Positions 1 to 64,000 of a DNA stretch of 64,000 nucleotides are shown here, one piece after another. The stretch spans positions 310,001-374,000 of the forward strand of contig OX638319.1 of assembly GCA_951812655.1 (NCBI GenBank), in the 5' to 3' direction. The DNA comes from an uncultured Candidatus Nitrosopumilus sp. GTDB lineage: Archaea > Thermoproteota > Nitrososphaeria > Nitrososphaerales > Nitrosopumilaceae. The position numbers and the translations under genes are program-made. The stretch's first letter is position 1, and the number at the start of each line of letters is the position of its first letter. Below the pieces are notes generated by a model. The model was given only the letters and a program-made list of their open reading frames with translations, did no database searches and had not been told where the DNA came from.

Positions 1-575
1 CTAACTACGTTATTGAAGAGATCTGCGCCGACTGCACCAGTACCTAGATCACATGTTGGTTCTGTGAATGGAACAACGTTACCTTCTATTCCGGTTACTG
101 CAGTACCACCTGCGACTGTTCTTGGAATCCAGATACCTTGGGTATCAGTTACGGTGACTCCAGCAACAGTTGAGAGGTTATTACAGAATAGACCGAAATC
201 GAGGCCTGCACCAGTATTAGTGGTAGCAGCCTGGTTACCATCAGCTACTATGGAAGTGTTCTTGTCTGTAATATATGCATACCACAAACCATCTACTCCC
301 TGAGCCATACGGACAATTTTTCCGTTAACGGTAACATCAGGTTCTCCTTTCAATTCATCAGTTTCTTTGATATCAGAGTCATTGATTACAATTTCAATAA
401 CTTGAGCACCACCAAAGTAGTTGTTATACAGTGAGTTTTCTGCGGAGACAAACAAGTTAGCGTTGGCTGCATGGGCTGCTGGCATCATAGATGGAGCAGC
501 GATAACCATACCGCCTGCTAGCATTATTGTCATAAGTGTAAGACTAGTTATTTTACGTCCTATTTCGTTATTCAT
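1..575 (-). CDS. S-layer protein, N-terminal part (cut by window edge)
   Basis: The first 191 codons of a secreted surface-layer protein are visible; the gene runs off the left edge. The product starts MNNEIGRKITSLTL, followed by a hydrophobic stretch and a small-residue signal-peptidase site around Ala36 (...PAAHA), then Ala/Asn/Ser/Thr-rich extracellular sequence (ANANLFVSAEN). The N-terminus matches my recollection of the abundant S-layer protein of Nitrosopumilus, which forms the cell envelope lattice. The ATG at 575 lies about 30 nt from a good TATA box (601-610), so it is the likely start. The 214-bp upstream gap carries two inverted repeats, noted separately. The C-terminus is not visible. 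Confidence 0.85.
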   Translation of the reverse strand, partial: MNNEIGRKITSLTLMTIMLAGGMVIAAPSMMPAAHAANANLFVSAENSLYNNYFGGAQVIEIVINDSDIKETDELKGEPDVTVNGKIVRMAQGVDGLWYAYITDKNTSIVADGNQAATTNTGAGLDFGLFCNNLSTVAGVTVTDTQGIWIPRTVAGGTAVTGIEGNVVPFTEPTCDLGTGAVGADLFNNVV

Positions 576-600
576 GTTATTGATTTTTTTCTTAAAAATT

Positions 601-610
601 AGTATAAAAG
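601..610 (-). promoter_or_regulatory. TATA box of the S-layer gene
   Basis: On the minus strand the sequence reads CTTTTATACT, centred about 30 nt upstream of the S-layer ATG at 575. This fits an archaeal TATA box with a very short leader. A 6+2+6 inverted repeat (AATTGTCCACAATT, 622-635) lies just upstream of it, where a regulator could act. Confidence 0.6.
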
Positions 611-719
611 CCTAATGAACGAATTGTCCACAATTAGTCCATTTTTTGTAATTATTTTAATTGTTTTTCAAATTAGATATATTTTTTAGAATATTATTTT
701 TAATTATCATTATTTAATA

Positions 720-738
720 GATCAATTGTCAATTGATC
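720..738. repeat. 19-bp perfect inverted repeat in the S-layer upstream region
   Basis: GATCAATTGTCAATTGATC is a perfect 9+1+9 palindrome in the gap between the S-layer start (575) and the stop of the MoaD-MoeB gene (790). It could be an operator for the S-layer gene or a hairpin ending the upstream operon. The sequence alone does not decide. Confidence 0.5.
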
Positions 739-789
739 GTCAGATTTTTTAGCTTTTAATTGAATTTAATAAAATTTTTATCGCCTAAT

Positions 790-2121
790 TTACGCCTTAG
801 TTTCTTTTCTCAACAGACTTTTGTACAAAGATACAGCGTCAGGTTCATCTTTAGGTCCTACAATGACAGCAGAACCTTTTTTCATAAAGCTTACAGACAA
901 CTCATTAGTTCTCATAGACAATCCCAAATTCCCCTGATTCTCAACTACAAATCCTCTGTCTTTTGCAATTGAGGTTACAGCGTTTACATCTAGATCAAAC
1001 ACATCAGTTGGAGTGATAGAATATGTACGCTTTCCCCGGTTTCTGCCACATAGTTCTTCTAGGATTAGCTCTTCCTTGGCCGTAACTTCAAGTTTTCCGG
1101 TTCCGCATATTGGACATTCTTCTGCTCTGAACGTCCTAGTACTGTTAAAATCTAGATTTTCCAAATCAATATGCAAAATTCTTTCAGACAGACTTGGCTC
1201 TTTTCCAAGGAGGATTTTCACAGCTTCTGCTACTTCGATGCCTCCAACAATTGAGAGAATTGATGGATGCACTCCCTCAATGCTGCATGTAGGCATTGAA
1301 TCCTCATCCAGCTCTGGAAACATACAAAAATAGCATGCGGTTTTTTTTGGCAAAACTGTAAATGCCTGTCCGGAAACTCCGACTGCTGCACCTGTGACAA
1401 ATGGAATTCCAAACTTCACACATGCCTTGTTTAGTGCATACCTTGCATTAACACTGTCAAGCGCATCAATTACGACATCGCATCCTTCTACGACTTCCAA
1501 CGCGGTATAGTCATTTACAGAGACTGCCATCGCTTCAATCTTACAATCAGGATTGAGCTTACGCAATTTTTTTTCGGCTGCCTCGACTTTGACGCGACCG
1601 ACATCATCTTCATCAAACATTGTCTGTCTGTGTAAATTCGATAGCTCAATCACATCCCTATCAACAATACGCAAGGTTCCAACGCCCATTGCAGCCAGTC
1701 GAGACGTGATGGGATTTCCCAAGCCACCGGTTCCAACTACACAAACTTTGGCATTTTTTAGCTTCAGCTGTCCATTATATCCAATCTCTTCAAGCATCAC
1801 CTGACGCGAGAACCTGTCAAGTTCCTTTGCAGACAATTCTTCCGAGCCGCCAGCTACTGCAGGCAAAATGTAAATCTCATCACCATCTTTCAGAACAGTC
1901 TTCATGCCGTCAGAGAATTTTGCGTTCTTTCCGTTGATGTATATGTTAATTAGGGAACGAGGAGTGCCGTCAGCCTCCAACACCCTACGTTTAAAATCAT
2001 CACCCATTATTTCTGATACCTTTGCAAATGCGTCAACCAGAGAATCAGATGATACATCTATTTTTTTTTCTCCCCCACTCTTGTTTAGAACAGATGGGAT
2101 CGTGAATATGATGGAGGTCAT
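790..2121 (-). CDS. MoaD-like ubiquitin-fold domain fused to E1-like (MoeB/ThiF/UbaA) adenylyltransferase
   Basis: 443 aa. Residues 1-92 form a MoaD/ThiS-type beta-grasp domain ending in PAVAGG, the classical C-terminal di-glycine of sulfur carriers, but here it is internal. An E1-like domain follows: nucleotide-binding GTGGLG at about 130-135, paired zinc cysteines CYFC and CPIC, and the TCSIEGVHPS segment that holds the putative catalytic cysteine. The C-terminal ~90 residues are a small unassigned domain. E1-like enzymes adenylate the di-glycine end of sulfur-carrier or ubiquitin-like proteins. The ATG at 2121 shares its A with the TGA of thrC (TGATG), so the two are translationally coupled. 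An ATG upstream at 2232 would only extend into thrC. The precise pathway (molybdopterin, tRNA thiolation or amino-acid sulfur) is not resolved. Confidence 0.8.
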   Translation of the reverse strand: MTSIIFTIPSVLNKSGGEKKIDVSSDSLVDAFAKVSEIMGDDFKRRVLEADGTPRSLINIYINGKNAKFSDGMKTVLKDGDEIYILPAVAGGSEELSAKELDRFSRQVMLEEIGYNGQLKLKNAKVCVVGTGGLGNPITSRLAAMGVGTLRIVDRDVIELSNLHRQTMFDEDDVGRVKVEAAEKKLRKLNPDCKIEAMAVSVNDYTALEVVEGCDVVIDALDSVNARYALNKACVKFGIPFVTGAAVGVSGQAFTVLPKKTACYFCMFPELDEDSMPTCSIEGVHPSILSIVGGIEVAEAVKILLGKEPSLSERILHIDLENLDFNSTRTFRAEECPICGTGKLEVTAKEELILEELCGRNRGKRTYSITPTDVFDLDVNAVTSIAKDRGFVVENQGNLGLSMRTNELSVSFMKKGSAVIVGPKDEPDAVSLYKSLLRKETKA

Positions 2122-3359
2122 CAGTTCACTGCCGCCGATATTTCGCCTACGTCTGCCTTCATTACCGCAGGCTTTTCCAAGACTTCCATGATTGATTCGG
2201 TAGCCTTTAGCCCGTTGCCCGTGACATAGCATATCACCTTGTCATTGGCATCAATCTTTCCCTGTTCAGCCATTTTTTGAAGCACAGATATCGATACTCC
2301 TCCAGCAGGTTCTGTAAATATTCCTTCAGTTTGCGCAAGCAGCAAAATTGCATCAAGGATTTCTTTGTCATTGCACTCTTCAGCAAATCCGTTGTACTGC
2401 TGCAATCTTTTCAGAACGTATCTCCCATCCCCAGGATCTCCAATTGCCAGGCTTTTTGCCACAGTATCAGGGTTTTCAACAGGAATTACCTCCTTGCTAT
2501 TTTTCTTAAAAGCGTCAACTATTGGGGCACATCCATGAGGTTGTGCGGCAATCATATGCATATTTGATACGTCGTCAAGCATCGAGACAGTTTGTAATTC
2601 TTCAAATCCCTTGCAGATTGCATTAAGCATTGCACCACTTCCCACAGGAACTACAAGATGATCTGGAACCTGCCAGTCAAGCTGTTCTGCAACCTCAAAT
2701 GAAAACGTCTTGGAGCCCTCCACATAGTGAGAACGTAAGTTTATGTTTACTATGCCTATTCCTTTGCTGTCACCGATTTGTGCTGCAATTCTATTTGCAT
2801 CGTCATATGTTCCATCTACGGAAATATAGTTTGCGCCGTAGGACAACGCCTGTGCTATTTTCGCCATTTCTATATTGCTTGGTGCAAACACATGACATGG
2901 AAATCTAGCTTGAGCCGCATGTGCTGCAGTTGCAGATGCCAGGTTGCCAGTAGACGCGCATCCAACGGAAGACAGTCCAAGTTCCTTTGCCTTGGATATT
3001 GCGACCCCAGCAGGCCTGTCTTTGAATGAGAAAGTGGGATTGACAGAATCATTTTTTATGTAAAGGTTGTTTAATCCTAATTTTTTTCCAAGATTGTCAG
3101 CCTTGATGAGCGGAGTCATTCCTGCACCGATACTGACAATGTTTGATCTGCTCTCTATTGGGAGTAGTTCAAAGTATCTCCAGTATGTCTGTTCGCGATT
3201 TGCAAAGGTATTTTTTGTAATGGCAGGAAAGTCATATTTTACATCAAGAGGCCCAAAGCACTCCTCACAGACGTACTTGAACGCAGTTTCGTATTCTTTT
3301 TTGCATTCTCTGCATTGAAGCGATGTTCTAGACAAGATCTGTGATTCCTTTGAAAACAT
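2121..3359 (-). CDS. thrC: Threonine synthase
   Basis: 412 aa PLP enzyme converting O-phosphohomoserine to threonine. An N-terminal zinc ribbon (C16/C19 and C31/C34) is followed by the PLP-lysine motif NPTFSFKDRPAG and the fold-type II core, including STGNLASATAAHAA and a GSGAMLNA phosphate loop. Length and motifs fit archaeal ThrC. It is the first gene of a two-gene operon with the MoaD-MoeB fusion downstream (one-base overlap). That pairing is unusual for a pure threonine enzyme and recalls carrier-dependent sulfur transfer to phosphorylated amino acids. The annotation as ThrC remains the best reading. Confidence 0.88.
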   Translation of the reverse strand: MFSKESQILSRTSLQCRECKKEYETAFKYVCEECFGPLDVKYDFPAITKNTFANREQTYWRYFELLPIESRSNIVSIGAGMTPLIKADNLGKKLGLNNLYIKNDSVNPTFSFKDRPAGVAISKAKELGLSSVGCASTGNLASATAAHAAQARFPCHVFAPSNIEMAKIAQALSYGANYISVDGTYDDANRIAAQIGDSKGIGIVNINLRSHYVEGSKTFSFEVAEQLDWQVPDHLVVPVGSGAMLNAICKGFEELQTVSMLDDVSNMHMIAAQPHGCAPIVDAFKKNSKEVIPVENPDTVAKSLAIGDPGDGRYVLKRLQQYNGFAEECNDKEILDAILLLAQTEGIFTEPAGGVSISVLQKMAEQGKIDANDKVICYVTGNGLKATESIMEVLEKPAVMKADVGEISAAVN

Positions 3360-3516
3360 AGATAAAAAATCCTAATATCAAGTTAAGTATTACTTAATTC
3401 AATAGAACAAAAATATACCAAAACACGAGACGATGCGAAAAGAACAGAAAATACACGATATTTTCAAAAACAAAATCCCAGACATCGAACATTAAGGAGC
3501 AAGGTTTTTAGAGATT

Positions 3517-4107
3517 TTGGAAAAAAACAATCAGATGAAAAAAAATGGGGTGATGGGCATCATTGGAGGCATTACGATAATAGTAATCTTAGGAATCATT
3601 CTGACAGCAGAGCAAGATTCAGAGACAGATGACAAAAGCATAAGCGAGACAGCCAAAGATGATGAAGAAACCTCAGAAATGCAGGCAAAATGGGACGAAA
3701 TTGAAAAAATAAAGTTGGAAAACTACTATTTGGAAAAGGAAAGAACTTGGACGACATCTGGACCTTTCCAGATTGATCGCGAGGAATACCGTCTTGGTCA
3801 AAAAATATTTCTGGTGATCGAAGGGCTCAAATCAGAAGATAAGGGGCAGATTGCGTTCCTAAGGCAGCTTAACGACACGCATCTCTCAGTATACCAAACA
3901 ATTCCATTTGACGGGGAAGTAAAAAATCAATTCAACTATTACATGCAGCCAAAGCTCTCGATAATCAAAGGCATATGTTCTGCAGAAGACATTGTTGGAA
4001 ATTGGGCAGTGGTATTCAGAGGTACTGATTACAAAAGCATAAGCTTTGAGATCACAGACGAGATGATTCCAAACATTAATGAGAACTACGAACATCCAGT
4101 GTGTTGA
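3517..4107 (+). CDS. Hypothetical single-pass membrane protein
   Basis: 196 aa. A short basic N-terminus (KNNQMKKNG) is followed by one hydrophobic helix (about residues 12-31, GIIGGITIIVILGIILTA), an acidic/Ser-rich linker, and a ~130-residue outward-facing domain of predicted beta character. The product ends with a lone cysteine. I do not recognise the family; it resembles other thaumarchaeal anchored extracellular proteins. The TTG at 3517 or the ATG at 3535 could be the start. The gene is convergent with hisI, whose stop is 1 nt away. Confidence 0.6.
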   Translation: MEKNNQMKKNGVMGIIGGITIIVILGIILTAEQDSETDDKSISETAKDDEETSEMQAKWDEIEKIKLENYYLEKERTWTTSGPFQIDREEYRLGQKIFLVIEGLKSEDKGQIAFLRQLNDTHLSVYQTIPFDGEVKNQFNYYMQPKLSIIKGICSAEDIVGNWAVVFRGTDYKSISFEITDEMIPNINENYEHPVC

Positions 4108-4108
4108 A

Positions 4109-4444
4109 TCATTTCAGATTGTTGTGAAAACAAACTTTTTTACCAGTATGACATGCAGGGCCAGAAGGCTCTACAAGATAAATTATCGCGTCATCATCAC
4201 AATCAACCAGGATTTCCTTTATCTTTTGAATATTACCAGATTCCTCCCCCTTCATCCATAGCTTATTTCTAGAACGACTCCAAAACCAGGAATTGCCCGT
4301 GGTTTTTGCAAGCTCTAGGGATTCTTTGTTAGAATATGCCAACGTCAAAACCTCTTTGGTATTTACATCCTGAACAATTACCGGAACTAAACCGTCGCCT
4401 TTTTTAAAATCGATATCAGAAAGCGACTTGTTCACACTAACCAT
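4109..4444 (-). CDS. hisI: Phosphoribosyl-AMP cyclohydrolase
   Basis: 111 aa, opens the adenine ring of phosphoribosyl-AMP (histidine step 3). Family motifs are visible: [36 protein letters not shown] and the metal-binding [20 protein letters not shown]. The length is that of the cyclohydrolase alone, with no HisE pyrophosphohydrolase domain attached. Last gene of the his operon, 14 nt after hisF. Confidence 0.93.
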
Positions 4445-4458
4445 TCACTGATCATATA

Positions 4459-5262
4459 TTATAATCTTACAGGAATTTCTTTTTTCTTCAGATGCAATTT
4501 AACACCTTTGACGCCATGAGTATCATAGTGAAAAATGGAAGCTGCCAAAGCTGCATCAACATCTGATTCAAAGAATACATTAACCATGTCATCAGGACTT
4601 CCACATCCACCGGATGCAATTACCGGAATGGATACGGAATTCACGACTGATTTTGTCAACAGGATGTCATATCCGTCTTTTGTACCGTCACTATCTATAC
4701 TGGTAAGCAAGATCTCACCAGCTCCAAGTTTGTCTGCTTCCTCTGCCCACAATACTGCATCAATGCCAGTGCCTTTTTTCCCACCGTAAATGAAAACTTC
4801 ATACCAGAATTTTTTATCGTTTTCTGAAAACATGGTTGCGTCTTCATTTGCCGAAAAATTCCTTTTGGCATCAATTGCAACCACCACACACTGCCTGCCA
4901 AATATCTCCATTAGTTCGGTGATGATTTTAGGATTTTTTACGGCGCCGGTGTTTATACCTACCTTATCAGCGCCGTTTAGCAGAATATTTCTCGCATCCT
5001 CCAGAGATTTGACTCCGCCGCCCACCGTAAATGGTATATCTATTACGGAGGCCACCTTTCGAACCAGATCTTTGAGGGTTTTTCGTTGCTCGTTAGATGC
5101 TGTAATGTCCAAAAAAACCAGCTCGTCAGCCCCCTCACTGCTGTATTTTTCTGCAAGTTCCACGGGATCTCCTGCATCCCTGATTGATTCAAAATGTAGT
5201 CCCTTGACAACCCTTCCATTCTTTACATCAAGGCAAGGGATAATTCTTTTAGTAAGGGTCAT
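4459..5262 (-). CDS. hisF: Imidazole glycerol phosphate synthase, cyclase subunit
   Basis: 267 aa beta/alpha-barrel. Characteristic starts are [16 protein letters not shown] (catalytic Asp) and the central [11 protein letters not shown] loop (second catalytic Asp), plus [10 protein letters not shown] phosphate binding. It uses ammonia from HisH to close the imidazole ring and releases AICAR. Its ATG overlaps the hisA stop by 4 nt, and it partners with HisH two genes upstream. Confidence 0.95.
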
Positions 5263-5966
5263 GAGAACTCTTTTGCCTCCTCAATTGAGACCTTGTCTTC
5301 ATACATTGCCTTTCCAAGAATCACTCCAAAGGGATTTTTCTGTTTAACGTCTTTGACATCATTTACATCGGATATACCACCACTTGCAATGACATTTGCA
5401 TTAGGCAGCAAGCATGCCTGTTCCAAAAATTCCAAGTCAGGACCCTCAAGTGTTCCGTCACGACTCACATTTGTCAAGAGGAATTCGGTAAAACCCATAT
5501 CAAGGAATTCTTTCATGGCAGAAATCAGTTGAATTCCAGTGCCTTTTTGCCAACCATGAATTACGATTTCGCCATCCTTGTGATCAACTGATATCACGAT
5601 TTTTTCAGGCCCAAGCTCGGACAACAGGGACTTCAGCAAGGATTTTTCCTTAAAGGCAAGGGTTCCCAAAACTATTCGTTCTGAAACTTTTGCCATTTCC
5701 ATTGCGAGTGATCTGCTCCTCAGTCCTCCTGCAACCTCTACGGAGATAGATACAGCGTCAAGAATTTTTTTTATCATATCCAGGTTTGATCCCATTCCCA
5801 GGGTGGCATCCAAATCAACCAAATGCAAGATATCCGCACCTGCCGATTCCCATTGTCTCGCAATTTCTACAGGATCATCGCTGTAGACCGTCTTCTGACT
5901 AGGATCTCCTTTATAGAGCCTGACCACTTGGCCGTTCATCAGATCTATGGCAGGGATAATTTTCAT
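5259..5966 (-). CDS. hisA: ProFAR isomerase
   Basis: 235 aa beta/alpha-barrel homologous to HisF. It shows the N-terminal MKIIPAIDLMNGQVVRLYKG with catalytic Asp8, LHLVDLDATLG, the second-half LTNVSRDGTLEGPD with the catalytic Asp, and IASGGISDVND phosphate site. It isomerises the aminoaldose of ProFAR to the ketose PRFAR. It overlaps hisH and hisF by 4 nt each. Confidence 0.94.
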   Translation of the reverse strand: MKIIPAIDLMNGQVVRLYKGDPSQKTVYSDDPVEIARQWESAGADILHLVDLDATLGMGSNLDMIKKILDAVSISVEVAGGLRSRSLAMEMAKVSERIVLGTLAFKEKSLLKSLLSELGPEKIVISVDHKDGEIVIHGWQKGTGIQLISAMKEFLDMGFTEFLLTNVSRDGTLEGPDLEFLEQACLLPNANVIASGGISDVNDVKDVKQKNPFGVILGKAMYEDKVSIEEAKEFS

Positions 5967-6568
5967 TTTTTACACTCTTTGAGAAAATTTTTCAGCATTA
6001 TTTTTCCAGCAGTACTAGATTTTTCAGGATGGAATTGGGTTCCAAAAAAGTTCTCATGTTCAACCACGGCTGGAACTTTTATCCCATAGTCAGATTCTGC
6101 AGTGATAACGTCATCCGAACTTGGATTGACCCTGTAAGAGTGAACGAAATATGCCCAAGAACCATCCTCAATGCCATCAAGAATCTTTCCCGGCTTTTTA
6201 ATTTCCAGATTATTCCATCCCATGTGAGGCACTTTCAAGGATGGAGGAAGCACTATGACGTTACCTTCTATTACATCCAGACCGGGTTGACTGCCTTCCT
6301 CGCTCTTTTCGAAAAACATCTCCATGCCAAGACAGATTCCAAGAACGGGCATATCTCCCACAAACTCACGAAATTGAGTTTTAGAAAAATCCCTAATACT
6401 GTTCATGGCAGGATCAAAGTTTCCAACGCCAGGCAGGAGCAATCCAGAATAGGTATTAGGGTTATCAAAGGTGGTGATCACATCAACTGAGGCACCGACC
6501 TTCTCAAGAGAGTTTTTCAGGCTAAAGATATTTCCCGCCCCGTAATCAAAAATCGCAACGCTGACCAT
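5963..6568 (-). CDS. hisH: Imidazole glycerol phosphate synthase, glutaminase subunit
   Basis: 201 aa class I glutamine amidotransferase. It has FDYGAGNIFSLKNSL at the N-terminus, LLLPGVGNFDPAM, the nucleophile elbow LGICLGMEM (Cys) and the His-Glu pair in FHPEKSS. It supplies ammonia to HisF. The start abuts the hisB stop (shared base at 6568). Confidence 0.94.
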   Translation of the reverse strand: MVSVAIFDYGAGNIFSLKNSLEKVGASVDVITTFDNPNTYSGLLLPGVGNFDPAMNSIRDFSKTQFREFVGDMPVLGICLGMEMFFEKSEEGSQPGLDVIEGNVIVLPPSLKVPHMGWNNLEIKKPGKILDGIEDGSWAYFVHSYRVNPSSDDVITAESDYGIKVPAVVEHENFFGTQFHPEKSSTAGKIMLKNFLKECKK

Positions 6569-7155
6569 TACATAGAACCTTTTGTACTTGGAATGCCTTT
6601 TTGTTTTTTGTCCGTAGATACTGCATTTCTTAATCCAACAGCAAGAGATTTGATCGCAGCTTCAACTTTGTGGTGATCATTTTCACCATACTTTACAGTC
6701 AGATGAATGCAGCTGTTAAGATTTTGCAGTAATGATTGGAAAAAGTGTTCCAAATCTTCTTTGGAAACACCTTCAATTTTGCTTCGTTTAATCAACAGAG
6801 TAAGCTTCCAGTATGGGCGTTTCACCAGATCAATTGAAGCCTCTGCAACAGACTCATCCATAGGAACAGACGCATAGCCAAACCTTGTAATGCCGCTTCT
6901 AGAGCTCAAAGCCTTGTCAATTGTTTGTCCTATCGTTATTGCAGTATCTTCAATCAGATGATGATCAATTCCATCATTAGATTTAGCGTCAACCTTGAGA
7001 TCCATCATGCTGTGTTTTCCAAAGGAGACGACAAGGTGATCAATGAAATTAATTCCAGTTTTTACAGAGGTTTTCCCAGCACCGTCCAAGTTTACAGATA
7101 CGGAAATGCTGGTTTCTTTGGTATTTCGTTTGATTGATGCCTTTCTTAATGCCAT
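6568..7155 (-). CDS. hisB: Imidazoleglycerol-phosphate dehydratase
   Basis: 195 aa, normal length for the stand-alone archaeal enzyme. Metal-binding motifs are visible in both halves: [27 protein letters not shown] and [14 protein letters not shown]. It dehydrates imidazoleglycerol phosphate to imidazoleacetol phosphate. No phosphatase domain is fused, unlike the bifunctional enterobacterial HisB; a separate HAD protein lies directly upstream. Confidence 0.94.
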
Positions 7156-7179
7156 ATTTCTCAGACCATCAGAACTTGT

Positions 7180-8154
7180 CTATTCTAAATTTAATACCTT
7201 TGGGAGCAAATGAATTGAATCAAGTACCAAAACAGCCTCATGTTGCTCAAACAGTTCAAGTTTTTCAAGAGGATTCTTGCTAGTGCCCATAATCCCGCAA
7301 AAAATAGTCTTGTGTCCCAATTCAGTCACTCTTTTAGCCATGATGAAATCCTCCATAGAATCACCGACATACAGATTCAAAGTACTTTTCATGCCTTTAA
7401 TGGAATTCAACAAAGGTTCAGGATTTGGTTTTGCAAGTTCCCTTGATTCATCTTCAAGAAACACTGAATTCTTCAAGTCAAATTTTTTTAGCATTTCTTT
7501 TAACGAATAACGCACAGATTCTTTGCCCCGTCCAGTGACCATTGCAATATTTGAATCAAATTTTTTTTGTAATTTTTCAATCAACGAATTATTTAAGATG
7601 ACATCGTCTTGTTCGATTAATCCAGGCTCAAAAAATTTTGAGGGTTTGTTAAACAATTTCTCATACAATTCAGGTCCATAAAAAAGCTGATCAAATATCT
7701 GATAAAGCAGGTTTTGATCATGAGGTCCTGGAAAAGACAGTATTTTTTTGATTTCAGAGACATCAGTTAAAGTTTCAACGTATTTCTCCACGGATACAAT
7801 GCCACTAGAATCAGAATTTCTAATTGTATCAAAAACAAACGTCAATTGATCTTTTTTTAATTTGTTTGCAGCAACCAAAGATAGAACAGCTGCATATGTC
7901 AGGTCAACTTCATCATTGAATCCCCCAGTGGATTTGAATCCATCAATTATCTTGAAATCTACATCAATCGCATCCTCTATGTTTGCAAAATTTTTCAAAA
8001 TGTATTGAGTCGTCCTAATAATTGCCAAATCATATGACTTTGTTATGTCAATTAAAACGCCATCACAATCAAAAACTATAGCATCGATTTTACATAGATC
8101 TTCAGTTGCGGAATCATCGATATGAATTCCATTAGATTGTTTTGTAAGAGTCAT
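7180..8154 (-). CDS. HAD-superfamily phosphatase, candidate histidinol-phosphatase
   Basis: 324 aa. All four HAD motifs are intact: FDCDGVLID (nucleophile Asp and general acid), the Ser/Thr motif MVTGRGKES, the lysine in ELAKPNPEP, and the acidic VGDSMEDF. A large cap region (about 60-185) sits between motifs I and II. It lies within the his operon between hisC (4-nt overlap) and hisB (24-nt gap). No other histidinol-phosphatase is present in the operon, so context suggests it dephosphorylates histidinol phosphate. The superfamily call is firm, the substrate is inferred. Confidence 0.75.
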   Translation of the reverse strand: MTLTKQSNGIHIDDSATEDLCKIDAIVFDCDGVLIDITKSYDLAIIRTTQYILKNFANIEDAIDVDFKIIDGFKSTGGFNDEVDLTYAAVLSLVAANKLKKDQLTFVFDTIRNSDSSGIVSVEKYVETLTDVSEIKKILSFPGPHDQNLLYQIFDQLFYGPELYEKLFNKPSKFFEPGLIEQDDVILNNSLIEKLQKKFDSNIAMVTGRGKESVRYSLKEMLKKFDLKNSVFLEDESRELAKPNPEPLLNSIKGMKSTLNLYVGDSMEDFIMAKRVTELGHKTIFCGIMGTSKNPLEKLELFEQHEAVLVLDSIHLLPKVLNLE

Positions 8155-9221
8155 CCTAACAAATCACGTATAGCCAATAGGAATTTGGAATTCATTTCTT
8201 TAGTTCCAACGGTGACCCTTAAACACCCTTCATGATCTCCAATTTTACCAAGCTTACGAATCGAAATACCTTGCTCTGCCAGAGCAGAATAGACACGTTT
8301 GTAGGAACCGTGAGCATCAAAGAGCACAAAATTAGCCTTGGAATCAAAGACTTCAAAGGCATCGTATTTTTGCAAGGTTTCAACAATTCTTTTTCTTTCA
8401 ATCTTTATTGTTTCAACTGCGTCGTTCATCAAATTTGATTTTTCCATAGCCTGAATTCCAGACTCTATAGTGATGGTACTTACTGGATATGGATACTGCA
8501 CAATGCTCATAAAAACATCAGTAAATTTTTTGTTTGCAATAAAGTATCCTAGCCTCAAACCAGCTAAGCCAAATGACTTTGAAACAGTTTGGACCACAAT
8601 CAGATTTTTGGTAGATTTCACCATACGCGCGAGAGAGTAGTCGCTGAATTCACCATAGGCCTCATCAATTATCACAAGACCGTTAAAAGATTTTACAAGT
8701 TTTTGCAGTTCATTTTTTGAGAATTGGAATCCCGTGGGATTGTTCGGGGAGTCAAGATAGAGAATATCGGCTTTTTTTGATTGCTTTACAAAATCATTTA
8801 CATCCAGTTTCATTTCATTTGAAAAGGGAATGGAGATTAGAGAAATTCCGTAAAGCTTGCATCGTTCCTCAAAGAATCCAAAAGTAGGTTTTGAGGTAAG
8901 AATTGTGGTTTGCTTTGATGCAATGTTTGAAAGAATCAGATCTAAAATTTGATCAGAACCATTACCAATTCCAATCATTGAAGAAGGCATCTTTACAAAT
9001 TTAGAAATTGCATCAATTAGTCGCTCCACTCCACCAAGAGGATATTCTCGGATGTCAGAGACTTTTTTTGCAGATGAAATGATGTCGTTTTGAAATTGTT
9101 TTGAGATTACATGGTTTTCATTTGAATCAAGCTTTGCAGAATCTTGTATTAACTCAGGTTTTTGATAACCTCCAATGGACGAGATTTTTTCTATTTTCTC
9201 TTCAAACCAACCTTCTTTCAT
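8151..9221 (-). CDS. hisC: Histidinol-phosphate aminotransferase
   Basis: 356 aa fold-type I PLP enzyme. It shows YLDSPNNPTGFQ (cofactor binding), IIDEAYGEFSDYS, and the Schiff-base lysine in TVSKSFGLAGLRLGY. It transaminates imidazoleacetol phosphate. It overlaps hisD upstream and the HAD gene downstream by 4 nt. A paralogue at 37132-38205 belongs to the cobalamin operon. Confidence 0.93.
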   Translation of the reverse strand: MKEGWFEEKIEKISSIGGYQKPELIQDSAKLDSNENHVISKQFQNDIISSAKKVSDIREYPLGGVERLIDAISKFVKMPSSMIGIGNGSDQILDLILSNIASKQTTILTSKPTFGFFEERCKLYGISLISIPFSNEMKLDVNDFVKQSKKADILYLDSPNNPTGFQFSKNELQKLVKSFNGLVIIDEAYGEFSDYSLARMVKSTKNLIVVQTVSKSFGLAGLRLGYFIANKKFTDVFMSIVQYPYPVSTITIESGIQAMEKSNLMNDAVETIKIERKRIVETLQKYDAFEVFDSKANFVLFDAHGSYKRVYSALAEQGISIRKLGKIGDHEGCLRVTVGTKEMNSKFLLAIRDLLG

Positions 9222-10492
9222 TCCAATCTACCTCTAACTGCATCATAGTGATTAGTAAGCCCTTCAGCTTTTGTAAGTACTTTCATATGTTTGGAAATTT
9301 TAGATAGTGATGATTTTGATGAAATTACACAAGTGCTAATTTTAATAAAATCCATAACAGATAATGAACCTCTGATTTTCCCAAATCCGTTGGTAGGAAG
9401 AATATGGTCTGAACCTAAAAGATAGTCACTGGCAGCTGACGGAGTATCATCACCCAGCAATACTAACCCAGGAGAAGTGATTTTTGACGCTAGTGATTCG
9501 GATTTCCGGGTCATAATCTGAAGGTGTTCAGGTGATAGAGTGTTGGCAAGTTTAATCATGTCAGAATTGGTTTCACATATGCCAATAAATCCATTTTTTC
9601 TCAGACTAGTTTTAACAAAAGAACTCCGTTCAACGTTTGGAATCAATTCCAATAGAATTTTGTTTACGGATTTTGCAAGTTTTTCAGAAGTTGTAATCAA
9701 ATAGCAAAACGTGTCACTGCTATGTTCAGCCTGAGATACAAGATCCAATGCGATAAATTTAGGATTGGCAGTAGCGTCTGCAACAATACCTAATTCAGTA
9801 GGACCTGCAAGCATATCAATTCCAGTTTGGTTACTAACCGCAGATTTCGCGGCAGTTACAAATTCGCCTCCAGGGCCCACAATTTTGTCAACCTTTGAAA
9901 TGCTTTTGGTTCCAAAGGATAATGCAGCTATAGATTGCACACCCCCAGTTTTGTAGATTTCATCAGCACCACATACATCAGCAGTCACCACAGTCAGCGG
10001 ATCTATTTTTCCGTCACTATTTGGAGGAGATACAACTACGATTCTTCTCACACCAGCAATTTTTGCTGGAACAACAGACATTATTACGGAACTAGGATAT
10101 CGCGCCAAGCCTCCAGGAATATAGCATCCAATGTTTTCGAGTGGAATGAATTTTTTGGAGACCTTTATTCCATCATGATTTACTGTAATGTCTTTCAACA
10201 AGGATTTAATTCTGGATTCTGTTTTCTCAAGCCTCATTTTTGCCAATCTTAATGCTTCAAGTTCAGTCTTTGAAACTTTTGAGTATGCATTTCTGATTTC
10301 CTGTTTGGAAACACGTAGTGATGAAATGCTTGCGCCGGTAAATTTTTTTTCGTATTTTCTAATTGCCACATCTCCATTTTTTTGAACGTTTCTGAGAATG
10401 GATTCAACGATTGTTCTGCTTTTTTGAGATTGTTTTGGGGTAATTCGTATTGCAAACTTTTCAACGTTGTTGATTTTGATTATTCTCATCAA
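9218..10492 (-). CDS. hisD: Histidinol dehydrogenase
   Basis: 424 aa zinc enzyme performing the last two oxidations to histidine. Recognisable blocks are YIPGGLARYPSSVIMSVVPA, DMLAGPTELGIVAD, the zinc-ligand SQAEHSSDTF, and the C-terminal LGDDTPSAASDYLLGSDHIL. ATG at 10492 overlaps the hisG stop by 4 nt. An extra Met at residue 2 makes the exact start uncertain by one codon. Confidence 0.94.
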   Translation of the reverse strand: MMRIIKINNVEKFAIRITPKQSQKSRTIVESILRNVQKNGDVAIRKYEKKFTGASISSLRVSKQEIRNAYSKVSKTELEALRLAKMRLEKTESRIKSLLKDITVNHDGIKVSKKFIPLENIGCYIPGGLARYPSSVIMSVVPAKIAGVRRIVVVSPPNSDGKIDPLTVVTADVCGADEIYKTGGVQSIAALSFGTKSISKVDKIVGPGGEFVTAAKSAVSNQTGIDMLAGPTELGIVADATANPKFIALDLVSQAEHSSDTFCYLITTSEKLAKSVNKILLELIPNVERSSFVKTSLRKNGFIGICETNSDMIKLANTLSPEHLQIMTRKSESLASKITSPGLVLLGDDTPSAASDYLLGSDHILPTNGFGKIRGSLSVMDFIKISTCVISSKSSLSKISKHMKVLTKAEGLTNHYDAVRGRLE

Positions 10493-11466
10493 TTTTCTTC
10501 GTCGCGCTTTATCTCCTCAAGTTCAAGTATTTGTCTAGGTTCATGAACCACGAGACCTTGAGCAATTTTCCTCAGATTTGGAATAAGTTTGTGAAATTCT
10601 TCTTTTCGTATTACTGTGTTGACTCCAAACCAGCCTTGTTCGCTTAGCGGGCTTATAGTAGGTTTTTTGAGAGAAGGCATCTGCGTCAAAAGTTTCTTTA
10701 GGTTTTTTTCTTCAACATTTAGATAAATGTGTAAGAACTTTCTGCCATGAACGGCACCTTTCATCAACGTAACAATATCAAATATTTTTTCGCGCTTTTT
10801 AGGATCTTTTAATGCCTTTTTATTTACTATCAAATGAGCAGTGGAAGTTAGAACCTCATCCACAATTTTCAGTTTGTTTTGTTTTAGCGTTGTTCCGGTT
10901 TCGGTAACATCCATGATTGCATCAACATCCTCAGGAGGTTTAGCCTCAGTTGCACCAAATGACAGGTGTATCTGCACGTTCTTGTTGGTACCGAGTCTCA
11001 TCCAAGGAGTTACGATCAATGGATCTTTTGAACCGTGATACTTTTTGTATGATTTGCATTGTTTCAAAAAATCTGAAGCAGTGGTTAGATATTCTGATGA
11101 AATACGCAACACCTTTTTCTTTTTTCCATAGTCTGCAATCATGGCATCAAGATTCTTGTACCTGTATTTTTCAGGAAAGGCAATTACCAGTCTTATCTTC
11201 CCATACTCTAGATCCAAGATAGGTTCAACATCAGAATTTGTCTCTCCTACCCAATCCTTGCCAGTAATTCCTACATCATACAGTCCTTCGTCAACAAGGG
11301 TCGGGATTTCCTGTGGACGGAGCATTTTAACAATGATGTTCGGATCATCCAAATACACACGATAAGTTCTGTCTTTTCTATTTACTTTAGTCCAGGATCT
11401 TTCCAATAGTTTGAAAGTAGCTGCTTCCAGACTTCCTTTGGGAATGGCAAATTTTACATCAGACAT
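10489..11466 (-). CDS. hisG: ATP phosphoribosyltransferase, long form
   Basis: 325-327 aa, the long HisG with a C-terminal regulatory domain for histidine feedback. It starts KFAIPKGSLEAATFKLL and contains YDVGITGKDWVGE and the PRPP-binding region DVTETGTTLKQNKL. It commits ATP and PRPP to histidine and leads the operon. Two ATGs exist (11472 and 11466). The one at 11466 is 28 nt from the TATA box, the leaderless spacing seen at other genes here, so I prefer it. Confidence 0.92.
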   Translation of the reverse strand: MSDVKFAIPKGSLEAATFKLLERSWTKVNRKDRTYRVYLDDPNIIVKMLRPQEIPTLVDEGLYDVGITGKDWVGETNSDVEPILDLEYGKIRLVIAFPEKYRYKNLDAMIADYGKKKKVLRISSEYLTTASDFLKQCKSYKKYHGSKDPLIVTPWMRLGTNKNVQIHLSFGATEAKPPEDVDAIMDVTETGTTLKQNKLKIVDEVLTSTAHLIVNKKALKDPKKREKIFDIVTLMKGAVHGRKFLHIYLNVEEKNLKKLLTQMPSLKKPTISPLSEQGWFGVNTVIRKEEFHKLIPNLRKIAQGLVVHEPRQILELEEIKRDEEN

Positions 11467-11488
11467 TTTCAATTTTTTGACTTTCTAT

Positions 11489-11498
11489 CTATATAATA
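11489..11498 (-). promoter_or_regulatory. TATA box of the his operon
   Basis: On the minus strand TATTATATAG is centred 28 nt before the ATG at 11466. The upstream half of the box lies inside the 17-bp direct repeat that bounds the accessory island, so the island was inserted right at this promoter. Confidence 0.6.
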
Positions 11499-11509
11499 GC
11501 ATGTTTAAA
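11493..11509. repeat. Left copy of 17-bp direct repeat
   Basis: ATAATAGCATGTTTAAA, identical to 14947-14963. The match ends exactly at both sides (flanking bases differ). This copy overlaps the hisG TATA region. Confidence 0.75.
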
Positions 11510-11527
11510 GTGTGGTTTTGAGTCAGA

Positions 11528-11547
11528 TTTTTTGATATTGCGTTAAT
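11528..11547. repeat. Left terminal inverted repeat of the island
   Basis: The reverse complement reads ATTAACGCAATATCAAAAAA and matches 14908-14927 (ATTAACGCATTATCAAATAA) at 18 of 20 positions. Weaker similarity continues outward toward the direct repeat (TGT-G and TTTT blocks on both ends). Confidence 0.6.
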
Positions 11548-12274
11548 AGTGTTTTGTAAGGAAAACATAGTATTACGTTGCAATACTCAAAGATGATTTT
11601 AAAAGTTTCATAGAACCAATTGCAATTATACAATTCAAGATTGTGGGATTCCTTGAAATGTAGGACTCGAGTAAATTTTTACTGATTAAATTTACAGGAA
11701 TGATCTCTAAATATGGAAATGATGTAAGACTTATGTGCTTCCAAAAACACTACAACAAAAAATTGAGAATGATTTGGAAAAACAAATTGCAACAGCCACA
11801 GAATCTACAAATTTTGAATGATGAACCTACAAACTCTTGAATGAGTTTAAAGAGGTGTTTTGATGGTTAGTTAATTATAGATATTGGATAAAGTGTGAAC
11901 ACGTAGAAATTGTGTTGAACGCAATAAGATCTTTTTTTGGATTCATTATAACTCACACATAATCTAGTTTTAAAATTTAGTTTCTTTCATCTTAAAATTT
12001 GTTTATTGGAAATAAATAACAATAAATTATTAACAACATACCACTATGATTGGCATACACGGGAGTCTAAAGAATAACTAATCGGGTCTATCATATTATA
12101 TGGGTATATATTATGACTCCATAATGTGGAAGCCTGATCTACGTTTCTGGAAGGCTAGGGGAACTGATTCTAAATTATTGTTTTGGAAATAAGATGAATG
12201 TACGGAAGTATTTTTCTTTTCCCCTAGGGTAAATGATAAAGTGTGAAATGACTGCGATGAAACACAAGACATGA
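11548..12274. other. Island left arm, no convincing gene
   Basis: About 730 bp of A/T-rich DNA. I see no open frame with a recognisable protein. Two short direct repeats occur: GATAAAGTGTGAA at 11887-11899 and 12235-12247, and ACACGTAGAAATT at 11899-11911, which recurs next to the right inverted repeat (14898-14910). Confidence 0.4.
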
Positions 12275-12394
12275 TTATTGTTTTTTCTCCATCAACGTCT
12301 TAAAATAATCAGAATAGCTTTGTGTTCCCTTGCTTGTTCTGATTTGTTTTCGTGTTGCCTCATCCACCATGATTGGTACGAATTGCTTTGCCAT
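12275..12394 (-). CDS. Tiny hypothetical protein, 39 aa
   Basis: ATG at 12394, TAA at 12275. The product begins MAKQFVPIMVDEATRKQI and ends YSDYFKTLMEKKQ. A short strand followed by two helical segments (DEATRKQIRT, SYSDYFKTLME) suggests a ribbon-helix-helix-like or antitoxin-like small DNA-binding protein, but this is only a fold guess. Support for it being real: a TATA-like element (GAATTTAAG on the plus strand, 12418-12426) centred 28 nt upstream, within a 20-bp module identical to the one in front of the HTH gene at 12455-13000. Confidence 0.5.
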   Translation of the reverse strand: MAKQFVPIMVDEATRKQIRTSKGTQSYSDYFKTLMEKKQ

Positions 12395-12412
12395 ACACTA
12401 AGGCAAGATAAG

Positions 12413-12432
12413 TTATTGAATTTAAGAGACGG
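12413..12432 (-). promoter_or_regulatory. Shared promoter module, copy 1
   Basis: TTATTGAATTTAAGAGACGG (plus strand), identical to 13018-13037. On the minus strand it contains a TATA-like CTTAAATTC centred 28 nt from the ATG at 12394. Identity extends over the flanking bases where the upstream BRE and any operator would lie. Confidence 0.6.
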
Positions 12433-12454
12433 GAATTATTTCATACTGTCTTGA

Positions 12455-13000
12455 TCATGCGGTTTGATTTGTTGCCGACTCCGTATGATGTTCTTTTTGT
12501 TTTCTACACATATCGACAACATCGATTATGTTGTGCTCTTGAATGTTCAATGATGATGAACTTTCAAGTCTCTTGTTTTTCTCATCCAGTTCGTCTTTTA
12601 ATTCGTTGAATTTCTTCCCAAGCAATGCAGCGGAAATGTTGATGTTCTCTCCGTTTGCATACTTCATCTTTGTATCCTGTGCCTTTAGAATGATGTTAAG
12701 CCATACGTGATCATTTGTTTTCTCGTATTGGGTTGCGGCCTGATGAATCACCCATTCCAGATTGTTTGAAATTTCCTCCTGATATGCCGAATAATTTGAT
12801 TCTGAAAGGTCTCTGATCCATGTATTTTCTCTGTTAAGGGCTGTCATGTCTCTGTACACTGTGGATTCTGAAATGTCGTATCCTGCCTTGGTAAGTTCGG
12901 ATTGCACGGTGAAGCGATTGACTGGTTTGTCTGACTTTCTTAGTTTGGTTATCGTCTGCTGGATACACTGTCTTCGAAGTACGATATCATCAAATGGCAT
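12455..13000 (-). CDS. Helix-turn-helix protein of the island, function unknown
   Basis: 181 aa. Residues about 10-60 look like a winged or classical HTH: VNRFTVQSELTKAGYDISES, TVYRDMTALNRENTW. The middle (70-120) is helical, then a Lys/Glu-rich coiled-coil-like segment (LDEKNKRLES) and a polar tail. The layout recalls small phage or plasmid regulators and terminase small subunits, but no family is certain. The ATG at 13000 sits 28 nt from the TATA-like element in the shared 20-bp module, suggesting a leaderless mRNA and co-regulation with the tiny gene downstream, possibly by this protein itself. Confidence 0.6.
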   Translation of the reverse strand: MPFDDIVLRRQCIQQTITKLRKSDKPVNRFTVQSELTKAGYDISESTVYRDMTALNRENTWIRDLSESNYSAYQEEISNNLEWVIHQAATQYEKTNDHVWLNIILKAQDTKMKYANGENINISAALLGKKFNELKDELDEKNKRLESSSSLNIQEHNIIDVVDMCRKQKEHHTESATNQTA

Positions 13001-13017
13001 ATGCTTGATTTTGGAAA

Positions 13018-13037
13018 TTATTGAATTTAAGAGACGG
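13018..13037 (-). promoter_or_regulatory. Shared promoter module, copy 2
   Basis: Second exact copy of the 20-bp module. Its TATA-like core (GAATTTAAG, 13024-13032) is centred 28 nt upstream of the ATG at 13000, the same spacing as copy 1 has to its gene. Confidence 0.6.
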
Positions 13038-13535
13038 TATCTTGTCTTAACTGGTCATTTGTCCGGTACAAAGTAACCTAAACTGGCCCTTTTTTACGCA
13101 CGAGTAGTGTCTAGAAAATTATTTGTAAATTTGTGTACTTTCTCAGGTACAAAGGTCGGTGTTTTGTGCGGTTTCTAAAATTAGATATTTGTGACATAAC
13201 TCAGGCGTTAAATGGCATGTTTCGGGAATTTCAAACCATGTCTCATTTAGCTCACTTTGCATGCCTAAAATCGAGCTAGTGGATCATTTTAGAGTATAAT
13301 TATAATCTCGACATTCACGCCTGATTTTGAGGCTGAGTCTCATTAGAAAAGTATGAGATGAAAAATAACGTAAAATTCCTAATGGAGATATATTTTTGCA
13401 ACCTTGTGGAATAAGAAAGAGAACATCAAATCATTTTTGACTGTGATGTTATTCCTTGAAGGAATTTAGAAAATAATTGAAGTATTCTCACTCAATGACA
13501 GATGAAAGGGGTATGAAATAATGACAAATCAAAGG
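13038..13535. other. Island middle spacer, no gene seen
   Basis: About 500 bp without a supported gene. GGTACAAAG occurs twice (near 13066 and 13146), and AACTGG occurs twice (near 13050 and 13080). A 15-bp inverted repeat lies at 13451-13465. It may hold the end of the YD-repeat transcript and upstream control of the HTH gene. Confidence 0.35.
13451..13465. repeat. 15-bp perfect inverted repeat
   Basis: ATTCCTTGAAGGAAT (7+1+7) about 70 nt past the stop of the YD-repeat gene. Possibly a transcript-end hairpin or a protein-binding site; function not shown by sequence. Confidence 0.4.
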
Positions 13536-14315
13536 TTATTTTTCATAAATATATTCAGTAGTCCAGGTGGTTGTTCCGTTTTTTGATTTTATTGCTTTGA
13601 TTTTTCTTCCCATTTTATCATATACGTAATCCTCTTGCTCATCAACCGGTCCGTTCTCAGCTCCACAGTGGGTAATTTTCTTGGTTAATTTTCCGGTTTG
13701 ATCGTATTTGTAGACTTCTGTTTTTGTTACATTGCCCTGACGATCTTTTTTGACAACTTTTGTTTTCTTTGAATCGGGAGGAGCAGAATATTCATGCTCC
13801 TCTGTATGCTCCACATTGCCCCTGCTGTCTTTTCTGGTAACTTTTTTTATTCTTCCATTGGCATCGTATTCGGATTCTTTTGTACTGTGAATGTTTCCAT
13901 CGGCATTTTTTCTTGTTGATTTTGTTTCTCTTCCCTGCGAGTCATACTCGTATTCTTCTGAAGCACGATTTCCACCATTTCCGTCATGAGTTGATATTTT
14001 TTTGATATTTCCTTGAGAATCGTATTCGTAGTCTCCAGTTAAAACTACGTCTCCATTCTCATCTTTCCAGATCTTTGTTCTGACCTTCCCATCCTGGCCA
14101 CGTTGGTATGTCCAAGTGTATTTTTTATCTCCGGACTCATCATATTCATTTATGTGTACAATCTTATGGGGCTGCGATTTCATCTGGCCTTGGGCATTCT
14201 CAACAGATGCCACAAAAGAAGAGTTCAGGACATACATGTTTTCAGTACCAATTTCCAAATAATACGTTCCGTCTGCTATTCTCCTCTGCTTTTCCTTATC
14301 GTCGCAATCATCCAT
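13536..14315 (-). CDS. Small YD-repeat (Rhs/RHS-like) protein
   Basis: 259 aa. From about residue 50 to the end the protein consists of ~20-22-residue repeats of the form (E)YEYDSQGR..K....DG.., for example GDYEYDSQGNIKKIS, EEYEYDSQGRETKST, ESEYDANGRIKKVT, YKYDQTGKLTKKIT and YVYDKMGRKIKAI. These match YD repeats of Rhs/wall-associated proteins, which form beta-sheet shells. There is no signal peptide, no membrane segment and no toxin domain, so it is a bare repeat protein. The N-terminus (MDDCDDKEKQRRIADGTYYL) is unrelated. A TTTAAA box (14339-14346) lies 27 nt upstream of the ATG. Horizontal origin is likely given its place in the island. Confidence 0.75.
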   Translation of the reverse strand: MDDCDDKEKQRRIADGTYYLEIGTENMYVLNSSFVASVENAQGQMKSQPHKIVHINEYDESGDKKYTWTYQRGQDGKVRTKIWKDENGDVVLTGDYEYDSQGNIKKISTHDGNGGNRASEEYEYDSQGRETKSTRKNADGNIHSTKESEYDANGRIKKVTRKDSRGNVEHTEEHEYSAPPDSKKTKVVKKDRQGNVTKTEVYKYDQTGKLTKKITHCGAENGPVDEQEDYVYDKMGRKIKAIKSKNGTTTWTTEYIYEK

Positions 14316-14338
14316 TCGTAGATCTTAGTGCTGCTTGA

Positions 14339-14346
14339 TTTAAAAC
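14339..14346 (-). promoter_or_regulatory. TATA box of the YD-repeat gene
   Basis: TTTAAAAC on the plus strand (GTTTTAAA on the coding strand), centred about 27 nt before the ATG at 14315; consistent with a leaderless mRNA. Confidence 0.5.
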
Positions 14347-14476
14347 TGTGATGGTTTGGAATCAGTTCATAAAATTCACTTGATGTTGTACTCATATGAT
14401 TCTGAGTTATGCAGTATGATCCTTGATCTTGCATCTTCAATCAACAGTTACAACATTTTGTTACCTTCAGTGGACT

Positions 14477-14623
14477 TTATTCCAAAAGCAAATCCGATTC
14501 TGTCAGACATCTGGTACATTCTGAACCGCCAGACATTCCGTGCTTGCACGTTGCAACATTCTTGATTTCTTGAGATGATTCAACTTCATTCTTTACAAAC
14601 CCTGTCAAATGATGAAACTTCAA
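14477..14623 (-). CDS. Tiny cysteine-rich protein (possible), 48 aa
   Basis: Open frame from a TTG at 14623 to TAA at 14477. The product carries CKHGMSGGSECTRC, a C-x-H...C-x2-C pattern typical of a small zinc-binding knuckle. It overlaps the 3' end of the nuclease-like pseudogene in another frame. Either it is a separate overlapping gene or the C-terminal tail of the broken gene displaced by a second frameshift. No further support. Confidence 0.3.
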   Translation of the reverse strand: MKFHHLTGFVKNEVESSQEIKNVATCKHGMSGGSECTRCLTESDLLLE

Positions 14624-14899
14624 TTCTTTTGTTTAACATTTCATCAAAATCCTCGGGGTTTCTTGCAAACACCTGCGAGAATCCAGGCTTTGTTGATACG
14701 AATAATACAATCTGTTCAATCTTCATTTCCGTTAATTCCTTCCACATTCTAGCATACGAACACATCTGAAGATAGTTGGGGTAAAGACATATCCGGAATC
14801 CAGGATTTGAAGGCACTTTGCAAGCTGCGGATAGATGCTTATACCATAGTCTTTTTTCGGGTCAAACTTTTCAATTACCTTGTATGTGGAACTTCTCAC
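14586..14899 (-). pseudogene. Frameshifted remnant of a PD-(D/E)XK-type nuclease
   Basis: Two frames join into one protein-like sequence. Upstream frame (from about 14899): VIEKFDPKKDYGISIYPQLA, CLQILDSGYVFTP. Downstream frame (to the stop at 14586): NYLQMCSYARMWKELTE, IEQIVLFVSTKPGFSQVFAR, NPEDFDEML. The block with Q-x-x-x-Y-A and a following hydrophobic strand resembles the C-terminal half of Cas4/RecB-like PD-(D/E)XK nucleases found in phages and plasmids. The change of frame falls near 14785. The catalytic N-terminal part is missing, cut at the island end, so this is a decayed fragment. The family assignment is by eye only. Confidence 0.5.
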
Positions 14900-14907
14900 A
14901 CGTAGAA

Positions 14908-14927
14908 ATTAACGCATTATCAAATAA
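14908..14927. repeat. Right terminal inverted repeat of the island
   Basis: ATTAACGCATTATCAAATAA, inverted match (18/20) to 11528-11547; 19 nt from the right direct repeat. Directly preceded by ACACGTAGAAATT (14898-14910), which also occurs internally at 11899-11911. Confidence 0.6.
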
Positions 14928-14946
14928 AGATGCCGAAAACTCGACA

Positions 14947-14963
14947 ATAATAGCATGTTTAAA
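14947..14963. repeat. Right copy of 17-bp direct repeat, over the hmgA stop
   Basis: ATAATAGCATGTTTAAA, identical to 11493-11509. It includes the hmgA stop codon (14959-14961), the typical position of an integration site at a gene 3' end. Confidence 0.75.
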
Positions 14964-16215
14964 TTTGCTCAAGCAGTTCTTTAGCGCCATCAAGTGAAAT
15001 TTTCTTTTCTACAATCATTTTATGGACAATCTCATCTATTTGATCAGTAGTAGCTCCTGCAGCTGCAGCGAGGTTTCTTGCATGTAATCGCATGTGTCCT
15101 TTTTGGATTCCTTCTGTGGCAAGGGCCCGGATTGCACTGTAATTTTGAGCCAAACCAGTGGCAGTCATGACACATGCAAGCTCTTGTGCAGATGAAACAC
15201 CAAGTATTTTTGCGCACACTTTGGATACAGAATGAACATTTGCAATCCCACCAACAACACCCACCGAGAGAGGTATTTCCAACAATCCTACCAAGTTTCC
15301 GTCATTGTCTTTACTCCATTTACTAAGAGAGCGATAATTGCCTGATTTTGCAGCGTATGCATTTGCAGCAGCCTCTATAGCTCTGCTGTCCTGACCAACA
15401 GCATTTGCTACAGCTATGGTTCCGTTCATCACACCTTTGTTGTGTGTTACAGCGCGATAAACGTCGTTATCGGCAAACTCAAACGCTGCAATTATGTTGT
15501 CAACGACCAGTTCTCCCCCAACAGCGTTTTTTTCAAACGTAGCTTTTGCTTTGACAAGCCTTCGTGTAGAATAATTAGAAAGTATTCGAAGTAACGCTCT
15601 CCCTCCCGTTATCTCCTCGATTAAAGGAGATACAGCTTCGCACATGGTATTGGTGACATTGGCACCCATTGCATCACCCACATCAATTAGCAATTCCACA
15701 ATTAGCATTTTACCGGAAGGCGTATCGATTTCCTTGCAAGAGACTTCTTTTGCGCCTTTGTCCATTTTAGACAGGGTGTTACTTTTTGAATTTGCTAATT
15801 CAAGAATTTTTTCGGAGTTGTTTTTGATTTGTTCAAGTGCAAAAGGAATGTCTACATCCAGCATTTGTATCTGACCGATGCTAAAAGATTCTTCAGCAGT
15901 TACTTCAAATCCGCCCTTGATTCGAGCAATTTTTGCACCTTTTGAAGCAGCTGCAATCACAGAGGGTTCTTCTATAACCATTGGAACGACATAGTCTTTT
16001 CCGTTAATCTTAAAGTTCGTAGCAACCCCCAAAGGCAGAGCAAATGTACCAATTGCGTTTTCAATCATCTTATCAGCCTTATCAAATGAGACACCTCCAT
16101 CGGTATTTTGCAAGATGTCTAGTTCTTCATCAGTCAAATTCGCAAAGCTTGCAACAACATCAAGTCTTTCTCTTCTAGATTTTTCAAAAAATCTTGAAAT
16201 TGACGAGTCCGGCAT
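14959..16215 (-). CDS. hmgA: HMG-CoA reductase, class II-like
   Basis: 418 aa; reduces HMG-CoA to mevalonate for archaeal isoprenoid lipids. Visible motifs: ENAIGTFALPLGVATNF, the catalytic-Glu region MVIEEPSVIAAAS, the Asp motif DVGDAMGANVTN, and the C-terminal catalytic His in KGHMRLHARNLAAAAGA. The ENAIGTF/EEPSVIAAAS pattern is closer to class II enzymes (Pseudomonas mevalonii type) than to class I as I remember them. ATG at 16215; the sugar dehydrogenase stop lies 1 nt upstream, so the two are cotranscribed. Its stop codon lies in the island's direct repeat. Confidence 0.92.
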   Translation of the reverse strand: MPDSSISRFFEKSRRERLDVVASFANLTDEELDILQNTDGGVSFDKADKMIENAIGTFALPLGVATNFKINGKDYVVPMVIEEPSVIAAASKGAKIARIKGGFEVTAEESFSIGQIQMLDVDIPFALEQIKNNSEKILELANSKSNTLSKMDKGAKEVSCKEIDTPSGKMLIVELLIDVGDAMGANVTNTMCEAVSPLIEEITGGRALLRILSNYSTRRLVKAKATFEKNAVGGELVVDNIIAAFEFADNDVYRAVTHNKGVMNGTIAVANAVGQDSRAIEAAANAYAAKSGNYRSLSKWSKDNDGNLVGLLEIPLSVGVVGGIANVHSVSKVCAKILGVSSAQELACVMTATGLAQNYSAIRALATEGIQKGHMRLHARNLAAAAGATTDQIDEIVHKMIVEKKISLDGAKELLEQI

Positions 16216-16216
16216 T

Positions 16217-17308
16217 TTATTTCAATATCCTCAATAATTTATCATCCATGCTATCAGGAAAACCTTTTCCATCAGTATTTGAAGTGATTACATAAAGACT
16301 TCCATCATCTCCCTGTACCACATCACGAACACGACCTATTCCACTAAGAATTGATTTTTGGGAACTTAATCCCTCTTCAAGATCCAACTGATACAGATTG
16401 GTTGCCCTCATAGATGCCATAATGAATGAAGATTCAAAATCATCAATATTGCCAGAATAAAACAAGATCCCACCAGGCTCTATGCTTGGATCATAGCAAA
16501 GAACAGCGTTTTCAAAATCATCATTTCCCGAGCATTCATGTTCAGGCCAACCATAATTTTTTCCGGGCTGAATTAGATTGATTTCGTCATTTTTTTCAGG
16601 TCCAAATTCTGCTACAAATAGATTTCCAGCGTCATCCCAGGTCATTCCTTGTGGATTTCTATGTCCCAGTGAATAGATTGGAGAATCGGCAAAAGGATTG
16701 TCATCAGGGATAGTTCCATCGTCATTGAGTCTAAGTATTTTTCCAGACAAAGAAGTAAGATCCTGAGGTAAATGAGACGCCTCAGAGACGGTACCTGTTC
16801 CCACATACAATTTTTCGTCAGGTCCAAATTTGATGAAACCCCCATTAGTAAAGGAAGAACCAGGGATCTTATCAAAGATGGTTTCTGCGCTTTGTAGTTT
16901 GTTTTCGCTCTCAGTGATTTTTAAGATCTTATTCCACAGAATTCCATTTTCATCATATGTCAAAAATACATAGATGTGATGGTTATCTGAAAAATTCGGA
17001 TGCAATGCGATTCCCAGCAATCCCCCGTCAAAGACATCAGCAGGGCGCAGTGCAGCCAAAGGAGATTCCAACAAAATGTCATTTTGAATTACCCTAATCA
17101 GACCGTCCTTTTCTGTAACAAAAACTCGATTATCAGACACGGCAATTGAACGAGGCTTATCTAAATTTTCAGCCAAAATAGATACAAAGTCACTTTCAGA
17201 ATTTGTCATAGGTTGAGGCAAAGGAATTGGATCAGACGGCGAAGTTAAAACAAACACAGAAAATACTATGGCAACAGAAACTACAACTATTTGGATTTTC
17301 TTGTCCAC
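16217..17308 (-). CDS. PQQ-dependent aldose sugar dehydrogenase-like beta-propeller, secreted
   Basis: 363 aa. An N-terminal hydrophobic segment (IQIVVVSVAIVFSVFVLTSP) acts as signal or anchor. The rest is a six-bladed propeller of the GSDH/YliI family: LDKPRSIAVSDNRVFVTEKDG, GGLLGIALHPNFSDNH, GFIKFGPDEKLYVGTG, GHRNPQGMTWD, EFGPEKNDEINLI and KNYGWPEHECSG. Such proteins oxidise sugars with PQQ or a related quinone outside the cell; substrate unknown here. The gene precedes hmgA with a 1-nt gap. Confidence 0.85.
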   Translation of the reverse strand: MDKKIQIVVVSVAIVFSVFVLTSPSDPIPLPQPMTNSESDFVSILAENLDKPRSIAVSDNRVFVTEKDGLIRVIQNDILLESPLAALRPADVFDGGLLGIALHPNFSDNHHIYVFLTYDENGILWNKILKITESENKLQSAETIFDKIPGSSFTNGGFIKFGPDEKLYVGTGTVSEASHLPQDLTSLSGKILRLNDDGTIPDDNPFADSPIYSLGHRNPQGMTWDDAGNLFVAEFGPEKNDEINLIQPGKNYGWPEHECSGNDDFENAVLCYDPSIEPGGILFYSGNIDDFESSFIMASMRATNLYQLDLEEGLSSQKSILSGIGRVRDVVQGDDGSLYVITSNTDGKGFPDSMDDKLLRILK

Positions 17309-17361
17309 AAAAAGATAATCTTTTCAGATCATATTAATTACTTTCAAGAATTTGATAAAGC

Positions 17362-17369
17362 GTATATAC
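17362..17369 (+). promoter_or_regulatory. TATA box of tRNA-Met
   Basis: GTATATAC centred about 26 nt upstream of the mature 5' end of the tRNA at 17392; standard archaeal tRNA promoter spacing. Confidence 0.6.
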
Positions 17370-17391
17370 TGCTGAAACTTCATTTATCTTC

Positions 17392-17466
17392 AGCGGGGTG
17401 GGGAAGTCAGGTCATCCCGGCGGGCTCATAACCCGCAAATCAGTAGTTCAAATCTACTCCCCGCTA
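17392..17466 (+). tRNA. Initiator tRNA-Met (CAU)
   Basis: A complete cloverleaf: acceptor AGCGGGG pairs with CCCCGCT (17459-17465), discriminator A at 17466; anticodon stem GCGGG/CCCGC around loop CTCATAA with anticodon CAT; T-arm GTAGTTCAAATCTAC. The A1-U72 end pair and three consecutive G-C pairs next to the anticodon loop are initiator features, so this is tRNA-iMet rather than elongator Met or tRNA-Ile2. No intron, CCA not encoded. It converges on tiaS, whose stop is 4 nt away. Confidence 0.93.
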
Positions 17467-17470
17467 TATT

Positions 17471-18796
17471 CTATCGGTAAACACAAAACCATGAAACAGA
17501 TTCGTCAAAATCGAATTTGTCGTTGACAGTTCCAATACGTTGCAAGGGTCTGGTTAGGTGTCTGTGTGCAGAAATTTTTGGAAGATAGAGTTGTTTTTTG
17601 ATTTTTCTTGAAACCTCAAAAGAGATCTTTTTTGGGGATTTTTTTCCACAGCGAATACACTGAAATCCCTGATGCATGCCTTTAGATTTCATTTTTTTAT
17701 GGCATTTATTACAATCGGGATTCGATGTCGACATTTTTTTTTCTAGATTTAGAATGTCAAGAAATTCCAAATTTATTATTCTAGGGAAATTTTTTGATGC
17801 CTTTCTAACGCCCCCGCCCACACATATTTTATCACCTTTAATCAAATTTGAAGCAACAGTTGACATTCCTGTGGGCTTGTATACAGCACACCAAAATTCA
17901 TGGGTTTTAGAAATGATTTTAAAAAACACATGACCCCCATTGGCAATTCTTGGCATATTGGAGACAATACCAGTAATTTTTCCAGATGCATATGGTTTCA
18001 TGTTTTCAGCATTTAGTTCATTTGTCAAATGATCTCCTGTTCCCTGATTAGATTTGAAAATCATGTAACCGTCAAGTTTTTCTTCATTTTTCAGAATTGT
18101 AGTAGCACGAAGTAATGAATCGACATTCTCACCCCGAATACCATAAAAAACAGGATCAGGCCCATGGGGCATTATCAAGACGCGTTCTTTCTCGACGTCA
18201 AAGCTGTTAAAGGTGCTGGGAGAAGTTTGATCCTGCATGATCTTCACACTTTCAGAAGAGATTTTTCTTTCTTTTCCAAATTTTGATTTTTTTCTATAGC
18301 TCAATAATTCCAATGTATGATCATGAAAATCATATCCTATCGCACCTATCGCACCTATCAGCCCTTGTCCATTTCCTTGGAAATAAACTTCCAAATTATT
18401 TCTCTTTGCAAATTTTTTCGCATGATCTCGATTGATCAATTGCCACAAAGCTAAATTACTAAATTTAACAAATTCTACAGGAATAAATGGACTTTCAAGA
18501 AATACCAGTCCAGGATTTGCCCCATTTTTAGTATCAGAGTATTTTGATATCATGTTTTTGACTTGATTCTTGATCTTGGACGGATTTTTTGTTTTGATTT
18601 TGATTGCAACCGCTCCATTTCCTCTAGTTTTCCAGGGTATGTTGGGATTAAATCGAATCAATCTCGGAAAGTCAAGAAAAACAGTTTTTTGTTTCTGCAG
18701 TGAATCAACAATTTTGTAGGCGAGAAATGTGGTGCACATTCCCTTAGGAGAGTCAGTATCATCAAATCCAATATTCAGAATTGTCTCTTCTTCCAT
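17471..18796 (-). CDS. tiaS: tRNA(Ile2) 2-agmatinylcytidine synthetase
   Basis: 441 aa. It modifies C34 of the CAU-anticodon tRNA-Ile2 with agmatine so that it reads AUA. Motifs: N-terminal NIGFDDTDSPKGMCTTFLAY, WKTRGNGAVAIKI, an OB-like region near KITGIVSNMPRIANGGHVFF, and a C-terminal zinc ribbon (CNKCHKK...CIRCGKK, about 360-385). Length is normal. It converges with the initiator tRNA gene and diverges from dph2. Confidence 0.92.
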   Translation of the reverse strand: MEEETILNIGFDDTDSPKGMCTTFLAYKIVDSLQKQKTVFLDFPRLIRFNPNIPWKTRGNGAVAIKIKTKNPSKIKNQVKNMISKYSDTKNGANPGLVFLESPFIPVEFVKFSNLALWQLINRDHAKKFAKRNNLEVYFQGNGQGLIGAIGAIGYDFHDHTLELLSYRKKSKFGKERKISSESVKIMQDQTSPSTFNSFDVEKERVLIMPHGPDPVFYGIRGENVDSLLRATTILKNEEKLDGYMIFKSNQGTGDHLTNELNAENMKPYASGKITGIVSNMPRIANGGHVFFKIISKTHEFWCAVYKPTGMSTVASNLIKGDKICVGGGVRKASKNFPRIINLEFLDILNLEKKMSTSNPDCNKCHKKMKSKGMHQGFQCIRCGKKSPKKISFEVSRKIKKQLYLPKISAHRHLTRPLQRIGTVNDKFDFDESVSWFCVYR

Positions 18797-18865
18797 GATT
18801 CATGTTTACATCTCAGACATTTTTACTTGTTGCAGGTTCAATTGATTTAAATTAATAACTCAACA

Positions 18866-19873
18866 TTGCAAGCTGAATTGATCATAATAGACGAAGAACG
18901 AATTTTCAAAGAAATTACAGAAAAAAATCCTGCTTCAGTTTCATTAAATGGCCCTGATGGAATACTTCCCCAAGTTCAAGAGACAGCTATGAAGATTACA
19001 AAAGAGTTTGACATTCCAGCTTACGTGCTAGCAGACACAACGTGGGGAACCTGTGACCTAAATACAACTGGTGCAAAAATTCTAGGTTCCGAGATCCAAT
19101 TCAACATTGGACATACGATTAACACGGAATCTCTAGAAGAAAACCTGGTCTTGATTGACGCTTTTGACGATGTGGAATTTGACAGCGTTGCCAAAAAATG
19201 TACAGAATTACTGAAAGGTAAAACTATTTCGTTGGTTACAGATAGCCAACACCTACATCAAATGGATAAAGTGGAAAAGATTTTGACAGAAAGAGGAATA
19301 GACGTCAGAATAGGGAAAGGTAAAGGCCAGCTTAACGATGGTCAAGTTTTTGGCTGTGAGTTCTATCCAGCATCGGAATTGAAAAAAGAGGTGGACGCCT
19401 ATGTGTTTTTAGGACAAAGTAATTTTCATGCAGCTGGTATTGCGTTATCGACAAGCCTACCCACGTATGTTTTGGATCCTTACTTTAACGAGGTTAGGGA
19501 AGTGACAGAGTTTGCCTTGCAGCTAAAAAAGAAAGCTACTCTTGCAATATACAAAGCAGCAGATGCGAAATCATTTGGAGTGATCGTTGGACTGAAAGAA
19601 GGGCAGTTGTCCAAGATTTTCGGATTAAAAATCAAAAAGGAATTGGAAAAAGAAGGCAAAGAGGTTCAGCTGTTTGCGTTGACAGACATCACAAATGACA
19701 GATTAAGAAACCTTAAAGGAATTGATGCTTTTATTCAGGTCGCCTGTCCGAGAATTTCTACGGATAACCAATTTGACAAACCTGTATTGTCCACGCCCCA
19801 AGCTAACGCCCTTCTCAAAATTTTACGTAAAGAAGACATAGGTGAATATTTGGAAAAACAGCATTGGCTATGA
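18866..19873 (+). CDS. dph2: Diphthamide biosynthesis radical enzyme Dph2
   Basis: 335 aa. The archaeal Dph2 homodimer uses a 4Fe-4S cluster and SAM to transfer an aminocarboxypropyl group to a histidine of EF-2. The three cluster cysteines are in ADTTWGTCDLN, GQVFGCEF and QVACPRIS, one in each repeated domain. It starts at TTG 18866; a second TTG at 18878 lies closer to the usual spacing from the TTTAAATTA box (18846-18854), so the start is open. The 3' end overlaps the convergent TPR gene by 6 nt. Confidence 0.9.
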   Translation: MQAELIIIDEERIFKEITEKNPASVSLNGPDGILPQVQETAMKITKEFDIPAYVLADTTWGTCDLNTTGAKILGSEIQFNIGHTINTESLEENLVLIDAFDDVEFDSVAKKCTELLKGKTISLVTDSQHLHQMDKVEKILTERGIDVRIGKGKGQLNDGQVFGCEFYPASELKKEVDAYVFLGQSNFHAAGIALSTSLPTYVLDPYFNEVREVTEFALQLKKKATLAIYKAADAKSFGVIVGLKEGQLSKIFGLKIKKELEKEGKEVQLFALTDITNDRLRNLKGIDAFIQVACPRISTDNQFDKPVLSTPQANALLKILRKEDIGEYLEKQHWL

Positions 19874-20473
19874 TCGCATTACCAGATTTTGGAATTTAGT
19901 TTCATTCAACAATTTTTCAAAAGATTTGGATTTTTTTGCTTTAGATTTGTATTTCATGTCATGAGAAATTGCACGTTCAAGAAAATTGAAAGATTCATCG
20001 TTTTTAGAAAGCATTGCAAGACTGCACGATTTGTCAAACAGTACATCAGCATTCTCAGGATAATCATTCAATATCATACCACAGCATGCAATTGACTCGT
20101 CAAAGTTTCCCATAGAAAATAAAATTCGTTCCTTATGATACAAAACAGTGTTGTATTTTGGAATTTTCATCAAAATGGAATTGCATATAGACAGAGCATC
20201 GGCATAATTTTCTTGTTTACGCAGCAATGAGATTTTGTTAATCAGTACGGCCAGATCTTCAGGAAATACTTTCAAAACATCATCATAGCATTTCATTGCA
20301 TCGTCATAATTTTTTAGTTTACTGAGAGCATATCCCTTATTATTAAGAGCGCTTGCATGATGAGGAATCTCATTTATGATTCTATCATAATATTTTACCG
20401 CCTCATTGTATTTTCCTTGTAAGAAAATCCTATTTCCTTCATCCAAAATTGAATTTACCTTTGGATCTGTCAA
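19868..20473 (-). CDS. TPR-repeat protein
   Basis: 201 aa of tetratricopeptide repeats, about five 34-residue units (GKYNEAVKYYDRIINEIPHH, ALNNKGYALSKLKNYDDAMK, ...). No signal or catalytic motif; a protein-interaction scaffold. It lies 4 nt after the MDR reductase at 20478-21554 on the same strand. The second MDR reductase in this window (62371-63450) is also followed by a TPR gene, after a citE-like gene. Confidence 0.8.
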   Translation of the reverse strand: MTDPKVNSILDEGNRIFLQGKYNEAVKYYDRIINEIPHHASALNNKGYALSKLKNYDDAMKCYDDVLKVFPEDLAVLINKISLLRKQENYADALSICNSILMKIPKYNTVLYHKERILFSMGNFDESIACCGMILNDYPENADVLFDKSCSLAMLSKNDESFNFLERAISHDMKYKSKAKKSKSFEKLLNETKFQNLVMRS

Positions 20474-20477
20474 GCAA

Positions 20478-21554
20478 TCAGTCTCCAGGTCTAATCAAAA
20501 TTTTTCCAAACAAGCCTTTTCCTGTGAGCATTTTTGTGTGTGCCTCTGCAGCTTGTTCCAACGAGTAGACTGAATCAACTATGGACTTGATTTTTCCTTT
20601 TGACATCCAGTAGAAGCCTTGTTCCAACTCAGCACGAGTTCCCTGAGTAGAACCCAAGATGTTAAGTCCTTTAAAGAAAATATGACGTAAATCAGTTTTT
20701 GCATCATAGCCTGTTGTAGCTCCAGTGGTCACAATGGTCCCCCCATAATTTAACAATGTTAGTTCTTTGTTCCAATGGGAACCTCCAATATGTTCAAAAA
20801 TTACATCCACACCCGTTACATCCCCCCAGGGCTTGGTGATTTTTTTTGCAATTTGTCTAACTTCTTTGTGCCAATCATCTTTTCTGTGATCTACAGCATA
20901 ATCAGCACCAAGTTCCAGACACTTGTCAAGTTTGTCAGGACTTGCCGTTGCAATAACGGTGCATCCAAAAAGTTTTGCTATCTGAATTCCATAGTTTCCA
21001 ACTCCTGAGCTTCCACCCATTATCAAAACTAGTTGGCCCGGTTGGACTTTGGCCCTTCCTATCAACATATGCCACGAAGTCAACATCGTCATGGACGCTG
21101 CTGCTGCCTCATCATAAGATACATTCTCAGGAATTTTAACGACATTAACTTCTGGAAGATGAGTAAATTCGCAATAGCCACCCCAGAGAGGACCAGTTTC
21201 AAAACCCCAGATGGTTCGTTTTTTGCAATCATATTCTCGTCCATCAGTACATGCTTTGCAAACTCGACAGGACATATTTCCATGTGAAACAACTCTGTCT
21301 CCAACCTGGATATTTTTCACATCACTGCCAACTGCTGTGACCTCACCAGCAGCATCTGTTCCAGAGATGTGTGGCAAAGGAATTGCCAGAGGTTTGCCTC
21401 TCATCCCCCAGATGTCATCGTAGTTAAGCGCGGCTGCCTTTACCTTGAAGACTACTTCATTGGATTTAGGTACAGGTATTGGAATTTCTTTAATTTTTAG
21501 GATTTTAGAAAAATCATCATCAGTTGTATATTCATCATAAATCAGAGCTTTCAT
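20478..21554 (-). CDS. Zinc-type MDR reductase (alcohol dehydrogenase / enoyl-CoA reductase-like), paralogue 1
   Basis: 358 aa. GroES-like N-terminal half with structural-zinc cysteines C96, C99, C102 and C110 (CRVCKACTDGREYDC), then a Rossmann domain with GGSSGVGNYGIQIAKL and the HIGG motif. LNYDDIWGMRG and FEHIGGSHWNKEL recall crotonyl-/acryloyl-CoA reductases rather than plain alcohol dehydrogenases. In this lineage such an enzyme is needed in the 3-hydroxypropionate/4-hydroxybutyrate carbon-fixation cycle, so that is a candidate role. ATG at 21554 begins MKALIYDEYT as in the paralogue at 62371-63450; an upstream ATG at 21638 would add 28 unconserved residues. Confidence 0.8.
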   Translation of the reverse strand: MKALIYDEYTTDDDFSKILKIKEIPIPVPKSNEVVFKVKAAALNYDDIWGMRGKPLAIPLPHISGTDAAGEVTAVGSDVKNIQVGDRVVSHGNMSCRVCKACTDGREYDCKKRTIWGFETGPLWGGYCEFTHLPEVNVVKIPENVSYDEAAAASMTMLTSWHMLIGRAKVQPGQLVLIMGGSSGVGNYGIQIAKLFGCTVIATASPDKLDKCLELGADYAVDHRKDDWHKEVRQIAKKITKPWGDVTGVDVIFEHIGGSHWNKELTLLNYGGTIVTTGATTGYDAKTDLRHIFFKGLNILGSTQGTRAELEQGFYWMSKGKIKSIVDSVYSLEQAAEAHTKMLTGKGLFGKILIRPGD

Positions 21555-21641
21555 GTATTTTTTCAGATTTTTGAAGATATATGATTTTCCTATGTTTTTG
21601 AGACCACAAACAATTATAATCATAAAAGCAAAGTTCACATC

Positions 21642-22193
21642 ATGTCTGAAAATACGATATTTCCAGGTGACAAAATAGCGTCCATTGAAGAGTATGAAGC
21701 AGGAAATAATGCCTTTGATGATGGAGATATGGTAAGAGCAGCAACAGTGGGTGAAAAAGACATTGACAAAGAATCAAGAACTGCCAACATTAAACATCCA
21801 AAACTCCTGTCAATTCCTAAAGTTGGAGACATCATTATTGGCACAGTTGCAGCAGTCATGTCATCCATGATTGCAGTTTCAATAGATTACATTAATGGAA
21901 AACCGACCACGTCAAAAGTGGAATGTGTCTGTGGAACACGAAATTTAAGAATTAGAAATGTTGCACTAGTCAACGACATTGTTACATTAAAAATTCTCAA
22001 TCATCTTAATGGTACAATTCATGCAGGAATCAGTGAACCAAATTTGGGAATTTTATTCACTAAATGCCGAAAATGTGGAGGCAAGGTGGTTCCAATGCGC
22101 GATGCCATCAAGTGTACAGACTGCGCATGGATTGATGAGAGAAAACTCTCTACAAACTTCGGAAATAGTGATTTCGTCAATTTAAGGTCCTAA
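21642..22193 (+). CDS. csl4: Exosome RNA-binding subunit Csl4
   Basis: 183 aa. The N-terminal FPGDKIASIEEYEAGNNAF is the Csl4 signature, followed by an S1 RNA-binding domain (VGDIIIGTVAAVMSSMIAV) and a C-terminal zinc ribbon (CRKCGGKVV...CTDC). It caps the archaeal RNA exosome and recruits substrates and DnaG. It is followed 3 nt later by pheA. Confidence 0.93.
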   Translation: MSENTIFPGDKIASIEEYEAGNNAFDDGDMVRAATVGEKDIDKESRTANIKHPKLLSIPKVGDIIIGTVAAVMSSMIAVSIDYINGKPTTSKVECVCGTRNLRIRNVALVNDIVTLKILNHLNGTIHAGISEPNLGILFTKCRKCGGKVVPMRDAIKCTDCAWIDERKLSTNFGNSDFVNLRS

Positions 22194-22196
22194 CAA

Positions 22197-23012
22197 ATGA
22201 TTCATGTTTCGTTCCAAGGTGAGCGAGGCGCATATAGTGAAGCAGCAGGTAAATCGTTTTTCAATCAAAAAATTGACCCTGTACCTCTTTCAACATTTGC
22301 CAAAGTACTAGAAAGCACTGCGAATGAGGAAACACAGTATTCTATTTTGCCAGTGGAAAACTCCCTCGAAGGAAGTGTTGGGGAAAGCTACGACTTGCTA
22401 AATTCTACACCCCTAAATGTAATAGGAGAAATCTATCATAGAATTGAACACTGCCTAATAGGAAACGGAAAATTAAATGAAATAGATACTGTTTATTCAC
22501 ACCCGCAAGCTTTAGGACAATGTAGAAGGTTTATTGAAGAAAACAACATGAAAACAATTCCAACATATGATACTGCAGGAAGTGTAAAAATTGTCAAGGA
22601 ACTAAAAAAGAACAGCGTGGCAGGAATTGCCAGTAAAGATGCAGCAGAAATTTATCAAATGCCAATTGTTTCACACAGCATTGCAGATAATCCAAATAAC
22701 TATACCAGATTTCTCATATTGTCAAAAACAAAAAGCGAGCAAACAGGCAATGATAAGACATCAATCATATTTTCAATTAAGCATGAGCCAGGATCATTGT
22801 ATAAAATAATAGAAAATTTTCACCAAAACAACGTCAATCTTACAAAAATTGAATCAAGACCAACAAAAGTAAATACTTGGGAATACAATTTTTACGCAGA
22901 TTTTGAAGGACATAAAGATGATTCGGAAATATCCAAAATGTTAGAAAAAATCAAAAAAGAAACAAATTTTATGAAGATATTAGGCTCATACCCATCGGCA
23001 AAATTACGCTAA
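22197..23012 (+). CDS. pheA: Prephenate dehydratase
   Basis: 271 aa. Prephenate dehydratase domain with FQGERGAYSEAAGKSFF, LPVENSLEGSVGESYDLL, VYSHPQALGQCRRFI and the TRF active-site motif in NNYTRFLIL, then a C-terminal ACT domain (KTSIIFSIKHEPGSLYKII) containing the ESRP feedback site. It makes phenylpyruvate for phenylalanine and is likely inhibited by Phe. Overlaps the convergent gene 23009-23476 by 4 nt. Confidence 0.93.
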   Translation: MIHVSFQGERGAYSEAAGKSFFNQKIDPVPLSTFAKVLESTANEETQYSILPVENSLEGSVGESYDLLNSTPLNVIGEIYHRIEHCLIGNGKLNEIDTVYSHPQALGQCRRFIEENNMKTIPTYDTAGSVKIVKELKKNSVAGIASKDAAEIYQMPIVSHSIADNPNNYTRFLILSKTKSEQTGNDKTSIIFSIKHEPGSLYKIIENFHQNNVNLTKIESRPTKVNTWEYNFYADFEGHKDDSEISKMLEKIKKETNFMKILGSYPSAKLR

Positions 23013-23476
23013 AATCCCTTTGGTTTTCTCAGCGTGAACCCCATACTAAATCCAATAATCACCACACCAGAGATTACCACCATGAGATCATATGTGAACC
23101 AAATAGGATCAGAGCTTCGAATTAATTCTCCGGTAATATGCAATTCAGAATTTCCAGTATTTTGAATAAGTATTTTTGTGTCACCATCTTCTAAATGAGT
23201 CCAATCCAGCACCAGTTCTTTTTTGTACGAGGTGTTCGGGATTTGTAACCCATCATCAGGACTGGAAAGTTTAAGGTCAAAAGCGTCACCCGTAACAGTC
23301 ATGTGCTGAGAAGTGTTCTTTGGAGCAGGAATTGTGTAAGGAACTGAATCTCCTATGGCTACAATGTAATCTTCTTCAATGTCGATTGTTCCAGCATGTA
23401 ATACTAGAGAATATCCGCCCAATACAATGATGATAATTCCAACTACCAATCCAATGATAGTCCTATTTGAAAGCAT
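23009..23476 (-). CDS. Hypothetical membrane protein with two TM helices
   Basis: 155 aa. N-terminal helix (TIIGLVVGIIIIVLGGYSLVL, minus the first residues) and a second near the C-terminus (LMVVISGVVIIGFSMGFTL), with a ~95-residue beta-rich loop (about 30-125) that would face outside the membrane. Not recognised; convergent with pheA. Confidence 0.65.
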   Translation of the reverse strand: MLSNRTIIGLVVGIIIIVLGGYSLVLHAGTIDIEEDYIVAIGDSVPYTIPAPKNTSQHMTVTGDAFDLKLSSPDDGLQIPNTSYKKELVLDWTHLEDGDTKILIQNTGNSELHITGELIRSSDPIWFTYDLMVVISGVVIIGFSMGFTLRKPKGF

Positions 23477-23511
23477 GTTGAAATGATTCCAGATACCGCT
23501 TAAAAAATTAT

Positions 23512-24942
23512 CTACATTAAAGAAACATCATGGGGCTGACTTTCTGCAAATCCAGCCCTGGACATTTTTATAAACTCTGCATTTTCTTGCATTTGATCGA
23601 TGGTATGTGCACCACAATAACTCAAACCAGAGCGCACTCCTCCCGTAAGTTGTTTTAGAATATCAGTTACAGTACCTTTGTAAGGAACCATGGCCTCCAC
23701 TCCTTCTGCAACATAATCATTTAGATCATCATCAAGGGACATAGATCCTGTTTCTTTGGACTTTCGACCTATAGAAGCAGCCAAGGATGCCATTCCTCGA
23801 TATACCTTAAACCGCTTTCCATTTTTAGTCAAAACTGTTCCAGGAGATTCATCAGTACCACCAAGCATGCTTCCCACCATTACAGATGAAGCGCCTGATG
23901 CCAACGCCTTTGTGGCATCACCAGAAGTTCTAGTTCCACCATCAGAAATTATCGGTACACCATAATCCTTAGCAATCTTTGCACAATCCATTACAGCAGT
24001 TAACTGAGGAACACCTGAACCAGTAATTACACGAGTGATGCAAATTGAACCAGAACCAACACCAACTTTTACAGCATCAACACCTGCCTTTATCAAATCT
24101 TCAGCACCATGAGCCGTGGCAATATTACCTGCAATCAGCTCACAGTCTGGAAACGCTTTCTTTATGTTACGTATGGTGCTCATTGCGTTTTCACTATGTC
24201 CGTGTGCAATATCAACCACAAGTGTATCTGCACCAGCTTCCAAAAGAGATTCACTACGCTCTAAAAAGTCACCCTTAACTCCAACTGCGGCCCCAACCAA
24301 AGGCCTTCCTTTCTTATCTTTAGACGCATTTGGAAAGTCAGCATTGTTTGTAATATCCTTACTTGTTATTAGACCCTTGATGACTCCAGATTCATCAACA
24401 ATGGGTAATTTCTCAATCCTGTGCTTGTGCAAGAGTTCTTTAGATTCATCAAGAGTGACACCAACCTTTGCAGTAACAACATCTCTTGTCATTACATCCT
24501 GAATTTTGGTATCATCATTTGCAAACAGCAAATCTCTTTCAGTAACAATCCCCATCAATTTAGAATCAGAATCAACAACCAATAAACCAGAGATTTCTTG
24601 ATCTTCAGCATAATCCATAGCATCCTGAACTGATTTGTCTGGAGAGATGGAATAAGGATTCTCAATCATCACACTTCCCGAACGTTTTACTTTGAGAACT
24701 TCGTTTGCTTGTTCCTTTATAGTCAAGAATCTATGTATAATACCAATACCGCCAGCACGAGCCATAGCACTTGCCATGGAAGACTCGGTAACAGTATCCA
24801 TGTTTGCACTGACAAAAGGAATGCTAATTGATAGATTTCGCGATAGTTTTGTAGTTAGATCTGTCTGGCTTCTACTTGTAATATCAGAATATTTGGGTAC
24901 AAGAAGAACGTCGTCAAAAGTTAATCCTTCTTTAAATTCCAA
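23512..24942 (-). CDS. guaB: IMP dehydrogenase
   Basis: 476 aa. Barrel domain with [15 protein letters not shown] at the N-terminus, a CBS-domain pair inserted at about 95-205, the catalytic-Cys loop [29 protein letters not shown], and the C-terminal flap YRGMASLAA. It oxidises IMP to XMP, which GuaA (27232-28755) then aminates. Minus strand, separated from folP by 30 nt. Confidence 0.95.
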
Positions 24943-24972
24943 TGAAACCTTTGAAAGAAGGTTAAATATCGA

Positions 24973-25851
24973 TTATAAGCCTTTGTGTTTCTCGGATAGT
25001 TTAGATGCGATCATGATTGCGTCTTTGGTTGCACCTACATTATGAGTACGAATTACATTAGCTCCATTAGCAACAGAAATAGATTCGGCAGCTATGGAAC
25101 CGTATAAACGATCTGAAGGGTTTTTCTTTCCCAGAATTTCCCCGAGAAAAGATTTGTTTGAAACAGAGATCAGAGCTGGATAATCCTGCTTTATGTCATT
25201 TAGATTTTTCAAAATAGACAGATCCCGATTAATCCAATCAGCCTTTGTTTTTGTAAAAAACGGTCCAAACCCAGATTTCCTAAAAAATCCAACTGCAGGA
25301 TCCAAGAGAATTTTTTCAGGATCAACGTTTGAATTTTTTGCAATACTTAGACTTTCTTTAAGAAGTTTTTTTGTAACAGATACAGAGTTTCCATGTACAG
25401 TCTTAGAGCTATACGCACACAAAACTAAAGAGGGAGAGAATTTTGAAACCACCTCTTTCATTTGTTCATCATATTTTAATCCAGAAATATCGTTAATTAT
25501 TTCAACTCCACATTCCAAAGAATCTCTAGCGACGCTGGCTCTACATGTATCAACAGATATGGGAATGTTGGAATGATTTTGTATTATTTTTATTGCGTTT
25601 AGAATTCGTTTTGATTCAACTTTTTCTGAAACTGTGGAATGAAGATAAGGAGCAGTTGACATTCCTCCCACATCTATAAAATCTGCCCCCATGTCTTCCA
25701 TTTGTTTAACAGTATTTTTTATCTGAGTTTTACCTATATTGATGGATTTTTTGAAATATGATTCTGGACTTGTGTTTAGAATGGCCATGATGCGTACAGG
25801 ATTTTTTCCACCAACCCTCACACTGCCAATTTTTGCCACATGATTTATCAA
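24973..25851 (-). CDS. folP: Dihydropteroate synthase-like protein
   Basis: 292 aa barrel. AILNTSPESYFKKS, the GADFIDVGGMSTAP segment, SVDTCRASVARDSL, IINDISG and DPAVGFFRKSG match dihydropteroate synthase, which joins pterin pyrophosphate with p-aminobenzoate (or its ribosyl derivative in methanopterin-type pathways). The frame can start at TTG 25851 or GTG 25839; the 5' end overlaps the leader of the divergent mptE gene. Together the two point to tetrahydrofolate or tetrahydromethanopterin synthesis. Confidence 0.85.
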   Translation of the reverse strand: MINHVAKIGSVRVGGKNPVRIMAILNTSPESYFKKSINIGKTQIKNTVKQMEDMGADFIDVGGMSTAPYLHSTVSEKVESKRILNAIKIIQNHSNIPISVDTCRASVARDSLECGVEIINDISGLKYDEQMKEVVSKFSPSLVLCAYSSKTVHGNSVSVTKKLLKESLSIAKNSNVDPEKILLDPAVGFFRKSGFGPFFTKTKADWINRDLSILKNLNDIKQDYPALISVSNKSFLGEILGKKNPSDRLYGSIAAESISVANGANVIRTHNVGATKDAIMIASKLSEKHKGL

Positions 25852-25872
25852 AAACTATGCAATTTGAGTCAT

Positions 25873-26610
25873 ATGACGATTTCAGGTTGGGGGGAAAGAT
25901 ATTCAGTCATCTTAAAAGAATTCAGATACGACGAAAAAAAGGATGAAGAATCAGCCATTATTCTAGATTCAATATTAGAAAAATCAGATAGTTCTAAAAA
26001 ATTAATCACTTTGATTAGACAAAAAACAGTTTTCGTCATAGGATCTGGTCCATCTTTGTCCAGTGCAATTCCAGAGTTAAAAAAGTATGAGAACGTAGTA
26101 ACGATTGCTGCAGATAGTTCAGTCAAACCACTGGTAACAAATGGAATAATTCCAGATATTATTGTTACAGATTTGGACGGAGATGAAAAAACTCTGGACA
26201 AAATTGCAAAAACAAAATCAATTTTTGTCGTACATGCACATGGAGATAACATAGGAAAGCTAGAATTCGCAAAAAAATTTAAAAACTGTATTGGGACGTC
26301 TCAATCAAAACCATTTAAAAAAATTAAGAATTTTGGAGGTTTTACAGATGGAGACAGAGGAGTGTTTTTGGCAAATCACTTTCAGGCAAAGAGGATCATT
26401 TTGTTTGGAATGGACTTCGGCAAACGAATTGGGAAATTTTCGGAAACAAAAAAATCAGAAAGAATGATCAAATTGATGAAGCTAAAAAAAGGAGAATCGC
26501 TTTTAGAATGGCTCTCAACAATTACAAAATCAGAATTGTTTACCACGTCGAGACCAATTAGCGGCTTTAAAAAAATATCTTATAAACAATTAGATGACAT
26601 AATCACCTAG
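25873..26610 (+). CDS. mptE: 6-hydroxymethyl-dihydropterin pyrophosphokinase, MptE-type (DUF115)
   Basis: 245 aa from ATG 25873 (MTISGWGERYS). Core motifs of the archaeal DUF115 family: VIGSGPSLSSAIPEL, AADSSVKPL, PDIIVTDLDGD, VVHAHGDNIGKL, FGGFTDGDRGVFLA and ILFGMDFG. It activates the pterin that FolP uses next. An ATG at 25840 would add 11 residues and overlap folP; the later start has an A/T-rich TTTATC box about 27 nt upstream. Confidence 0.87.
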   Translation: MTISGWGERYSVILKEFRYDEKKDEESAIILDSILEKSDSSKKLITLIRQKTVFVIGSGPSLSSAIPELKKYENVVTIAADSSVKPLVTNGIIPDIIVTDLDGDEKTLDKIAKTKSIFVVHAHGDNIGKLEFAKKFKNCIGTSQSKPFKKIKNFGGFTDGDRGVFLANHFQAKRIILFGMDFGKRIGKFSETKKSERMIKLMKLKKGESLLEWLSTITKSELFTTSRPISGFKKISYKQLDDIIT

Positions 26611-26645
26611 AATGCATTTAATACTAATCTCATTTTTAACAAATC

Positions 26646-27227
26646 ATGAAATTTTCTGAGGAACAAATAAAGGAAATTGTAACGTTAAAAGAAAGTTTAA
26701 TCGAACAGATAGAAAAACATCAAGAAGGCATCGAAATGATCGAAAAAAATATCACAGTTTTAGACCTGTTTTTAAAAAATTCAAGTTTTACGAAAGCTTC
26801 TCAATTAGAAATTAAGGCAGATGTCACTAAAAACCCCGAAGAAATTTCTATTCCGATCAAGAAACCCGAAGAAATTTCTATTCCTATTAAACGATCAAAT
26901 GACGGAAAGCTGATTGCAAATGCATACGTTACTCCAGAACAGGTTTCCATAGTTTTAGATAATGAAATTTTGATCGACGCAAACACTCCTCCCTTCAAAT
27001 CATTTTTCTTAGACAGAATAATTGGAGAAATGAAAAAAAGAGATAATGTGGAAGCAAATGACGGAAAGATTCAGAGAGAATCAATGATCGACTACATAAT
27101 TAACAAAAATGGTACAAATATCAGAGAAATAATTATTAAAAACTATAGACAGAAAGAAAGAGTCAACGAGTTAATCAATACAGCAGGATGGTCATTGACT
27201 AGAATGCTTGAAAATATCAACAAGTGA
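26646..27227 (+). CDS. Conserved-looking hypothetical with N-terminal coiled coil
   Basis: 193 aa. Residues 1-45 are heptad-rich (EEQIKEIVTLKESLIEQIEK...). A linker holds a tandem duplication of PEEISIPIK at about 60-81, also a DNA-level duplication of about 27 bp. The C-terminal ~110 residues form a mixed domain (GKLIANAYVTPEQVSIVLD; INTAGWSLTRMLENI). No family recognised. It ends 4 nt before guaA and is probably cotranscribed with it. Confidence 0.65.
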   Translation: MKFSEEQIKEIVTLKESLIEQIEKHQEGIEMIEKNITVLDLFLKNSSFTKASQLEIKADVTKNPEEISIPIKKPEEISIPIKRSNDGKLIANAYVTPEQVSIVLDNEILIDANTPPFKSFFLDRIIGEMKKRDNVEANDGKIQRESMIDYIINKNGTNIREIIIKNYRQKERVNELINTAGWSLTRMLENINK

Positions 27228-27231
27228 TCAT

Positions 27232-28755
27232 ATGGATAAAATAGTAGTTTTAGATTTTGGTTCGCAATACAGCCACCTAATCTGTAGACGAATCAGAGAA
27301 TTTTCTGTGTATGCTGAACTAGTGCCGTACAACATAAGCTATGAAGAATTACAAAAACTCAACCCAACCGGAATAATTTTTTCTGGAGGGCCATCAAGCG
27401 TTTACAATACAGATGCTCCAATTCCAGAAGATAAGATTTTTGAAATGGATTTGCCATTACTTGGAATCTGTTACGGTCATCAATTGATTGTAAACAAATA
27501 CGGTGGAAAAGTCAAGAGAGCAAACAAGGAATATGGTTCATCTTTACTAACAATAGACAGTAACAAGGATCTTCTCAATGGAATAGGAAAATCAGTCAGA
27601 GCATGGATGAGTCATGGAGACGAGGCAGAACAAATTCCGCAGGGGTTTAAAGTAATTGGCCACACTGAAAATGCAAGGGCTGCGGCAATTGCATCAGAAG
27701 ATAAATTGATATACGGAATTCAATTTCATCCAGAAGTTGTACATACTGAACAAGGTACATCAATTCTAAAGAATTTTGTATTAACAGTTTGTGGAGCAAA
27801 ACAAGAATGGACCATGGAGAACTTCATAGAAACATCTGTTGCGAAGATTTCAAAGATAGACGGAAATGTTCTTTGCGGAGTTAGTGGAGGAATAGATTCG
27901 ACGGTAGTCGCATTACTTATTCACAAGGCAATTGGAGACAGACTCAAGTGTGTTTTTGTAAATAACGGCCTACTCAGATTAAACGAGGAAGATGAAATTG
28001 AAAATATGTTCAAAGACAATTTTAAAGTGAATTTCAAAGCTGTGAATGCAGCAAATACATTTCTAGAAAAACTCAAAGGCATAGAAGACCCAGAGAAGAA
28101 AAGGAAGATCATAGGAGAAGAATTTGTCAATGTGTTTACAAACTTCGCTGAGAAAGAAGGTCCCTTCAAATGGTTAGCTCAAGGTACACTATATCCAGAT
28201 GTGATTGAAAGTGGAGTATCAAAAGGCCCGGCATCAGTGATAAAATCACATCATAATGTGGGAGGCTTACCCGATTGGCTAGATTTAGAGATTTTAGAGC
28301 CATTAAAAGAACTCTACAAGGACGAGGTAAGAAAAATTGCAAAGATTCTCAAGGTTCCTGAAAAACTCTTCATGAGACATCCATTTCCAGGTCCTGGCCT
28401 AGCAGTTAGAATAATTGGAGAAGTAAACCAAACAAAGCTGGAAATTTCAAAGGTGGCAAGCAAAATTGTCGAAGAGGAGCTAATCAAAGCTGGACTATAC
28501 GAAAAGGTATGGCAAGCATATGCAGCAGTTGGAGATGACAGAGCAGTAGGAGTAGTAGGAGATGAGCGCAAATATGGAAATATAGTGATGATCAGAGTTG
28601 TCGATTCGATAGATGCAATGACTGCAGATTGGACCAGATTGCCACATGATCTTTTAGAAAAGATGAGCAATAGAATTACCAACGAAATTCAAGACGTTAC
28701 ATGGGTAACCTATACTATTTCAAGCAAGCCACCTGCTACAATAGAACCACAATAG
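27232..28755 (+). CDS. guaA: GMP synthase (glutamine-hydrolysing)
   Basis: 507 aa, both halves in one chain. N-terminal class I amidotransferase: GGPSSVYN, LLGICYGHQL (nucleophile Cys) and FHPEVVHTEQG. ATP-pyrophosphatase: GVSGGIDSTVVALL. C-terminal dimer domain: RHPFPGPGLAVRIIGE, and the end KPPATIEPQ, nearly the universal KPPxTIEWE. Converts XMP to GMP. Start chosen at ATG 27232 (MDKIVVLDFGSQYS), after the upstream stop; an ATG eight codons earlier overlaps that gene. Confidence 0.95.
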   Translation: MDKIVVLDFGSQYSHLICRRIREFSVYAELVPYNISYEELQKLNPTGIIFSGGPSSVYNTDAPIPEDKIFEMDLPLLGICYGHQLIVNKYGGKVKRANKEYGSSLLTIDSNKDLLNGIGKSVRAWMSHGDEAEQIPQGFKVIGHTENARAAAIASEDKLIYGIQFHPEVVHTEQGTSILKNFVLTVCGAKQEWTMENFIETSVAKISKIDGNVLCGVSGGIDSTVVALLIHKAIGDRLKCVFVNNGLLRLNEEDEIENMFKDNFKVNFKAVNAANTFLEKLKGIEDPEKKRKIIGEEFVNVFTNFAEKEGPFKWLAQGTLYPDVIESGVSKGPASVIKSHHNVGGLPDWLDLEILEPLKELYKDEVRKIAKILKVPEKLFMRHPFPGPGLAVRIIGEVNQTKLEISKVASKIVEEELIKAGLYEKVWQAYAAVGDDRAVGVVGDERKYGNIVMIRVVDSIDAMTADWTRLPHDLLEKMSNRITNEIQDVTWVTYTISSKPPATIEPQ

Positions 28756-28901
28756 AAACGAATTATACAGATTCGCAATAGAAATTCAGAAGCCTAGAAA
28801 ATAGAATAGAGCAAATAAGTTACAATTTAGCACCGATACGCAATTTTCTGTAAAATCATTTTAAAACTTGAAATTACCGATATTATTAATCAGTAGCAGC
28901 T

Positions 28902-29162
28902 ATGGATTTTCATGTTTTTGACACATATGTAAAAGCAAAAGATGGGCACACCATGCACTTTGACGTATTAACGGACAAAAATGAGGTTGAAAAGGCAATT
29001 TCTTTTGCAAAAGAATGGCTAAAATCGATTGGAGAAGAAACAACAACTGTGACAACTAAAGAATGTAAATTCTGCCACACTCAGTCAGTTCCAGAAGATA
29101 TGGAAATTGAGATAATGACGGACGGGTATTCTATTTCGAAGATGGAAGGATGTCCAAACTAA
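28902..29162 (+). CDS. DUF2024-family small protein
   Basis: 86 aa. HVFDTYVKAKDGHTMHFDV, a middle helix, then CKFCHTQS and a C-terminal SKMEGCPN agree with the DUF2024 family, whose function I do not know. The two Cys pairs could bind metal. Its end overlaps the convergent ROK gene by 4 nt. Confidence 0.75.
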   Translation: MDFHVFDTYVKAKDGHTMHFDVLTDKNEVEKAISFAKEWLKSIGEETTTVTTKECKFCHTQSVPEDMEIEIMTDGYSISKMEGCPN

Positions 29163-30025
29163 AGCATACAAGCGCCAATAACACCTGCAGAATCACCCAG
29201 ATTATTTTTCAATATTGGGGTGTCTACCAAATCTGAAAATACTTTGTCATAAACAGAATCTTTGCCCTCAGTGTATAGAAAATCAATGTTTGACAAACCC
29301 CCACCTAAAACGATTACATCTGGATCTAGAATATCTATCACATTTGCGAGACCAAATCCAAAATTTTCTAAAAAATTATTCTTCCATTTTTTTCCAATTT
29401 CACTATCAACATTAGAGAGGATTTCAGGTAGATTTTGCGATTTACCGGTAAGTCTAGCCCAATGTTTTTCAAGAGAGGGTCCACTGATGTAAGTTTCCAC
29501 ACATCCAGTTTTACCACAATAACACAAATTGCCATTGTGATGTAAAACATGGTGTCCCCATTCACCGGCAATATTTGTTCTCCCAGAGTGTAATTTTTTA
29601 TCAATGACAATTCCCCCACCCACACCAGTACCAATAATGACACCTAGCACCATTTTGTAATCTGAAGCAACACCGAAAGTAGCTTCAGCCATTGCAAAAC
29701 AATTTGCGTCATTCTCAATAGAAATTGTTTGTCCAATTAGATTTTCTAGATCCAATTTGATGTTTTTTCCAATCAAACATTGAGTATTACTATTTTTAAT
29801 CAACCCAGTTTGTTTTGAAATTGCACCAGGGGTACAAATGCCCAGTGAAAAATCATCAACATTTTCAGATATTTCCATGACTAGGTCAGAAATGGAATTT
29901 AGAATTTGTAGATAATCGTTGTGAGGAGTGCTGATCCTCTTTCTTTTGACAACATTATGACTACCATCAAGCAATACAGATTCTATCTTTGTACCACCTA
30001 AATCTACACCAACTCTATACAACAA
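29159..30025 (-). CDS. ROK-family sugar kinase (glucokinase-like)
   Basis: 288 aa. N-terminal phosphate loop GVDLGGTKIESVLLDG, the catalytic region SIENDANCFAMAEA, GVIIGTGVGGGIV, and the ROK zinc motif HHNGNLCYCGKTGCVE. C-terminal VIVLGGGLSN. It phosphorylates a hexose or amino sugar with ATP; specificity cannot be read. Confidence 0.87.
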   Translation of the reverse strand: MLYRVGVDLGGTKIESVLLDGSHNVVKRKRISTPHNDYLQILNSISDLVMEISENVDDFSLGICTPGAISKQTGLIKNSNTQCLIGKNIKLDLENLIGQTISIENDANCFAMAEATFGVASDYKMVLGVIIGTGVGGGIVIDKKLHSGRTNIAGEWGHHVLHHNGNLCYCGKTGCVETYISGPSLEKHWARLTGKSQNLPEILSNVDSEIGKKWKNNFLENFGFGLANVIDILDPDVIVLGGGLSNIDFLYTEGKDSVYDKVFSDLVDTPILKNNLGDSAGVIGACML

Positions 30026-30066
30026 TCTTTACAAAAACTTGGATGCTTAATCTTTAACTAAAAATT

Positions 30067-31689
30067 TTAACCCATTCCAGGCATTCCGCCACCGCCTGGA
30101 GCTCCAGAAATAGCGATAACATCGTCGATTCTAAGAATCATGCATGCTGCTTCAGTCGCAGATTTGATAATTTGTTCTTTGACTACAATTGGCTCTACAA
30201 CATTAATCTTCATCATATCTGCAATCCTCATATTCCTAGCATCAATCCCGGTCCACTTCTCACCATGATTTTGTTTGGCTCTAAGATTAGCCATGGTGTC
30301 AATAGGATCCATTCCTGCATTTTCAGCAATAGTGAGAGGAATTGTTTCTAATGCCTCAGCATATTTCTTAATTGCAAGTTGTTCACGTCCATCAAAATTT
30401 ACGGCCCATTCTTTTAGCAATGATGCAGCAAATGCTTCAGGTGCACCACCTCCAGCAACAATGGCAGGTTTTTCAATGACATCTTTAATTACCATTAATG
30501 AATCGTGGATTGATCGATCCACTTCATCAATAACTCTCTGAGTACCACCACGAATCAGTAACGTTACAGACTGAGGATGCTTACAACCCTCTATGAAAAC
30601 CCACTTATCAGACTCCACTTTCTTTTGATGAGCCAAATCAGCAACGCCCAGGTCATTTTCTGTAAGATCATCAATGTTACTGATTACACGACCGCCCGTA
30701 GCTTTGGAAAGTTTTATCATGTCACTTTCCTTGACGCGACGAATGGCCATAATGCCGTATTTAGACAAATAATGTTGCGAAATATCATCAATTCCCTTTT
30801 GACAGATCAAGACATTCACGCCCACATCATGTAATTTATCAACCATTGCCTTTAACATTCTATTTTCTTCTTCCAAGAACATCTGCATTTGAGTGGGATC
30901 AGTGATTCTAATTTCTGCACTAAGTTCAGTTTTTTCAATTTCTAATGCAGAATTGAGTAATGCAATTTTTGCATTTTCTACCTTCGTAGGCATTCCACTA
31001 TGAACAATCTCTTTATCTAAAACAATACCTTTTACAATTTGAGTATCATCGATAGAACCACCAGTCTTCTTTTCAACTTTGATATTTTCAAGGTCAACTG
31101 AATAGTCATCACCTTTCTTAGTTGCAATACTTAGAATTGCATCAACAATAATTTTTGAAAGAACATCACTATCTTCAGATATTAATTTGGATTGCATGCT
31201 TGTAATTGCAACTTTAAGAAGAGAGGACTTGTCATCAGAGGATATTTTTTTTGCCAAATCCGAATATATCTCCAAAGTTTTATCTGAAGCTGACTGAAAA
31301 CCATCAATAATGGTTGACGCGTGAACGTCTTTGTTAAGAAGATCTTCAGCTTTTGCTAATAGTGCACCTCCAAAAATAACAGAGGATGTTGTTCCATCAC
31401 CTACTTCATTATCCACTGTTTTGGATATTTCAACCATCATTTTTGCTGCTGGGTGCTGTACATCGATTTCCTTTAGAATCGTAGCACCATCGTTTGTAAT
31501 TGTAACGTCACCAAGGGAATCTACCAACATTTTATCAAGACCTCTAGGACCAAGACTACTTTTAACCAATTGTGAAACTAATTTTGCCGCGGCAATATTG
31601 TTTTGTTGTGCATCCTTTCCTTTCTGCTGTAGTGCACTTTCTTTAAGAACTAAGACAGGTCCATTAGGTCCTTGCTGTATTGATGCCAT
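30067..31689 (-). CDS. thsA: Thermosome subunit (group II chaperonin)
   Basis: 540 aa. Typical blocks: KLVSQLVKSSLGPRGLDKML, VTITNDGATILKEI, VGDGTTSSVIFGGALL, QKGIDDISQHYL, VAGGGAPEAFAASLL, and the flexible Gly/Met C-terminus GAPGGGGMPGMG. Forms the hetero- or homo-oligomeric folding chamber in the cytosol. Confidence 0.95.
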   Translation of the reverse strand: MASIQQGPNGPVLVLKESALQQKGKDAQQNNIAAAKLVSQLVKSSLGPRGLDKMLVDSLGDVTITNDGATILKEIDVQHPAAKMMVEISKTVDNEVGDGTTSSVIFGGALLAKAEDLLNKDVHASTIIDGFQSASDKTLEIYSDLAKKISSDDKSSLLKVAITSMQSKLISEDSDVLSKIIVDAILSIATKKGDDYSVDLENIKVEKKTGGSIDDTQIVKGIVLDKEIVHSGMPTKVENAKIALLNSALEIEKTELSAEIRITDPTQMQMFLEEENRMLKAMVDKLHDVGVNVLICQKGIDDISQHYLSKYGIMAIRRVKESDMIKLSKATGGRVISNIDDLTENDLGVADLAHQKKVESDKWVFIEGCKHPQSVTLLIRGGTQRVIDEVDRSIHDSLMVIKDVIEKPAIVAGGGAPEAFAASLLKEWAVNFDGREQLAIKKYAEALETIPLTIAENAGMDPIDTMANLRAKQNHGEKWTGIDARNMRIADMMKINVVEPIVVKEQIIKSATEAACMILRIDDVIAISGAPGGGGMPGMG

Positions 31690-31733
31690 TTAGATTCAGC
31701 TTCAATTCACAAAATCCCCCTTTTTAACATTGC

Positions 31734-33497
31734 TTAGTTGATCGGGGATATGTAATTTCGTGTTTTCACATCAACGATCCCTCCAGAAGTGATTCTGACG
31801 GAAGGCAACGCCAAAAATGGCAGGAATAATGGAATCAGATGAGGTCTAGAAAAAACACATCCAGAATCTACAATGGCACTATTGATTTTTTCGAAATTTG
31901 ATGAAACTTTTTCAAAGGAGTCCGTCGAGACAATGCCGGCCATTTGTAAAGGTAAGGAAGCAATAATTTTCCCAGACTTGACTACAACGAGTCCTCCCTG
32001 ATTCTTAACAAGATGATTAGAGGCAATGGCCATGTCAGAATCATTCGAACCTATAACAATCATATCATTTTCATGAAAACTCCACGTAGATGCAAAAGCT
32101 CCTATCTCAGCTCCAAAATTTTCAAGAAATCCAACAGAACTTCTACCAGTGCCATGAATCCTGTCAAAAGAGGCAACTTTCCAAAGGTCAGAATCTAACG
32201 AGGCAGAGACATGCCCATTTTTTGAATGAAGATCAGATGAGCCTAGTTTTGTAATTATTTCGGTTTGCATGTATATTGTATTTGCGACAACATCTTTCTT
32301 TTTTGATTTTATTTGAAAGTCATTTTCTGAGAAGTTCTTTAGCTTGACGGTTTTTTTCATCCAGGGTGGAATTAATTTTTTCTTGATTGGCGTTACGATA
32401 GTTCCATTAGAGACAACCAATTTTCCCCCGACAAAAACTTTGTTTGGTTTAAATGAATTCATATCATCAAAGATTAGAATATCGGCTAGCTTTCCAGGCG
32501 CAATTCCACCCAGATCTTTTCCCATATTGTAATAGTCAAAATTATTCTTTGATGCCATTGTGACTGCATCAATTGGTTTCAATCCAAGATTAATTGATTC
32601 ACGAATACAATGATCAATGTGTCCAAACTGCACAAGGTCAAGTGGATCAAGACCATCAGAACAAAACATTAATCGATTTAGATATGTTCCATGCGACAAT
32701 ACCCGTGGAATTATTTCCTTAAGATCACGTCTAATAGAGCCCTCCCTAATCATTATCCACATGCCAAGACGCAGTCTTTCTAAAACTTGATCAAAGTTTA
32801 TTGGCTCATGACAAGATAGTATTCCCGATGAGACATACGCGTTAAGCTTCTTTTCACTTGCACCTGCAGTATGTCCATTAATAATACAGTCACACTCAAG
32901 CATCGTCGAAAGAGACTTCATTGTTTTTGGTTCGCGAAGAGTGACTTTGGTCCATGAAAAAACTTCTCCCATTCCAAGAACGTGTGGATGTTTTACAGCA
33001 GATTTTGCTTGTGGCAAAGTCATGGATTTACTATTACTGAATTTTGCATCCACAGGAAGACCACCTGGAACTACTTGAAAAATTCGAATTGGAAGATTTT
33101 CACCTAGTTTGAGAAATTCTTTAAAACCACGATTACCAGCTACACTGACAACATCAATTGGATCTGAAAAGAGGGAAGTGACACCACAAAGAAGTGCTTT
33201 TTTTGCAAATTCTGATGGCAAGACAAATTGATCTATATGCAGATGAGGATCTGCGAACCCAGGTCCGACATATTTTTCTTTTACATCAATTATGACGGTT
33301 TTAGGACCAGACGAATGTGATGCATCTGGTCCGACATATGCAATTCTGTCACCAGTAACAGCAATCTGGATTTTTGGGATGACTTCTCGCGTGTAAACAG
33401 AAAACAAACTACAATTTTTTAATATCAGATCGGCTTTTTTCTCACCCATTGCAACAGAATTCAGAGACCGAATAGAATTTGCCAGATTCGAGGTCAT
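31734..33497 (-). CDS. ade: Adenine deaminase
   Basis: 587 aa, normal for the Ade branch of amidohydrolases. Metal motif FADPHLHIDQFVLP, then GMGEVFSWTKV, NGHTAGASEKKLNAY, FCSDGLDPLDLVQFG, APGKLADILIF, and the C-terminal Ade domain (TGRSSVGFLENFG, AIASNHLVKNQGGLVV). It converts adenine to hypoxanthine for purine salvage. Divergent from rpl44e. Confidence 0.9.
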   Translation of the reverse strand: MTSNLANSIRSLNSVAMGEKKADLILKNCSLFSVYTREVIPKIQIAVTGDRIAYVGPDASHSSGPKTVIIDVKEKYVGPGFADPHLHIDQFVLPSEFAKKALLCGVTSLFSDPIDVVSVAGNRGFKEFLKLGENLPIRIFQVVPGGLPVDAKFSNSKSMTLPQAKSAVKHPHVLGMGEVFSWTKVTLREPKTMKSLSTMLECDCIINGHTAGASEKKLNAYVSSGILSCHEPINFDQVLERLRLGMWIMIREGSIRRDLKEIIPRVLSHGTYLNRLMFCSDGLDPLDLVQFGHIDHCIRESINLGLKPIDAVTMASKNNFDYYNMGKDLGGIAPGKLADILIFDDMNSFKPNKVFVGGKLVVSNGTIVTPIKKKLIPPWMKKTVKLKNFSENDFQIKSKKKDVVANTIYMQTEIITKLGSSDLHSKNGHVSASLDSDLWKVASFDRIHGTGRSSVGFLENFGAEIGAFASTWSFHENDMIVIGSNDSDMAIASNHLVKNQGGLVVVKSGKIIASLPLQMAGIVSTDSFEKVSSNFEKINSAIVDSGCVFSRPHLIPLFLPFLALPSVRITSGGIVDVKTRNYISPIN

Positions 33498-33567
33498 GAC
33501 TTTTAGTTGGTTTTTGTGCCTATTATAGATTCAATGCTTAAATTACGGTTGAAGAGGTTTTGTTGAT

Positions 33568-33849
33568 ATGAACATTCCCAAGGTGATCAGAAAGTATTGT
33601 GCAAAATGTAAAACACATACTGAACAAAAGGTCTCCATTTACAAGGCTGGAAAGAGACGGGGTTCTGCCAGAGGTGAGCGTCGACACGCAGAACGCAAAA
33701 AAGGATATGGCGGACAGAAATTTCCAAAACTAGCTAAACCAGCCAAAGTTACGAAGAAAGTTACCCCTATCATGACATGTACTGTATGTAAGAAGAAATA
33801 CAATAAAACAGGTGTTAGAATTAAGAAATTTGAGTTGGTGGCAGCATGA
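33568..33849 (+). CDS. rpl44e: Ribosomal protein L44e
   Basis: 93 aa, zinc protein of the large subunit near the E site. IRKYCAKCKTHTEQKV and CTVCKKKYNKTG supply four cysteines; basic core KRRGSARGERRHAERKKGYG. A CTTAAATTA box (33537-33545) lies 27 nt upstream of the ATG. Its stop overlaps the S27e start by 4 nt. Confidence 0.95.
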   Translation: MNIPKVIRKYCAKCKTHTEQKVSIYKAGKRRGSARGERRHAERKKGYGGQKFPKLAKPAKVTKKVTPIMTCTVCKKKYNKTGVRIKKFELVAA

Positions 33850-34043
33850 AGAAAGACCATATTGAGATCCCAAAACCATCTAGCAAGTTTCAAAAGGTCA
33901 GCTGCAATGAATGCGGTGAACTTCAGATAGTATATTCTCATGCATCAACCCAAATAGCATGCCACTCTTGCGGAAATACTATCTCGGAGCCAACAGGATC
34001 AAAAGCTCAGATAAATGGTAAAATTTCAGGTAGTGCCGAGTAA
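33846..34043 (+). CDS. rps27e: Ribosomal protein S27e
   Basis: 65 aa with the C4 zinc finger CNECGELQIVYSHASTQIAC...C, of the small-subunit protein S27e. Translationally coupled to L44e (ATGA overlap), a standard archaeal pair. Its 3' end overlaps the convergent cobY by 18 nt. Confidence 0.93.
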   Translation: MKKDHIEIPKPSSKFQKVSCNECGELQIVYSHASTQIACHSCGNTISEPTGSKAQINGKISGSAE

Positions 34044-34610
34044 ATCATAATCTTGTTTAGAGTTTAGGTTAAACGCAACTCTCGTATCATCAATCACGAT
34101 GTACGTTTCTGTCAAATTTTCCAATGAAGTGATTTTTGCAGGATTGATTATAGATATTCCAGTATAATGGCAAACTTGATCATGATAGTTAACAGAATAA
34201 TCAGATCTAAGGCCAAGCGAGGTCAAAAAATCTTTAGTGACAAGAATACTAGTCCAAGTATTTTTAGAATCATATAGACAAATAATTTTTTGAACCATTT
34301 CCTTATCCAATAATGGTAAATCACCAGACGTCACAAAAGCACTTTCTTGAATGGTTTTCAATACGGAGTTTAGATCTTCCACATATCCAAATCCAGAGGT
34401 ATCAAAAGTTTCAAAACTGTTTTTCTCGATTAGTTTTTTTGTATTAGGGGAATTTTTACTGGTTACTGCCAAAATTCTTGAAAATGAGTTTGAATCTTTT
34501 AACGAATCGAGAACGTGGAAGATAATGGGTTTTTTGTAATTCAACAATAGTTTTTCCCCATCCAAGTTCATCCTAGTGCCTTTACCACCGGCCATAACAA
34601 TACCGATCAT
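34026..34610 (-). CDS. cobY: Adenosylcobinamide-phosphate guanylyltransferase, CobY type
   Basis: 194 aa nucleotidyltransferase: GIVMAGGKGTRMN at the N-terminus, LLLNYKKPIIFHVL, FVTSGDLPLLDKEMV with the metal Asp. It is the archaeal non-homologous replacement of CobU and makes adenosylcobinamide-GDP, the substrate of CobS encoded just upstream (4-nt overlap). Confidence 0.88.
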   Translation of the reverse strand: MIGIVMAGGKGTRMNLDGEKLLLNYKKPIIFHVLDSLKDSNSFSRILAVTSKNSPNTKKLIEKNSFETFDTSGFGYVEDLNSVLKTIQESAFVTSGDLPLLDKEMVQKIICLYDSKNTWTSILVTKDFLTSLGLRSDYSVNYHDQVCHYTGISIINPAKITSLENLTETYIVIDDTRVAFNLNSKQDYDLLGTT

Positions 34611-35332
34611 ATTGAAACAAACACCATCAAAGAAGCCAAGCGACTAAATTCGTTTGTAGCACCAAGCACATCTCCAGTAATTCCACCAAAACTACGAGTA
34701 GAGATCAACAATAGAAAAAAAGTTAATGCAGCAACCACTCCAAGCATGACAATTCCAGTAGTTTCTCCAATAGCAATAACAGGAATCAGCATTATGAAGA
34801 ATGCTGCAGAAAGTTTTTTCTTGTCTTTCATCATCTCTACAAACGGCGAATTAGAACCTAATGACGCAGATTTGCCAAAACTAGCCATCAAAACCATTGA
34901 GAATTTTGCCAAGATTTCACTGATTAAGAGTGCTTTAAACAAATCAAACCCACTAGTAAGAGAAAGGGTCAGTATTAGACCAATGAGATAAAGTACTACT
35001 GCTACAATTCCTGCAGAACCAGTAGAAAGATCTTTCATAGCTTTGAGTTTTTTTGCTTTTGAGCCTTTTACCATCAACCCATCTGCAAAATCGGCAAGAC
35101 CGTCCATATGATGTATTCCAGTTATGATTGCAATAGAAGCAACAACCAACAAACCAACCAATACAGGTTCCAAGAAAAAAGACAGCCCGAAACCCAATGA
35201 ACCAATTAAAAGCCCTATTACAATTCCGACTAGAGGAAATACGAACATGTACCTTGCGATATTTTCTAATGTGGAATTTGATGATGGAAAAATGGTTAAA
35301 AATGAGAAAACAGAACCTATTTCTTTAAGCAT
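34607..35332 (-). CDS. cobS: Adenosylcobinamide-GDP ribazoletransferase (cobalamin synthase)
   Basis: 241 aa polytopic membrane enzyme. The signature HHMDGLADFADGLM and KAMKDLSTGSAGIVAVVLY is present. Joins the lower base to adenosylcobinamide-GDP. ATG 35332 (MLKEIGSVFSFLTIFP) overlaps the cbiB end by 8 nt; an ATG at 35347 would overlap it more. Confidence 0.92.
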   Translation of the reverse strand: MLKEIGSVFSFLTIFPSSNSTLENIARYMFVFPLVGIVIGLLIGSLGFGLSFFLEPVLVGLLVVASIAIITGIHHMDGLADFADGLMVKGSKAKKLKAMKDLSTGSAGIVAVVLYLIGLILTLSLTSGFDLFKALLISEILAKFSMVLMASFGKSASLGSNSPFVEMMKDKKKLSAAFFIMLIPVIAIGETTGIVMLGVVAALTFFLLLISTRSFGGITGDVLGATNEFSRLASLMVFVSI

Positions 35333-36296
35333 ATATCCACCATCCAATCAATGATAAAATGTAGATTATTGGAATGGTCACAATAACAAAGAAAAGTACC
35401 GACGTAAGCTTCATGATCGAAATTGCAGAGTGCACGTGTTCTTTTGTTATTGGAATTTCACCATCGCCCAATCTGTAATGATTAATTTTTTCAAATTTTG
35501 TTTCCAAAGCTCCAGCTAAAGCAGCCATAGGATAGCCTGCATTAGGACTCTCAGTGTTTTTTCCATCTCTGATCATTATTTTGTACGATTCCTTCCAATT
35601 TTTCTGTAAAATAGCCGCTGAAATAATCATCACCATTCCGGTCAATCTAGATGGAATGTAATTTAGAACACTGTCACAAGTGGCAGCGAACCAGCCTATA
35701 TTCTTGAAGAAATCAGTCTTATATCCAATCATTGAATCTGCAGTGTTTATCACTCTATAAACAAATGCGCCAGGCAATCCAAAAAGAGCATAATAAAACA
35801 AAGGCCCGGTAATCCCATCCACAGTGTTTTCGCTGACACTTTCTAACACGCCTGAAAGAATATGGTTTCTATCCAAATTGGATGTATTTCTCTTCACAAT
35901 CATAGAGAGATTATTTCTAGCCATTCCAAGATTTTTTTCATCTAGTGATTCCAATACAGATTTAGCATGTTTTTCCATACCGCGAATGGCAATCGTACTT
36001 TTTAACAGCAATCCTCCAGCAATCACAGAAATAATTAGCGATGCGTAATCAACTGTCATGAAGGAAATTCCAGTATCCAATACAATTAGCAACAGAATTA
36101 CCAACCCAGAAGTAATTACAATTATACACACACCCCCAAATTTTTCCATCAAGGGATTTTCATTTTTTATGATCGGCGTGAGTTTTGCTAGAAAAGAGCC
36201 AATCCAAGCAGTTGGATGGTATTTGTTTGTAGGATCACCGAACTTAAAATCTAATAAGAGTGCAAAACCAACAATCAGTAAAGATTCAAAGATCAT
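35325..36296 (-). CDS. cbiB: Adenosylcobinamide-phosphate synthase
   Basis: 323 aa membrane protein. DFKFGDPTNKYHPTAWIG, SESTVNTVDGITGPLFYYALFG-like segment (SENTVDGITGPLFYYALFG), YRVINTADSMIGYK and SPNAGYPMAALAGAL are CbiB signatures. It attaches the aminopropanol (phosphate) made by CobD to adenosylcobyric acid. Confidence 0.93.
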   Translation of the reverse strand: MIFESLLIVGFALLLDFKFGDPTNKYHPTAWIGSFLAKLTPIIKNENPLMEKFGGVCIIVITSGLVILLLIVLDTGISFMTVDYASLIISVIAGGLLLKSTIAIRGMEKHAKSVLESLDEKNLGMARNNLSMIVKRNTSNLDRNHILSGVLESVSENTVDGITGPLFYYALFGLPGAFVYRVINTADSMIGYKTDFFKNIGWFAATCDSVLNYIPSRLTGMVMIISAAILQKNWKESYKIMIRDGKNTESPNAGYPMAALAGALETKFEKINHYRLGDGEIPITKEHVHSAISIMKLTSVLFFVIVTIPIIYILSLIGWWIYA

Positions 36297-37132
36297 CGTA
36301 ACATTTTCTCAATATCTTTTACTGCAATATTTGATTTGACAATTTGTGCCAATCTATCTATTTCATTATCAATTTTTAGTATATTTTTTTTAGTCCATGG
36401 AATTTTTTTTGGTTTAACATTTAGAGAGTCCTCTTCAGGTAAGTCTAAATCAACCAGAGGGATAGTTCCCAGAACAGGTTTTTTCGTTATTGTTTTGAGT
36501 TTCCGAAATCCAGGTCTCAACACATCCAAATCACCTCTGAATTTGTTAAAAATAAAACCATTTACCAATTTTTGGTATTTTTTTTCAATCAAGGCCATGG
36601 TTCCAACAAGACTTGCAAATGAACCGCCACGATCAATATCAGAAATCAGAATTACAGAAGCTTTAGCCTTTTGTGCAATTCTCATATTTGCAATATCATA
36701 TTTTTGCAGGTTTATTTCTGCAGGAGATCCAGCACCTTCCATAACAACTAGATCAAAGTCTTTTTGTAAGGTTTTCAGAGATTTTGAGGCTATTCGAAAG
36801 CCATCATTATTTACAAATTTTTCATAGTATTCTTTTGCATGCATTTTTTTGTATTTTTTGCCATTCAGGTATACAACACTATTGTAATTTCCCACAGGTT
36901 TGAGTAAAATGGGGTTTAGGTCAGGAGTAATTTTGCATCTTGAGCCAATTGCCTGAATGGCCTGAGCTCTAGAAATTTCAAAATTTGAATCAATGTACGC
37001 AAAATTTGACATGTTTTGAGATTTGAATGGAGCTACACGGTAACCCTTATCAGAAAAAATCCGGCATAGAGCTGCAACCAATATTGTTTTGCCAGCTCCT
37101 GACGAAGTGCCCTGAATCATCAAAGATCTCAT
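36293..37132 (-). CDS. cobQ: Cobyric acid synthase, lacking the glutamine amidotransferase domain
   Basis: 279 aa against about 480-500 for the family. The N-terminal dethiobiotin-synthetase-like ATPase is complete: GTSSGAGKTILVAAL, PFKSQNMSNFAYI, DLNPILLKPVGNYNSVVYLN, MEGAGSPAEINL, SDIDRGGSFASLVGT, FIFNKFRGD and LDLPEEDSLNVK. The class I amidotransferase domain that should follow, with its Cys and His-Glu, is absent. Yet a short C-terminal helix (EIDRLAQIVKSNIAVKDIEK) like the usual CobQ end remains, so the domain looks cleanly deleted rather than truncated. It may use free ammonia or borrow a glutaminase. It overlaps both neighbours by 1-4 nt. Confidence 0.85.
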   Translation of the reverse strand: MRSLMIQGTSSGAGKTILVAALCRIFSDKGYRVAPFKSQNMSNFAYIDSNFEISRAQAIQAIGSRCKITPDLNPILLKPVGNYNSVVYLNGKKYKKMHAKEYYEKFVNNDGFRIASKSLKTLQKDFDLVVMEGAGSPAEINLQKYDIANMRIAQKAKASVILISDIDRGGSFASLVGTMALIEKKYQKLVNGFIFNKFRGDLDVLRPGFRKLKTITKKPVLGTIPLVDLDLPEEDSLNVKPKKIPWTKKNILKIDNEIDRLAQIVKSNIAVKDIEKMLR

Positions 37133-38205
37133 CAGAGATTCACCAATGCCCGGATAAGTTTTAGATTTTCATTGTGGGATTTTACAGCAATTCGAATGTA
37201 ATGTTTGTCTAACCCTCTAAAATTTTTACAATCGCGGATTAAGATATTTTTTTCAATTAATTTTTTTTGTAGTTTTGTTGAATCCTGCTTAATTTTTACT
37301 AAAATGAAATTTGTGGAGGACTGTTCACAACGAAATCCATCAATTTCATTGATTTTTTTGACCAGGTATTGTGATTCTTTTTTTATAACCAAATTAGATT
37401 TTGCGAGATGGGATTTATTTTTCAGAGCAGTGTTTGCGGCGTCTTGAGCTAGAGAATTGACACTCCATGGAATTTTTATCTTTTTCAAAACTTTAATCAT
37501 TTGATTTGAACCTATACCGTATCCAATTCGAATCCCGGGTAACGCAAATGACTTTGTTAGTGAACGTAAAACAAAAAGATTTTCATGTTTTTTCACATAT
37601 GATACTATAGATTCATTTGATTCTGGAACCATTTCAATAAAACATTCATCGACAAAGATTAGAGTAGAGAGTTTTTTTGCTTTTTTAATAATTTCTAGCA
37701 ATTGGTTCTTTTGCAGAAGCTTCCCTGTAGGATTATTAGGATTGCATATGAATACGCATCCATTTTTTGGTATATGTGAGATAAATGAATTTAGATTTTG
37801 GGACAAGTTCATGGTTTTAAAATATGAAACTTTACAGTCGTTTAGTTTGGCTGCAGATTCATATTCTTGAAAAGTTGGGACCGGAATCAATACTTTAGTT
37901 TTTTTAGACAAAAATGCGAAACAGAAATTATAGATTATCTCTATCGCCCCATTTCCAACCAATAGATTAGATTTTTCTAATTTTGTATATTTTTTTAAAT
38001 TTGAGATCACATTAAACGAATTTGAATCAGGGTAATTTTTGATGTTATCAATATTTTTTTTAAGGATTTTTTTTACAGAGAGTGGAGTTCCTATAGGGCA
38101 AATATTTGAACTAAAATCGATGATTTGAGGGCTTGACAAATGGTTTTTTCCTCCGTGAACAACAGGAATGTGTTTCAAGATGGATGATTTTGTTTGTATT
38201 TTCAC
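37132..38205 (-). CDS. cobD: L-threonine-O-3-phosphate decarboxylase-like aminotransferase
   Basis: 357 aa fold-type I PLP enzyme. VVHGGKNHLSSPQIIDFSSN is the CobD/CobC N-terminal signature; FICNPNNPTGKL, FVDECFIEMVP and the PLP-lysine in LTKSFALPGIRIGYG follow. It supplies aminopropanol phosphate for the nucleotide loop. First gene of the cobD-cobQ-cbiB-cobS-cobY operon. It resembles HisC, but context and the HGG motif favour cobalamin. Confidence 0.87.
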   Translation of the reverse strand: MKIQTKSSILKHIPVVHGGKNHLSSPQIIDFSSNICPIGTPLSVKKILKKNIDNIKNYPDSNSFNVISNLKKYTKLEKSNLLVGNGAIEIIYNFCFAFLSKKTKVLIPVPTFQEYESAAKLNDCKVSYFKTMNLSQNLNSFISHIPKNGCVFICNPNNPTGKLLQKNQLLEIIKKAKKLSTLIFVDECFIEMVPESNESIVSYVKKHENLFVLRSLTKSFALPGIRIGYGIGSNQMIKVLKKIKIPWSVNSLAQDAANTALKNKSHLAKSNLVIKKESQYLVKKINEIDGFRCEQSSTNFILVKIKQDSTKLQKKLIEKNILIRDCKNFRGLDKHYIRIAVKSHNENLKLIRALVNL

Positions 38206-38286
38206 AGTTCCAAACCGAAATAGCCGATTTAGTATGTTTTGGTAATACAGAAAACGATTATTAATTGAAAGTGATTACCCATAAAC

Positions 38287-39363
38287 ATGGATAAGAAAAG
38301 AGTGGCAATAATTGGAGTCACAGGGGCTGTAGGTCAGGAATTTGTACAGTCATTAAATTCTCACCCATGGTTTGAAGTTACTCAGATTGCGGCATCTTCA
38401 CGCACAGCAGGAAAAAAATATCTTGACGCAATCAAAGATGCCAACGGGATTGTTGCATGGGATGTAGGTGGGGAAATTCCCGAATATATTAAAGAAATGA
38501 CAGTTAAAACAGTAGATGAGTTAGACGTTTCTAAACTGGACTTAGTTTTTTCTGCAGTAGAATCTGTAGCCGCAAGAGACATTGAAACTAAGATGGCAGC
38601 AGATTTGCCAGTGATTTCTACAAGTTCAGCTTATAGATATGAAGAAGATGTGCCAATTTTGATTCCTGGAATTAATGATGAACAAACAGAACTACTGGAA
38701 ACCCAAAAGAAAAATAGAAACTGGAAAGGCTGGGTAGCACCCTTACCAAATTGTACTACAACGGGCCTTGCAATTACATTAAAACCACTACTAGAAAAAT
38801 ATGGAGCAAAAAAAGTCATGATGACTTCAATGCAAGCAATCTCAGGAGGAGGCAAATCTGGAGTATCAGCCATGGGCATCACAGACAACATCCTCCCGTA
38901 CATTCCAAAAGAAGAAGGGAAAGTAAGATTGGAAACAAGAAAGATTCTAGGCAAACTAAAAGATGGGAAAATTGAAGATGCGGACATCAGGATAAGCTGC
39001 ACGTGTACTAGAGTTCCAGTAATAGACGGACATACTGAATCAGTCTTTGTTGAGACAGATAAAGAAATTGATCCCGCAAAGGCTAAGGAAACATACAATC
39101 AATCCAATAAGGATATCTCTGTATCAGGATTGCCATCAGCCCCAAAAGACTACTATGCATTTCACGAAGATCCCACCAGACCTCAACCAAGAATGGAAAG
39201 AACCGTGGGAGATGGGATGACTACAACCATTGGAAGAGTTGAAAAAGAAGAATTGTTTGACAATGGTCTGAAATACATGTTATTTTCACACAATAAAAAA
39301 ATGGGTTCAGCGAAAGGAGCAGTTTTACTAGCTGAAATGTTATACAAAAAAAGTAAAATTTAG
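38287..39363 (+). CDS. asd: Aspartate-semialdehyde dehydrogenase
   Basis: 358 aa of the archaeal/fungal type. Nucleotide loop IGVTGAVGQEFVQSL, catalytic Cys in LPNCTTTGLAITL, QAISGGGKSGVS, and the His/Arg region RVPVIDGHTESV. Makes aspartate semialdehyde for threonine, methionine and lysine; the upstream partner of ThrC at 2121-3359. In Sulfolobales a relative reduces malonyl-CoA, so a second role cannot be excluded by sequence alone. Confidence 0.92.
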   Translation: MDKKRVAIIGVTGAVGQEFVQSLNSHPWFEVTQIAASSRTAGKKYLDAIKDANGIVAWDVGGEIPEYIKEMTVKTVDELDVSKLDLVFSAVESVAARDIETKMAADLPVISTSSAYRYEEDVPILIPGINDEQTELLETQKKNRNWKGWVAPLPNCTTTGLAITLKPLLEKYGAKKVMMTSMQAISGGGKSGVSAMGITDNILPYIPKEEGKVRLETRKILGKLKDGKIEDADIRISCTCTRVPVIDGHTESVFVETDKEIDPAKAKETYNQSNKDISVSGLPSAPKDYYAFHEDPTRPQPRMERTVGDGMTTTIGRVEKEELFDNGLKYMLFSHNKKMGSAKGAVLLAEMLYKKSKI

Positions 39364-39390
39364 AACATTTTTTGTAATTTTTACAATAAT

Positions 39391-39399
39391 AACTTTATA
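39391..39399 (+). promoter_or_regulatory. TATA box upstream of the Lrp-type gene
   Basis: CTTTATAAG; transcription would begin near 39420-39425, next to a GTG at 39426 that is in frame with the Lrp coding sequence but followed by a TAG two codons later. Confidence 0.5.
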
Positions 39400-39434
39400 A
39401 GATCCACAAATCCACATCGATTCAGGTGTTCTAG

Positions 39435-39902
39435 ACGACAAAGGTAGACAAATTAGATTTACAAATTTTATCAGAGTTATCAGAAGATGCTTCAATTTCT
39501 GTCCCACGCCTATCAAAGAAAATTGATGTCAATTCATCAGTAGTTTACTCAAGAATCAAAAGACTAGTCAAAAAGAAACTAATTGAGAAGTTTACAATTG
39601 TTGTGAATAATGAAGAGCTTGGCTATAATGTCAAAGCTTTAACAGGAATTAACATGAATACAAAAAAACGAGATCATATTATTAAAGAATTATTTAAAAT
39701 TGAAGGAGTAAGGGAAGTTGCAGAAGTTACAGGAAGGTTTGACATACTAGTGACCATGTATTCAAAATCATTAGATCAAATGCATAAAATGGTGTCTGAA
39801 CGGATAGGTAGAATTGAAGGAATTCAATCTTCAGAGTCATTTATCGAAATGAAGTCTAGGATGAAAGCAATGCCATATATGCCATCAAAGGATAGTGACT
39901 AA
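39435..39902 (+). CDS. Lrp/AsnC-family regulator, start codon unclear
   Basis: The open frame encodes a full Lrp-like protein of about 150 aa. The N-terminal HTH reads VDKLDLQILSELSEDAS, VPRLSKKIDVNSSVVYSRIK, RLVKKKLIEKF, and the C-terminal ligand-binding RAM domain reads GINMNTKKRDHII, EVAEVTGRFDILVTMY. The frame has no ATG, GTG or TTG between an in-frame TAG (39432-39434) and a GTG at 39603, which lies after the HTH. A GTG at 39426 is in frame but cut off by that TAG. Either a non-canonical start is used, or the start was lost and only the 99-aa RAM domain is made. Confidence 0.7.
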   Translation, partial: TTKVDKLDLQILSELSEDASISVPRLSKKIDVNSSVVYSRIKRLVKKKLIEKFTIVVNNEELGYNVKALTGINMNTKKRDHIIKELFKIEGVREVAEVTGRFDILVTMYSKSLDQMHKMVSERIGRIEGIQSSESFIEMKSRMKAMPYMPSKDSD

Positions 39903-39904
39903 TA

Positions 39905-40834
39905 TTGCAGAAACAAAAATCAGAGTCCAGGGTTGCGGTATACTACGAGTTAACAAAGCCCAAGATTTGGTATTTACTGGTGTTTACAGCATTTGGCGCC
40001 GCATTAACTGCTTCAAACATTTACGATATTGAAATTTCTCCTGCAACATGGATTCTGATGTTATTTTCTGTCGCAGCAGGTTCAGCTGCAGCAAACACCC
40101 TAACAAACTATCACGATAAAGACATCGATGCCATAATGGAAAGAACAAAAGAGAGACCACTGCCGTCAAAGAGAATCTATCCAGCTGTTAAAGCGAGAAA
40201 TTTTGGATTAGCATTAGCAGGAATTTCACTGGTTTTGGCATTTGGGATTTCTTTCACTACAACTTTGGAACAAGGCATATGGGCAACCATATTTATCGCA
40301 TTCGCATTAGTAAATAACATCATAATTTACTCATATGTGTTAAAGCGAAACTCCAGAACTAACATAATTTTAGGCGGATTATGCGGAGGTTCGCCACCGA
40401 TGATAGGATGGGTAGCAGTCACCATGTCAGATTTATGGACAATGGGTCTTGCAATGGCAGGATTGGTGTTCATATGGATTCCAATGCATATTTGGGCTTT
40501 AACCCTGCATTTCAAAGATGATTATAACAAAGTCAACGTTCCAATGCTAACTGCAGTACAATCAGAAAAAACGTCAGCCAGAGCTATTGCAGGTTCTACA
40601 GTGGTAATGGTGTTATTTTCAATTGCCCCATTTTTCTTAACATCTGAAAGTGGAGATGAGATGGTAAGTGCAGTGTATCTATGGACGGCAATTGCATCGG
40701 GCGCACTAATGATAGGGTTATCAGCGTGGGTGATTATCAAGCCGATGGAAAAAGCTGCATGGACATTGTTTAAATTTTCTAGTCCATACTTAGCCGTGTT
40801 ATTTATTGCATTAATGGTAGATTCAGCATTATAG
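39905..40834 (+). CDS. ctaB: Heme O synthase (protoheme IX farnesyltransferase)
   Basis: 309 aa, eight to nine membrane helices of the UbiA superfamily. The prenyl-diphosphate motif NYHDKDIDAIMERTKERPLP is present, with a second region GGLCGGSPPMIGWVAVT and HFKDDYNKVNVPML. Starts at TTG 39905, 2 nt after the Lrp gene. It makes heme O for the terminal heme-copper oxidase. Confidence 0.92.
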   Translation: MQKQKSESRVAVYYELTKPKIWYLLVFTAFGAALTASNIYDIEISPATWILMLFSVAAGSAAANTLTNYHDKDIDAIMERTKERPLPSKRIYPAVKARNFGLALAGISLVLAFGISFTTTLEQGIWATIFIAFALVNNIIIYSYVLKRNSRTNIILGGLCGGSPPMIGWVAVTMSDLWTMGLAMAGLVFIWIPMHIWALTLHFKDDYNKVNVPMLTAVQSEKTSARAIAGSTVVMVLFSIAPFFLTSESGDEMVSAVYLWTAIASGALMIGLSAWVIIKPMEKAAWTLFKFSSPYLAVLFIALMVDSAL

Positions 40835-41062
40835 CATACTAGCATCATCATCAAGACTGTTTAGCTCTTTAGTGATTTCTGAATGCTTTTGTACCAATGT
40901 CACAAGTTCTTCTCTTAATTCTTGAGAAGTCCATTCTGAATTTATCAGAGAAGACAGTTTTGTTATCAGATTCCATTGAACATTATTTTGATCATTAATT
41001 AATTCTAGAAATCTCTTACCCTTTTCATCATCATCCATAAGTTTTTCATATTCTGATATCAT
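40829..41062 (-). CDS. Small hypothetical helical protein
   Basis: 77 aa, charged and predicted all-helical (NVQWNLITKLSSLINSEW, REELVTLVQKHSEITKEL). No recognised family, no cysteines, no signal. Overlaps the end of ctaB by 6 nt on the opposite strand, common for real convergent genes here. Confidence 0.5.
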   Translation of the reverse strand: MISEYEKLMDDDEKGKRFLELINDQNNVQWNLITKLSSLINSEWTSQELREELVTLVQKHSEITKELNSLDDDASML

Positions 41063-41129
41063 AAAAAGTTAGCAGAGGTAATTGTGTAATTTCAAAGTTT
41101 TATTAATTAATATGGATTATTTGTGAACA

Positions 41130-41285
41130 GTGCAGTGTAGTATTTCAGAATGTAAACGTAAAGCCTTTGAAACAGTAAAAATAAGCTTTAGAGAAACTAG
41201 GAATCTGTGCAAAGAACACCATAATTTATTTAAAAATAAAGATAGAAGATATAGTGCAAACTTCTCAAAAGCTTCTAACTTTTAA
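41130..41285 (+). CDS. Small zinc-finger-like protein, 51 aa
   Basis: GTG start at 41130, TAA at 41283-41285. The product contains CSISECKRKAFETVKISF and then LCKEHHNLF: a C-x4-C ... C-x2-H arrangement suitable for one zinc. Basic and short, so a nucleic-acid-binding protein is plausible. A/T-rich TTAATTAATA (41103-41112) stands about 23 nt upstream as a TATA element. No named family is known to me. Confidence 0.5.
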   Translation: MQCSISECKRKAFETVKISFRETRNLCKEHHNLFKNKDRRYSANFSKASNF

Positions 41286-41359
41286 CAAAACTGAATATTC
41301 AAAAATTTATTATTTTGAATGATTAAAAGATTTAACACCTACTATTTGAAAATAAAAGC

Positions 41360-41875
41360 ATGGCATCTAAGAACGAAAAAGCAGTTAAAAAGAAAGTAGT
41401 TAAGAAAGTTGCGGCAAAAAAACAGTCTAAAGTTGCGGCAAAAAAACAGTCTAAAGTTGCGGCAAAAAAACAGTCTAAAGTTGCGGCAAAAAAACCAGAG
41501 TTTGAAAAAGCTTGGAAAGATTACAATTCTGCACTAAATGGATGGAAAGAATCTCTTGCACAGTGGCAAAAAGCCACAAATGAAACTTTGATGACATATC
41601 ATGATGCTTGTCAAAAAGCAGTGGAATCAGATGCCGAATTATTGAAAAAGGTTAGTTCAAGCTGGGAAAACACATGGGAGGAGATAGGCCCCCAATACAT
41701 CAAACAACAAACAAAGATGATTGAAAACATATTCAAAGAAACAAATATTGAATCAATAAAGAAATTTAATTATCAATGGGAGAAATTCCTTAAAACATCT
41801 GGAGATGATTCGATTACAGCGTATCAAGAAGCTATCAAAAAGTTTAACCAAGCATGGCAATCAGGTCAAATGTAG
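41360..41875 (+). CDS. Phasin-like helical protein with lysine-rich repeat head
   Basis: 171 aa. The first ~45 residues are Lys/Ala-rich with a tandem KVAAKKQS octapeptide repeat (24 bp per unit). The rest is long amphipathic helices rich in Trp (WKDYNSALNGWKESLAQWQK, SSSWENTWEEIG, YQEAIKKFNQAW). The helical part resembles the protein at 45410-45823 and, loosely, phasins or PhaE subunits that coat polyhydroxyalkanoate granules. The basic head could bind DNA or RNA. Function inferred weakly. Confidence 0.6.
   Translation: MASKNEKAVKKKVVKKVAAKKQSKVAAKKQSKVAAKKQSKVAAKKPEFEKAWKDYNSALNGWKESLAQWQKATNETLMTYHDACQKAVESDAELLKKVSSSWENTWEEIGPQYIKQQTKMIENIFKETNIESIKKFNYQWEKFLKTSGDDSITAYQEAIKKFNQAWQSGQM
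41405..41495 (+). repeat. 24-bp tandem repeat, 3.8 copies
   Basis: Three identical full units starting AAAGTTGCGGCAAAAAAACA and a fourth partial, in frame, coding the KVAAKKQS repeat. Perfect identity suggests recent slippage expansion. Confidence 0.85.
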
Positions 41876-42053
41876 TAAATTGATTTAAAAATTGAAAGAA
41901 TATAGTATTTTAAAAATATCATTTAATTCAAATTAGTTCGTGATTTAATTTTTTGATCACACATTCATAACGTTTTTTCAAATTAATACTTTCATTGTAG
42001 AATGGGGTCTAAATAAAACACATTAAAACTAGATTCGAAAATAATTTTTGATT

Positions 42054-43133
42054 TTAATCATTTAGTTTTTTCTCAAGATCGTCAAGTTTTTTGTTTTGTT
42101 TTAGCAGTTCCTGAATAATTTCAAATTCAATTTCATCTTGTTCAGATTTTTCAACATCTTTGGCCAATTCCTCAATTTTAAATAATTTATTTCCATCTTG
42201 CTCTTCTTCGAATATAGATTTTGGTGCAAATTCCTCAGAAATTAGATTTTTTAATTCATCGATTTGTTGATGTAGATTGTTTAGTTGTGAAAATTCCTTA
42301 GATGAGTTTTCTGGTTCAGGCTCGGGTTCCGGGACCAGTTCCAACTCCTGAGGAAGATCCTCTGCGGACTCTTTTGGCAGCGAGCCCCTGGCACCGGATG
42401 GTCTAGGTGGTTCAGGCTCGGGTTCCGGGACCAGTTCCAACTCCTGAGGAAGATCCTCTGCGGACTCTTTTGGCAGCGAGCCCCTGGCACCGGATGGTCT
42501 AGGTGGTTCAGGCTCGGGTTCCGGGACCAGTTCCAACTCCTGAGGAAGATCCTCTGCGGACTCTTTTGGCAGCGAGCCCCTGGCACCGGATGGTCTAGGT
42601 GGTTCAGGCTCGGGTTCCGGGACCAGTTCCAACTCCTGAGGAAGATCCTCTGCGGACTCTTTTGGCAGCGAGCCCCTGGCACCGGATGGTCTAGGTGGTT
42701 CAGGCTCGGGTTCCGGGACCAGTTCCAACTCCTGAGGAAGATCCTCTGCGGACTCTTTTGGCAGCGAGCCCCTGGCACCGGATGGTCTAGGTGGTTCAGG
42801 CTCGGGTTCCGGGACCAGTTTTAATTCTTTAAAAGATGATTCAGGAATGTCTCCAAAATAATCTAATTTTACTTTATTTTTATCAATTCGTAAGTAGGGA
42901 TTACCTTCAATAGAAAAAGTTTGGATTTTATGTCCTCTTGTCCATGAGTTTTTGCCATTGTAAATGGTAATGTATGAAATACCATTTCGTATATCTGAAG
43001 CAATTTTTAGACGATCTACAGGCTCACCTTTGGTAATTCCCAAAGTAGTATCTTTATGTCGTGTAGCAATAGAAATCAAATTTTTTGAATCATATGCAAC
43101 TTCTGAAATTAAATAGCCAGTCCATTTTTTCAT
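42054..43133 (-). CDS. DUF3892-like protein with expanded Pro/Glu repeat
   Basis: 359 aa from ATG 43133 (MKKWTGYLISEVAYD). Residues 1-100 resemble DUF3892: a strand-rich start, GEPVDRLKIASDIRNGISYI, NGKNSWTRGHKI, NPYLRIDKNKVKLDYFGDIP. Then five identical 32-residue units, each containing LVPEPEPEPPRPSGARGS and LPKESAEDLPQEL, plus a partial sixth, and a C-terminal acidic coiled coil (INNLHQQIDELKN-like and LLKQNKKLDDLEKKLND). The repeat region is far richer in G/C than anything nearby. A TTG at 43145 would add 4 residues. Role unknown; the repeats likely form an extended spacer. Confidence 0.65.
   Translation of the reverse strand: MKKWTGYLISEVAYDSKNLISIATRHKDTTLGITKGEPVDRLKIASDIRNGISYITIYNGKNSWTRGHKIQTFSIEGNPYLRIDKNKVKLDYFGDIPESSFKELKLVPEPEPEPPRPSGARGSLPKESAEDLPQELELVPEPEPEPPRPSGARGSLPKESAEDLPQELELVPEPEPEPPRPSGARGSLPKESAEDLPQELELVPEPEPEPPRPSGARGSLPKESAEDLPQELELVPEPEPEPPRPSGARGSLPKESAEDLPQELELVPEPEPEPENSSKEFSQLNNLHQQIDELKNLISEEFAPKSIFEEEQDGNKLFKIEELAKDVEKSEQDEIEFEIIQELLKQNKKLDDLEKKLND
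42313..42792. repeat. 96-bp GC-rich tandem repeat, five exact periods
   Basis: GGTTCAGGCTCGGG recurs at 42313, 42409, 42505, 42601, 42697 and 42793, exactly 96 bp apart, with apparently identical units between. The period is a multiple of three and preserves the protein frame. Base composition is roughly 60% G+C in an A/T-rich genome. Confidence 0.92.
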
Positions 43134-43463
43134 TACAAAAAACAAAGATTTGTTTCTACTAATTAATCGATCTCAAATGTGATTTTCAACTCATTCAATT
43201 TAATTTAAAAAAATTGGACAATAGACATTAGTGAGACTGCAAAATTAAGAACAAATTAGTAAATGGGTACATCTTTTTCAAACATTCAATAGAAGATTAA
43301 GATTAAACACATGATTTGATTTAACGGGACAGCAATTATTGATTCGATTAATTATGTTTTTAACTAGAATTATTAAAAAACATAATTGTCAAATCAAATT
43401 TTAAAAAATGAATAATAACTTGCAAATAAAAGAATATTTAGCTAATCGATATCAAAATAACAA
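43134..43463. other. Intergenic, nothing recognised
   Basis: About 330 bp of A/T-rich sequence between the divergently transcribed DUF3892-like gene and the gene at 43464. It must hold both promoters. No RNA gene or repeat was recognised. Confidence 0.4.
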
Positions 43464-43844
43464 ATGGAAATTTCTATTGAGCCATGGAAAAAATTGATTA
43501 TTCACGAAATAATTGAATATAAATTCGAAGACTGGGTAAAGCAGATTGCATTCAGTACTAAATCAGGGGGAGGAGGCATACCCACCATGCAATGGACAAA
43601 TGGAATTGTTTTTTCTCCATCAAATTTCCCTACAACTAATTCCACAATAGAGGAACAACTAAAAGGAATTCTGCATTGGTCTTCTGTGTCATTTGCAATT
43701 AAAGAAAAATTTGAGAAACAAATTGTGAAAGAAAATGCAACAATCAATTTAGTAGATGTCAGTGTAAATGAGATTTTTAAAGATTTGGCAACAAGCTTAA
43801 AGATACAATCAAAATATACAACAGGGAATAATCAAAATCAGTGA
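43464..43844 (+). CDS. Hypothetical protein
   Basis: 126 aa. Soluble, mixed alpha/beta (PWKKLIIHEIIEYKFEDWV, KSGGGGIPTMQWTNGIVFSP, VDVSVNEIFKDLATSL). No known family. The stop overlaps the next start by 4 nt (GTGA), so the two genes form a unit. Confidence 0.55.
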   Translation: MEISIEPWKKLIIHEIIEYKFEDWVKQIAFSTKSGGGGIPTMQWTNGIVFSPSNFPTTNSTIEEQLKGILHWSSVSFAIKEKFEKQIVKENATINLVDVSVNEIFKDLATSLKIQSKYTTGNNQNQ

Positions 43845-44530
43845 AAATTGAAGAAGAAATAAAAAACTGTGAAATTTATTTAAAACAGATTAAACAGTAC
43901 GATCCCGAACCGTTCTATGTGAATTATTTTTTTAACAAATATGTCGTTTCAATTAATAGGATCAAAAATCAAATTTTCGAAGAGGCGAATACTGAATTTG
44001 GATTATTTGTTTCAGAAAAAGTAACAGAACAAAAATTTTTTGAAAAAGCAAAATTGAAAGATGACAAAAATGCGATAAAATTCTCCGAATGGTTTATTCA
44101 AAAATATTTGGATAAACATAAAAATCAATATCCAAACATAATGAGAAAAATATGTTTATTTGAAGATAAATTCAAGAGATTGCCCGAAGTCAAAATTATG
44201 ATAAGAGCATCAAACAGATACAAAGATGATGTAAAACAGCAAATCAAAATTGACTTGAAACATATGAAATTTCGATCTAGAGAAGATTTGAGCATCGAGA
44301 TAAAAAAACAATCTTCAGTGTTTTTAGAGATTATAAACCAGAAAAGAAATAAAAATAATGAGCCTAAAATACGAAGAGAGCAGATAATTGCATCAGCTTG
44401 CATTGACATTGAAGAATTTAAAAATTGTGAAATCGCATACACGTCTGAAGTATACATGGAAATAATCAAACAGTTAGTTTTTGAGTCAAGGATGAAAATT
44501 AAAGAGTTAACCAGATTTCATGGTATTTAG
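43841..44530 (+). CDS. Hypothetical protein, charged and helical
   Basis: 229 aa from GTG 43841. Lys/Glu-rich, mainly helical (FYVNYFFNKYVVSINRIKNQ, FSEWFIQKYLDKHKNQYP). No catalytic motif or family recognised. Coupled to the gene upstream and convergent with 44533-45198. Confidence 0.55.
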   Translation: MKIEEEIKNCEIYLKQIKQYDPEPFYVNYFFNKYVVSINRIKNQIFEEANTEFGLFVSEKVTEQKFFEKAKLKDDKNAIKFSEWFIQKYLDKHKNQYPNIMRKICLFEDKFKRLPEVKIMIRASNRYKDDVKQQIKIDLKHMKFRSREDLSIEIKKQSSVFLEIINQKRNKNNEPKIRREQIIASACIDIEEFKNCEIAYTSEVYMEIIKQLVFESRMKIKELTRFHGI

Positions 44531-44532
44531 GT

Positions 44533-45198
44533 TCAACCAGAAAAGCCAAAAATGAGATGTTCGTTCTTGATTTTGATTATTGGGAAATAAGAAAAACCAT
44601 GATCAAAATGATTCGAAAATTCAGGATCTTGTCCGTGATTTCCACGATATTTAAGAAAATGTTTTGTGGGTTCAGAATCCAATTCCACGTAATTGAAATT
44701 ATAATACACTTCATCCATTTCTAAAGATGTTAAAAATCCCAATATCCAAGAATCTTTTCGAGGAAAGGCAAACAGTGTAAGATTTTGCTCATCAGGAAAT
44801 TCAGGATCATACGTTAGACGTGCCAAACTCCCAAGATCTTGTACTTCTATTGGATTGAATTGATCGATGAGTTTTTTTGATTTCACCGGCAACGAGGAAA
44901 TTTTAGATTCCATATGAATAACAGGGGCATAATGAGAAATATCTTTTGTAGATTCTACGATTTCACAAACCTCTTTTCCATTAGCAATCTGATATGAAAC
45001 GTATCTGCCAGATTTTGGAACAGGAACATAAAAAATCAATAAGGTGTTGGACAGTGTTTGACTACTAGAAATTATTCTCGAACCTTCTAATTCGTGTGTG
45101 TAAACTCGTTTAGGATATTCTTGAAATGCACAAACATATCGTGCCAGATCGTCAAAGCCAGCTAATTCTATATAACATTCATTTTGAGAGACAGACAC
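44533..45198 (-). CDS. Hypothetical protein
   Basis: 221 aa soluble protein, beta-rich (LLIFYVPVPKSGRYVSYQIA, LTLFAFPRKDSWILGFLTSL, FSYFPIIKIKNEHLIFGF). No signal peptide, no recognised domain. Confidence 0.5.
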   Translation of the reverse strand: MSVSQNECYIELAGFDDLARYVCAFQEYPKRVYTHELEGSRIISSSQTLSNTLLIFYVPVPKSGRYVSYQIANGKEVCEIVESTKDISHYAPVIHMESKISSLPVKSKKLIDQFNPIEVQDLGSLARLTYDPEFPDEQNLTLFAFPRKDSWILGFLTSLEMDEVYYNFNYVELDSEPTKHFLKYRGNHGQDPEFSNHFDHGFSYFPIIKIKNEHLIFGFSG

Positions 45199-45409
45199 AG
45201 AGAATTCTCAGCCAATCACACGTTTAATCTTTCCAAATCAAATTATTTTTTTACTTGACATTTCTCACATCAAAAAATTCAGAATTAAACAAAAATAAGA
45301 AATTTTTTAAAAAAAATCAAGTCCACGATACTTAATTGAAAGAGCAAAATCACAGAAGGACATCAAATAAAATAAAAAAGGAGAACGACCAGATTCCAAA
45401 ATTATTGTT

Positions 45410-45823
45410 TTATTGAGATTTTGGCCACATTGAAGTCCAAGTTTCAGCAAATTTTTTCATCATTTCGCCATAAGCGTTCATTTGTTCCAATCCTGATGAA
45501 CTGAGTGTTTTTTGCCAATTTTCAGCGAATTTTTTGAAAGCAGATGCATTATTTTCATTGAGAGCTTTTTGCCAATTTTCTCCAAACTCTTTGAAAGAAT
45601 TCATTCCTACTTCATTGAGAGCTTTTTGCCAATTTTCTCCAAACAGTTTCATGGTATCAGCACTGGATTCAACAGTAGCTTTATCCCATACATCATTGAA
45701 TTTTGATTGCATCTCATTACTTGCACTTTGAATTTGTTCAAAAAGGGTTTTCCAATTTTCAAGAGATTTAGTGTATTCACCCCATAATGAATCCCATTCA
45801 TTATTTTTTACTTGTTCAGACAT
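45410..45823 (-). CDS. Phasin-like protein with tandem ENWQKAL repeats
   Basis: 137 aa, all-helical. A ~22-residue unit repeats: LFGENWQKALNEVGMNSFKE, FGENWQKALNENNASAFKKF, AENWQKTLSSSG. Trp-rich amphipathic helices recall phasin/PhaE proteins of polyhydroxyalkanoate granules and the product of 41360-41875. No PHA synthase is in this window, so the link is tentative. Confidence 0.6.
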   Translation of the reverse strand: MSEQVKNNEWDSLWGEYTKSLENWKTLFEQIQSASNEMQSKFNDVWDKATVESSADTMKLFGENWQKALNEVGMNSFKEFGENWQKALNENNASAFKKFAENWQKTLSSSGLEQMNAYGEMMKKFAETWTSMWPKSQ

Positions 45824-45873
45824 ACGTAGAATACGGTAATCATGATTCTTAAATGAATCTATGCTGAGAAAAA

Positions 45874-46362
45874 TTAGTTTTTTCTATTTTTGATTCTTTT
45901 TTCCATTCTAATTTTGCCTTCTTCAAACTTTGTTCGATCATCGTCGGTTTTAAGTGAAAGTTGAGGAGCATGCATAGGTTTACCGCTTTTATCAAGAGAC
46001 ACAAAGGTAACAAAAGCAGTCCCGGTAACAGTTTTTATTCCAGTCACAATATCTTCAGCCTCCGCCTTAACTTCTATCTCCATGGATGATTTATGAACAT
46101 AGTTGATTCTTGCGTTTAATGTCAGAACATTTCCAACAAAAACAGGTTTCAGAAAATTTACACTGTCCATAGACACAGTGACCGCATTTGATTGAGAATG
46201 ACGTTGAGCAACAATTCCGGCAACCATATCAATGTGTTTTAAAATTTCACCACCAAAAACATTTCCAGCGGGATTTGCATCAGAAGGGAACATCCTAACG
46301 ATTACTTCCGCATGTGATTCAGATGGACTTTTTTCACGAATTTGGTTATTTTCTGAAGACAT
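45874..46362 (-). CDS. Hot-dog acyl-CoA thioesterase (YciA/ACOT type)
   Basis: 162 aa from ATG 46362 (MSSENNQIREKSP). MFPSDANPAGNVFGGEILKH and DMVAGIVAQRHSQSNAVTVS are the hot-dog active-site helix region; NARINYVHKSSMEIEVKAEA follows. Hydrolyses acyl-CoAs; substrate unknown. An ATG at 46392 would sit too close to the TTAAATTAAATT promoter element (about 46395-46406), so the later start is preferred. Confidence 0.85.
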   Translation of the reverse strand: MSSENNQIREKSPSESHAEVIVRMFPSDANPAGNVFGGEILKHIDMVAGIVAQRHSQSNAVTVSMDSVNFLKPVFVGNVLTLNARINYVHKSSMEIEVKAEAEDIVTGIKTVTGTAFVTFVSLDKSGKPMHAPQLSLKTDDDRTKFEEGKIRMEKRIKNRKN

Positions 46363-46419
46363 TTTCAATCTTAAAACAAGCAAGTATTCCATCCAATTTA
46401 ATTTAACCAGATGATTTTG

Positions 46420-47751
46420 CTATTTGAAATATTTTGCCAGTTTAATTTTATCAATTTTGGGAATTTTGGCCATTTCAAATCCTTCAGGGCGTTTGAAAAG
46501 GGATCTGGTTGCATCAATACCCATTTTTGCAGTCTGCAATTTACGTTGATCACTAGAGGGATCAAGACTAGAACCACGTACATTTTTAACGATTACTAAA
46601 TCTTTGTCGGCTTGAAATCTAGTGGCCATAGCATATTCCACAGATTCTGCACTATTGGGGTTAACGTCCTCGTCAACTACTATTACTTGTTTAAGTGAGC
46701 GATGAGACGCAAATGTTTTCTTAATAATTTTTTTTGGATCCGAATTACTTTTCTTTTTAATCTGTACAACTGCGTGCAGCCAATTACATCCACCATTACT
46801 CATGGATACCTGTTTAACTTGAGAGAAGGATTGCTTCAATTCTCCATTTAGCTTAGACTCAATTGGCATTCCCATCAATAGACGATGTTCCGAATAACCT
46901 GCCAGAACATCATGGAATATGGGATTGCTTCTAAAATACATGTTTTCAAGTTGAAACACTGGCTGAGATCTTTTATGATCATATGTTTGAAGCATTTCAA
47001 CCATCCATTCAGGATGAGTTTTGTCACGTAGAATTTTTCCTTCCAATACAATTTCAGAGCCAGACGGCACACATAATCCGGAAAACGCCAGTTTTGCCAA
47101 AGTCAATTTTCCGTCCAAGAGCGAGTTAGCTATATCTATTTCATCTTTTCCCCAGTCAGCTTGATATGCACCTGCAATAGAAATCGCAGGATGTACACCT
47201 ATAGTTATCGCAATCTTAAGATCTTCATCATGTTCTTTTGCATCAATAAAACACCTATGCAGATGACGTCCTTCAACCATCCTTATAGAAAAATGAGATT
47301 TGTCAATGGGCATGAGTCGATGAAATGAAGAATTTTGTTTTCCGGTTTCAGGATTTTTAGCATACACGATGGAGGATGTGATAAACGGTCCAGATTCCTT
47401 TTCAAAATGAGACACAATTGGCATTGAAAGCAGATTTTTTGATTTATTTTCCATGAATTTTCCCAAAGAAACAGTTTTTGGTTTTTTAGCCTTTTTGATA
47501 GCTGAAACCACTTTTTCATGAATGTTGAATTCTGTACCACCCACAGCAATGGCAAAACGTTTTCTAGTACCTACCAAATTTGAAACTAACCGAAAATTAC
47601 TTTCTCTAATATTCTCAAACAATACAGCATTTGAACCATCAACTTTTGCAGTAATTCCAGCAATTTCAAATTTGGTTGAAACGGGTTTTGTTACGGTATG
47701 AAGTTCTTTAGATTTTTTAACTTTTGAAACGTAATTTCTAAGATCACTCAT
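46420..47751 (-). CDS. UbiD-family decarboxylase, candidate anhydromevalonate phosphate decarboxylase
   Basis: 443 aa. UbiD family blocks: TSSIVYAKNPETGKQNSSFHR, MRVVEGRHLHR-like SIRMVEGRHLHRCF, VHPAISIAGAYQ, GEIVLEG-like SGSEIVLEGKIL, FHDVLAGYSEHRLLMG, and the Glu/Asp-rich VIVVDEDVNPNSAESVEYAM. These enzymes use prenylated FMN. In archaea lacking the classical mevalonate kinase route a UbiD homologue decarboxylates anhydromevalonate phosphate, so that role is likely here beside hmgA elsewhere in the window. Start ATG 47751 (MSDLRNYVSKV) overlaps the upstream gene by 8 nt. Confidence 0.82.
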   Translation of the reverse strand: MSDLRNYVSKVKKSKELHTVTKPVSTKFEIAGITAKVDGSNAVLFENIRESNFRLVSNLVGTRKRFAIAVGGTEFNIHEKVVSAIKKAKKPKTVSLGKFMENKSKNLLSMPIVSHFEKESGPFITSSIVYAKNPETGKQNSSFHRLMPIDKSHFSIRMVEGRHLHRCFIDAKEHDEDLKIAITIGVHPAISIAGAYQADWGKDEIDIANSLLDGKLTLAKLAFSGLCVPSGSEIVLEGKILRDKTHPEWMVEMLQTYDHKRSQPVFQLENMYFRSNPIFHDVLAGYSEHRLLMGMPIESKLNGELKQSFSQVKQVSMSNGGCNWLHAVVQIKKKSNSDPKKIIKKTFASHRSLKQVIVVDEDVNPNSAESVEYAMATRFQADKDLVIVKNVRGSSLDPSSDQRKLQTAKMGIDATRSLFKRPEGFEMAKIPKIDKIKLAKYFK

Positions 47752-48085
47752 TATCAATCATATCCATGATTTCAGACATTAAGGATTTTGCGGTATCGGG
47801 TTCTAATTGTTTTTGAAGAAATGTGGAAACCAGGGCAATTCCTCTCATTCTAGTACTAATTCGTTCAGCAACAAGTTTTAGAAAGAGAGATTCAGATTTT
47901 GAGGGAATGATAGTTGTTGTTACAGGTACAGGGCCGGTAGCCAATGAGACCACCATAGCACCAAGTTTATTGGAACTTTCAGTTACAGAAACAAAGTAGC
48001 CATTTTCAAATTTTTGTATGTTTAAAACAAATGTTCGACTCTCCAAAGTTAGAACCTTATGTAAAAACCCATTTGAGGAGGTCAA
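47744..48085 (-). CDS. Small hypothetical, possibly proteasome-assembly-chaperone-like
   Basis: 113 aa alpha/beta protein: strand-rich first half (FVLNIQKFENGYFVSVTESS, KLGAMVVSLATGPVPVTTTI) and helical second half (SESLFLKLVAERISTRM). The layout is reminiscent of PAC4-type proteasome assembly chaperones, but similarity is too weak to name it. Overlaps ubiD-like gene by 8 nt. Confidence 0.5.
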   Translation of the reverse strand: MTSSNGFLHKVLTLESRTFVLNIQKFENGYFVSVTESSNKLGAMVVSLATGPVPVTTTIIPSKSESLFLKLVAERISTRMRGIALVSTFLQKQLEPDTAKSLMSEIMDMIDNE

Positions 48086-48104
48086 CGGGTTAGATGAGAA
48101 ATTT

Positions 48105-48554
48105 CTATGCTTTTATTGCTATTGATTCATCAGATTGAGAGGATATACGATTAGGGTTTTTTTTGCAATTCTTCGCATGTTTATCTGGATAAACAAATGA
48201 TTTTCCACAGTATTGACAAGGAGTCTTTTCTTTGGTTGTTTTTGATTTAGTTTTACCGGTTTTCGATTTGGTTTTACCGGTTTTCGATTTGGCTGTTACT
48301 TCTGGAACTCCCGACTCAATTTCAGTAGCTGCCTGAGCTTCAATAGAATCAGCCTCAACTCTAGCGCGCAATTTTGCCTTATATTTCAAATTACGCGGCT
48401 TGGTTCTTAATCTGTACCCACAGCAAGGACACCAAAGACCTTCCCATTTGATAAAGATCTCACAAATCTGACATCTACGTTGACCTGAAGCATATCTTCC
48501 AGTGCCAACAGGCTTCTGAGCCTTATATCTAACACAGATTCCTTTACACGTCAT
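48105..48554 (-). CDS. Zinc-ribbon protein of thaumarchaeal type
   Basis: 149 aa from ATG 48554 (MTCKGICVRYKAQKPVGTGR). N-terminal cysteines CKGIC, CQICEIF and WCPCCGYRLR form a zinc ribbon; a Lys/Ser/Thr repeat linker (KSKTGKTKSKTGKTKSKT) leads to a C2HC finger CQYCGKSFVYPDKHAKNC. I recall several such proteins in marine thaumarchaea, function unknown; nucleic-acid binding is plausible. An ATG at 48578 is excluded because it lies only a few nt from the TATA box at 48582-48588. Confidence 0.7.
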   Translation of the reverse strand: MTCKGICVRYKAQKPVGTGRYASGQRRCQICEIFIKWEGLWCPCCGYRLRTKPRNLKYKAKLRARVEADSIEAQAATEIESGVPEVTAKSKTGKTKSKTGKTKSKTTKEKTPCQYCGKSFVYPDKHAKNCKKNPNRISSQSDESIAIKA

Positions 48555-48581
48555 CTTAGTACATCCTATAGAATTCATAGC

Positions 48582-48588
48582 TATATAA
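48582..48588 (-). promoter_or_regulatory. TATA box of the zinc-ribbon gene
   Basis: CTTATATAG on the coding strand, centred about 31 nt from the ATG at 48554. It decides between two candidate starts. Confidence 0.6.
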
Positions 48589-48857
48589 GCATGGATCGAT
48601 AAAATATTGAAAAAATTTGATAAAAATTTGGAAATTTTTCAAAAAAATTATATAACAAATTTGATTTTTATAAAAAATATTAGATTAATACACACAAACT
48701 GTAACAAGTCCTTCAGAAACTATTCAGTGGAAAAAATGATTTCTAAAAAATTATTTTTGTGTTTTTTAATTTTGCAGTGAAATCAAAATATTGAAAAAAC
48801 TCAATTTTAGATAATTAGTACATCATTAAATAAAACAAGACATCTAAAAGTCTAGAA

Positions 48858-49184
48858 TTATGCCTTCAAAACTGTAGCCACTACGTGCTTGACTGCCTCA
48901 TCAAAATTCGCATCAATACTAGACTGAATTTCAGATAACTTTGCATCCCCTGCCTGAGAGATTTTTGCAGATTCGGCAGTTGCCTTTTCTTTTGATGCAT
49001 TGATTATTGATTCAGCCTCTTTTGTAGCCATTTCCCGAGTTTTTTCTAATAAGCTATCAATCTCAGTTTGTGCTTTTACAAAAAGTTGTTTTTTCATATC
49101 ACCCACCTTACTGTTTAAAGAATCTAGATCATCTTCTAACAGATTCAAGGATTTGATGATTCCAGTAACTTTTGATTCAGCCAT
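48858..49184 (-). CDS. A-type ATP synthase peripheral stalk-like subunit (H/G type)
   Basis: 108 aa from ATG 49184 (MAESKVTGIIKSL). Long Ala/Glu/Lys-rich coiled coil (LLEKTREMATKEAESIIN, ASKEKATAESAKISQAGD) with a C-terminal amphipathic end AVKHVVATVLKA, like subunit H/AhaH or V-ATPase G. Peripheral stalk of the membrane ATP synthase. Coiled coils are hard to assign by eye, and no other atp gene is in the window. Confidence 0.7.
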   Translation of the reverse strand: MAESKVTGIIKSLNLLEDDLDSLNSKVGDMKKQLFVKAQTEIDSLLEKTREMATKEAESIINASKEKATAESAKISQAGDAKLSEIQSSIDANFDEAVKHVVATVLKA

Positions 49185-49277
49185 GCTACTCATTATATCT
49201 CCAATCTAATAATTCCATTACTTAAATCATTCATTTTCAATCCAATTTCAGGCATGCCAAATTTGAAAAATTAGTAG

Positions 49278-49619
49278 TTAACCAGTAGTTAGTAGTAAAA
49301 TAGCTCTAGCTAGATCGCCCTCAGCCTCTTCTAAAGCATTTTTAGCCTTTTCCTCATCAACTCCAGCTTGCTGACTAACCAATTGAATGTCTTCATCAGA
49401 GAAAATAGGAACCTCTAGTTCTTGTTCCTCATAACTATCTGCAGTTACCGTAAAAATGGAATTATCCTTTGCTTTCATTTCAGTAACGGAGGGCTTTGAA
49501 ATAATAATTTCTTTTTTGTCAGTCTTGATTATTACCTCTTGGACATTGGAGAGTTCATTCATATCTAAACCCATTTTATCCATCATCCTTCGCATTTCGC
49601 GATTTCCTCCCCGCATCAT
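49278..49619 (-). CDS. nac: Nascent polypeptide-associated complex protein
   Basis: 113 aa. N-terminal GGNREMRRMMDKMGLDMNEL, a NAC beta domain (VQEVIIKTDKKEIIISKPSV) and a C-terminal UBA domain (DIQLVSQQAGVDEEKAKNAL). Binds nascent chains at the ribosome as a homodimer. ATG overlaps the PUA gene's stop by 4 nt. Confidence 0.94.
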   Translation of the reverse strand: MMRGGNREMRRMMDKMGLDMNELSNVQEVIIKTDKKEIIISKPSVTEMKAKDNSIFTVTADSYEEQELEVPIFSDEDIQLVSQQAGVDEEKAKNALEEAEGDLARAILLLTTG

Positions 49620-50182
49620 GGTTGTACTTCCTCTTTTCGACTTTTTAAACTATCTCTGACCTTCACGGCCACGCCTCTATCAAAATCAGAAATCATCTCT
49701 GAGGATAAAACAGCCTTTCCAACAGCAATTACCTGGTCTTTGAATAACACAGGGGTATCAGCAGAAATGTCAACTCTTTTTCCACACCAAATAACATGTT
49801 TGCAAAAAACAGATCTGCCTACTTCTACAAAAGGAGCTGCATCTTCGTTTATCTCAAGACAGTTTTCCCGAAACTTTTTGTTTTTTAATAATATTTGAGC
49901 AAAATAAGGACTGATAGCTAAACCGCCATCTATTCTAAGAGTACACAACATCTTTCCTTTATGTGAGACTGTTCTTATCCTTCCAGTTTTACGTGAAAAT
50001 ATAATTTCGATGTTTTTTGGTAAATAACGCGATACACCGTTTCCAAACAATGCATCAATTGAATGCTTAAGTTTTGATACAGGGTCCACATACGTAGTAC
50101 AATCTTTTCTAAATATTAGTTCAATGCTATTACATAAATCAAAGATTGAACTATATAGAATAGTTTTTTTCTCTTTAGTCAT
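49616..50182 (-). CDS. PUA-domain RNA-binding protein
   Basis: 188 aa. C-terminal PUA domain at about 105-180: EINEDAAPFVEVGRSVFCKH, DTPVLFKDQVIAVGKAVLSS. The N-terminal ~100 residues contain RIRTVSHKGKMLCTLRIDGG, as in archaeal PUA proteins related to tRNA-guanine transglycosylase and pre-PUA modules. Its ATG (50182-50180) shares the CATG tetranucleotide with the divergent PhoU-like gene's ATG; a later start (for example the GTG near residue 31) is possible. Confidence 0.75.
   Translation of the reverse strand: MTKEKKTILYSSIFDLCNSIELIFRKDCTTYVDPVSKLKHSIDALFGNGVSRYLPKNIEIIFSRKTGRIRTVSHKGKMLCTLRIDGGLAISPYFAQILLKNKKFRENCLEINEDAAPFVEVGRSVFCKHVIWCGKRVDISADTPVLFKDQVIAVGKAVLSSEMISDFDRGVAVKVRDSLKSRKEEVQP
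50151..50158 (+). promoter_or_regulatory. TATA box of the PhoU-like gene
   Basis: CTATATAG centred about 27 nt before the ATG at 50181, consistent with leaderless transcription; it lies inside the N-terminal coding region of the opposite PUA gene. Confidence 0.6.
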
Positions 50183-51221
50183 GGAAGAAACCAGGAAAAT
50201 TCAATTTACTGGAAAATCATCATACATAGTTTCACTGCCAAAACAATGGATAGTTGAATTAGGCCTAAAGCAAGGAGATCAACTACGGATGATTCGTAAA
50301 GGATCATCGACGCTGGAACTTTATCCGCCAAAATTTGTGTCAAGAACACAAAAAGAAGAAGATGCTGTGATAGAGATTACTTATTCTGAGGAATCGTCAG
50401 CCATTGTTCGAAAATTAATTTCATTGTATTTTTTAGGATTTAAGACGATAATTGTCAAGCCTAAAAATGACAGATTAAGCGCCCTTCAAAGAAACTCGGT
50501 GAAAGGAGCAGTAAAACGAATGCTAATGGGTTCAGAGATCACCTCAGATTCTAGTAAAGGGATTACAATTCAGGTTCTTGTCAACTTACTAGAACTGTCA
50601 ATTGATGGGGCGTTCAAACGAATGATTCACTTGGCAAAATCAATGTCTAGTGATGCGATTTTGGCAGTAAAAGAAAATAATTTGGAATTAGCACAAGAAG
50701 TAATCAATACAGATGATGAGGTAGACAGATTTGGATTTTACATTATTCGTCAGTTAAAAATTGCAATTCAAAGTGAACACATGCTAAAAGAAATGGGTTT
50801 TAGAAATGCCAGAAACTGTTTAGGATATAGGTTGGTTGTAAAAAATATTGAAAGAACTGGAGATCATGCCGCGTTCATTGCAAAAGATCTTTTAGAGTTT
50901 AAAAAATCAGTTAAAAAGGATATTTTGCAAAAACTGCAGGATATGAACGAGTTTTGTTTGTCGGCATTAGATGATTCATGTCTAGCATTATTCAAAGAGG
51001 ATTACAATCAAGCAGAAAAAACTATAGAGAAGATAGAAGACATAACCAAATTTGAAAAAAAAGTCATGGATGCCTCAAAATCATTAAAAGATGATGAGGA
51101 AGTTTACAGAGTTAGAAGGATGACAGAAAACATTAGAAGGGTTTCTGAATATGCCAGTGATATTGCCGAAATAGTTTTGAATATGAATATAGAAAAAACA
51201 CTAAAAAAAGCCTCGGATTGA
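50181..51221 (+). CDS. PhoU-like regulator with N-terminal AbrB/SpoVT domain
   Basis: 346 aa from ATG 50181 (MEETRKIQFTGKSSYIVSLP). Residues 1-45 are a swapped-hairpin AbrB-like domain (KQWIVELGLKQGDQLRMIRK), followed by two PhoU-type three-helix bundles (VINTDDEVDRFGFYIIRQ; ERTGDHAAFIAKDL; EYASDIAEIVLNMN). Archaeal members are linked to phosphate transport control and possibly DNA binding. A start at 50124 would ignore the TATA box at 50151-50158. Confidence 0.85.
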   Translation: MEETRKIQFTGKSSYIVSLPKQWIVELGLKQGDQLRMIRKGSSTLELYPPKFVSRTQKEEDAVIEITYSEESSAIVRKLISLYFLGFKTIIVKPKNDRLSALQRNSVKGAVKRMLMGSEITSDSSKGITIQVLVNLLELSIDGAFKRMIHLAKSMSSDAILAVKENNLELAQEVINTDDEVDRFGFYIIRQLKIAIQSEHMLKEMGFRNARNCLGYRLVVKNIERTGDHAAFIAKDLLEFKKSVKKDILQKLQDMNEFCLSALDDSCLALFKEDYNQAEKTIEKIEDITKFEKKVMDASKSLKDDEEVYRVRRMTENIRRVSEYASDIAEIVLNMNIEKTLKKASD

Positions 51222-51276
51222 TTTCCAAAAATGTCCAATATAATTATCCTAGATTCAACATACGAATTGAATTAAG

Positions 51277-52398
51277 ATGAATTCTGCTATTTTAATTACA
51301 TATGATCAGGAAGATTCCATTAATGAGGCTAAAGGGTTGTGTAATGCTGCAGGATATGAAGTTGTTCACTTAATCAAACAAAATTTCCTTCAAAAACCAA
51401 AGTACGGGATTAGCGGAGGGGTCGTAGAGCAATTAGAGGAAATATCAGAAAAGGTCAAACCTGATGTAATTATATTTGACGAGATATTGAAACCGAGTCA
51501 GAACTATAATCTTGCCACAGTGTTACATAGAGAGATACTGGACAGAGAGGCATTAATTCTTGAGATTTTTGAAAGCAGAGCATCTAGTGCTGAATCAAAA
51601 TTGCAGGTAAAATTGGCACAACTAAGATACGAGATGGTAAGAGCCAAGGAGAAAGTCAGGCTTGCAAACATGGGAGAACAGCCAGGATTTATGGGAATAG
51701 GCAAATTTGAAGTTGACGTATATTATAACGACATAAAACATAGAATGCAAACAGTTAGATCAAAACTTGAAAAAGCTGGCAAGCAAAGAGAGCTCCACAG
51801 ACAAGGTAGAAAGAGAATGGGTTTTAGAACAATTTCACTTGCAGGATATACATCGGCAGGTAAAACAACGTTGTTTAACAAAGCTACGGGTGAAATAAGA
51901 GATCAGAGTAAAGAACTGTTTACAACATTAACCACCACCACACGAAGGTTGGTAATTTCCCAAGAGCCGTTTTTGATTGCAGATACTGTTGGCTTCATTA
52001 GCAAATTGCCCGCATACATGATTGACGCATTCAGATCAACATTAGAAGAATTGACATATACTGATCTCATAATTTTGGTTATCGATGTTAATGATTCAGT
52101 TTTAGAATTAAAGAAGAAATTTTCGAGCTGCATGAAAACTCTAAATGAATTAGGAGTAAAGCAAAGTAAAATTGTATACGCTCTAAATAAATCAGATTTA
52201 GTGAGAGATAAAGATATTGAACAAAAAATCAGTTCCCTTAATCTTAGTGAAAATGGGAAATTGATTCTAATTTCTGCAAAAACGGGGAAAAATATATCAC
52301 AATTAAAAAAATTAATCAAAGAAACAATAGAAAATCAGAACTATCATCAACCAAAAAATAACGAATGGAGAGAGGCAGAGAAACAATTTGGAAATTGA
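51277..52398 (+). CDS. hflX: HflX-family GTPase
   Basis: 373 aa. N-terminal HflX domain ([27 protein letters not shown]-like [11 protein letters not shown]), coiled-coil linker, then the G domain: G1 [17 protein letters not shown]3 [11 protein letters not shown]4 ALNKSDL. Ribosome-associated GTPase that acts on the large subunit. The end overlaps trm56 by 11 nt. Confidence 0.92.
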
Positions 52399-52921
52399 AG
52401 TAGTTAGAATCGGACAACGCCTAGTCAGAGATGACAGAGTAACAACTCATGTGGCATTGGTTTCCAGGGGATTTGGGGCAGAGAGAATCTTTATGACAGA
52501 AGTAAATCCAGAAATCAAAGACACTATTGAAAAGATCAATAATACATGGGGAGGCGACTTCAAAATAGAGTTTATCGAGAAATGGAAAACTATTGTAAAA
52601 AAGAAAAAAGATGAAGGATTCAAAATAATTCATCTTTCAATGTATGGTGAAAGTATAGATGACGTACAGATTAATCTCAGAAACGAGGAAAAAATAGTAA
52701 TCGTTGTAGGAGCAGAGAAAGTTCCGAGAGAAATTTATGAGTTGGCAGACTACAATGTAGCAGTTGGGAGTCAACCCCATTCTGAAATTAGTGCATTAGC
52801 AATAGTTTTAGATCGAATACAGAAAGGCGAACAATTCAAAAAAGAATTTTCACATGCTAAAAGAAAGATCATACCCACAAAAAATGGCAAAAATGTACAA
52901 GTTAAGGAAACAAGGGATTAA
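52388..52921 (+). CDS. trm56: tRNA (cytidine-56-2'-O)-methyltransferase
   Basis: 177 aa SPOUT enzyme from TTG 52388. [20 protein letters not shown] and [11 protein letters not shown] are family signatures, then [20 protein letters not shown] with the SAM knot and [14 protein letters not shown]. Methylates C56 in the T-loop of tRNAs, an archaea-specific modification. Confidence 0.92.
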
Positions 52922-52947
52922 TAATAGAAAATTAGTACTCATTTAAG

Positions 52948-53463
52948 TTGGTAGACAGATACGAAGATCCTTTCATTCGAATCGCTTCAATGATTGGAGG
53001 AGACGAATACCTGAAAGTTGCAAGATCTCTGTTAAAAGCTGAAGACGCAACAGATGAGGAAATTGCAAGCTCGACAGGTCTTAGAATCAACATGGTAAGA
53101 AAAGTATTATACGATCTATTTGGGAAATCACTCATCACAGGAATTAGAGTAAAAGACGAGAGAAAAGGATGGTTTGTTTACAGATGGAGAACAAGACGAG
53201 AGGAAGTAGAACATTTCATTGAAAATCAAAAGAAGAAAATCGGTGAAAGGTTGCAGCAGAGATTAGATTTTGAAAATGCTTCAGATTTCTATCATTGTGG
53301 CAACGAAGATTGCCCAAGAGTGACATTCGAAAATGCACTTGATGAGATGTTCAAGTGTCCATCATGTCAAAACGTATTGAACCTAAAAAAGAATGATAAA
53401 TCTAGAAAGGCTTATTCAAAAAAAATCGATGAAATTAAAAAAGATATGCAGCAGACGTTCTAA
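52948..53463 (+). CDS. tfe: Transcription factor E, alpha subunit
   Basis: 171 aa from TTG 52948. N-terminal winged helix (EIASSTGLRINMVRKVLYDL, FVYRWRTRREEVEHFI) and a C-terminal zinc ribbon (CGNEDCPRVTF...FKCPSCQNVL). Assists promoter opening by RNA polymerase. Follows trm56 by 26 nt. Confidence 0.93.
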   Translation: MVDRYEDPFIRIASMIGGDEYLKVARSLLKAEDATDEEIASSTGLRINMVRKVLYDLFGKSLITGIRVKDERKGWFVYRWRTRREEVEHFIENQKKKIGERLQQRLDFENASDFYHCGNEDCPRVTFENALDEMFKCPSCQNVLNLKKNDKSRKAYSKKIDEIKKDMQQTF

Positions 53464-53562
53464 TTGAAAATAGATTCGTCAAGACAAAAAAATCAAGTTC
53501 AAAAATCATCATAGACATGTAAATTGATTTAGATGTCTAAGGGACTTGATAAAATAGGTAGT

Positions 53563-53573
53563 ACATTAAATAG
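53563..53573 (+). promoter_or_regulatory. TATA box of the aldehyde dehydrogenase gene
   Basis: ACATTAAATAG, core centred 26 nt before the CTG at 53595. It places transcription start at or next to that CTG. Confidence 0.5.
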
Positions 53574-53594
53574 GAGAAGTATCACAATCAAGCC

Positions 53595-54986
53595 CTGAAC
53601 CAAATTACCACCATTAATCCAGCAACGGGTGAAGAAATTGAAAAATATTCTCCAATGGATAGAAATCAAGTTTTTGAGATTGTGGGAAAAGCAAAACGAG
53701 CATATCCAGAATGGAAAAAAGATTATGAGAAACGTAGAAGCTACATCTACAATTTGGTAGAACACTTGAAGAAAAACAAAACACAACTTGCAAAAGTTGC
53801 AACATCAGAAATGGGCAAACCACTAAAAGAATCCATAGGTGAAATTGAAAAATGTGCATGGGCATTGGAATTTTATGCTGATCATGGAGACAGCTTCCTC
53901 ACAGATGAAGTGTTAAACACAGATGCACGAAAGAGCTTCCTAACTTTTGAACCGTTAGGAGTAATTGGATCCATCATGCCCTGGAATTTTCCTTATTGGC
54001 AAGCTTTGAGATTTGCAGCCCCTTGTTTGATGGCAGGCAACGCAATTGTAATGAAACCATCCAGAGTAACTATGCAGTCAGGCATTGAAATTGAGAAAGC
54101 ATTTACAGAATCAGGCATTCCAGATGGAATTTTTCAGACGGTCATTGGAAGTGTTGAATCCGCAAATCACCTTATTGATTCGGATGTTAATGCGGTAACA
54201 TTCACAGGCAGTACGAATGCAGGAGCAAAGGTGGGAGAAAGATCAGCAAGACACTTGAAAAAATGCGTGCTAGAATTAGGTGGCAGTGATCCATTCATAG
54301 TGCTTGATGATGCGATAATAGAAAAGGCTGCAGAGGGGGCGGTGAAAGGCAGATTCATAAATTGTGGTCAAAGTTGCGTAGCATCTAAGAGGTTTTTTGT
54401 TGGAAAGAACATAGCAGAAGATTTCATTGAATTGTTTATCAAAAAGGCATCACATCTAAAGGTAGGAGATCCAATGTTGCATGAAACAGACATAGGACCA
54501 CTTTCAAGCAAAGATGGGCTAGATACAATTTCAGGAATTGTGGAAGATGCAAAGGAGAAAGGTGCCGAAATTCTCCTAGGAGGTTCTAAAGTAGAGGGAA
54601 AAGGATTCTTTTACAAACCAACAATTCTCACAAACATAAAATCAGATATGAGAATTGCAAATGAAGAAACTTTTGGACCTGTTGCACCGATCACTATTGT
54701 TGATAATGAGAGTGAGGCGATCAAGTTAGCAAATGAAAGTGAATTCGGACTAGGTGCCAGCATCTGGACAAAAGATCTTGCCAAGGCAGATAAAATATCC
54801 AGACGAATTGAATCAGGAATCGTAAGCGTCAACAACGTAGTAATTTCGGACCCCAGAATTCCGTTTGGAGGAATCAAACACAGTGGTTTCGGAAGAGAAT
54901 TGTCAAGATACGGGATGTTAGAATTTATAAATTTGAAATCAGTCCGATTTTACGACAATTTAACACATAATCACTATGTTGAATAG
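53595..54986 (+). CDS. Aldehyde dehydrogenase (succinate/malonate semialdehyde type), likely non-AUG start
   Basis: 463 aa if read from 53595; 443 aa from the first ATG at 53655. The 20 codons upstream of that ATG read NQITTINPATGEEIEKYSP, the standard N-terminus of succinate-semialdehyde-type ALDHs. They contain no ATG/GTG/TTG; a CTG at 53595 lies 26 nt from the TATA core. Motifs: MPWNFPYWQALRFAAPCLMA, FTGSTNAGAKVGE, LELGGSDPFIVLDDA, catalytic Cys in NCGQSCVASKRFF, EETFGPVAPI. In this lineage a CoA-acylating relative may reduce succinyl- or malonyl-CoA in the carbon-fixation cycle; that role is a guess. Confidence 0.85.
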   Translation: MNQITTINPATGEEIEKYSPMDRNQVFEIVGKAKRAYPEWKKDYEKRRSYIYNLVEHLKKNKTQLAKVATSEMGKPLKESIGEIEKCAWALEFYADHGDSFLTDEVLNTDARKSFLTFEPLGVIGSIMPWNFPYWQALRFAAPCLMAGNAIVMKPSRVTMQSGIEIEKAFTESGIPDGIFQTVIGSVESANHLIDSDVNAVTFTGSTNAGAKVGERSARHLKKCVLELGGSDPFIVLDDAIIEKAAEGAVKGRFINCGQSCVASKRFFVGKNIAEDFIELFIKKASHLKVGDPMLHETDIGPLSSKDGLDTISGIVEDAKEKGAEILLGGSKVEGKGFFYKPTILTNIKSDMRIANEETFGPVAPITIVDNESEAIKLANESEFGLGASIWTKDLAKADKISRRIESGIVSVNNVVISDPRIPFGGIKHSGFGRELSRYGMLEFINLKSVRFYDNLTHNHYVE

Positions 54987-55009
54987 ATTCAATTCTTCAA
55001 AATGGGGAC

Positions 55010-55294
55010 TTAGTACTGTTTCTGTTCAAGTTCATCGTCATCATCGGCATCACATTCTTCTAATTCCACAAAAGTAGGATTCCCATCCTCATCAAAATTT
55101 ATCTCGATACAAATATCAGAGGACAATGTAGATGCCAGAGTTTCTACTAAATCCTTTGGAAAATTACTCAATCTACTTGGATCAGATGAATGCCTATATT
55201 CAGTTAATCCACCTTCATGGTAAAAATCAACTTCAATGTCACCATTTGAAAATTTTCTAACGCCTGTTACTTGACCAAACAAACTACTAGACAT
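55010..55294 (-). CDS. Small acidic hypothetical protein
   Basis: 94 aa. A compact beta part (GQVTGVRKFSNGDIEVDFYH) and a very acidic C-terminus (ECDADDDDELEQ). No family recognised. One base after the hemerythrin stop, so probably cotranscribed. Confidence 0.55.
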   Translation of the reverse strand: MSSSLFGQVTGVRKFSNGDIEVDFYHEGGLTEYRHSSDPSRLSNFPKDLVETLASTLSSDICIEINFDEDGNPTFVELEECDADDDDELEQKQY

Positions 55295-55295
55295 T

Positions 55296-55865
55296 CTAAC
55301 TGCCTTGTTGAATTACGTCTTTTGTAAGATTTTCAGCTAGATGTTCATAGTGTTCTCTAGTTTTTCCAAGATCATCGAGCTTAGATTTTTCAATATCGTT
55401 TAACTCTTCATCTACCTGTTCAGAGACATACTGTAATCGTGCTTCAGCCATCATGAATAATTTGTTGTTTTCCTTCCAAAGATGTTCTGTGATATGTTCA
55501 ACATAATCAGTCATATCAGATATTAGTTTCGCAGAACTTCCCGATGAAAGATATTCTTTTGCAGATTCTTCCATTTCAACTCCAATTTCTCTTGAGCGTT
55601 GATGATCAATCAACATCATAGCTATTGGCCCCATGTTGGTAGGCATGCCAGCTTTTTCTAGAGCTGGAAATAGCGATTTTTCCTCTTTGCTGTGATGGCA
55701 TACATCAGTAAAGTTTTTTGAGAAATCAATTACAGGTAAAAGAATTGACTCAGGAATCTGTTTGTCATCTTTCAACAGTTGAATTGTAGATTGCATTGCT
55801 TTGACAACCTTTTCGATTAACTCATGATCCTTCCTTAGAGACGCAGTTGATATAATACTGTCAAT
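55296..55865 (-). CDS. Hemerythrin-like (HHE) protein, likely non-AUG start
   Basis: About 189 aa if read from an ATT at 55865; 166 aa from the first ATG at 55796. HHE metal-ligand blocks: HHSKEEKSLFPALE, LIDHQRSREIGVEME, YVEHITEHLWKENNKLF. The first His of the fold lies upstream of the ATG in SLRKDHELIEKVVKAM, in frame, with no ATG/GTG/TTG between it and a TGA stop further up. IDSIISTASLRKDHEL would begin naturally at the ATT (55865-55863). Binds a di-iron site; role in oxygen or redox sensing inferred from the family. Confidence 0.75.
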   Translation of the reverse strand: MDSIISTASLRKDHELIEKVVKAMQSTIQLLKDDKQIPESILLPVIDFSKNFTDVCHHSKEEKSLFPALEKAGMPTNMGPIAMMLIDHQRSREIGVEMEESAKEYLSSGSSAKLISDMTDYVEHITEHLWKENNKLFMMAEARLQYVSEQVDEELNDIEKSKLDDLGKTREHYEHLAENLTKDVIQQGS

Positions 55866-55951
55866 TTGAATCCAATATCTATATCTTTTTCATTTTATTA
55901 AAATAATTAAAAGATAGAAATTAGTTAACAGTCTTTTGTTAACAAATTACT

Positions 55952-56167
55952 TTAACGATTAGCAAGGCCTTCTGATTTTACAAAAGCCCAAATCTTTTTT
56001 GTCATTTCACTTGGTGCGATGGGTTTCTTTCCAAATACCTGTTCTACAGTCTCATCACGTCCTGCAAAATTGATTGCATATCCTCCAAATGCCGGTTTTT
56101 TAGATTTTGGGGCGGCCTTCTTTGTCGTAGTTTTTCTTTTTGTTGACGTTGTCTTTTTTATTGCCAA
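55952..56167 (-). CDS. Small protein with histone-H1-like lysine tail
   Basis: 71 aa. The first ~24 residues are Lys/Thr/Ala-rich (KKTTSTKRKTTTKKAAPKSK). The remainder (FGGYAINFAGRDETVEQVFG, PIAPSEMTKKIWAFVKSEGL) slightly resembles the C-terminal half of SWIB-type folds. Possibly a nucleoid protein. No family certain. Confidence 0.6.
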   Translation of the reverse strand: MAIKKTTSTKRKTTTKKAAPKSKKPAFGGYAINFAGRDETVEQVFGKKPIAPSEMTKKIWAFVKSEGLANR

Positions 56168-56203
56168 TTTCTTGTAATTTTATTCCAAAGAAAGTATAAT
56201 AAC

Positions 56204-56863
56204 TTACACTTTTTCATAATTCAAAACAAGATGACTTTTGATCTTCTTAATAGATTTAAGCCGTAAATTGGGGGATTTTGAAATTTTGTCAAACCCCTGA
56301 CCTTGAATAAATGATATTGCATTGTTACCTCCGATGAGAAAAGGCGAAAGAGTGAGAATTAATTCATCAAAGAGATTTTGTCTAACAAATTCCCAATTGG
56401 TAGAACCTCCACCCTCCACCAGAATTGTTGTAATTTTTTTATCTAAAAGTTTTTTCAATAATGATTTTATGTTTACAGATTTTTCACCTGTAATAATCAC
56501 GTCTACTGGAAACTTGTGCAGCCTTTCAAGGTCAAGTTTGGATATTTTTTTTGATACGGCTATAATTGTAGGAACTTGTTTGGATGTTTGCAGAATATTT
56601 GATTTTGAAGGTATGTCACCATTGGAATCCAAAATTATTCGTACTGGATTCTTTCCACGTGTGTATCGTACAGTTAGCAAAGGATCATCTTGCAACACGG
56701 TATTTTTTCCTATTAGAATTCCATCTACTCTAGATCTTAATTTGTGCAGTCTGATGATATCCTGATCTGAAGAAAATTTTGAGTCTCCCTTTTTTGTGGA
56801 AATCTTTCCATCAATAGACATGGCAGCACTTAAAATTACATATGGCTTGTTAGATTTTTCCAT
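56204..56863 (-). CDS. arfC: Diaminohydroxyphosphoribosyl-pyrimidine reductase (ArfC/RibD-C type)
   Basis: 219 aa, DHFR-like fold: SAAMSIDGKISTKKGDSKFS, RSRVDGILIGKNTVLQDDP, NPVRIILDSNGDIP, TTILVEGGGSTNWEFVRQ. Reduces the ribose of 2,5-diamino-6-ribosylamino-pyrimidinone phosphate with NADPH before deamination, the archaeal/fungal order. It overlaps the amidohydrolase gene upstream by 14 nt and ends the operon. Confidence 0.88.
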   Translation of the reverse strand: MEKSNKPYVILSAAMSIDGKISTKKGDSKFSSDQDIIRLHKLRSRVDGILIGKNTVLQDDPLLTVRYTRGKNPVRIILDSNGDIPSKSNILQTSKQVPTIIAVSKKISKLDLERLHKFPVDVIITGEKSVNIKSLLKKLLDKKITTILVEGGGSTNWEFVRQNLFDELILTLSPFLIGGNNAISFIQGQGFDKISKSPNLRLKSIKKIKSHLVLNYEKV

Positions 56864-58040
56864 GTACGATTTTCCCCTCTATCATCACTGCTTTAATCGC
56901 AGACTCTGATGCCCTGTGTACAATTGATGCGTACGGATTATGCATTGGTTCAAGATCTAAAGCATGCTTATCTAGAAAAACACAGTCAGCAACTTTTCCA
57001 GACTCAATTACGCCGACATCTTTTTTCAGTATTTTTCCTCCGTTTACTGTTGCCATCTTTAGAATTTCTCTAGGATCAATTCTTTTTTTATGAATTCCCA
57101 TTGTTACTTTCCAAAGAAAATCCATTTCCCTGAACATGTCAGGAGAATTGATCATTACATTGTCAGTACCCAACGCTAATGTGCAGCCGGACTTTTGCAT
57201 TAATTCTATGTCAGGAATTCCTTCAGCCAGAGATGAATTTGCCCTAGGACAAATTACGATGCCCCGAGTTTTTTTTGATGTAGCTTCAAGATCGGCTTTT
57301 GAGGCGTAAGTCATATGAACCAAAAAATCAGGTTTTAGAGATAGTGCTCTAATTGTTTCAGATTTTCCGGTCATCATCTTTGATTTAGCTACACTTTCTT
57401 GTGTCTCGGAAGAATGTATTGCCCTAATCTTTGACACCTTTGAATAGTAATTCAACATTCTGATGCTGTTTTCATTGGCACCGCTAATACCGATTCCATC
57501 ACATTCTTTTAGTAGCATCAGAAGTTTATCAGATTCGGCCTTAGGAAAAGGCAAATTTCTTTTTATTTCATCATGATTATGGTAAAGATCCATACGACCT
57601 AAAATAATGGCGCGTAGTGGAATGTCTGACAATGCTTTTTTTAACAGTCTCACCCCATTCAATCCAGACTCTCTAAAATCCACAAAAGTTGTAATTCCTT
57701 TTCCAATCATCGAATGACAGGTATTTTTCATGAAACTTTCAAGATTTGCATCGGAGGTGTTCTTGAGAATTTTTGACTTGACTCCGAAAACAGGGTGAAT
57801 TTTTTCGTCAATTGAACTGTTTAGAGTGATATCTTTGCCTATTGAGTCACCGATATGCGTATGAGCGTTAATGAATCCGGGAATCATAAGGAGTCCTTCT
57901 CCATCTATCGAGTTTTCATTAGCTGCAGGTTTTGTTTTTGACTGAATTTTTTTAAATAATTTATTTTGAACTCTGACATTTGTATTTGAGACAAAATCTA
58001 ATTCTGAACCGCGCAATATGCTAATATTTTTGATCAGCAT
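56850..58040 (-). CDS. Amidohydrolase of the aminohydrolase (deaminase) type in the riboflavin operon
   Basis: 396 aa. Metal and catalytic residues are in place: H60/H62 in GFINAHTHIGD, H209 and E212 in IHSSETQESV, H242 in VHMTYASKAD, and D293 in LGTDNVMINSPDMF. This H-x-H, H-x-x-E, H, GTD pattern is that of nucleobase deaminases (SAH, guanine and chlorohydrolase group). It sits between arfA (7-nt overlap) and arfC (14-nt overlap). The archaeal riboflavin pathway needs a formamide hydrolase and a pyrimidine deaminase after ArfA; neither a creatininase-type ArfB nor a RibD-type deaminase is present here. This protein is a candidate, best for the deaminase. Activity is inferred only. Confidence 0.75.
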   Translation of the reverse strand: MLIKNISILRGSELDFVSNTNVRVQNKLFKKIQSKTKPAANENSIDGEGLLMIPGFINAHTHIGDSIGKDITLNSSIDEKIHPVFGVKSKILKNTSDANLESFMKNTCHSMIGKGITTFVDFRESGLNGVRLLKKALSDIPLRAIILGRMDLYHNHDEIKRNLPFPKAESDKLLMLLKECDGIGISGANENSIRMLNYYSKVSKIRAIHSSETQESVAKSKMMTGKSETIRALSLKPDFLVHMTYASKADLEATSKKTRGIVICPRANSSLAEGIPDIELMQKSGCTLALGTDNVMINSPDMFREMDFLWKVTMGIHKKRIDPREILKMATVNGGKILKKDVGVIESGKVADCVFLDKHALDLEPMHNPYASIVHRASESAIKAVMIEGKIVHGKI

Positions 58041-58786
58041 GACAACTCATAAACTTCAGGTTTTTCTTTTCCTGAATCTCTAATTTCTCGTATGGTATCA
58101 AGGGATTTTGTTGCTAATTTTACCGCATCTCTTCCAGTACTTGCATTACCTATCCCACAATTCAAAAAAATGTCATCATCATTTTTGATCATGTCGATAA
58201 ATGATTGTACAGAATTTTTTGCTTCATCATTTGACACCACCATGAAATTGTCACCGCCCATAAAAAATGTCAGGGAATTTTTTTCTAAGAAAAATTTCGA
58301 CATTTTTGAGTACAGTTCAAAGATAATGGAGGAGATCTCATAAGGAGAATTGGTTTTTCTTCTTGAAGAAAGATCATCTACATCTAGATGCATTATGGAG
58401 GCATGCGATCCAGATTTTTCTTTAATGAATCCAAATATGCCATATTCTTCATTTAGTACAATTTTATTTTTTTTCCCTTCATATGCTTTCAAATTAGCTT
58501 CGAATGGAGAGTTTCCATATCCTATTGAAATGTTTAACCTAACATCAAATAGCGAATAAAGCGATTTTTGAATTTGTATATGATCATCCAAGTCCAATCC
58601 ATTTGATATCACAAAAAACTCATCAGATCTGTTTAGAAAAACTATACAGCTTTTGTCTGAAAATAATTTATGCACTTCTTTGTAAAGTGATGACTGTAGC
58701 ATTTGAAGTTCATGTTCTCTATCGCTTCCCAGAGTAAGCGTCCAAGGACCGTATTCAGTGATTTTCAGTATGCTGAGTTGAATCAT
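58034..58786 (-). CDS. arfA: GTP cyclohydrolase IIa (III)
   Basis: 250 aa. SILKITEYGPWTLTLGSDRE at the N-terminus and two ferredoxin-like GGDE-related halves (ISIGYGNSPFEANLKAY; FFMGGDNFMVVSND and CGIGNASTGRDAVKLATKSL). Opens GTP to the formylaminopyrimidine, first step of archaeal riboflavin and F420 precursors. Start abuts ribH stop. Confidence 0.9.
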   Translation of the reverse strand: MIQLSILKITEYGPWTLTLGSDREHELQMLQSSLYKEVHKLFSDKSCIVFLNRSDEFFVISNGLDLDDHIQIQKSLYSLFDVRLNISIGYGNSPFEANLKAYEGKKNKIVLNEEYGIFGFIKEKSGSHASIMHLDVDDLSSRRKTNSPYEISSIIFELYSKMSKFFLEKNSLTFFMGGDNFMVVSNDEAKNSVQSFIDMIKNDDDIFLNCGIGNASTGRDAVKLATKSLDTIREIRDSGKEKPEVYELSC

Positions 58787-59199
58787 TATTGGATCCTCTT
58801 TAGTTCCCCAGATATTTTCACGACTGCTTCAACTGCACGTTCTGCAACAGGTCTAATTCTAGCATAGGCATGTTTTTCCTGCATTCCGGGTCCAGAAATT
58901 CCCAAAGAGACGGGTTTTTGGTACTTTAATGACAAATTAGTCAAGGCTTGGGCTGCAGAATGAGAAATCACTTCATCGTGCTTTGTTTGGCCTTTAATTA
59001 TTGCACCCAGAGTAACCACAGCATCAACATTCGTTCTTTTCAACAGAGAATCCACAATGATGGGCATGTCAAACGCTCCGGGAACAGTACAGGTGTATGA
59101 AATTTTTAAATTCAGTGAATTTGCTTTTTCTTGAGATACAGCAAGCATTCTAGATGTCACTTCCTCATTGAATTCTGAAACCACTATAGCAATATTCAA
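58786..59199 (-). CDS. ribH: 6,7-dimethyl-8-ribityllumazine synthase
   Basis: 137 aa, archaeal size. IVVSEFNEEVTSRML, TVPGAFDMPIIVDSL, VVTLGAIIKGQTKHDEVISH (catalytic His) and PVSLGISGPGM match. Condenses the pyrimidine with dihydroxybutanone phosphate. 2 nt after ribB. Confidence 0.94.
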   Translation of the reverse strand: MNIAIVVSEFNEEVTSRMLAVSQEKANSLNLKISYTCTVPGAFDMPIIVDSLLKRTNVDAVVTLGAIIKGQTKHDEVISHSAAQALTNLSLKYQKPVSLGISGPGMQEKHAYARIRPVAERAVEAVVKISGELKRIQ

Positions 59200-59201
59200 A
59201 A

Positions 59202-59867
59202 CTAATTCACCTTGGCGTATTCTAAGAGTTCTTTTCCGTCAATCAACGGAATTCCATTTTGTTTTGCAAACTGTTCTGCCTTATCAACAGACAATGCAGC
59301 ATATGTTTCAGCATCCATCATTTCGCATATTGCAGTAACAGGTGTCAGACCTGCCACTTGAGCTAGATATACAGACATTTCTGTATGGCCCTGACGCACA
59401 GCCAGTAGGTCTTTAGATGCGATCAACAGAGGCACATGTCCAGGAGTTTTAAAAGAGCATGCAAATTTTTTCTGGCTATTTTCAACATTAAAGATTTTAG
59501 CCATTTCGCTGATTGTCAACGCCCTGTCTTTATCAGTGATTCCAGTGTATGTTTGATAGTGATTTACAGACAATGAAAAAGTAGGATGATCACCGTAAGG
59601 AGCCAATCCCATGATCATTTCTTTATTAGAGATTGAAGCATTTGAAAGAATTTCATGCATGTATTGTAAATCCAGAGAGGTTGCAAACTTATGCTCAAGT
59701 GCAATACACAAAAGTCCACCAGCGTGTTGACGCATTCTCGCAACATGTTCTGGTGTCACAAATTCTGCCGCCACCACCATGTCAATTTCATTTTCTCGTC
59801 CAGCCGAATCAAATAACAGAACAAATTCTCCACGTTTCAAAGACTCCAAGGCAATTTCTAGTGACAT
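59202..59867 (-). CDS. ribB: 3,4-dihydroxy-2-butanone 4-phosphate synthase
   Basis: 221 aa. ALESLKRGEFVLLFDSAGRE with the metal-binding Glu, DMVVAAEFVTPEHVARMRQH, GYTGVS-like HYQTYTGITDKDRALTI and the substrate loop RQGHTEMSVYLAQVAGL. Supplies the four-carbon unit to RibH. First gene of the ribB-ribH-arfA-amidohydrolase-arfC operon; TATA at 59890-59899. Confidence 0.93.
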   Translation of the reverse strand: MSLEIALESLKRGEFVLLFDSAGRENEIDMVVAAEFVTPEHVARMRQHAGGLLCIALEHKFATSLDLQYMHEILSNASISNKEMIMGLAPYGDHPTFSLSVNHYQTYTGITDKDRALTISEMAKIFNVENSQKKFACSFKTPGHVPLLIASKDLLAVRQGHTEMSVYLAQVAGLTPVTAICEMMDAETYAALSVDKAEQFAKQNGIPLIDGKELLEYAKVN

Positions 59868-59889
59868 ACATGAAGGAAAAAATATCTAA

Positions 59890-59899
59890 TTATAAAGTT
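59890..59899 (-). promoter_or_regulatory. TATA box of the riboflavin operon
   Basis: CTTTATAATT on the coding strand, centred about 27 nt before the ribB ATG at 59867. Confidence 0.6.
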
Positions 59900-59909
59900 T
59901 ACCTTAAAA

Positions 59910-59923
59910 TTGGTAATTACCAA
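59910..59923. promoter_or_regulatory. 14-bp palindrome upstream of the riboflavin operon (candidate operator)
   Basis: TTGGTAATTACCAA is a perfect palindrome about 10 nt upstream of the ribB TATA box. Related TTGATAAC and ACATTGGTAA words occur next to it (59932-59946) and upstream of ribE (near 60588-60605). It could bind a riboflavin regulator such as RbkR; the regulator gene is not in the window. Confidence 0.45.
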
Positions 59924-59944
59924 TAAATTAGTTGATAACCAATG

Positions 59945-60529
59945 TTATTTCAGGATGTATTTTCCGAGAATGTCAGTTTCAATATTAACTTTATCGCCCA
60001 CTTTTTTTGTATGAAAATTTGTAACATCAATGGTATGAGGAATCAATGAAACCGAAGCAAGTGTCCCTTTGACATCAACTATTGTCAAACTTATTCCATC
60101 CATTGCTATGGAGCCTTTTTTCACAACATACTTTGAAAGCTTTTTTGGAACTTCAAACCAGACTTGAACTTCTTTGGGCTTATTCAGAATTTTTTTAATT
60201 GCAGCTACGCCATCCACGTGACCCAGGACAAAATGGCCCTCCAATCTTTCACCGGCCTTTAGACTTCGTTCGATATTTACTATTCCGCCAATTTTTAAAT
60301 TTCCAAGATCAGTTTTCTTTGTCGTTTCCTCAATCATTTCAAAAATACAACTTGATTTTGTGAGCTTTGTTGCAGTAAGACAAACCCCGTTCAAAGCCAC
60401 ACTCTGTCCAATCTTTAGTCCCTTTGCATGTTTTCCCAGATTGACAGTCATTTGGACAGCACTTCTATTTTTTGTATCCTTAGAGATTTTTTCTATTTTA
60501 CCAATACCTTCCACAATACCTGTAAACAT
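59945..60529 (-). CDS. ribE: Riboflavin synthase, alpha-chain type
   Basis: 194 aa from ATG 60529 (MFTGIVEGIGKIEK), two homologous lumazine-binding halves: VALNGVCLTATKLTKSSCIF and GSIAMDGISLTIVDVKGTLA; LEGHFVLGHVDGVA. Dismutates lumazine to riboflavin. This bacterial/eukaryotic-type enzyme replaces the unrelated archaeal RibC. A start at 60562 would add an unconserved hydrophobic leader. Confidence 0.92.
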   Translation of the reverse strand: MFTGIVEGIGKIEKISKDTKNRSAVQMTVNLGKHAKGLKIGQSVALNGVCLTATKLTKSSCIFEMIEETTKKTDLGNLKIGGIVNIERSLKAGERLEGHFVLGHVDGVAAIKKILNKPKEVQVWFEVPKKLSKYVVKKGSIAMDGISLTIVDVKGTLASVSLIPHTIDVTNFHTKKVGDKVNIETDILGKYILK

Positions 60530-60692
60530 AAATCCAACTAGAGATATTGTGTATAAAATCATTTAGACTCATTTAGAAAAAATGGCATTTGATAACATTG
60601 GTAAAACAAGAGAAATTCATTTTGGATGAATGTTAGAGAGTTCAAATCAAAAATTTAATATTTTTTTTTGAAAACTTTCTATGCAATTCGAA

Positions 60693-61442
60693 TCACTCTG
60701 TTTCAGAATTCTTAAATTCATTTTCACAAAATTGATGAAAAACGGAGCACTTGTTTTCCTTCGCATCGTCTTTAATTTTTGCCATATCTTTGTTGAGAAT
60801 TCCCTGCGCAGCTAGAAACGAATCATCTTGCATTCCCAGCTTTTCAAATAATTTTGACTTGGCAAGAGGTATTTCCTTTAGATCGGAATTAACTGTTTGA
60901 GCTCTATCATAGTATTCAATGGAGTCTTTGAAATTCCCTAGATGGCTGAGGGAAATAGCTTTATTCATCAAGGCAGTAACATCGTCTGGATCTATAATCA
61001 GGGTAGTGTCATAGTACTCAAGGGCATCCTTGTGACGATCTAGTTCATTAAGAGATAGACCCTTGCTGTTTAGTACCCAAACATCCTTTGGATTTGACTC
61101 AAGTATTTGATCACAAAGATCCAGTACCCTTTCATGCTGTTTTAGGCTTTCAAGTGCGTAGATCTTGTTTTTTAATGCATATGTATCTGAATTTTTTATT
61201 TCCAGAACTTTATCGCAAAAAACTATCGCCTCATCATATTTTTTTAAGTGTATCAATGACAATGAAATGTTTTGTAGTGCCATCATGTCATCAGGATCTT
61301 TTTCCAGTAAGCTTTTACAGTAGTTATACAGTTCATTGAATTTTCCAGCATTAAACATCATAGTAATAACATTTGAGGGATCAAGAAGATTGATCATTTC
61401 TACACAATCTGATAAAAATTCATCATTTTTAACATATTGCAA
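60693..61442 (-). CDS. TPR-repeat protein
   Basis: 249 aa, about six TPR units (MALQNISLSLIHLKKYDEAI, VLNSKGLSLNELDRHKDALE, ALMNKAISLSHLGNFKDSIE). No signal peptide. The C-terminal ~50 residues contain two Cys but no known motif. Downstream of the citE-like gene on the same strand. Confidence 0.78.
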   Translation of the reverse strand: MQYVKNDEFLSDCVEMINLLDPSNVITMMFNAGKFNELYNYCKSLLEKDPDDMMALQNISLSLIHLKKYDEAIVFCDKVLEIKNSDTYALKNKIYALESLKQHERVLDLCDQILESNPKDVWVLNSKGLSLNELDRHKDALEYYDTTLIIDPDDVTALMNKAISLSHLGNFKDSIEYYDRAQTVNSDLKEIPLAKSKLFEKLGMQDDSFLAAQGILNKDMAKIKDDAKENKCSVFHQFCENEFKNSETE

Positions 61443-61508
61443 TTTGACAGAAATTTTTTAGAATCGACAAGATGAATTTATGCAAGGGTTACAATAAAAA
61501 ACTCCATA

Positions 61509-62363
61509 CTATTTTACGAGTTCTAAAAGTGCCTTTGCCTGTTTGTAATGTACCTCATCAATCATTTTTCCATCAATTGTAATAGCACCTTTTCCTTTCT
61601 TAACAAATTCAGGATATACTTTGCATACCTTCTCAGCCCATTGAATCTCACCCTTATTTGGATGAAAAAGCCTATGCACCACTGAAATTTGATCAGGATG
61701 TATCACACTTTTCCCGGAATAGCCAAGGCTTTTTCCAATTTTGCAGTCTTTTTCAAGTCCCTTAGAATCTTTGAGATCCTGCCAAATCGCATCAATTACT
61801 GCCACTCCAGCTGCATGGGCATCAACAGGAATTTTTCTTCTAGAGTATTTGGCACCCTCCGAATTCTTTGTATATTCAACTCCCAAATCATTGAGTAGAT
61901 CAAAAACTCCAAAGACTACGGCAGAAATTCTTTTGCCAAATGATGCAATTTCATATGTGTTAACCACTCCTTCTGATGACTCGATGGATGGAATAACTTG
62001 TATTGGTTTTATCTTTCGCGCTTTTTCCAGTTTGGACAGAACCTTTTCTATCTTTTTCATTTCTTTGACGTTGTTTACCTTAGGAATGACAATTCCATCA
62101 ACTCCTCTTTGGACGATTTCTTTTAGATCCATTGGTATTTTTCCGGAAGTAGGGGAATTGGTACGGACAAAAACTGAAGATGCGTAAGATTTTTTGGATT
62201 TTAGAGCCTGCTTGATTTGCTTTCGCGCATTAGCCTTTTGATCATCAGGAACAGAATCCTCTAGATCAAAACAGACTATGTCGGCATTTAGAGTCTTAGC
62301 TTTTTCAAGAAACCTCGGATTGTTGCCCGGAACAAAAATGAGGCTTCTGAAAAGCTGTGTCAT
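61509..62363 (-). CDS. CitE-like HpcH/HpaI aldolase family lyase
   Basis: 284 aa from ATG 62363 (MTQLFRSLIFVPGNN). CoA-ester lyase motifs: FVPGNNPRFLEKAKTL, IVCFDLEDSVPDDQKANARK, FVRTNSPTSG, PKVNNVKEM, PSIESSEGVVN, and the C-terminal GYSGKSVIHPDQI. Relatives cleave citryl-, malyl- or citramalyl-CoA. It follows the MDR reductase by 7 nt. Confidence 0.83.
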   Translation of the reverse strand: MTQLFRSLIFVPGNNPRFLEKAKTLNADIVCFDLEDSVPDDQKANARKQIKQALKSKKSYASSVFVRTNSPTSGKIPMDLKEIVQRGVDGIVIPKVNNVKEMKKIEKVLSKLEKARKIKPIQVIPSIESSEGVVNTYEIASFGKRISAVVFGVFDLLNDLGVEYTKNSEGAKYSRRKIPVDAHAAGVAVIDAIWQDLKDSKGLEKDCKIGKSLGYSGKSVIHPDQISVVHRLFHPNKGEIQWAEKVCKVYPEFVKKGKGAITIDGKMIDEVHYKQAKALLELVK

Positions 62364-62370
62364 AAAATGA

Positions 62371-63450
62371 CTAAGCACCCTCTGGCTTCATTAAGATCTT
62401 GCCAAAGAGACCCTTTCCGGTCACCATCTTTGTGTGAGCATCTGCAGCTTGTTCAAACGTATAGGTTGAATCAATTGCGGCTTTAATTTTGCCTTGACCC
62501 ATCCAATACAGTCCTTGATCTAATTCAGCTTTTGTTCCTTGAGTTGAACCCAAGACGTTAATTCCTTTGAAGAATATGTGTCTAAGATCTATTTTTGCGT
62601 CATAACCCGTTGTAGCACCACATGAGACAAGAGATGCACCGTATTTGAGTAACGTTAGTTGCTTGTTGAAGTGAGTCTCACCTATATGATCAAATGTCAG
62701 ATCGATTCCAGGTGCTTCTCCCTTTGTTTTAGCAATTTCTTTTGAAATTTTGAATACGTCTTTTTGCCAATCATCTTTTCTGTGATCAACGGCATAATCT
62801 GCACCCAACTCAAGACATTTGTCTAATTTATCAGGACTGGCAGTTGCAATTACATTACAATTGTACAGTTTTGCTATTTGAATTCCAAAGCTTCCAACTC
62901 CTGAACCACCACCCATAATTAAGACAGTTTGTCCGGGGGTAATCTTTGCACGACCTACCAACATATGCCACGAGGTAAGTAATGTCATTGATGCAGCTGC
63001 TGCTTGATCATATGACAGATTGTCTGGAATTTTTGAAACATTGACTTCGGGTAAGTGTATTTCTTCAGAATAAGCTCCCCAAAGGGGCCCAGTTTGAAAT
63101 CCCCATACCTGTCTCTTTACACAATCAAATTCTCTTCCGTCTGTGCATGCTTTACAGACTCTGCAAGCTAGGTTAGAATGAGATACAACTCTATCACCTA
63201 CTTTGATATTTTGTACATCCTCACCTACCGCAATTACATCACCTGCAACATCGGAACCGGATACGTGTGGAAGCGGAACCGCTACAGGTACTCCTCTCAT
63301 TCCCCAAATATCATTGTAATTTAGGGCGGATGCCTTATTGGTAAAAATTACCTCATCGGACTTTGGTTCTGGACTATCTATATCCTGGACTTTGAGGATC
63401 TTAGCATAATTATCATCTGGTGCGTATTCATTGTATACAACGGCTTTCAT
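62371..63450 (-). CDS. Zinc-type MDR reductase, paralogue 2
   Basis: 359 aa, closely similar to 20478-21554 throughout (MKAVVYNEYAPDD, LNYNDIWGMRGVPVAVPLPH, CRVCKACTDGREFDC, GGGSGVGSFGIQIAKL, DHRKDDWQKDVFKIS, RHIFFKGINVLGSTQGTKAE). Structural zinc cysteines and the nucleotide loop are intact. Candidate enoyl-CoA (acryloyl/crotonyl) reductase of the carbon-fixation cycle or a quinone reductase. In an operon with the CitE-like gene. Confidence 0.8.
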   Translation of the reverse strand: MKAVVYNEYAPDDNYAKILKVQDIDSPEPKSDEVIFTNKASALNYNDIWGMRGVPVAVPLPHVSGSDVAGDVIAVGEDVQNIKVGDRVVSHSNLACRVCKACTDGREFDCVKRQVWGFQTGPLWGAYSEEIHLPEVNVSKIPDNLSYDQAAAASMTLLTSWHMLVGRAKITPGQTVLIMGGGSGVGSFGIQIAKLYNCNVIATASPDKLDKCLELGADYAVDHRKDDWQKDVFKISKEIAKTKGEAPGIDLTFDHIGETHFNKQLTLLKYGASLVSCGATTGYDAKIDLRHIFFKGINVLGSTQGTKAELDQGLYWMGQGKIKAAIDSTYTFEQAADAHTKMVTGKGLFGKILMKPEGA

Positions 63451-63491
63451 GAATAAACAAAATTTGTACCCATAATTATATTTTTTCTAGC

Positions 63492-63785
63492 CTATATTCT
63501 ATTGATCTTAAAATCACGTTTAGGTTGCTGCGTGGAGAGTAGTATTTGCTTCAGCTGTTCATCGTTTATTCGACCTGGAATTTTTCCTTGCGTTGCCATC
63601 CCAATCAGATATTGCTCGACCATATCAGAAAGTTCAGGTTTTACCATTTTGATGTTATTTAGTCTCATTCGGGCAGCAGGTTCAAGTACCTGTTTGAGTA
63701 TTTGCTCCTTTTGTGCAGCCATCTCATGATTTGCACGCTCAGTATTATTGTCATGTGGTGGATCGTTGGATTCTGGAAAGCTCAT
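63492..63785 (-). CDS. PDCD5-family DNA-binding protein
   Basis: 97 aa. KEQILKQVLEPAARMRLNNI, KMVKPELSDMVEQYLIGMAT and GRINDEQLKQIL are the archaeal PDCD5/TFAR19 signature, a three-helix DNA-binding protein. Usually next to rps19e, as here (7 nt after it). Confidence 0.93.
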   Translation of the reverse strand: MSFPESNDPPHDNNTERANHEMAAQKEQILKQVLEPAARMRLNNIKMVKPELSDMVEQYLIGMATQGKIPGRINDEQLKQILLSTQQPKRDFKINRI

Positions 63786-63792
63786 TTTATAC

Positions 63793-64000
63793 CTAAGAAT
63801 AAATTTTCAATACAGGGTTTTCGACAATCATTTCCTTAAGAATTTCTGTCGATAACCTATCAAGCTTTTGCATTCCTTGTTTAGAGATAACACGTCCCTT
63901 CTTCTCAACCTTCTCAACATATCCAAGCCTTTCCAATCCCTGAATTGCATTACGAATAATTGCACCACCGGCATCTCTGTGATGAGCAGCGCCATATCCG
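63793..64000 (-). CDS. rps19e: Ribosomal protein S19e, C-terminal part (cut by window edge)
   Basis: The last 68 residues are visible: GYGAAHHRDAGGAIIRNAIQ, GLERLGYVEKVEKKGRVISK, QGMQKLDRLSTEIL. They match the winged-helix core of S19e, needed for small-subunit maturation. Stop TAG at 63793-63795; the gene begins beyond 64000. Confidence 0.88.
   Translation of the reverse strand, partial: GYGAAHHRDAGGAIIRNAIQGLERLGYVEKVEKKGRVISKQGMQKLDRLSTEILKEMIVENPVLKIYS

Follow-up and report, generated by a model that had tools for sequence, protein, structure and literature searches.

A predicted pyrimidine deaminase encoded between arfA and arfC in the riboflavin operon of an ammonia-oxidising archaeon

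A gene of the amidohydrolase superfamily (here called X), located in the riboflavin operon of an uncultured Candidatus Nitrosopumilus sp., is predicted to encode the enzyme that deaminates 2,5-diamino-6-ribitylaminopyrimidinone 5'-phosphate in the archaeal pathway to riboflavin and the F420 precursor. We estimate the probability of this reading at about 85%. We favour it because the reading frame of X overlaps those of arfA and arfC, because this linkage is recurrent, X co-occurs with arfA and an alternative deaminase is missing, because an isocytosine deaminase, Vcz, is among the fold matches of X and the substrate of this step is an isocytosine substituted at positions 5 and 6, because the X family forms a separate clade with its own signature residues, and because MJ0699/HVO_2483 had been predicted independently before. 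The original prediction, made from the sequence of the window (the whole stretch of 64,000 nucleotides analysed here), had drawn the same inference, which co-occurrence, linkage, the absence of RibD and the separation from SAH/MTA-type deaminases now support.

Ammonia-oxidising archaea produce and release riboflavin (PMC11428151). In the literature that was accessible, no experimentally proven enzyme is on record for the deamination step of the archaeal riboflavin and F420 pathways. The present analysis adds an independent operon case from ammonia-oxidising archaea and diagnostic active-site residues.

Gene X within the riboflavin operon

Searches with NCBIfam and Pfam HMMs gave the gene order ribE-ribB-ribH-arfA-X-arfC on the minus strand of the window:

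59945 to 60562, minus strand: ribE, bacterial-type riboflavin synthase (NF006767)
59889 to 59923, minus strand: candidate operon control site upstream of ribB, palindrome TTGGTAATTACCAA plus BRE/TATA-like AAGGTAAACTTTATAAT
59202 to 59867, minus strand: ribB (TIGR00506)
58786 to 59199, minus strand: ribH, 6,7-dimethyl-8-ribityllumazine synthase (TIGR00114)
58034 to 58786, minus strand: arfA, GTP cyclohydrolase III (PF05165, 156 bits)
56850 to 58040, minus strand: X, 396 aa with ATG start, amidohydrolase-superfamily deaminase (NF005552/PRK07213), predicted 2,5-diamino-6-ribitylamino-4(3H)-pyrimidinone 5'-phosphate deaminase
56204 to 56863, minus strand: arfC, archaeal pyrimidine nucleotide reductase of the RibD C-terminal type, without deaminase domain (TIGR01508, 197.6 bits; cut-off 186)

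X overlaps arfA by 7 nt and arfC by 14 nt. The 396-aa frame overlapping both neighbours had been described in the original prediction, as had a ribB-ribH-arfA-X-arfC operon, of which the HMMs recovered ribB, ribH, arfA and arfC. The ribE gene directly upstream was absent from that description. Its true start is probably near position 60529, since homology begins at residue 12. The riboflavin synthase of this archaeon is of the bacterial RibE type and not of the archaeal RibC type. In the HMM search, arfA reached 151.8 bits against NF002587, under the model cut-off of 306.

X matched NF005552/PRK07213 ("chlorohydrolase") over its full length with 335.5 bits (cut-off 294; E = 3.7e-100), which makes it a member of that family, and Pfam Amidohydro_1 with E = 1.5e-39. 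Because of these E-values and the recurrence of the gene order in dozens of genomes, a chance origin of the observation is excluded. The overlapping arfA-X-arfC cassette is a handy unit for reconstitution.

Upstream of ribB, the perfect palindrome TTGGTAATTACCAA (59910-59923, minus strand) is followed by the BRE/TATA-like AAGGTAAACTTTATAAT at 59889-59905. A similar arrangement, GGTAATTACC...AGTAAACTTTATAA, precedes ribB in many of those Nitrososphaeria loci where ribE and ribB are separated by a gap. The palindrome is a candidate operator for a riboflavin regulator. No Rfam elements were found within the operon.

Catalytic residues, family signature and predicted structure

X carries HxH, H, HxxE, H and D in this order on a predicted (beta/alpha)8 barrel and thus conforms to subtype III (COG0402-type) of the superfamily. 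The complete catalytic set named in the original prediction (H60, H62, H209, E212, H242 and D293) was correct at all six positions, which are invariant in 57 diverse homologues. Three sites in the gene are referred to below:

57855 to 57863, minus strand: codons of the HxH metal-binding motif H60-T-H62 of X
57846 to 57848, minus strand: codon of D65, an invariant Asp at the guanine-deaminase Gln position (E. coli GuaD Q87)
57594 to 57596, minus strand: codon of R149, a near-invariant Arg at the cytosine-deaminase Gln position (E. coli CodA Q157)

Comparison with 13 COG0402 paralogues revealed an X-family signature of D65, K88, E124, R266, N294, P300 and R376. The paralogues have M or Q in place of D65, mostly E or Q in place of K88, T, V or S in place of R266, and G or S in place of N294; E124, R149, P300 and R376 also set X apart from them. 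With this signature, annotators can split the X family from COG0402 "chlorohydrolase" proteins. In a quickly built tree with long branches on some rows, the X family formed a single clade (SH-aLRT 100), separate from the 13 sampled paralogues.

These data bear on whether X might be a purine-salvage deaminase, or one of the SAH/MTA/5'-deoxyadenosine type, that merely travels with rib genes. X shares the superfamily of these enzymes, and its NCBI family name is generic. However, it scored far below the cut-offs of the respective models, its clade stands apart from the 13 COG0402 paralogues, and in distant lineages it is again found linked to rib genes. We regard such an identity as extremely improbable. 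A relationship to SAH deaminase had been raised in the original prediction, and both scores and tree separate X from the SAH/MTA type.

Several specific identities were rejected. X reached 102.9 bits against the model for 5'-deoxyadenosine deaminase (cut-off 522) and 52.8 bits against that for MTA/SAH deaminase (cut-off 779), and lies in a separate clade. Guanine deaminase was discarded at 64.9 bits against TIGR02967 (cut-off 375) and with Asp65 at the position of GuaD Q87, and cytosine deaminase with Arg149 at the position of CodA Q157 and 19% identity (hhalign). X had no PF00383 or RibD match, and a RibD-type deaminase was dismissed as well.

The AlphaFold2 model of X (pLDDT 96.7, pTM 0.94; 57-row alignment) places the metal ligands at strand ends. 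Its best PDB matches in a Foldseek search were adenosine/SAH-type deaminases, AtzA/TrzN, the isocytosine deaminase Vcz and guanine deaminases, with TM values by query length of about 0.8-0.87 and identities of 15-21%. In the model, D65 lies after strand 1, E124 after strand 2, R149 after strand 3, R266 after strand 7 and N294 after strand 8. These five residues would lie at the active-site rim, and we infer functional roles in X for them and for K88, all six being family-specific.

Distribution of X and other pathway enzymes

Neighbourhoods of X were compared across about 50 genomes from the phylum and 80 named records. Where the flanks were long enough, almost every Nitrososphaeria locus had the order (ribE-)ribB-ribH-arfA-X-arfC, sometimes with a gap before arfC. 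Family f20 has ribB..ribH-arfA-X and arfC elsewhere; in f16, f29, f34 and f36, X adjoins arfC, and arfA is elsewhere or was not found. The neighbour that X keeps thus varies by lineage, arfA in some and arfC in others, which speaks for a link at the level of the pathway and not one accidental neighbourhood.

Among 200 genomes of the phylum, the X family was present in 70 of 71 genomes with arfA and in 4 of 129 without it (Fisher p about 1e-47, which is indicative only, as it ignores genome relatedness). The profile threshold of 210 bits made 60 genomes positive, and 14 genomes of family f11 were scored positive by extrapolating from the two f11 sequences inspected; if they are left out, the counts are 56 of 71 versus 4 of 129 (p about 1e-30). 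Absence of X from f11, as weak NF005552 scores had suggested, was dropped as an interpretation when profile, signature and tree showed that the two inspected genomes do carry X genes, of divergent sequence. Both weak-scoring proteins keep the signature except R149, which is not retained in the f11 lineage, and were placed inside the X clade. The sole arfA-positive genome in which X was not found is G074. The co-occurrence with arfA/arfC and the conserved rib linkage, which the original prediction had named as points to check, were both observed, the former in 70 of 71 arfA-positive genomes and the latter across distant lineages.

Ten of the 200 genomes (families f3, f17, f23, f37 and f40) have an arfC-like reductase and no X. 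The distribution of X therefore falls short of that of arfC homologues, provided that the latter are not reductases of another kind. G080, G094, G115, G130, G148 and G160 are among the genomes with an arfC-like reductase and neither X nor arfA. Such genes are either other reductases or part of a pathway with yet another deaminase. Two loci, L175 (G019) and L176 (G109), have X-arfC pairs, and neither arfA (PF05165) nor RibA (PF00925) was found in these genomes; the missing arfA may reflect incomplete assemblies.

Outside the phylum, an NF005552 member over the cut-off was present in 115 of 120 genomes of a methanogen phylum, that of the Methanobacteriaceae locus L127. A fibrillarin gene, which we take MJ0697 to be, would mark a Methanocaldococcus genome if it stood beside X; none was found beside X at 20 loci of the methanogen phylum. 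X-family proteins were also seen in Acidimicrobiales and Gemmatimonadetes records (L086:8004-9269 and L078:221-1492), with the signature mostly kept and K88 changed to R. The L086 homologue adjoins genes for an amidohydrolase, a carbon-nitrogen hydrolase and a luciferase-like monooxygenase, and no rib genes. Recruitment of these homologues to pyrimidine breakdown is possible. Since bacterial members stand beside other hydrolase genes and not beside rib genes, the family can have other roles.

A separate RibD-type deaminase, which the original prediction had named as a point to check, is absent from the X-bearing genome. Fused RibD was not found in the phylum, and RibD-type matches in genomes with arfC comprised the reductase half only. 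The sole cytidine-deaminase-fold protein of the genome is closest to ComEB/dCMP deaminase, and its other Amidohydro_1 proteins are two, one adenine-deaminase-like and one dihydropyrimidinase-like. A control search gave no PF00383 match in Methanocaldococcus jannaschii and S. acidocaldarius, so this deaminase family can be missing altogether from an archaeon that uses the pathway; M. jannaschii, which has no PF00383 protein, has a strong X-family member. GTP cyclohydrolase II was not found in 199 of the 200 genomes of the phylum. X is linked to and co-occurs with arfA/arfC where no other deaminase is available, as is expected of the functional class of riboflavin deaminases.

We also considered whether X could be the deformylase that acts on the ArfA product in place of canonical ArfB, an enzyme that has been characterised in archaea (PMC9478397). 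X adjoins arfA, and members of the superfamily could in principle hydrolyse an N-formyl group. The only creatininase-family protein of the genome (L134:1465-2187; G000:C1:658515-659156) reached 39.7 bits against the ArfB model (cut-off 180). On the other hand, this protein has 180.7 bits to PF02633 and, from its sequence and despite the weak ArfB match, could take the ArfB step. In f11 a similar creatininase adjoins arfA-arfC and X is elsewhere; X stays beside arfC in G019 and G109, where arfA was not found; M. jannaschii has both a strong X and a protein of the creatininase family; and the closest structures to X are mostly deaminases. Deformylation was rejected as the main reading, given the creatininase and the retention of X without arfA, and we consider it very unlikely; the original prediction had likewise ranked it below deamination, in agreement with the creatininase in the genome and with X beside arfC in the two genomes in which arfA was not found. 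X itself gave no match to creatininase models, the ArfB formamide hydrolase model NF033501 included, in the NCBIfam and Pfam searches. With MftE-type models, the genome's creatininase scored 129.7 bits, more than with the ArfB model.

Predicted reaction and comparison with known deaminases

For X as the pathway deaminase, ArfA would open GTP, a creatininase-type ArfB would then take off the formyl group, and ArfC would reduce the ribosyl to the ribityl chain. X would exchange the 2-amino group for oxygen using metal-activated water, yielding 5-amino-6-ribitylaminouracil 5'-phosphate and ammonia. Metal-bound hydroxide would attack C2 of the isocytosine-like ring, with Glu212 as proton shuttle and His242 and Asp293 assisting, and ammonia would depart. 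Attack by hydroxide in this manner is the established mechanism of the amidohydrolase superfamily. The substrate assigned to X follows from gene context, and the phosphate is presumably present at this step.

X might instead act on the same ring at another stage, before reduction or after dephosphorylation. Bacterial RibD deaminates before reduction, and genomic data are compatible with any of these orders. However, in archaea reduction comes before deamination (PMC13028884, PMC3403918), and a phosphate could be bound by K88, R149, R266 and R376, which are basic and conserved. We consider another stage unlikely.

That the gene family serves the deamination step is not a new idea. An article of 2021 (PMC8305020) describes three gaps left in haloarchaeal riboflavin synthesis, for two of which, as cited there, Rodionova et al. 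(2017; PMID 28073944) had proposed candidates. Its table gives HVO_1235 as the arfB candidate, places HVO_2483, together with MJ0699, after arfC and before the phosphatase as a predicted gene, and keeps the phosphatase (EC 3.1.3.104) as a gap. Because the other entries of this table eliminate the rest, we take HVO_2483/MJ0699 to be the deaminase proposed in 2017. The original prediction had stated that the archaeal enzyme is not identified. This still applies to experimental proof, none of which was found in the accessible literature (a report in a subscription journal is possible), and no longer applies to candidates, given the 2017 proposal as relayed in PMC8305020.

Among the control genomes, those of M. 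jannaschii, Haloferax volcanii and Methanosarcina acetivorans hold one NF005552 match each at E <= 1e-75. As both source genomes of the 2017 candidates are among them, we infer from these matches and the PMC8305020 table that MJ0699 and HVO_2483 are, like X, NF005552/PRK07213 members. X differs from them in sitting inside a rib operon with arfA and arfC.

Isocytosine deamination is established for the amidohydrolase superfamily (PMC6186785), and isocytosine was the sole tested substrate hydrolysed by both guanine- and cytosine-deaminase-type classes (PMC12828455). The carbonyl-binding Gln is located after strand 1 in guanine-deaminase-type and after strand 3 in cytosine-deaminase-type enzymes (2025, PMC12828455). 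Tentatively, and judging it somewhat likelier to be wrong than right, we suggest that X may represent a third kind of active site among the pyrimidine deaminases of the amidohydrolase superfamily, in which Asp65 and Arg149 with Glu124, Arg266 and Lys88 would hold the ribityl-phosphate-bearing isocytosine in place of the carbonyl-binding Gln, and the ancestral archaeal solution to riboflavin/F420 deamination.

E. coli GuaD and CodA belong to the same superfamily as X and share its metal ligands and catalytic Glu/His/Asp. All six residues of GuaD (H82/H84/H237/E240/H276/D327) align with H60/H62/H209/E212/H242/D293 of X, and five of CodA (H62/H64/H215/E218/D314) with H60/H62/H209/E212/D293. In contrast, the GuaD Gln after strand 1 is replaced by Asp65 in X, and the CodA Gln after strand 3 by Arg149. 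The isocytosine/8-oxoguanine deaminases Vcz and URA3 resemble X in fold (TM by query length 0.84-0.87), in the HxH/H/E/H/D set and in the predicted chemistry, hydrolysis of the 2-amino group on a 2-amino-4-oxopyrimidine. They differ from X in sequence (~20% identity) and in the pocket, where X has D65, E124, R149, R266 and N294, and the predicted substrate of X, unlike theirs, bears a ribityl phosphate chain. The N-terminal deaminase of bacterial RibD carries out the same overall step as that predicted for X, C2 deamination of the riboflavin pyrimidine, with a cytidine-deaminase fold that is unrelated to X.
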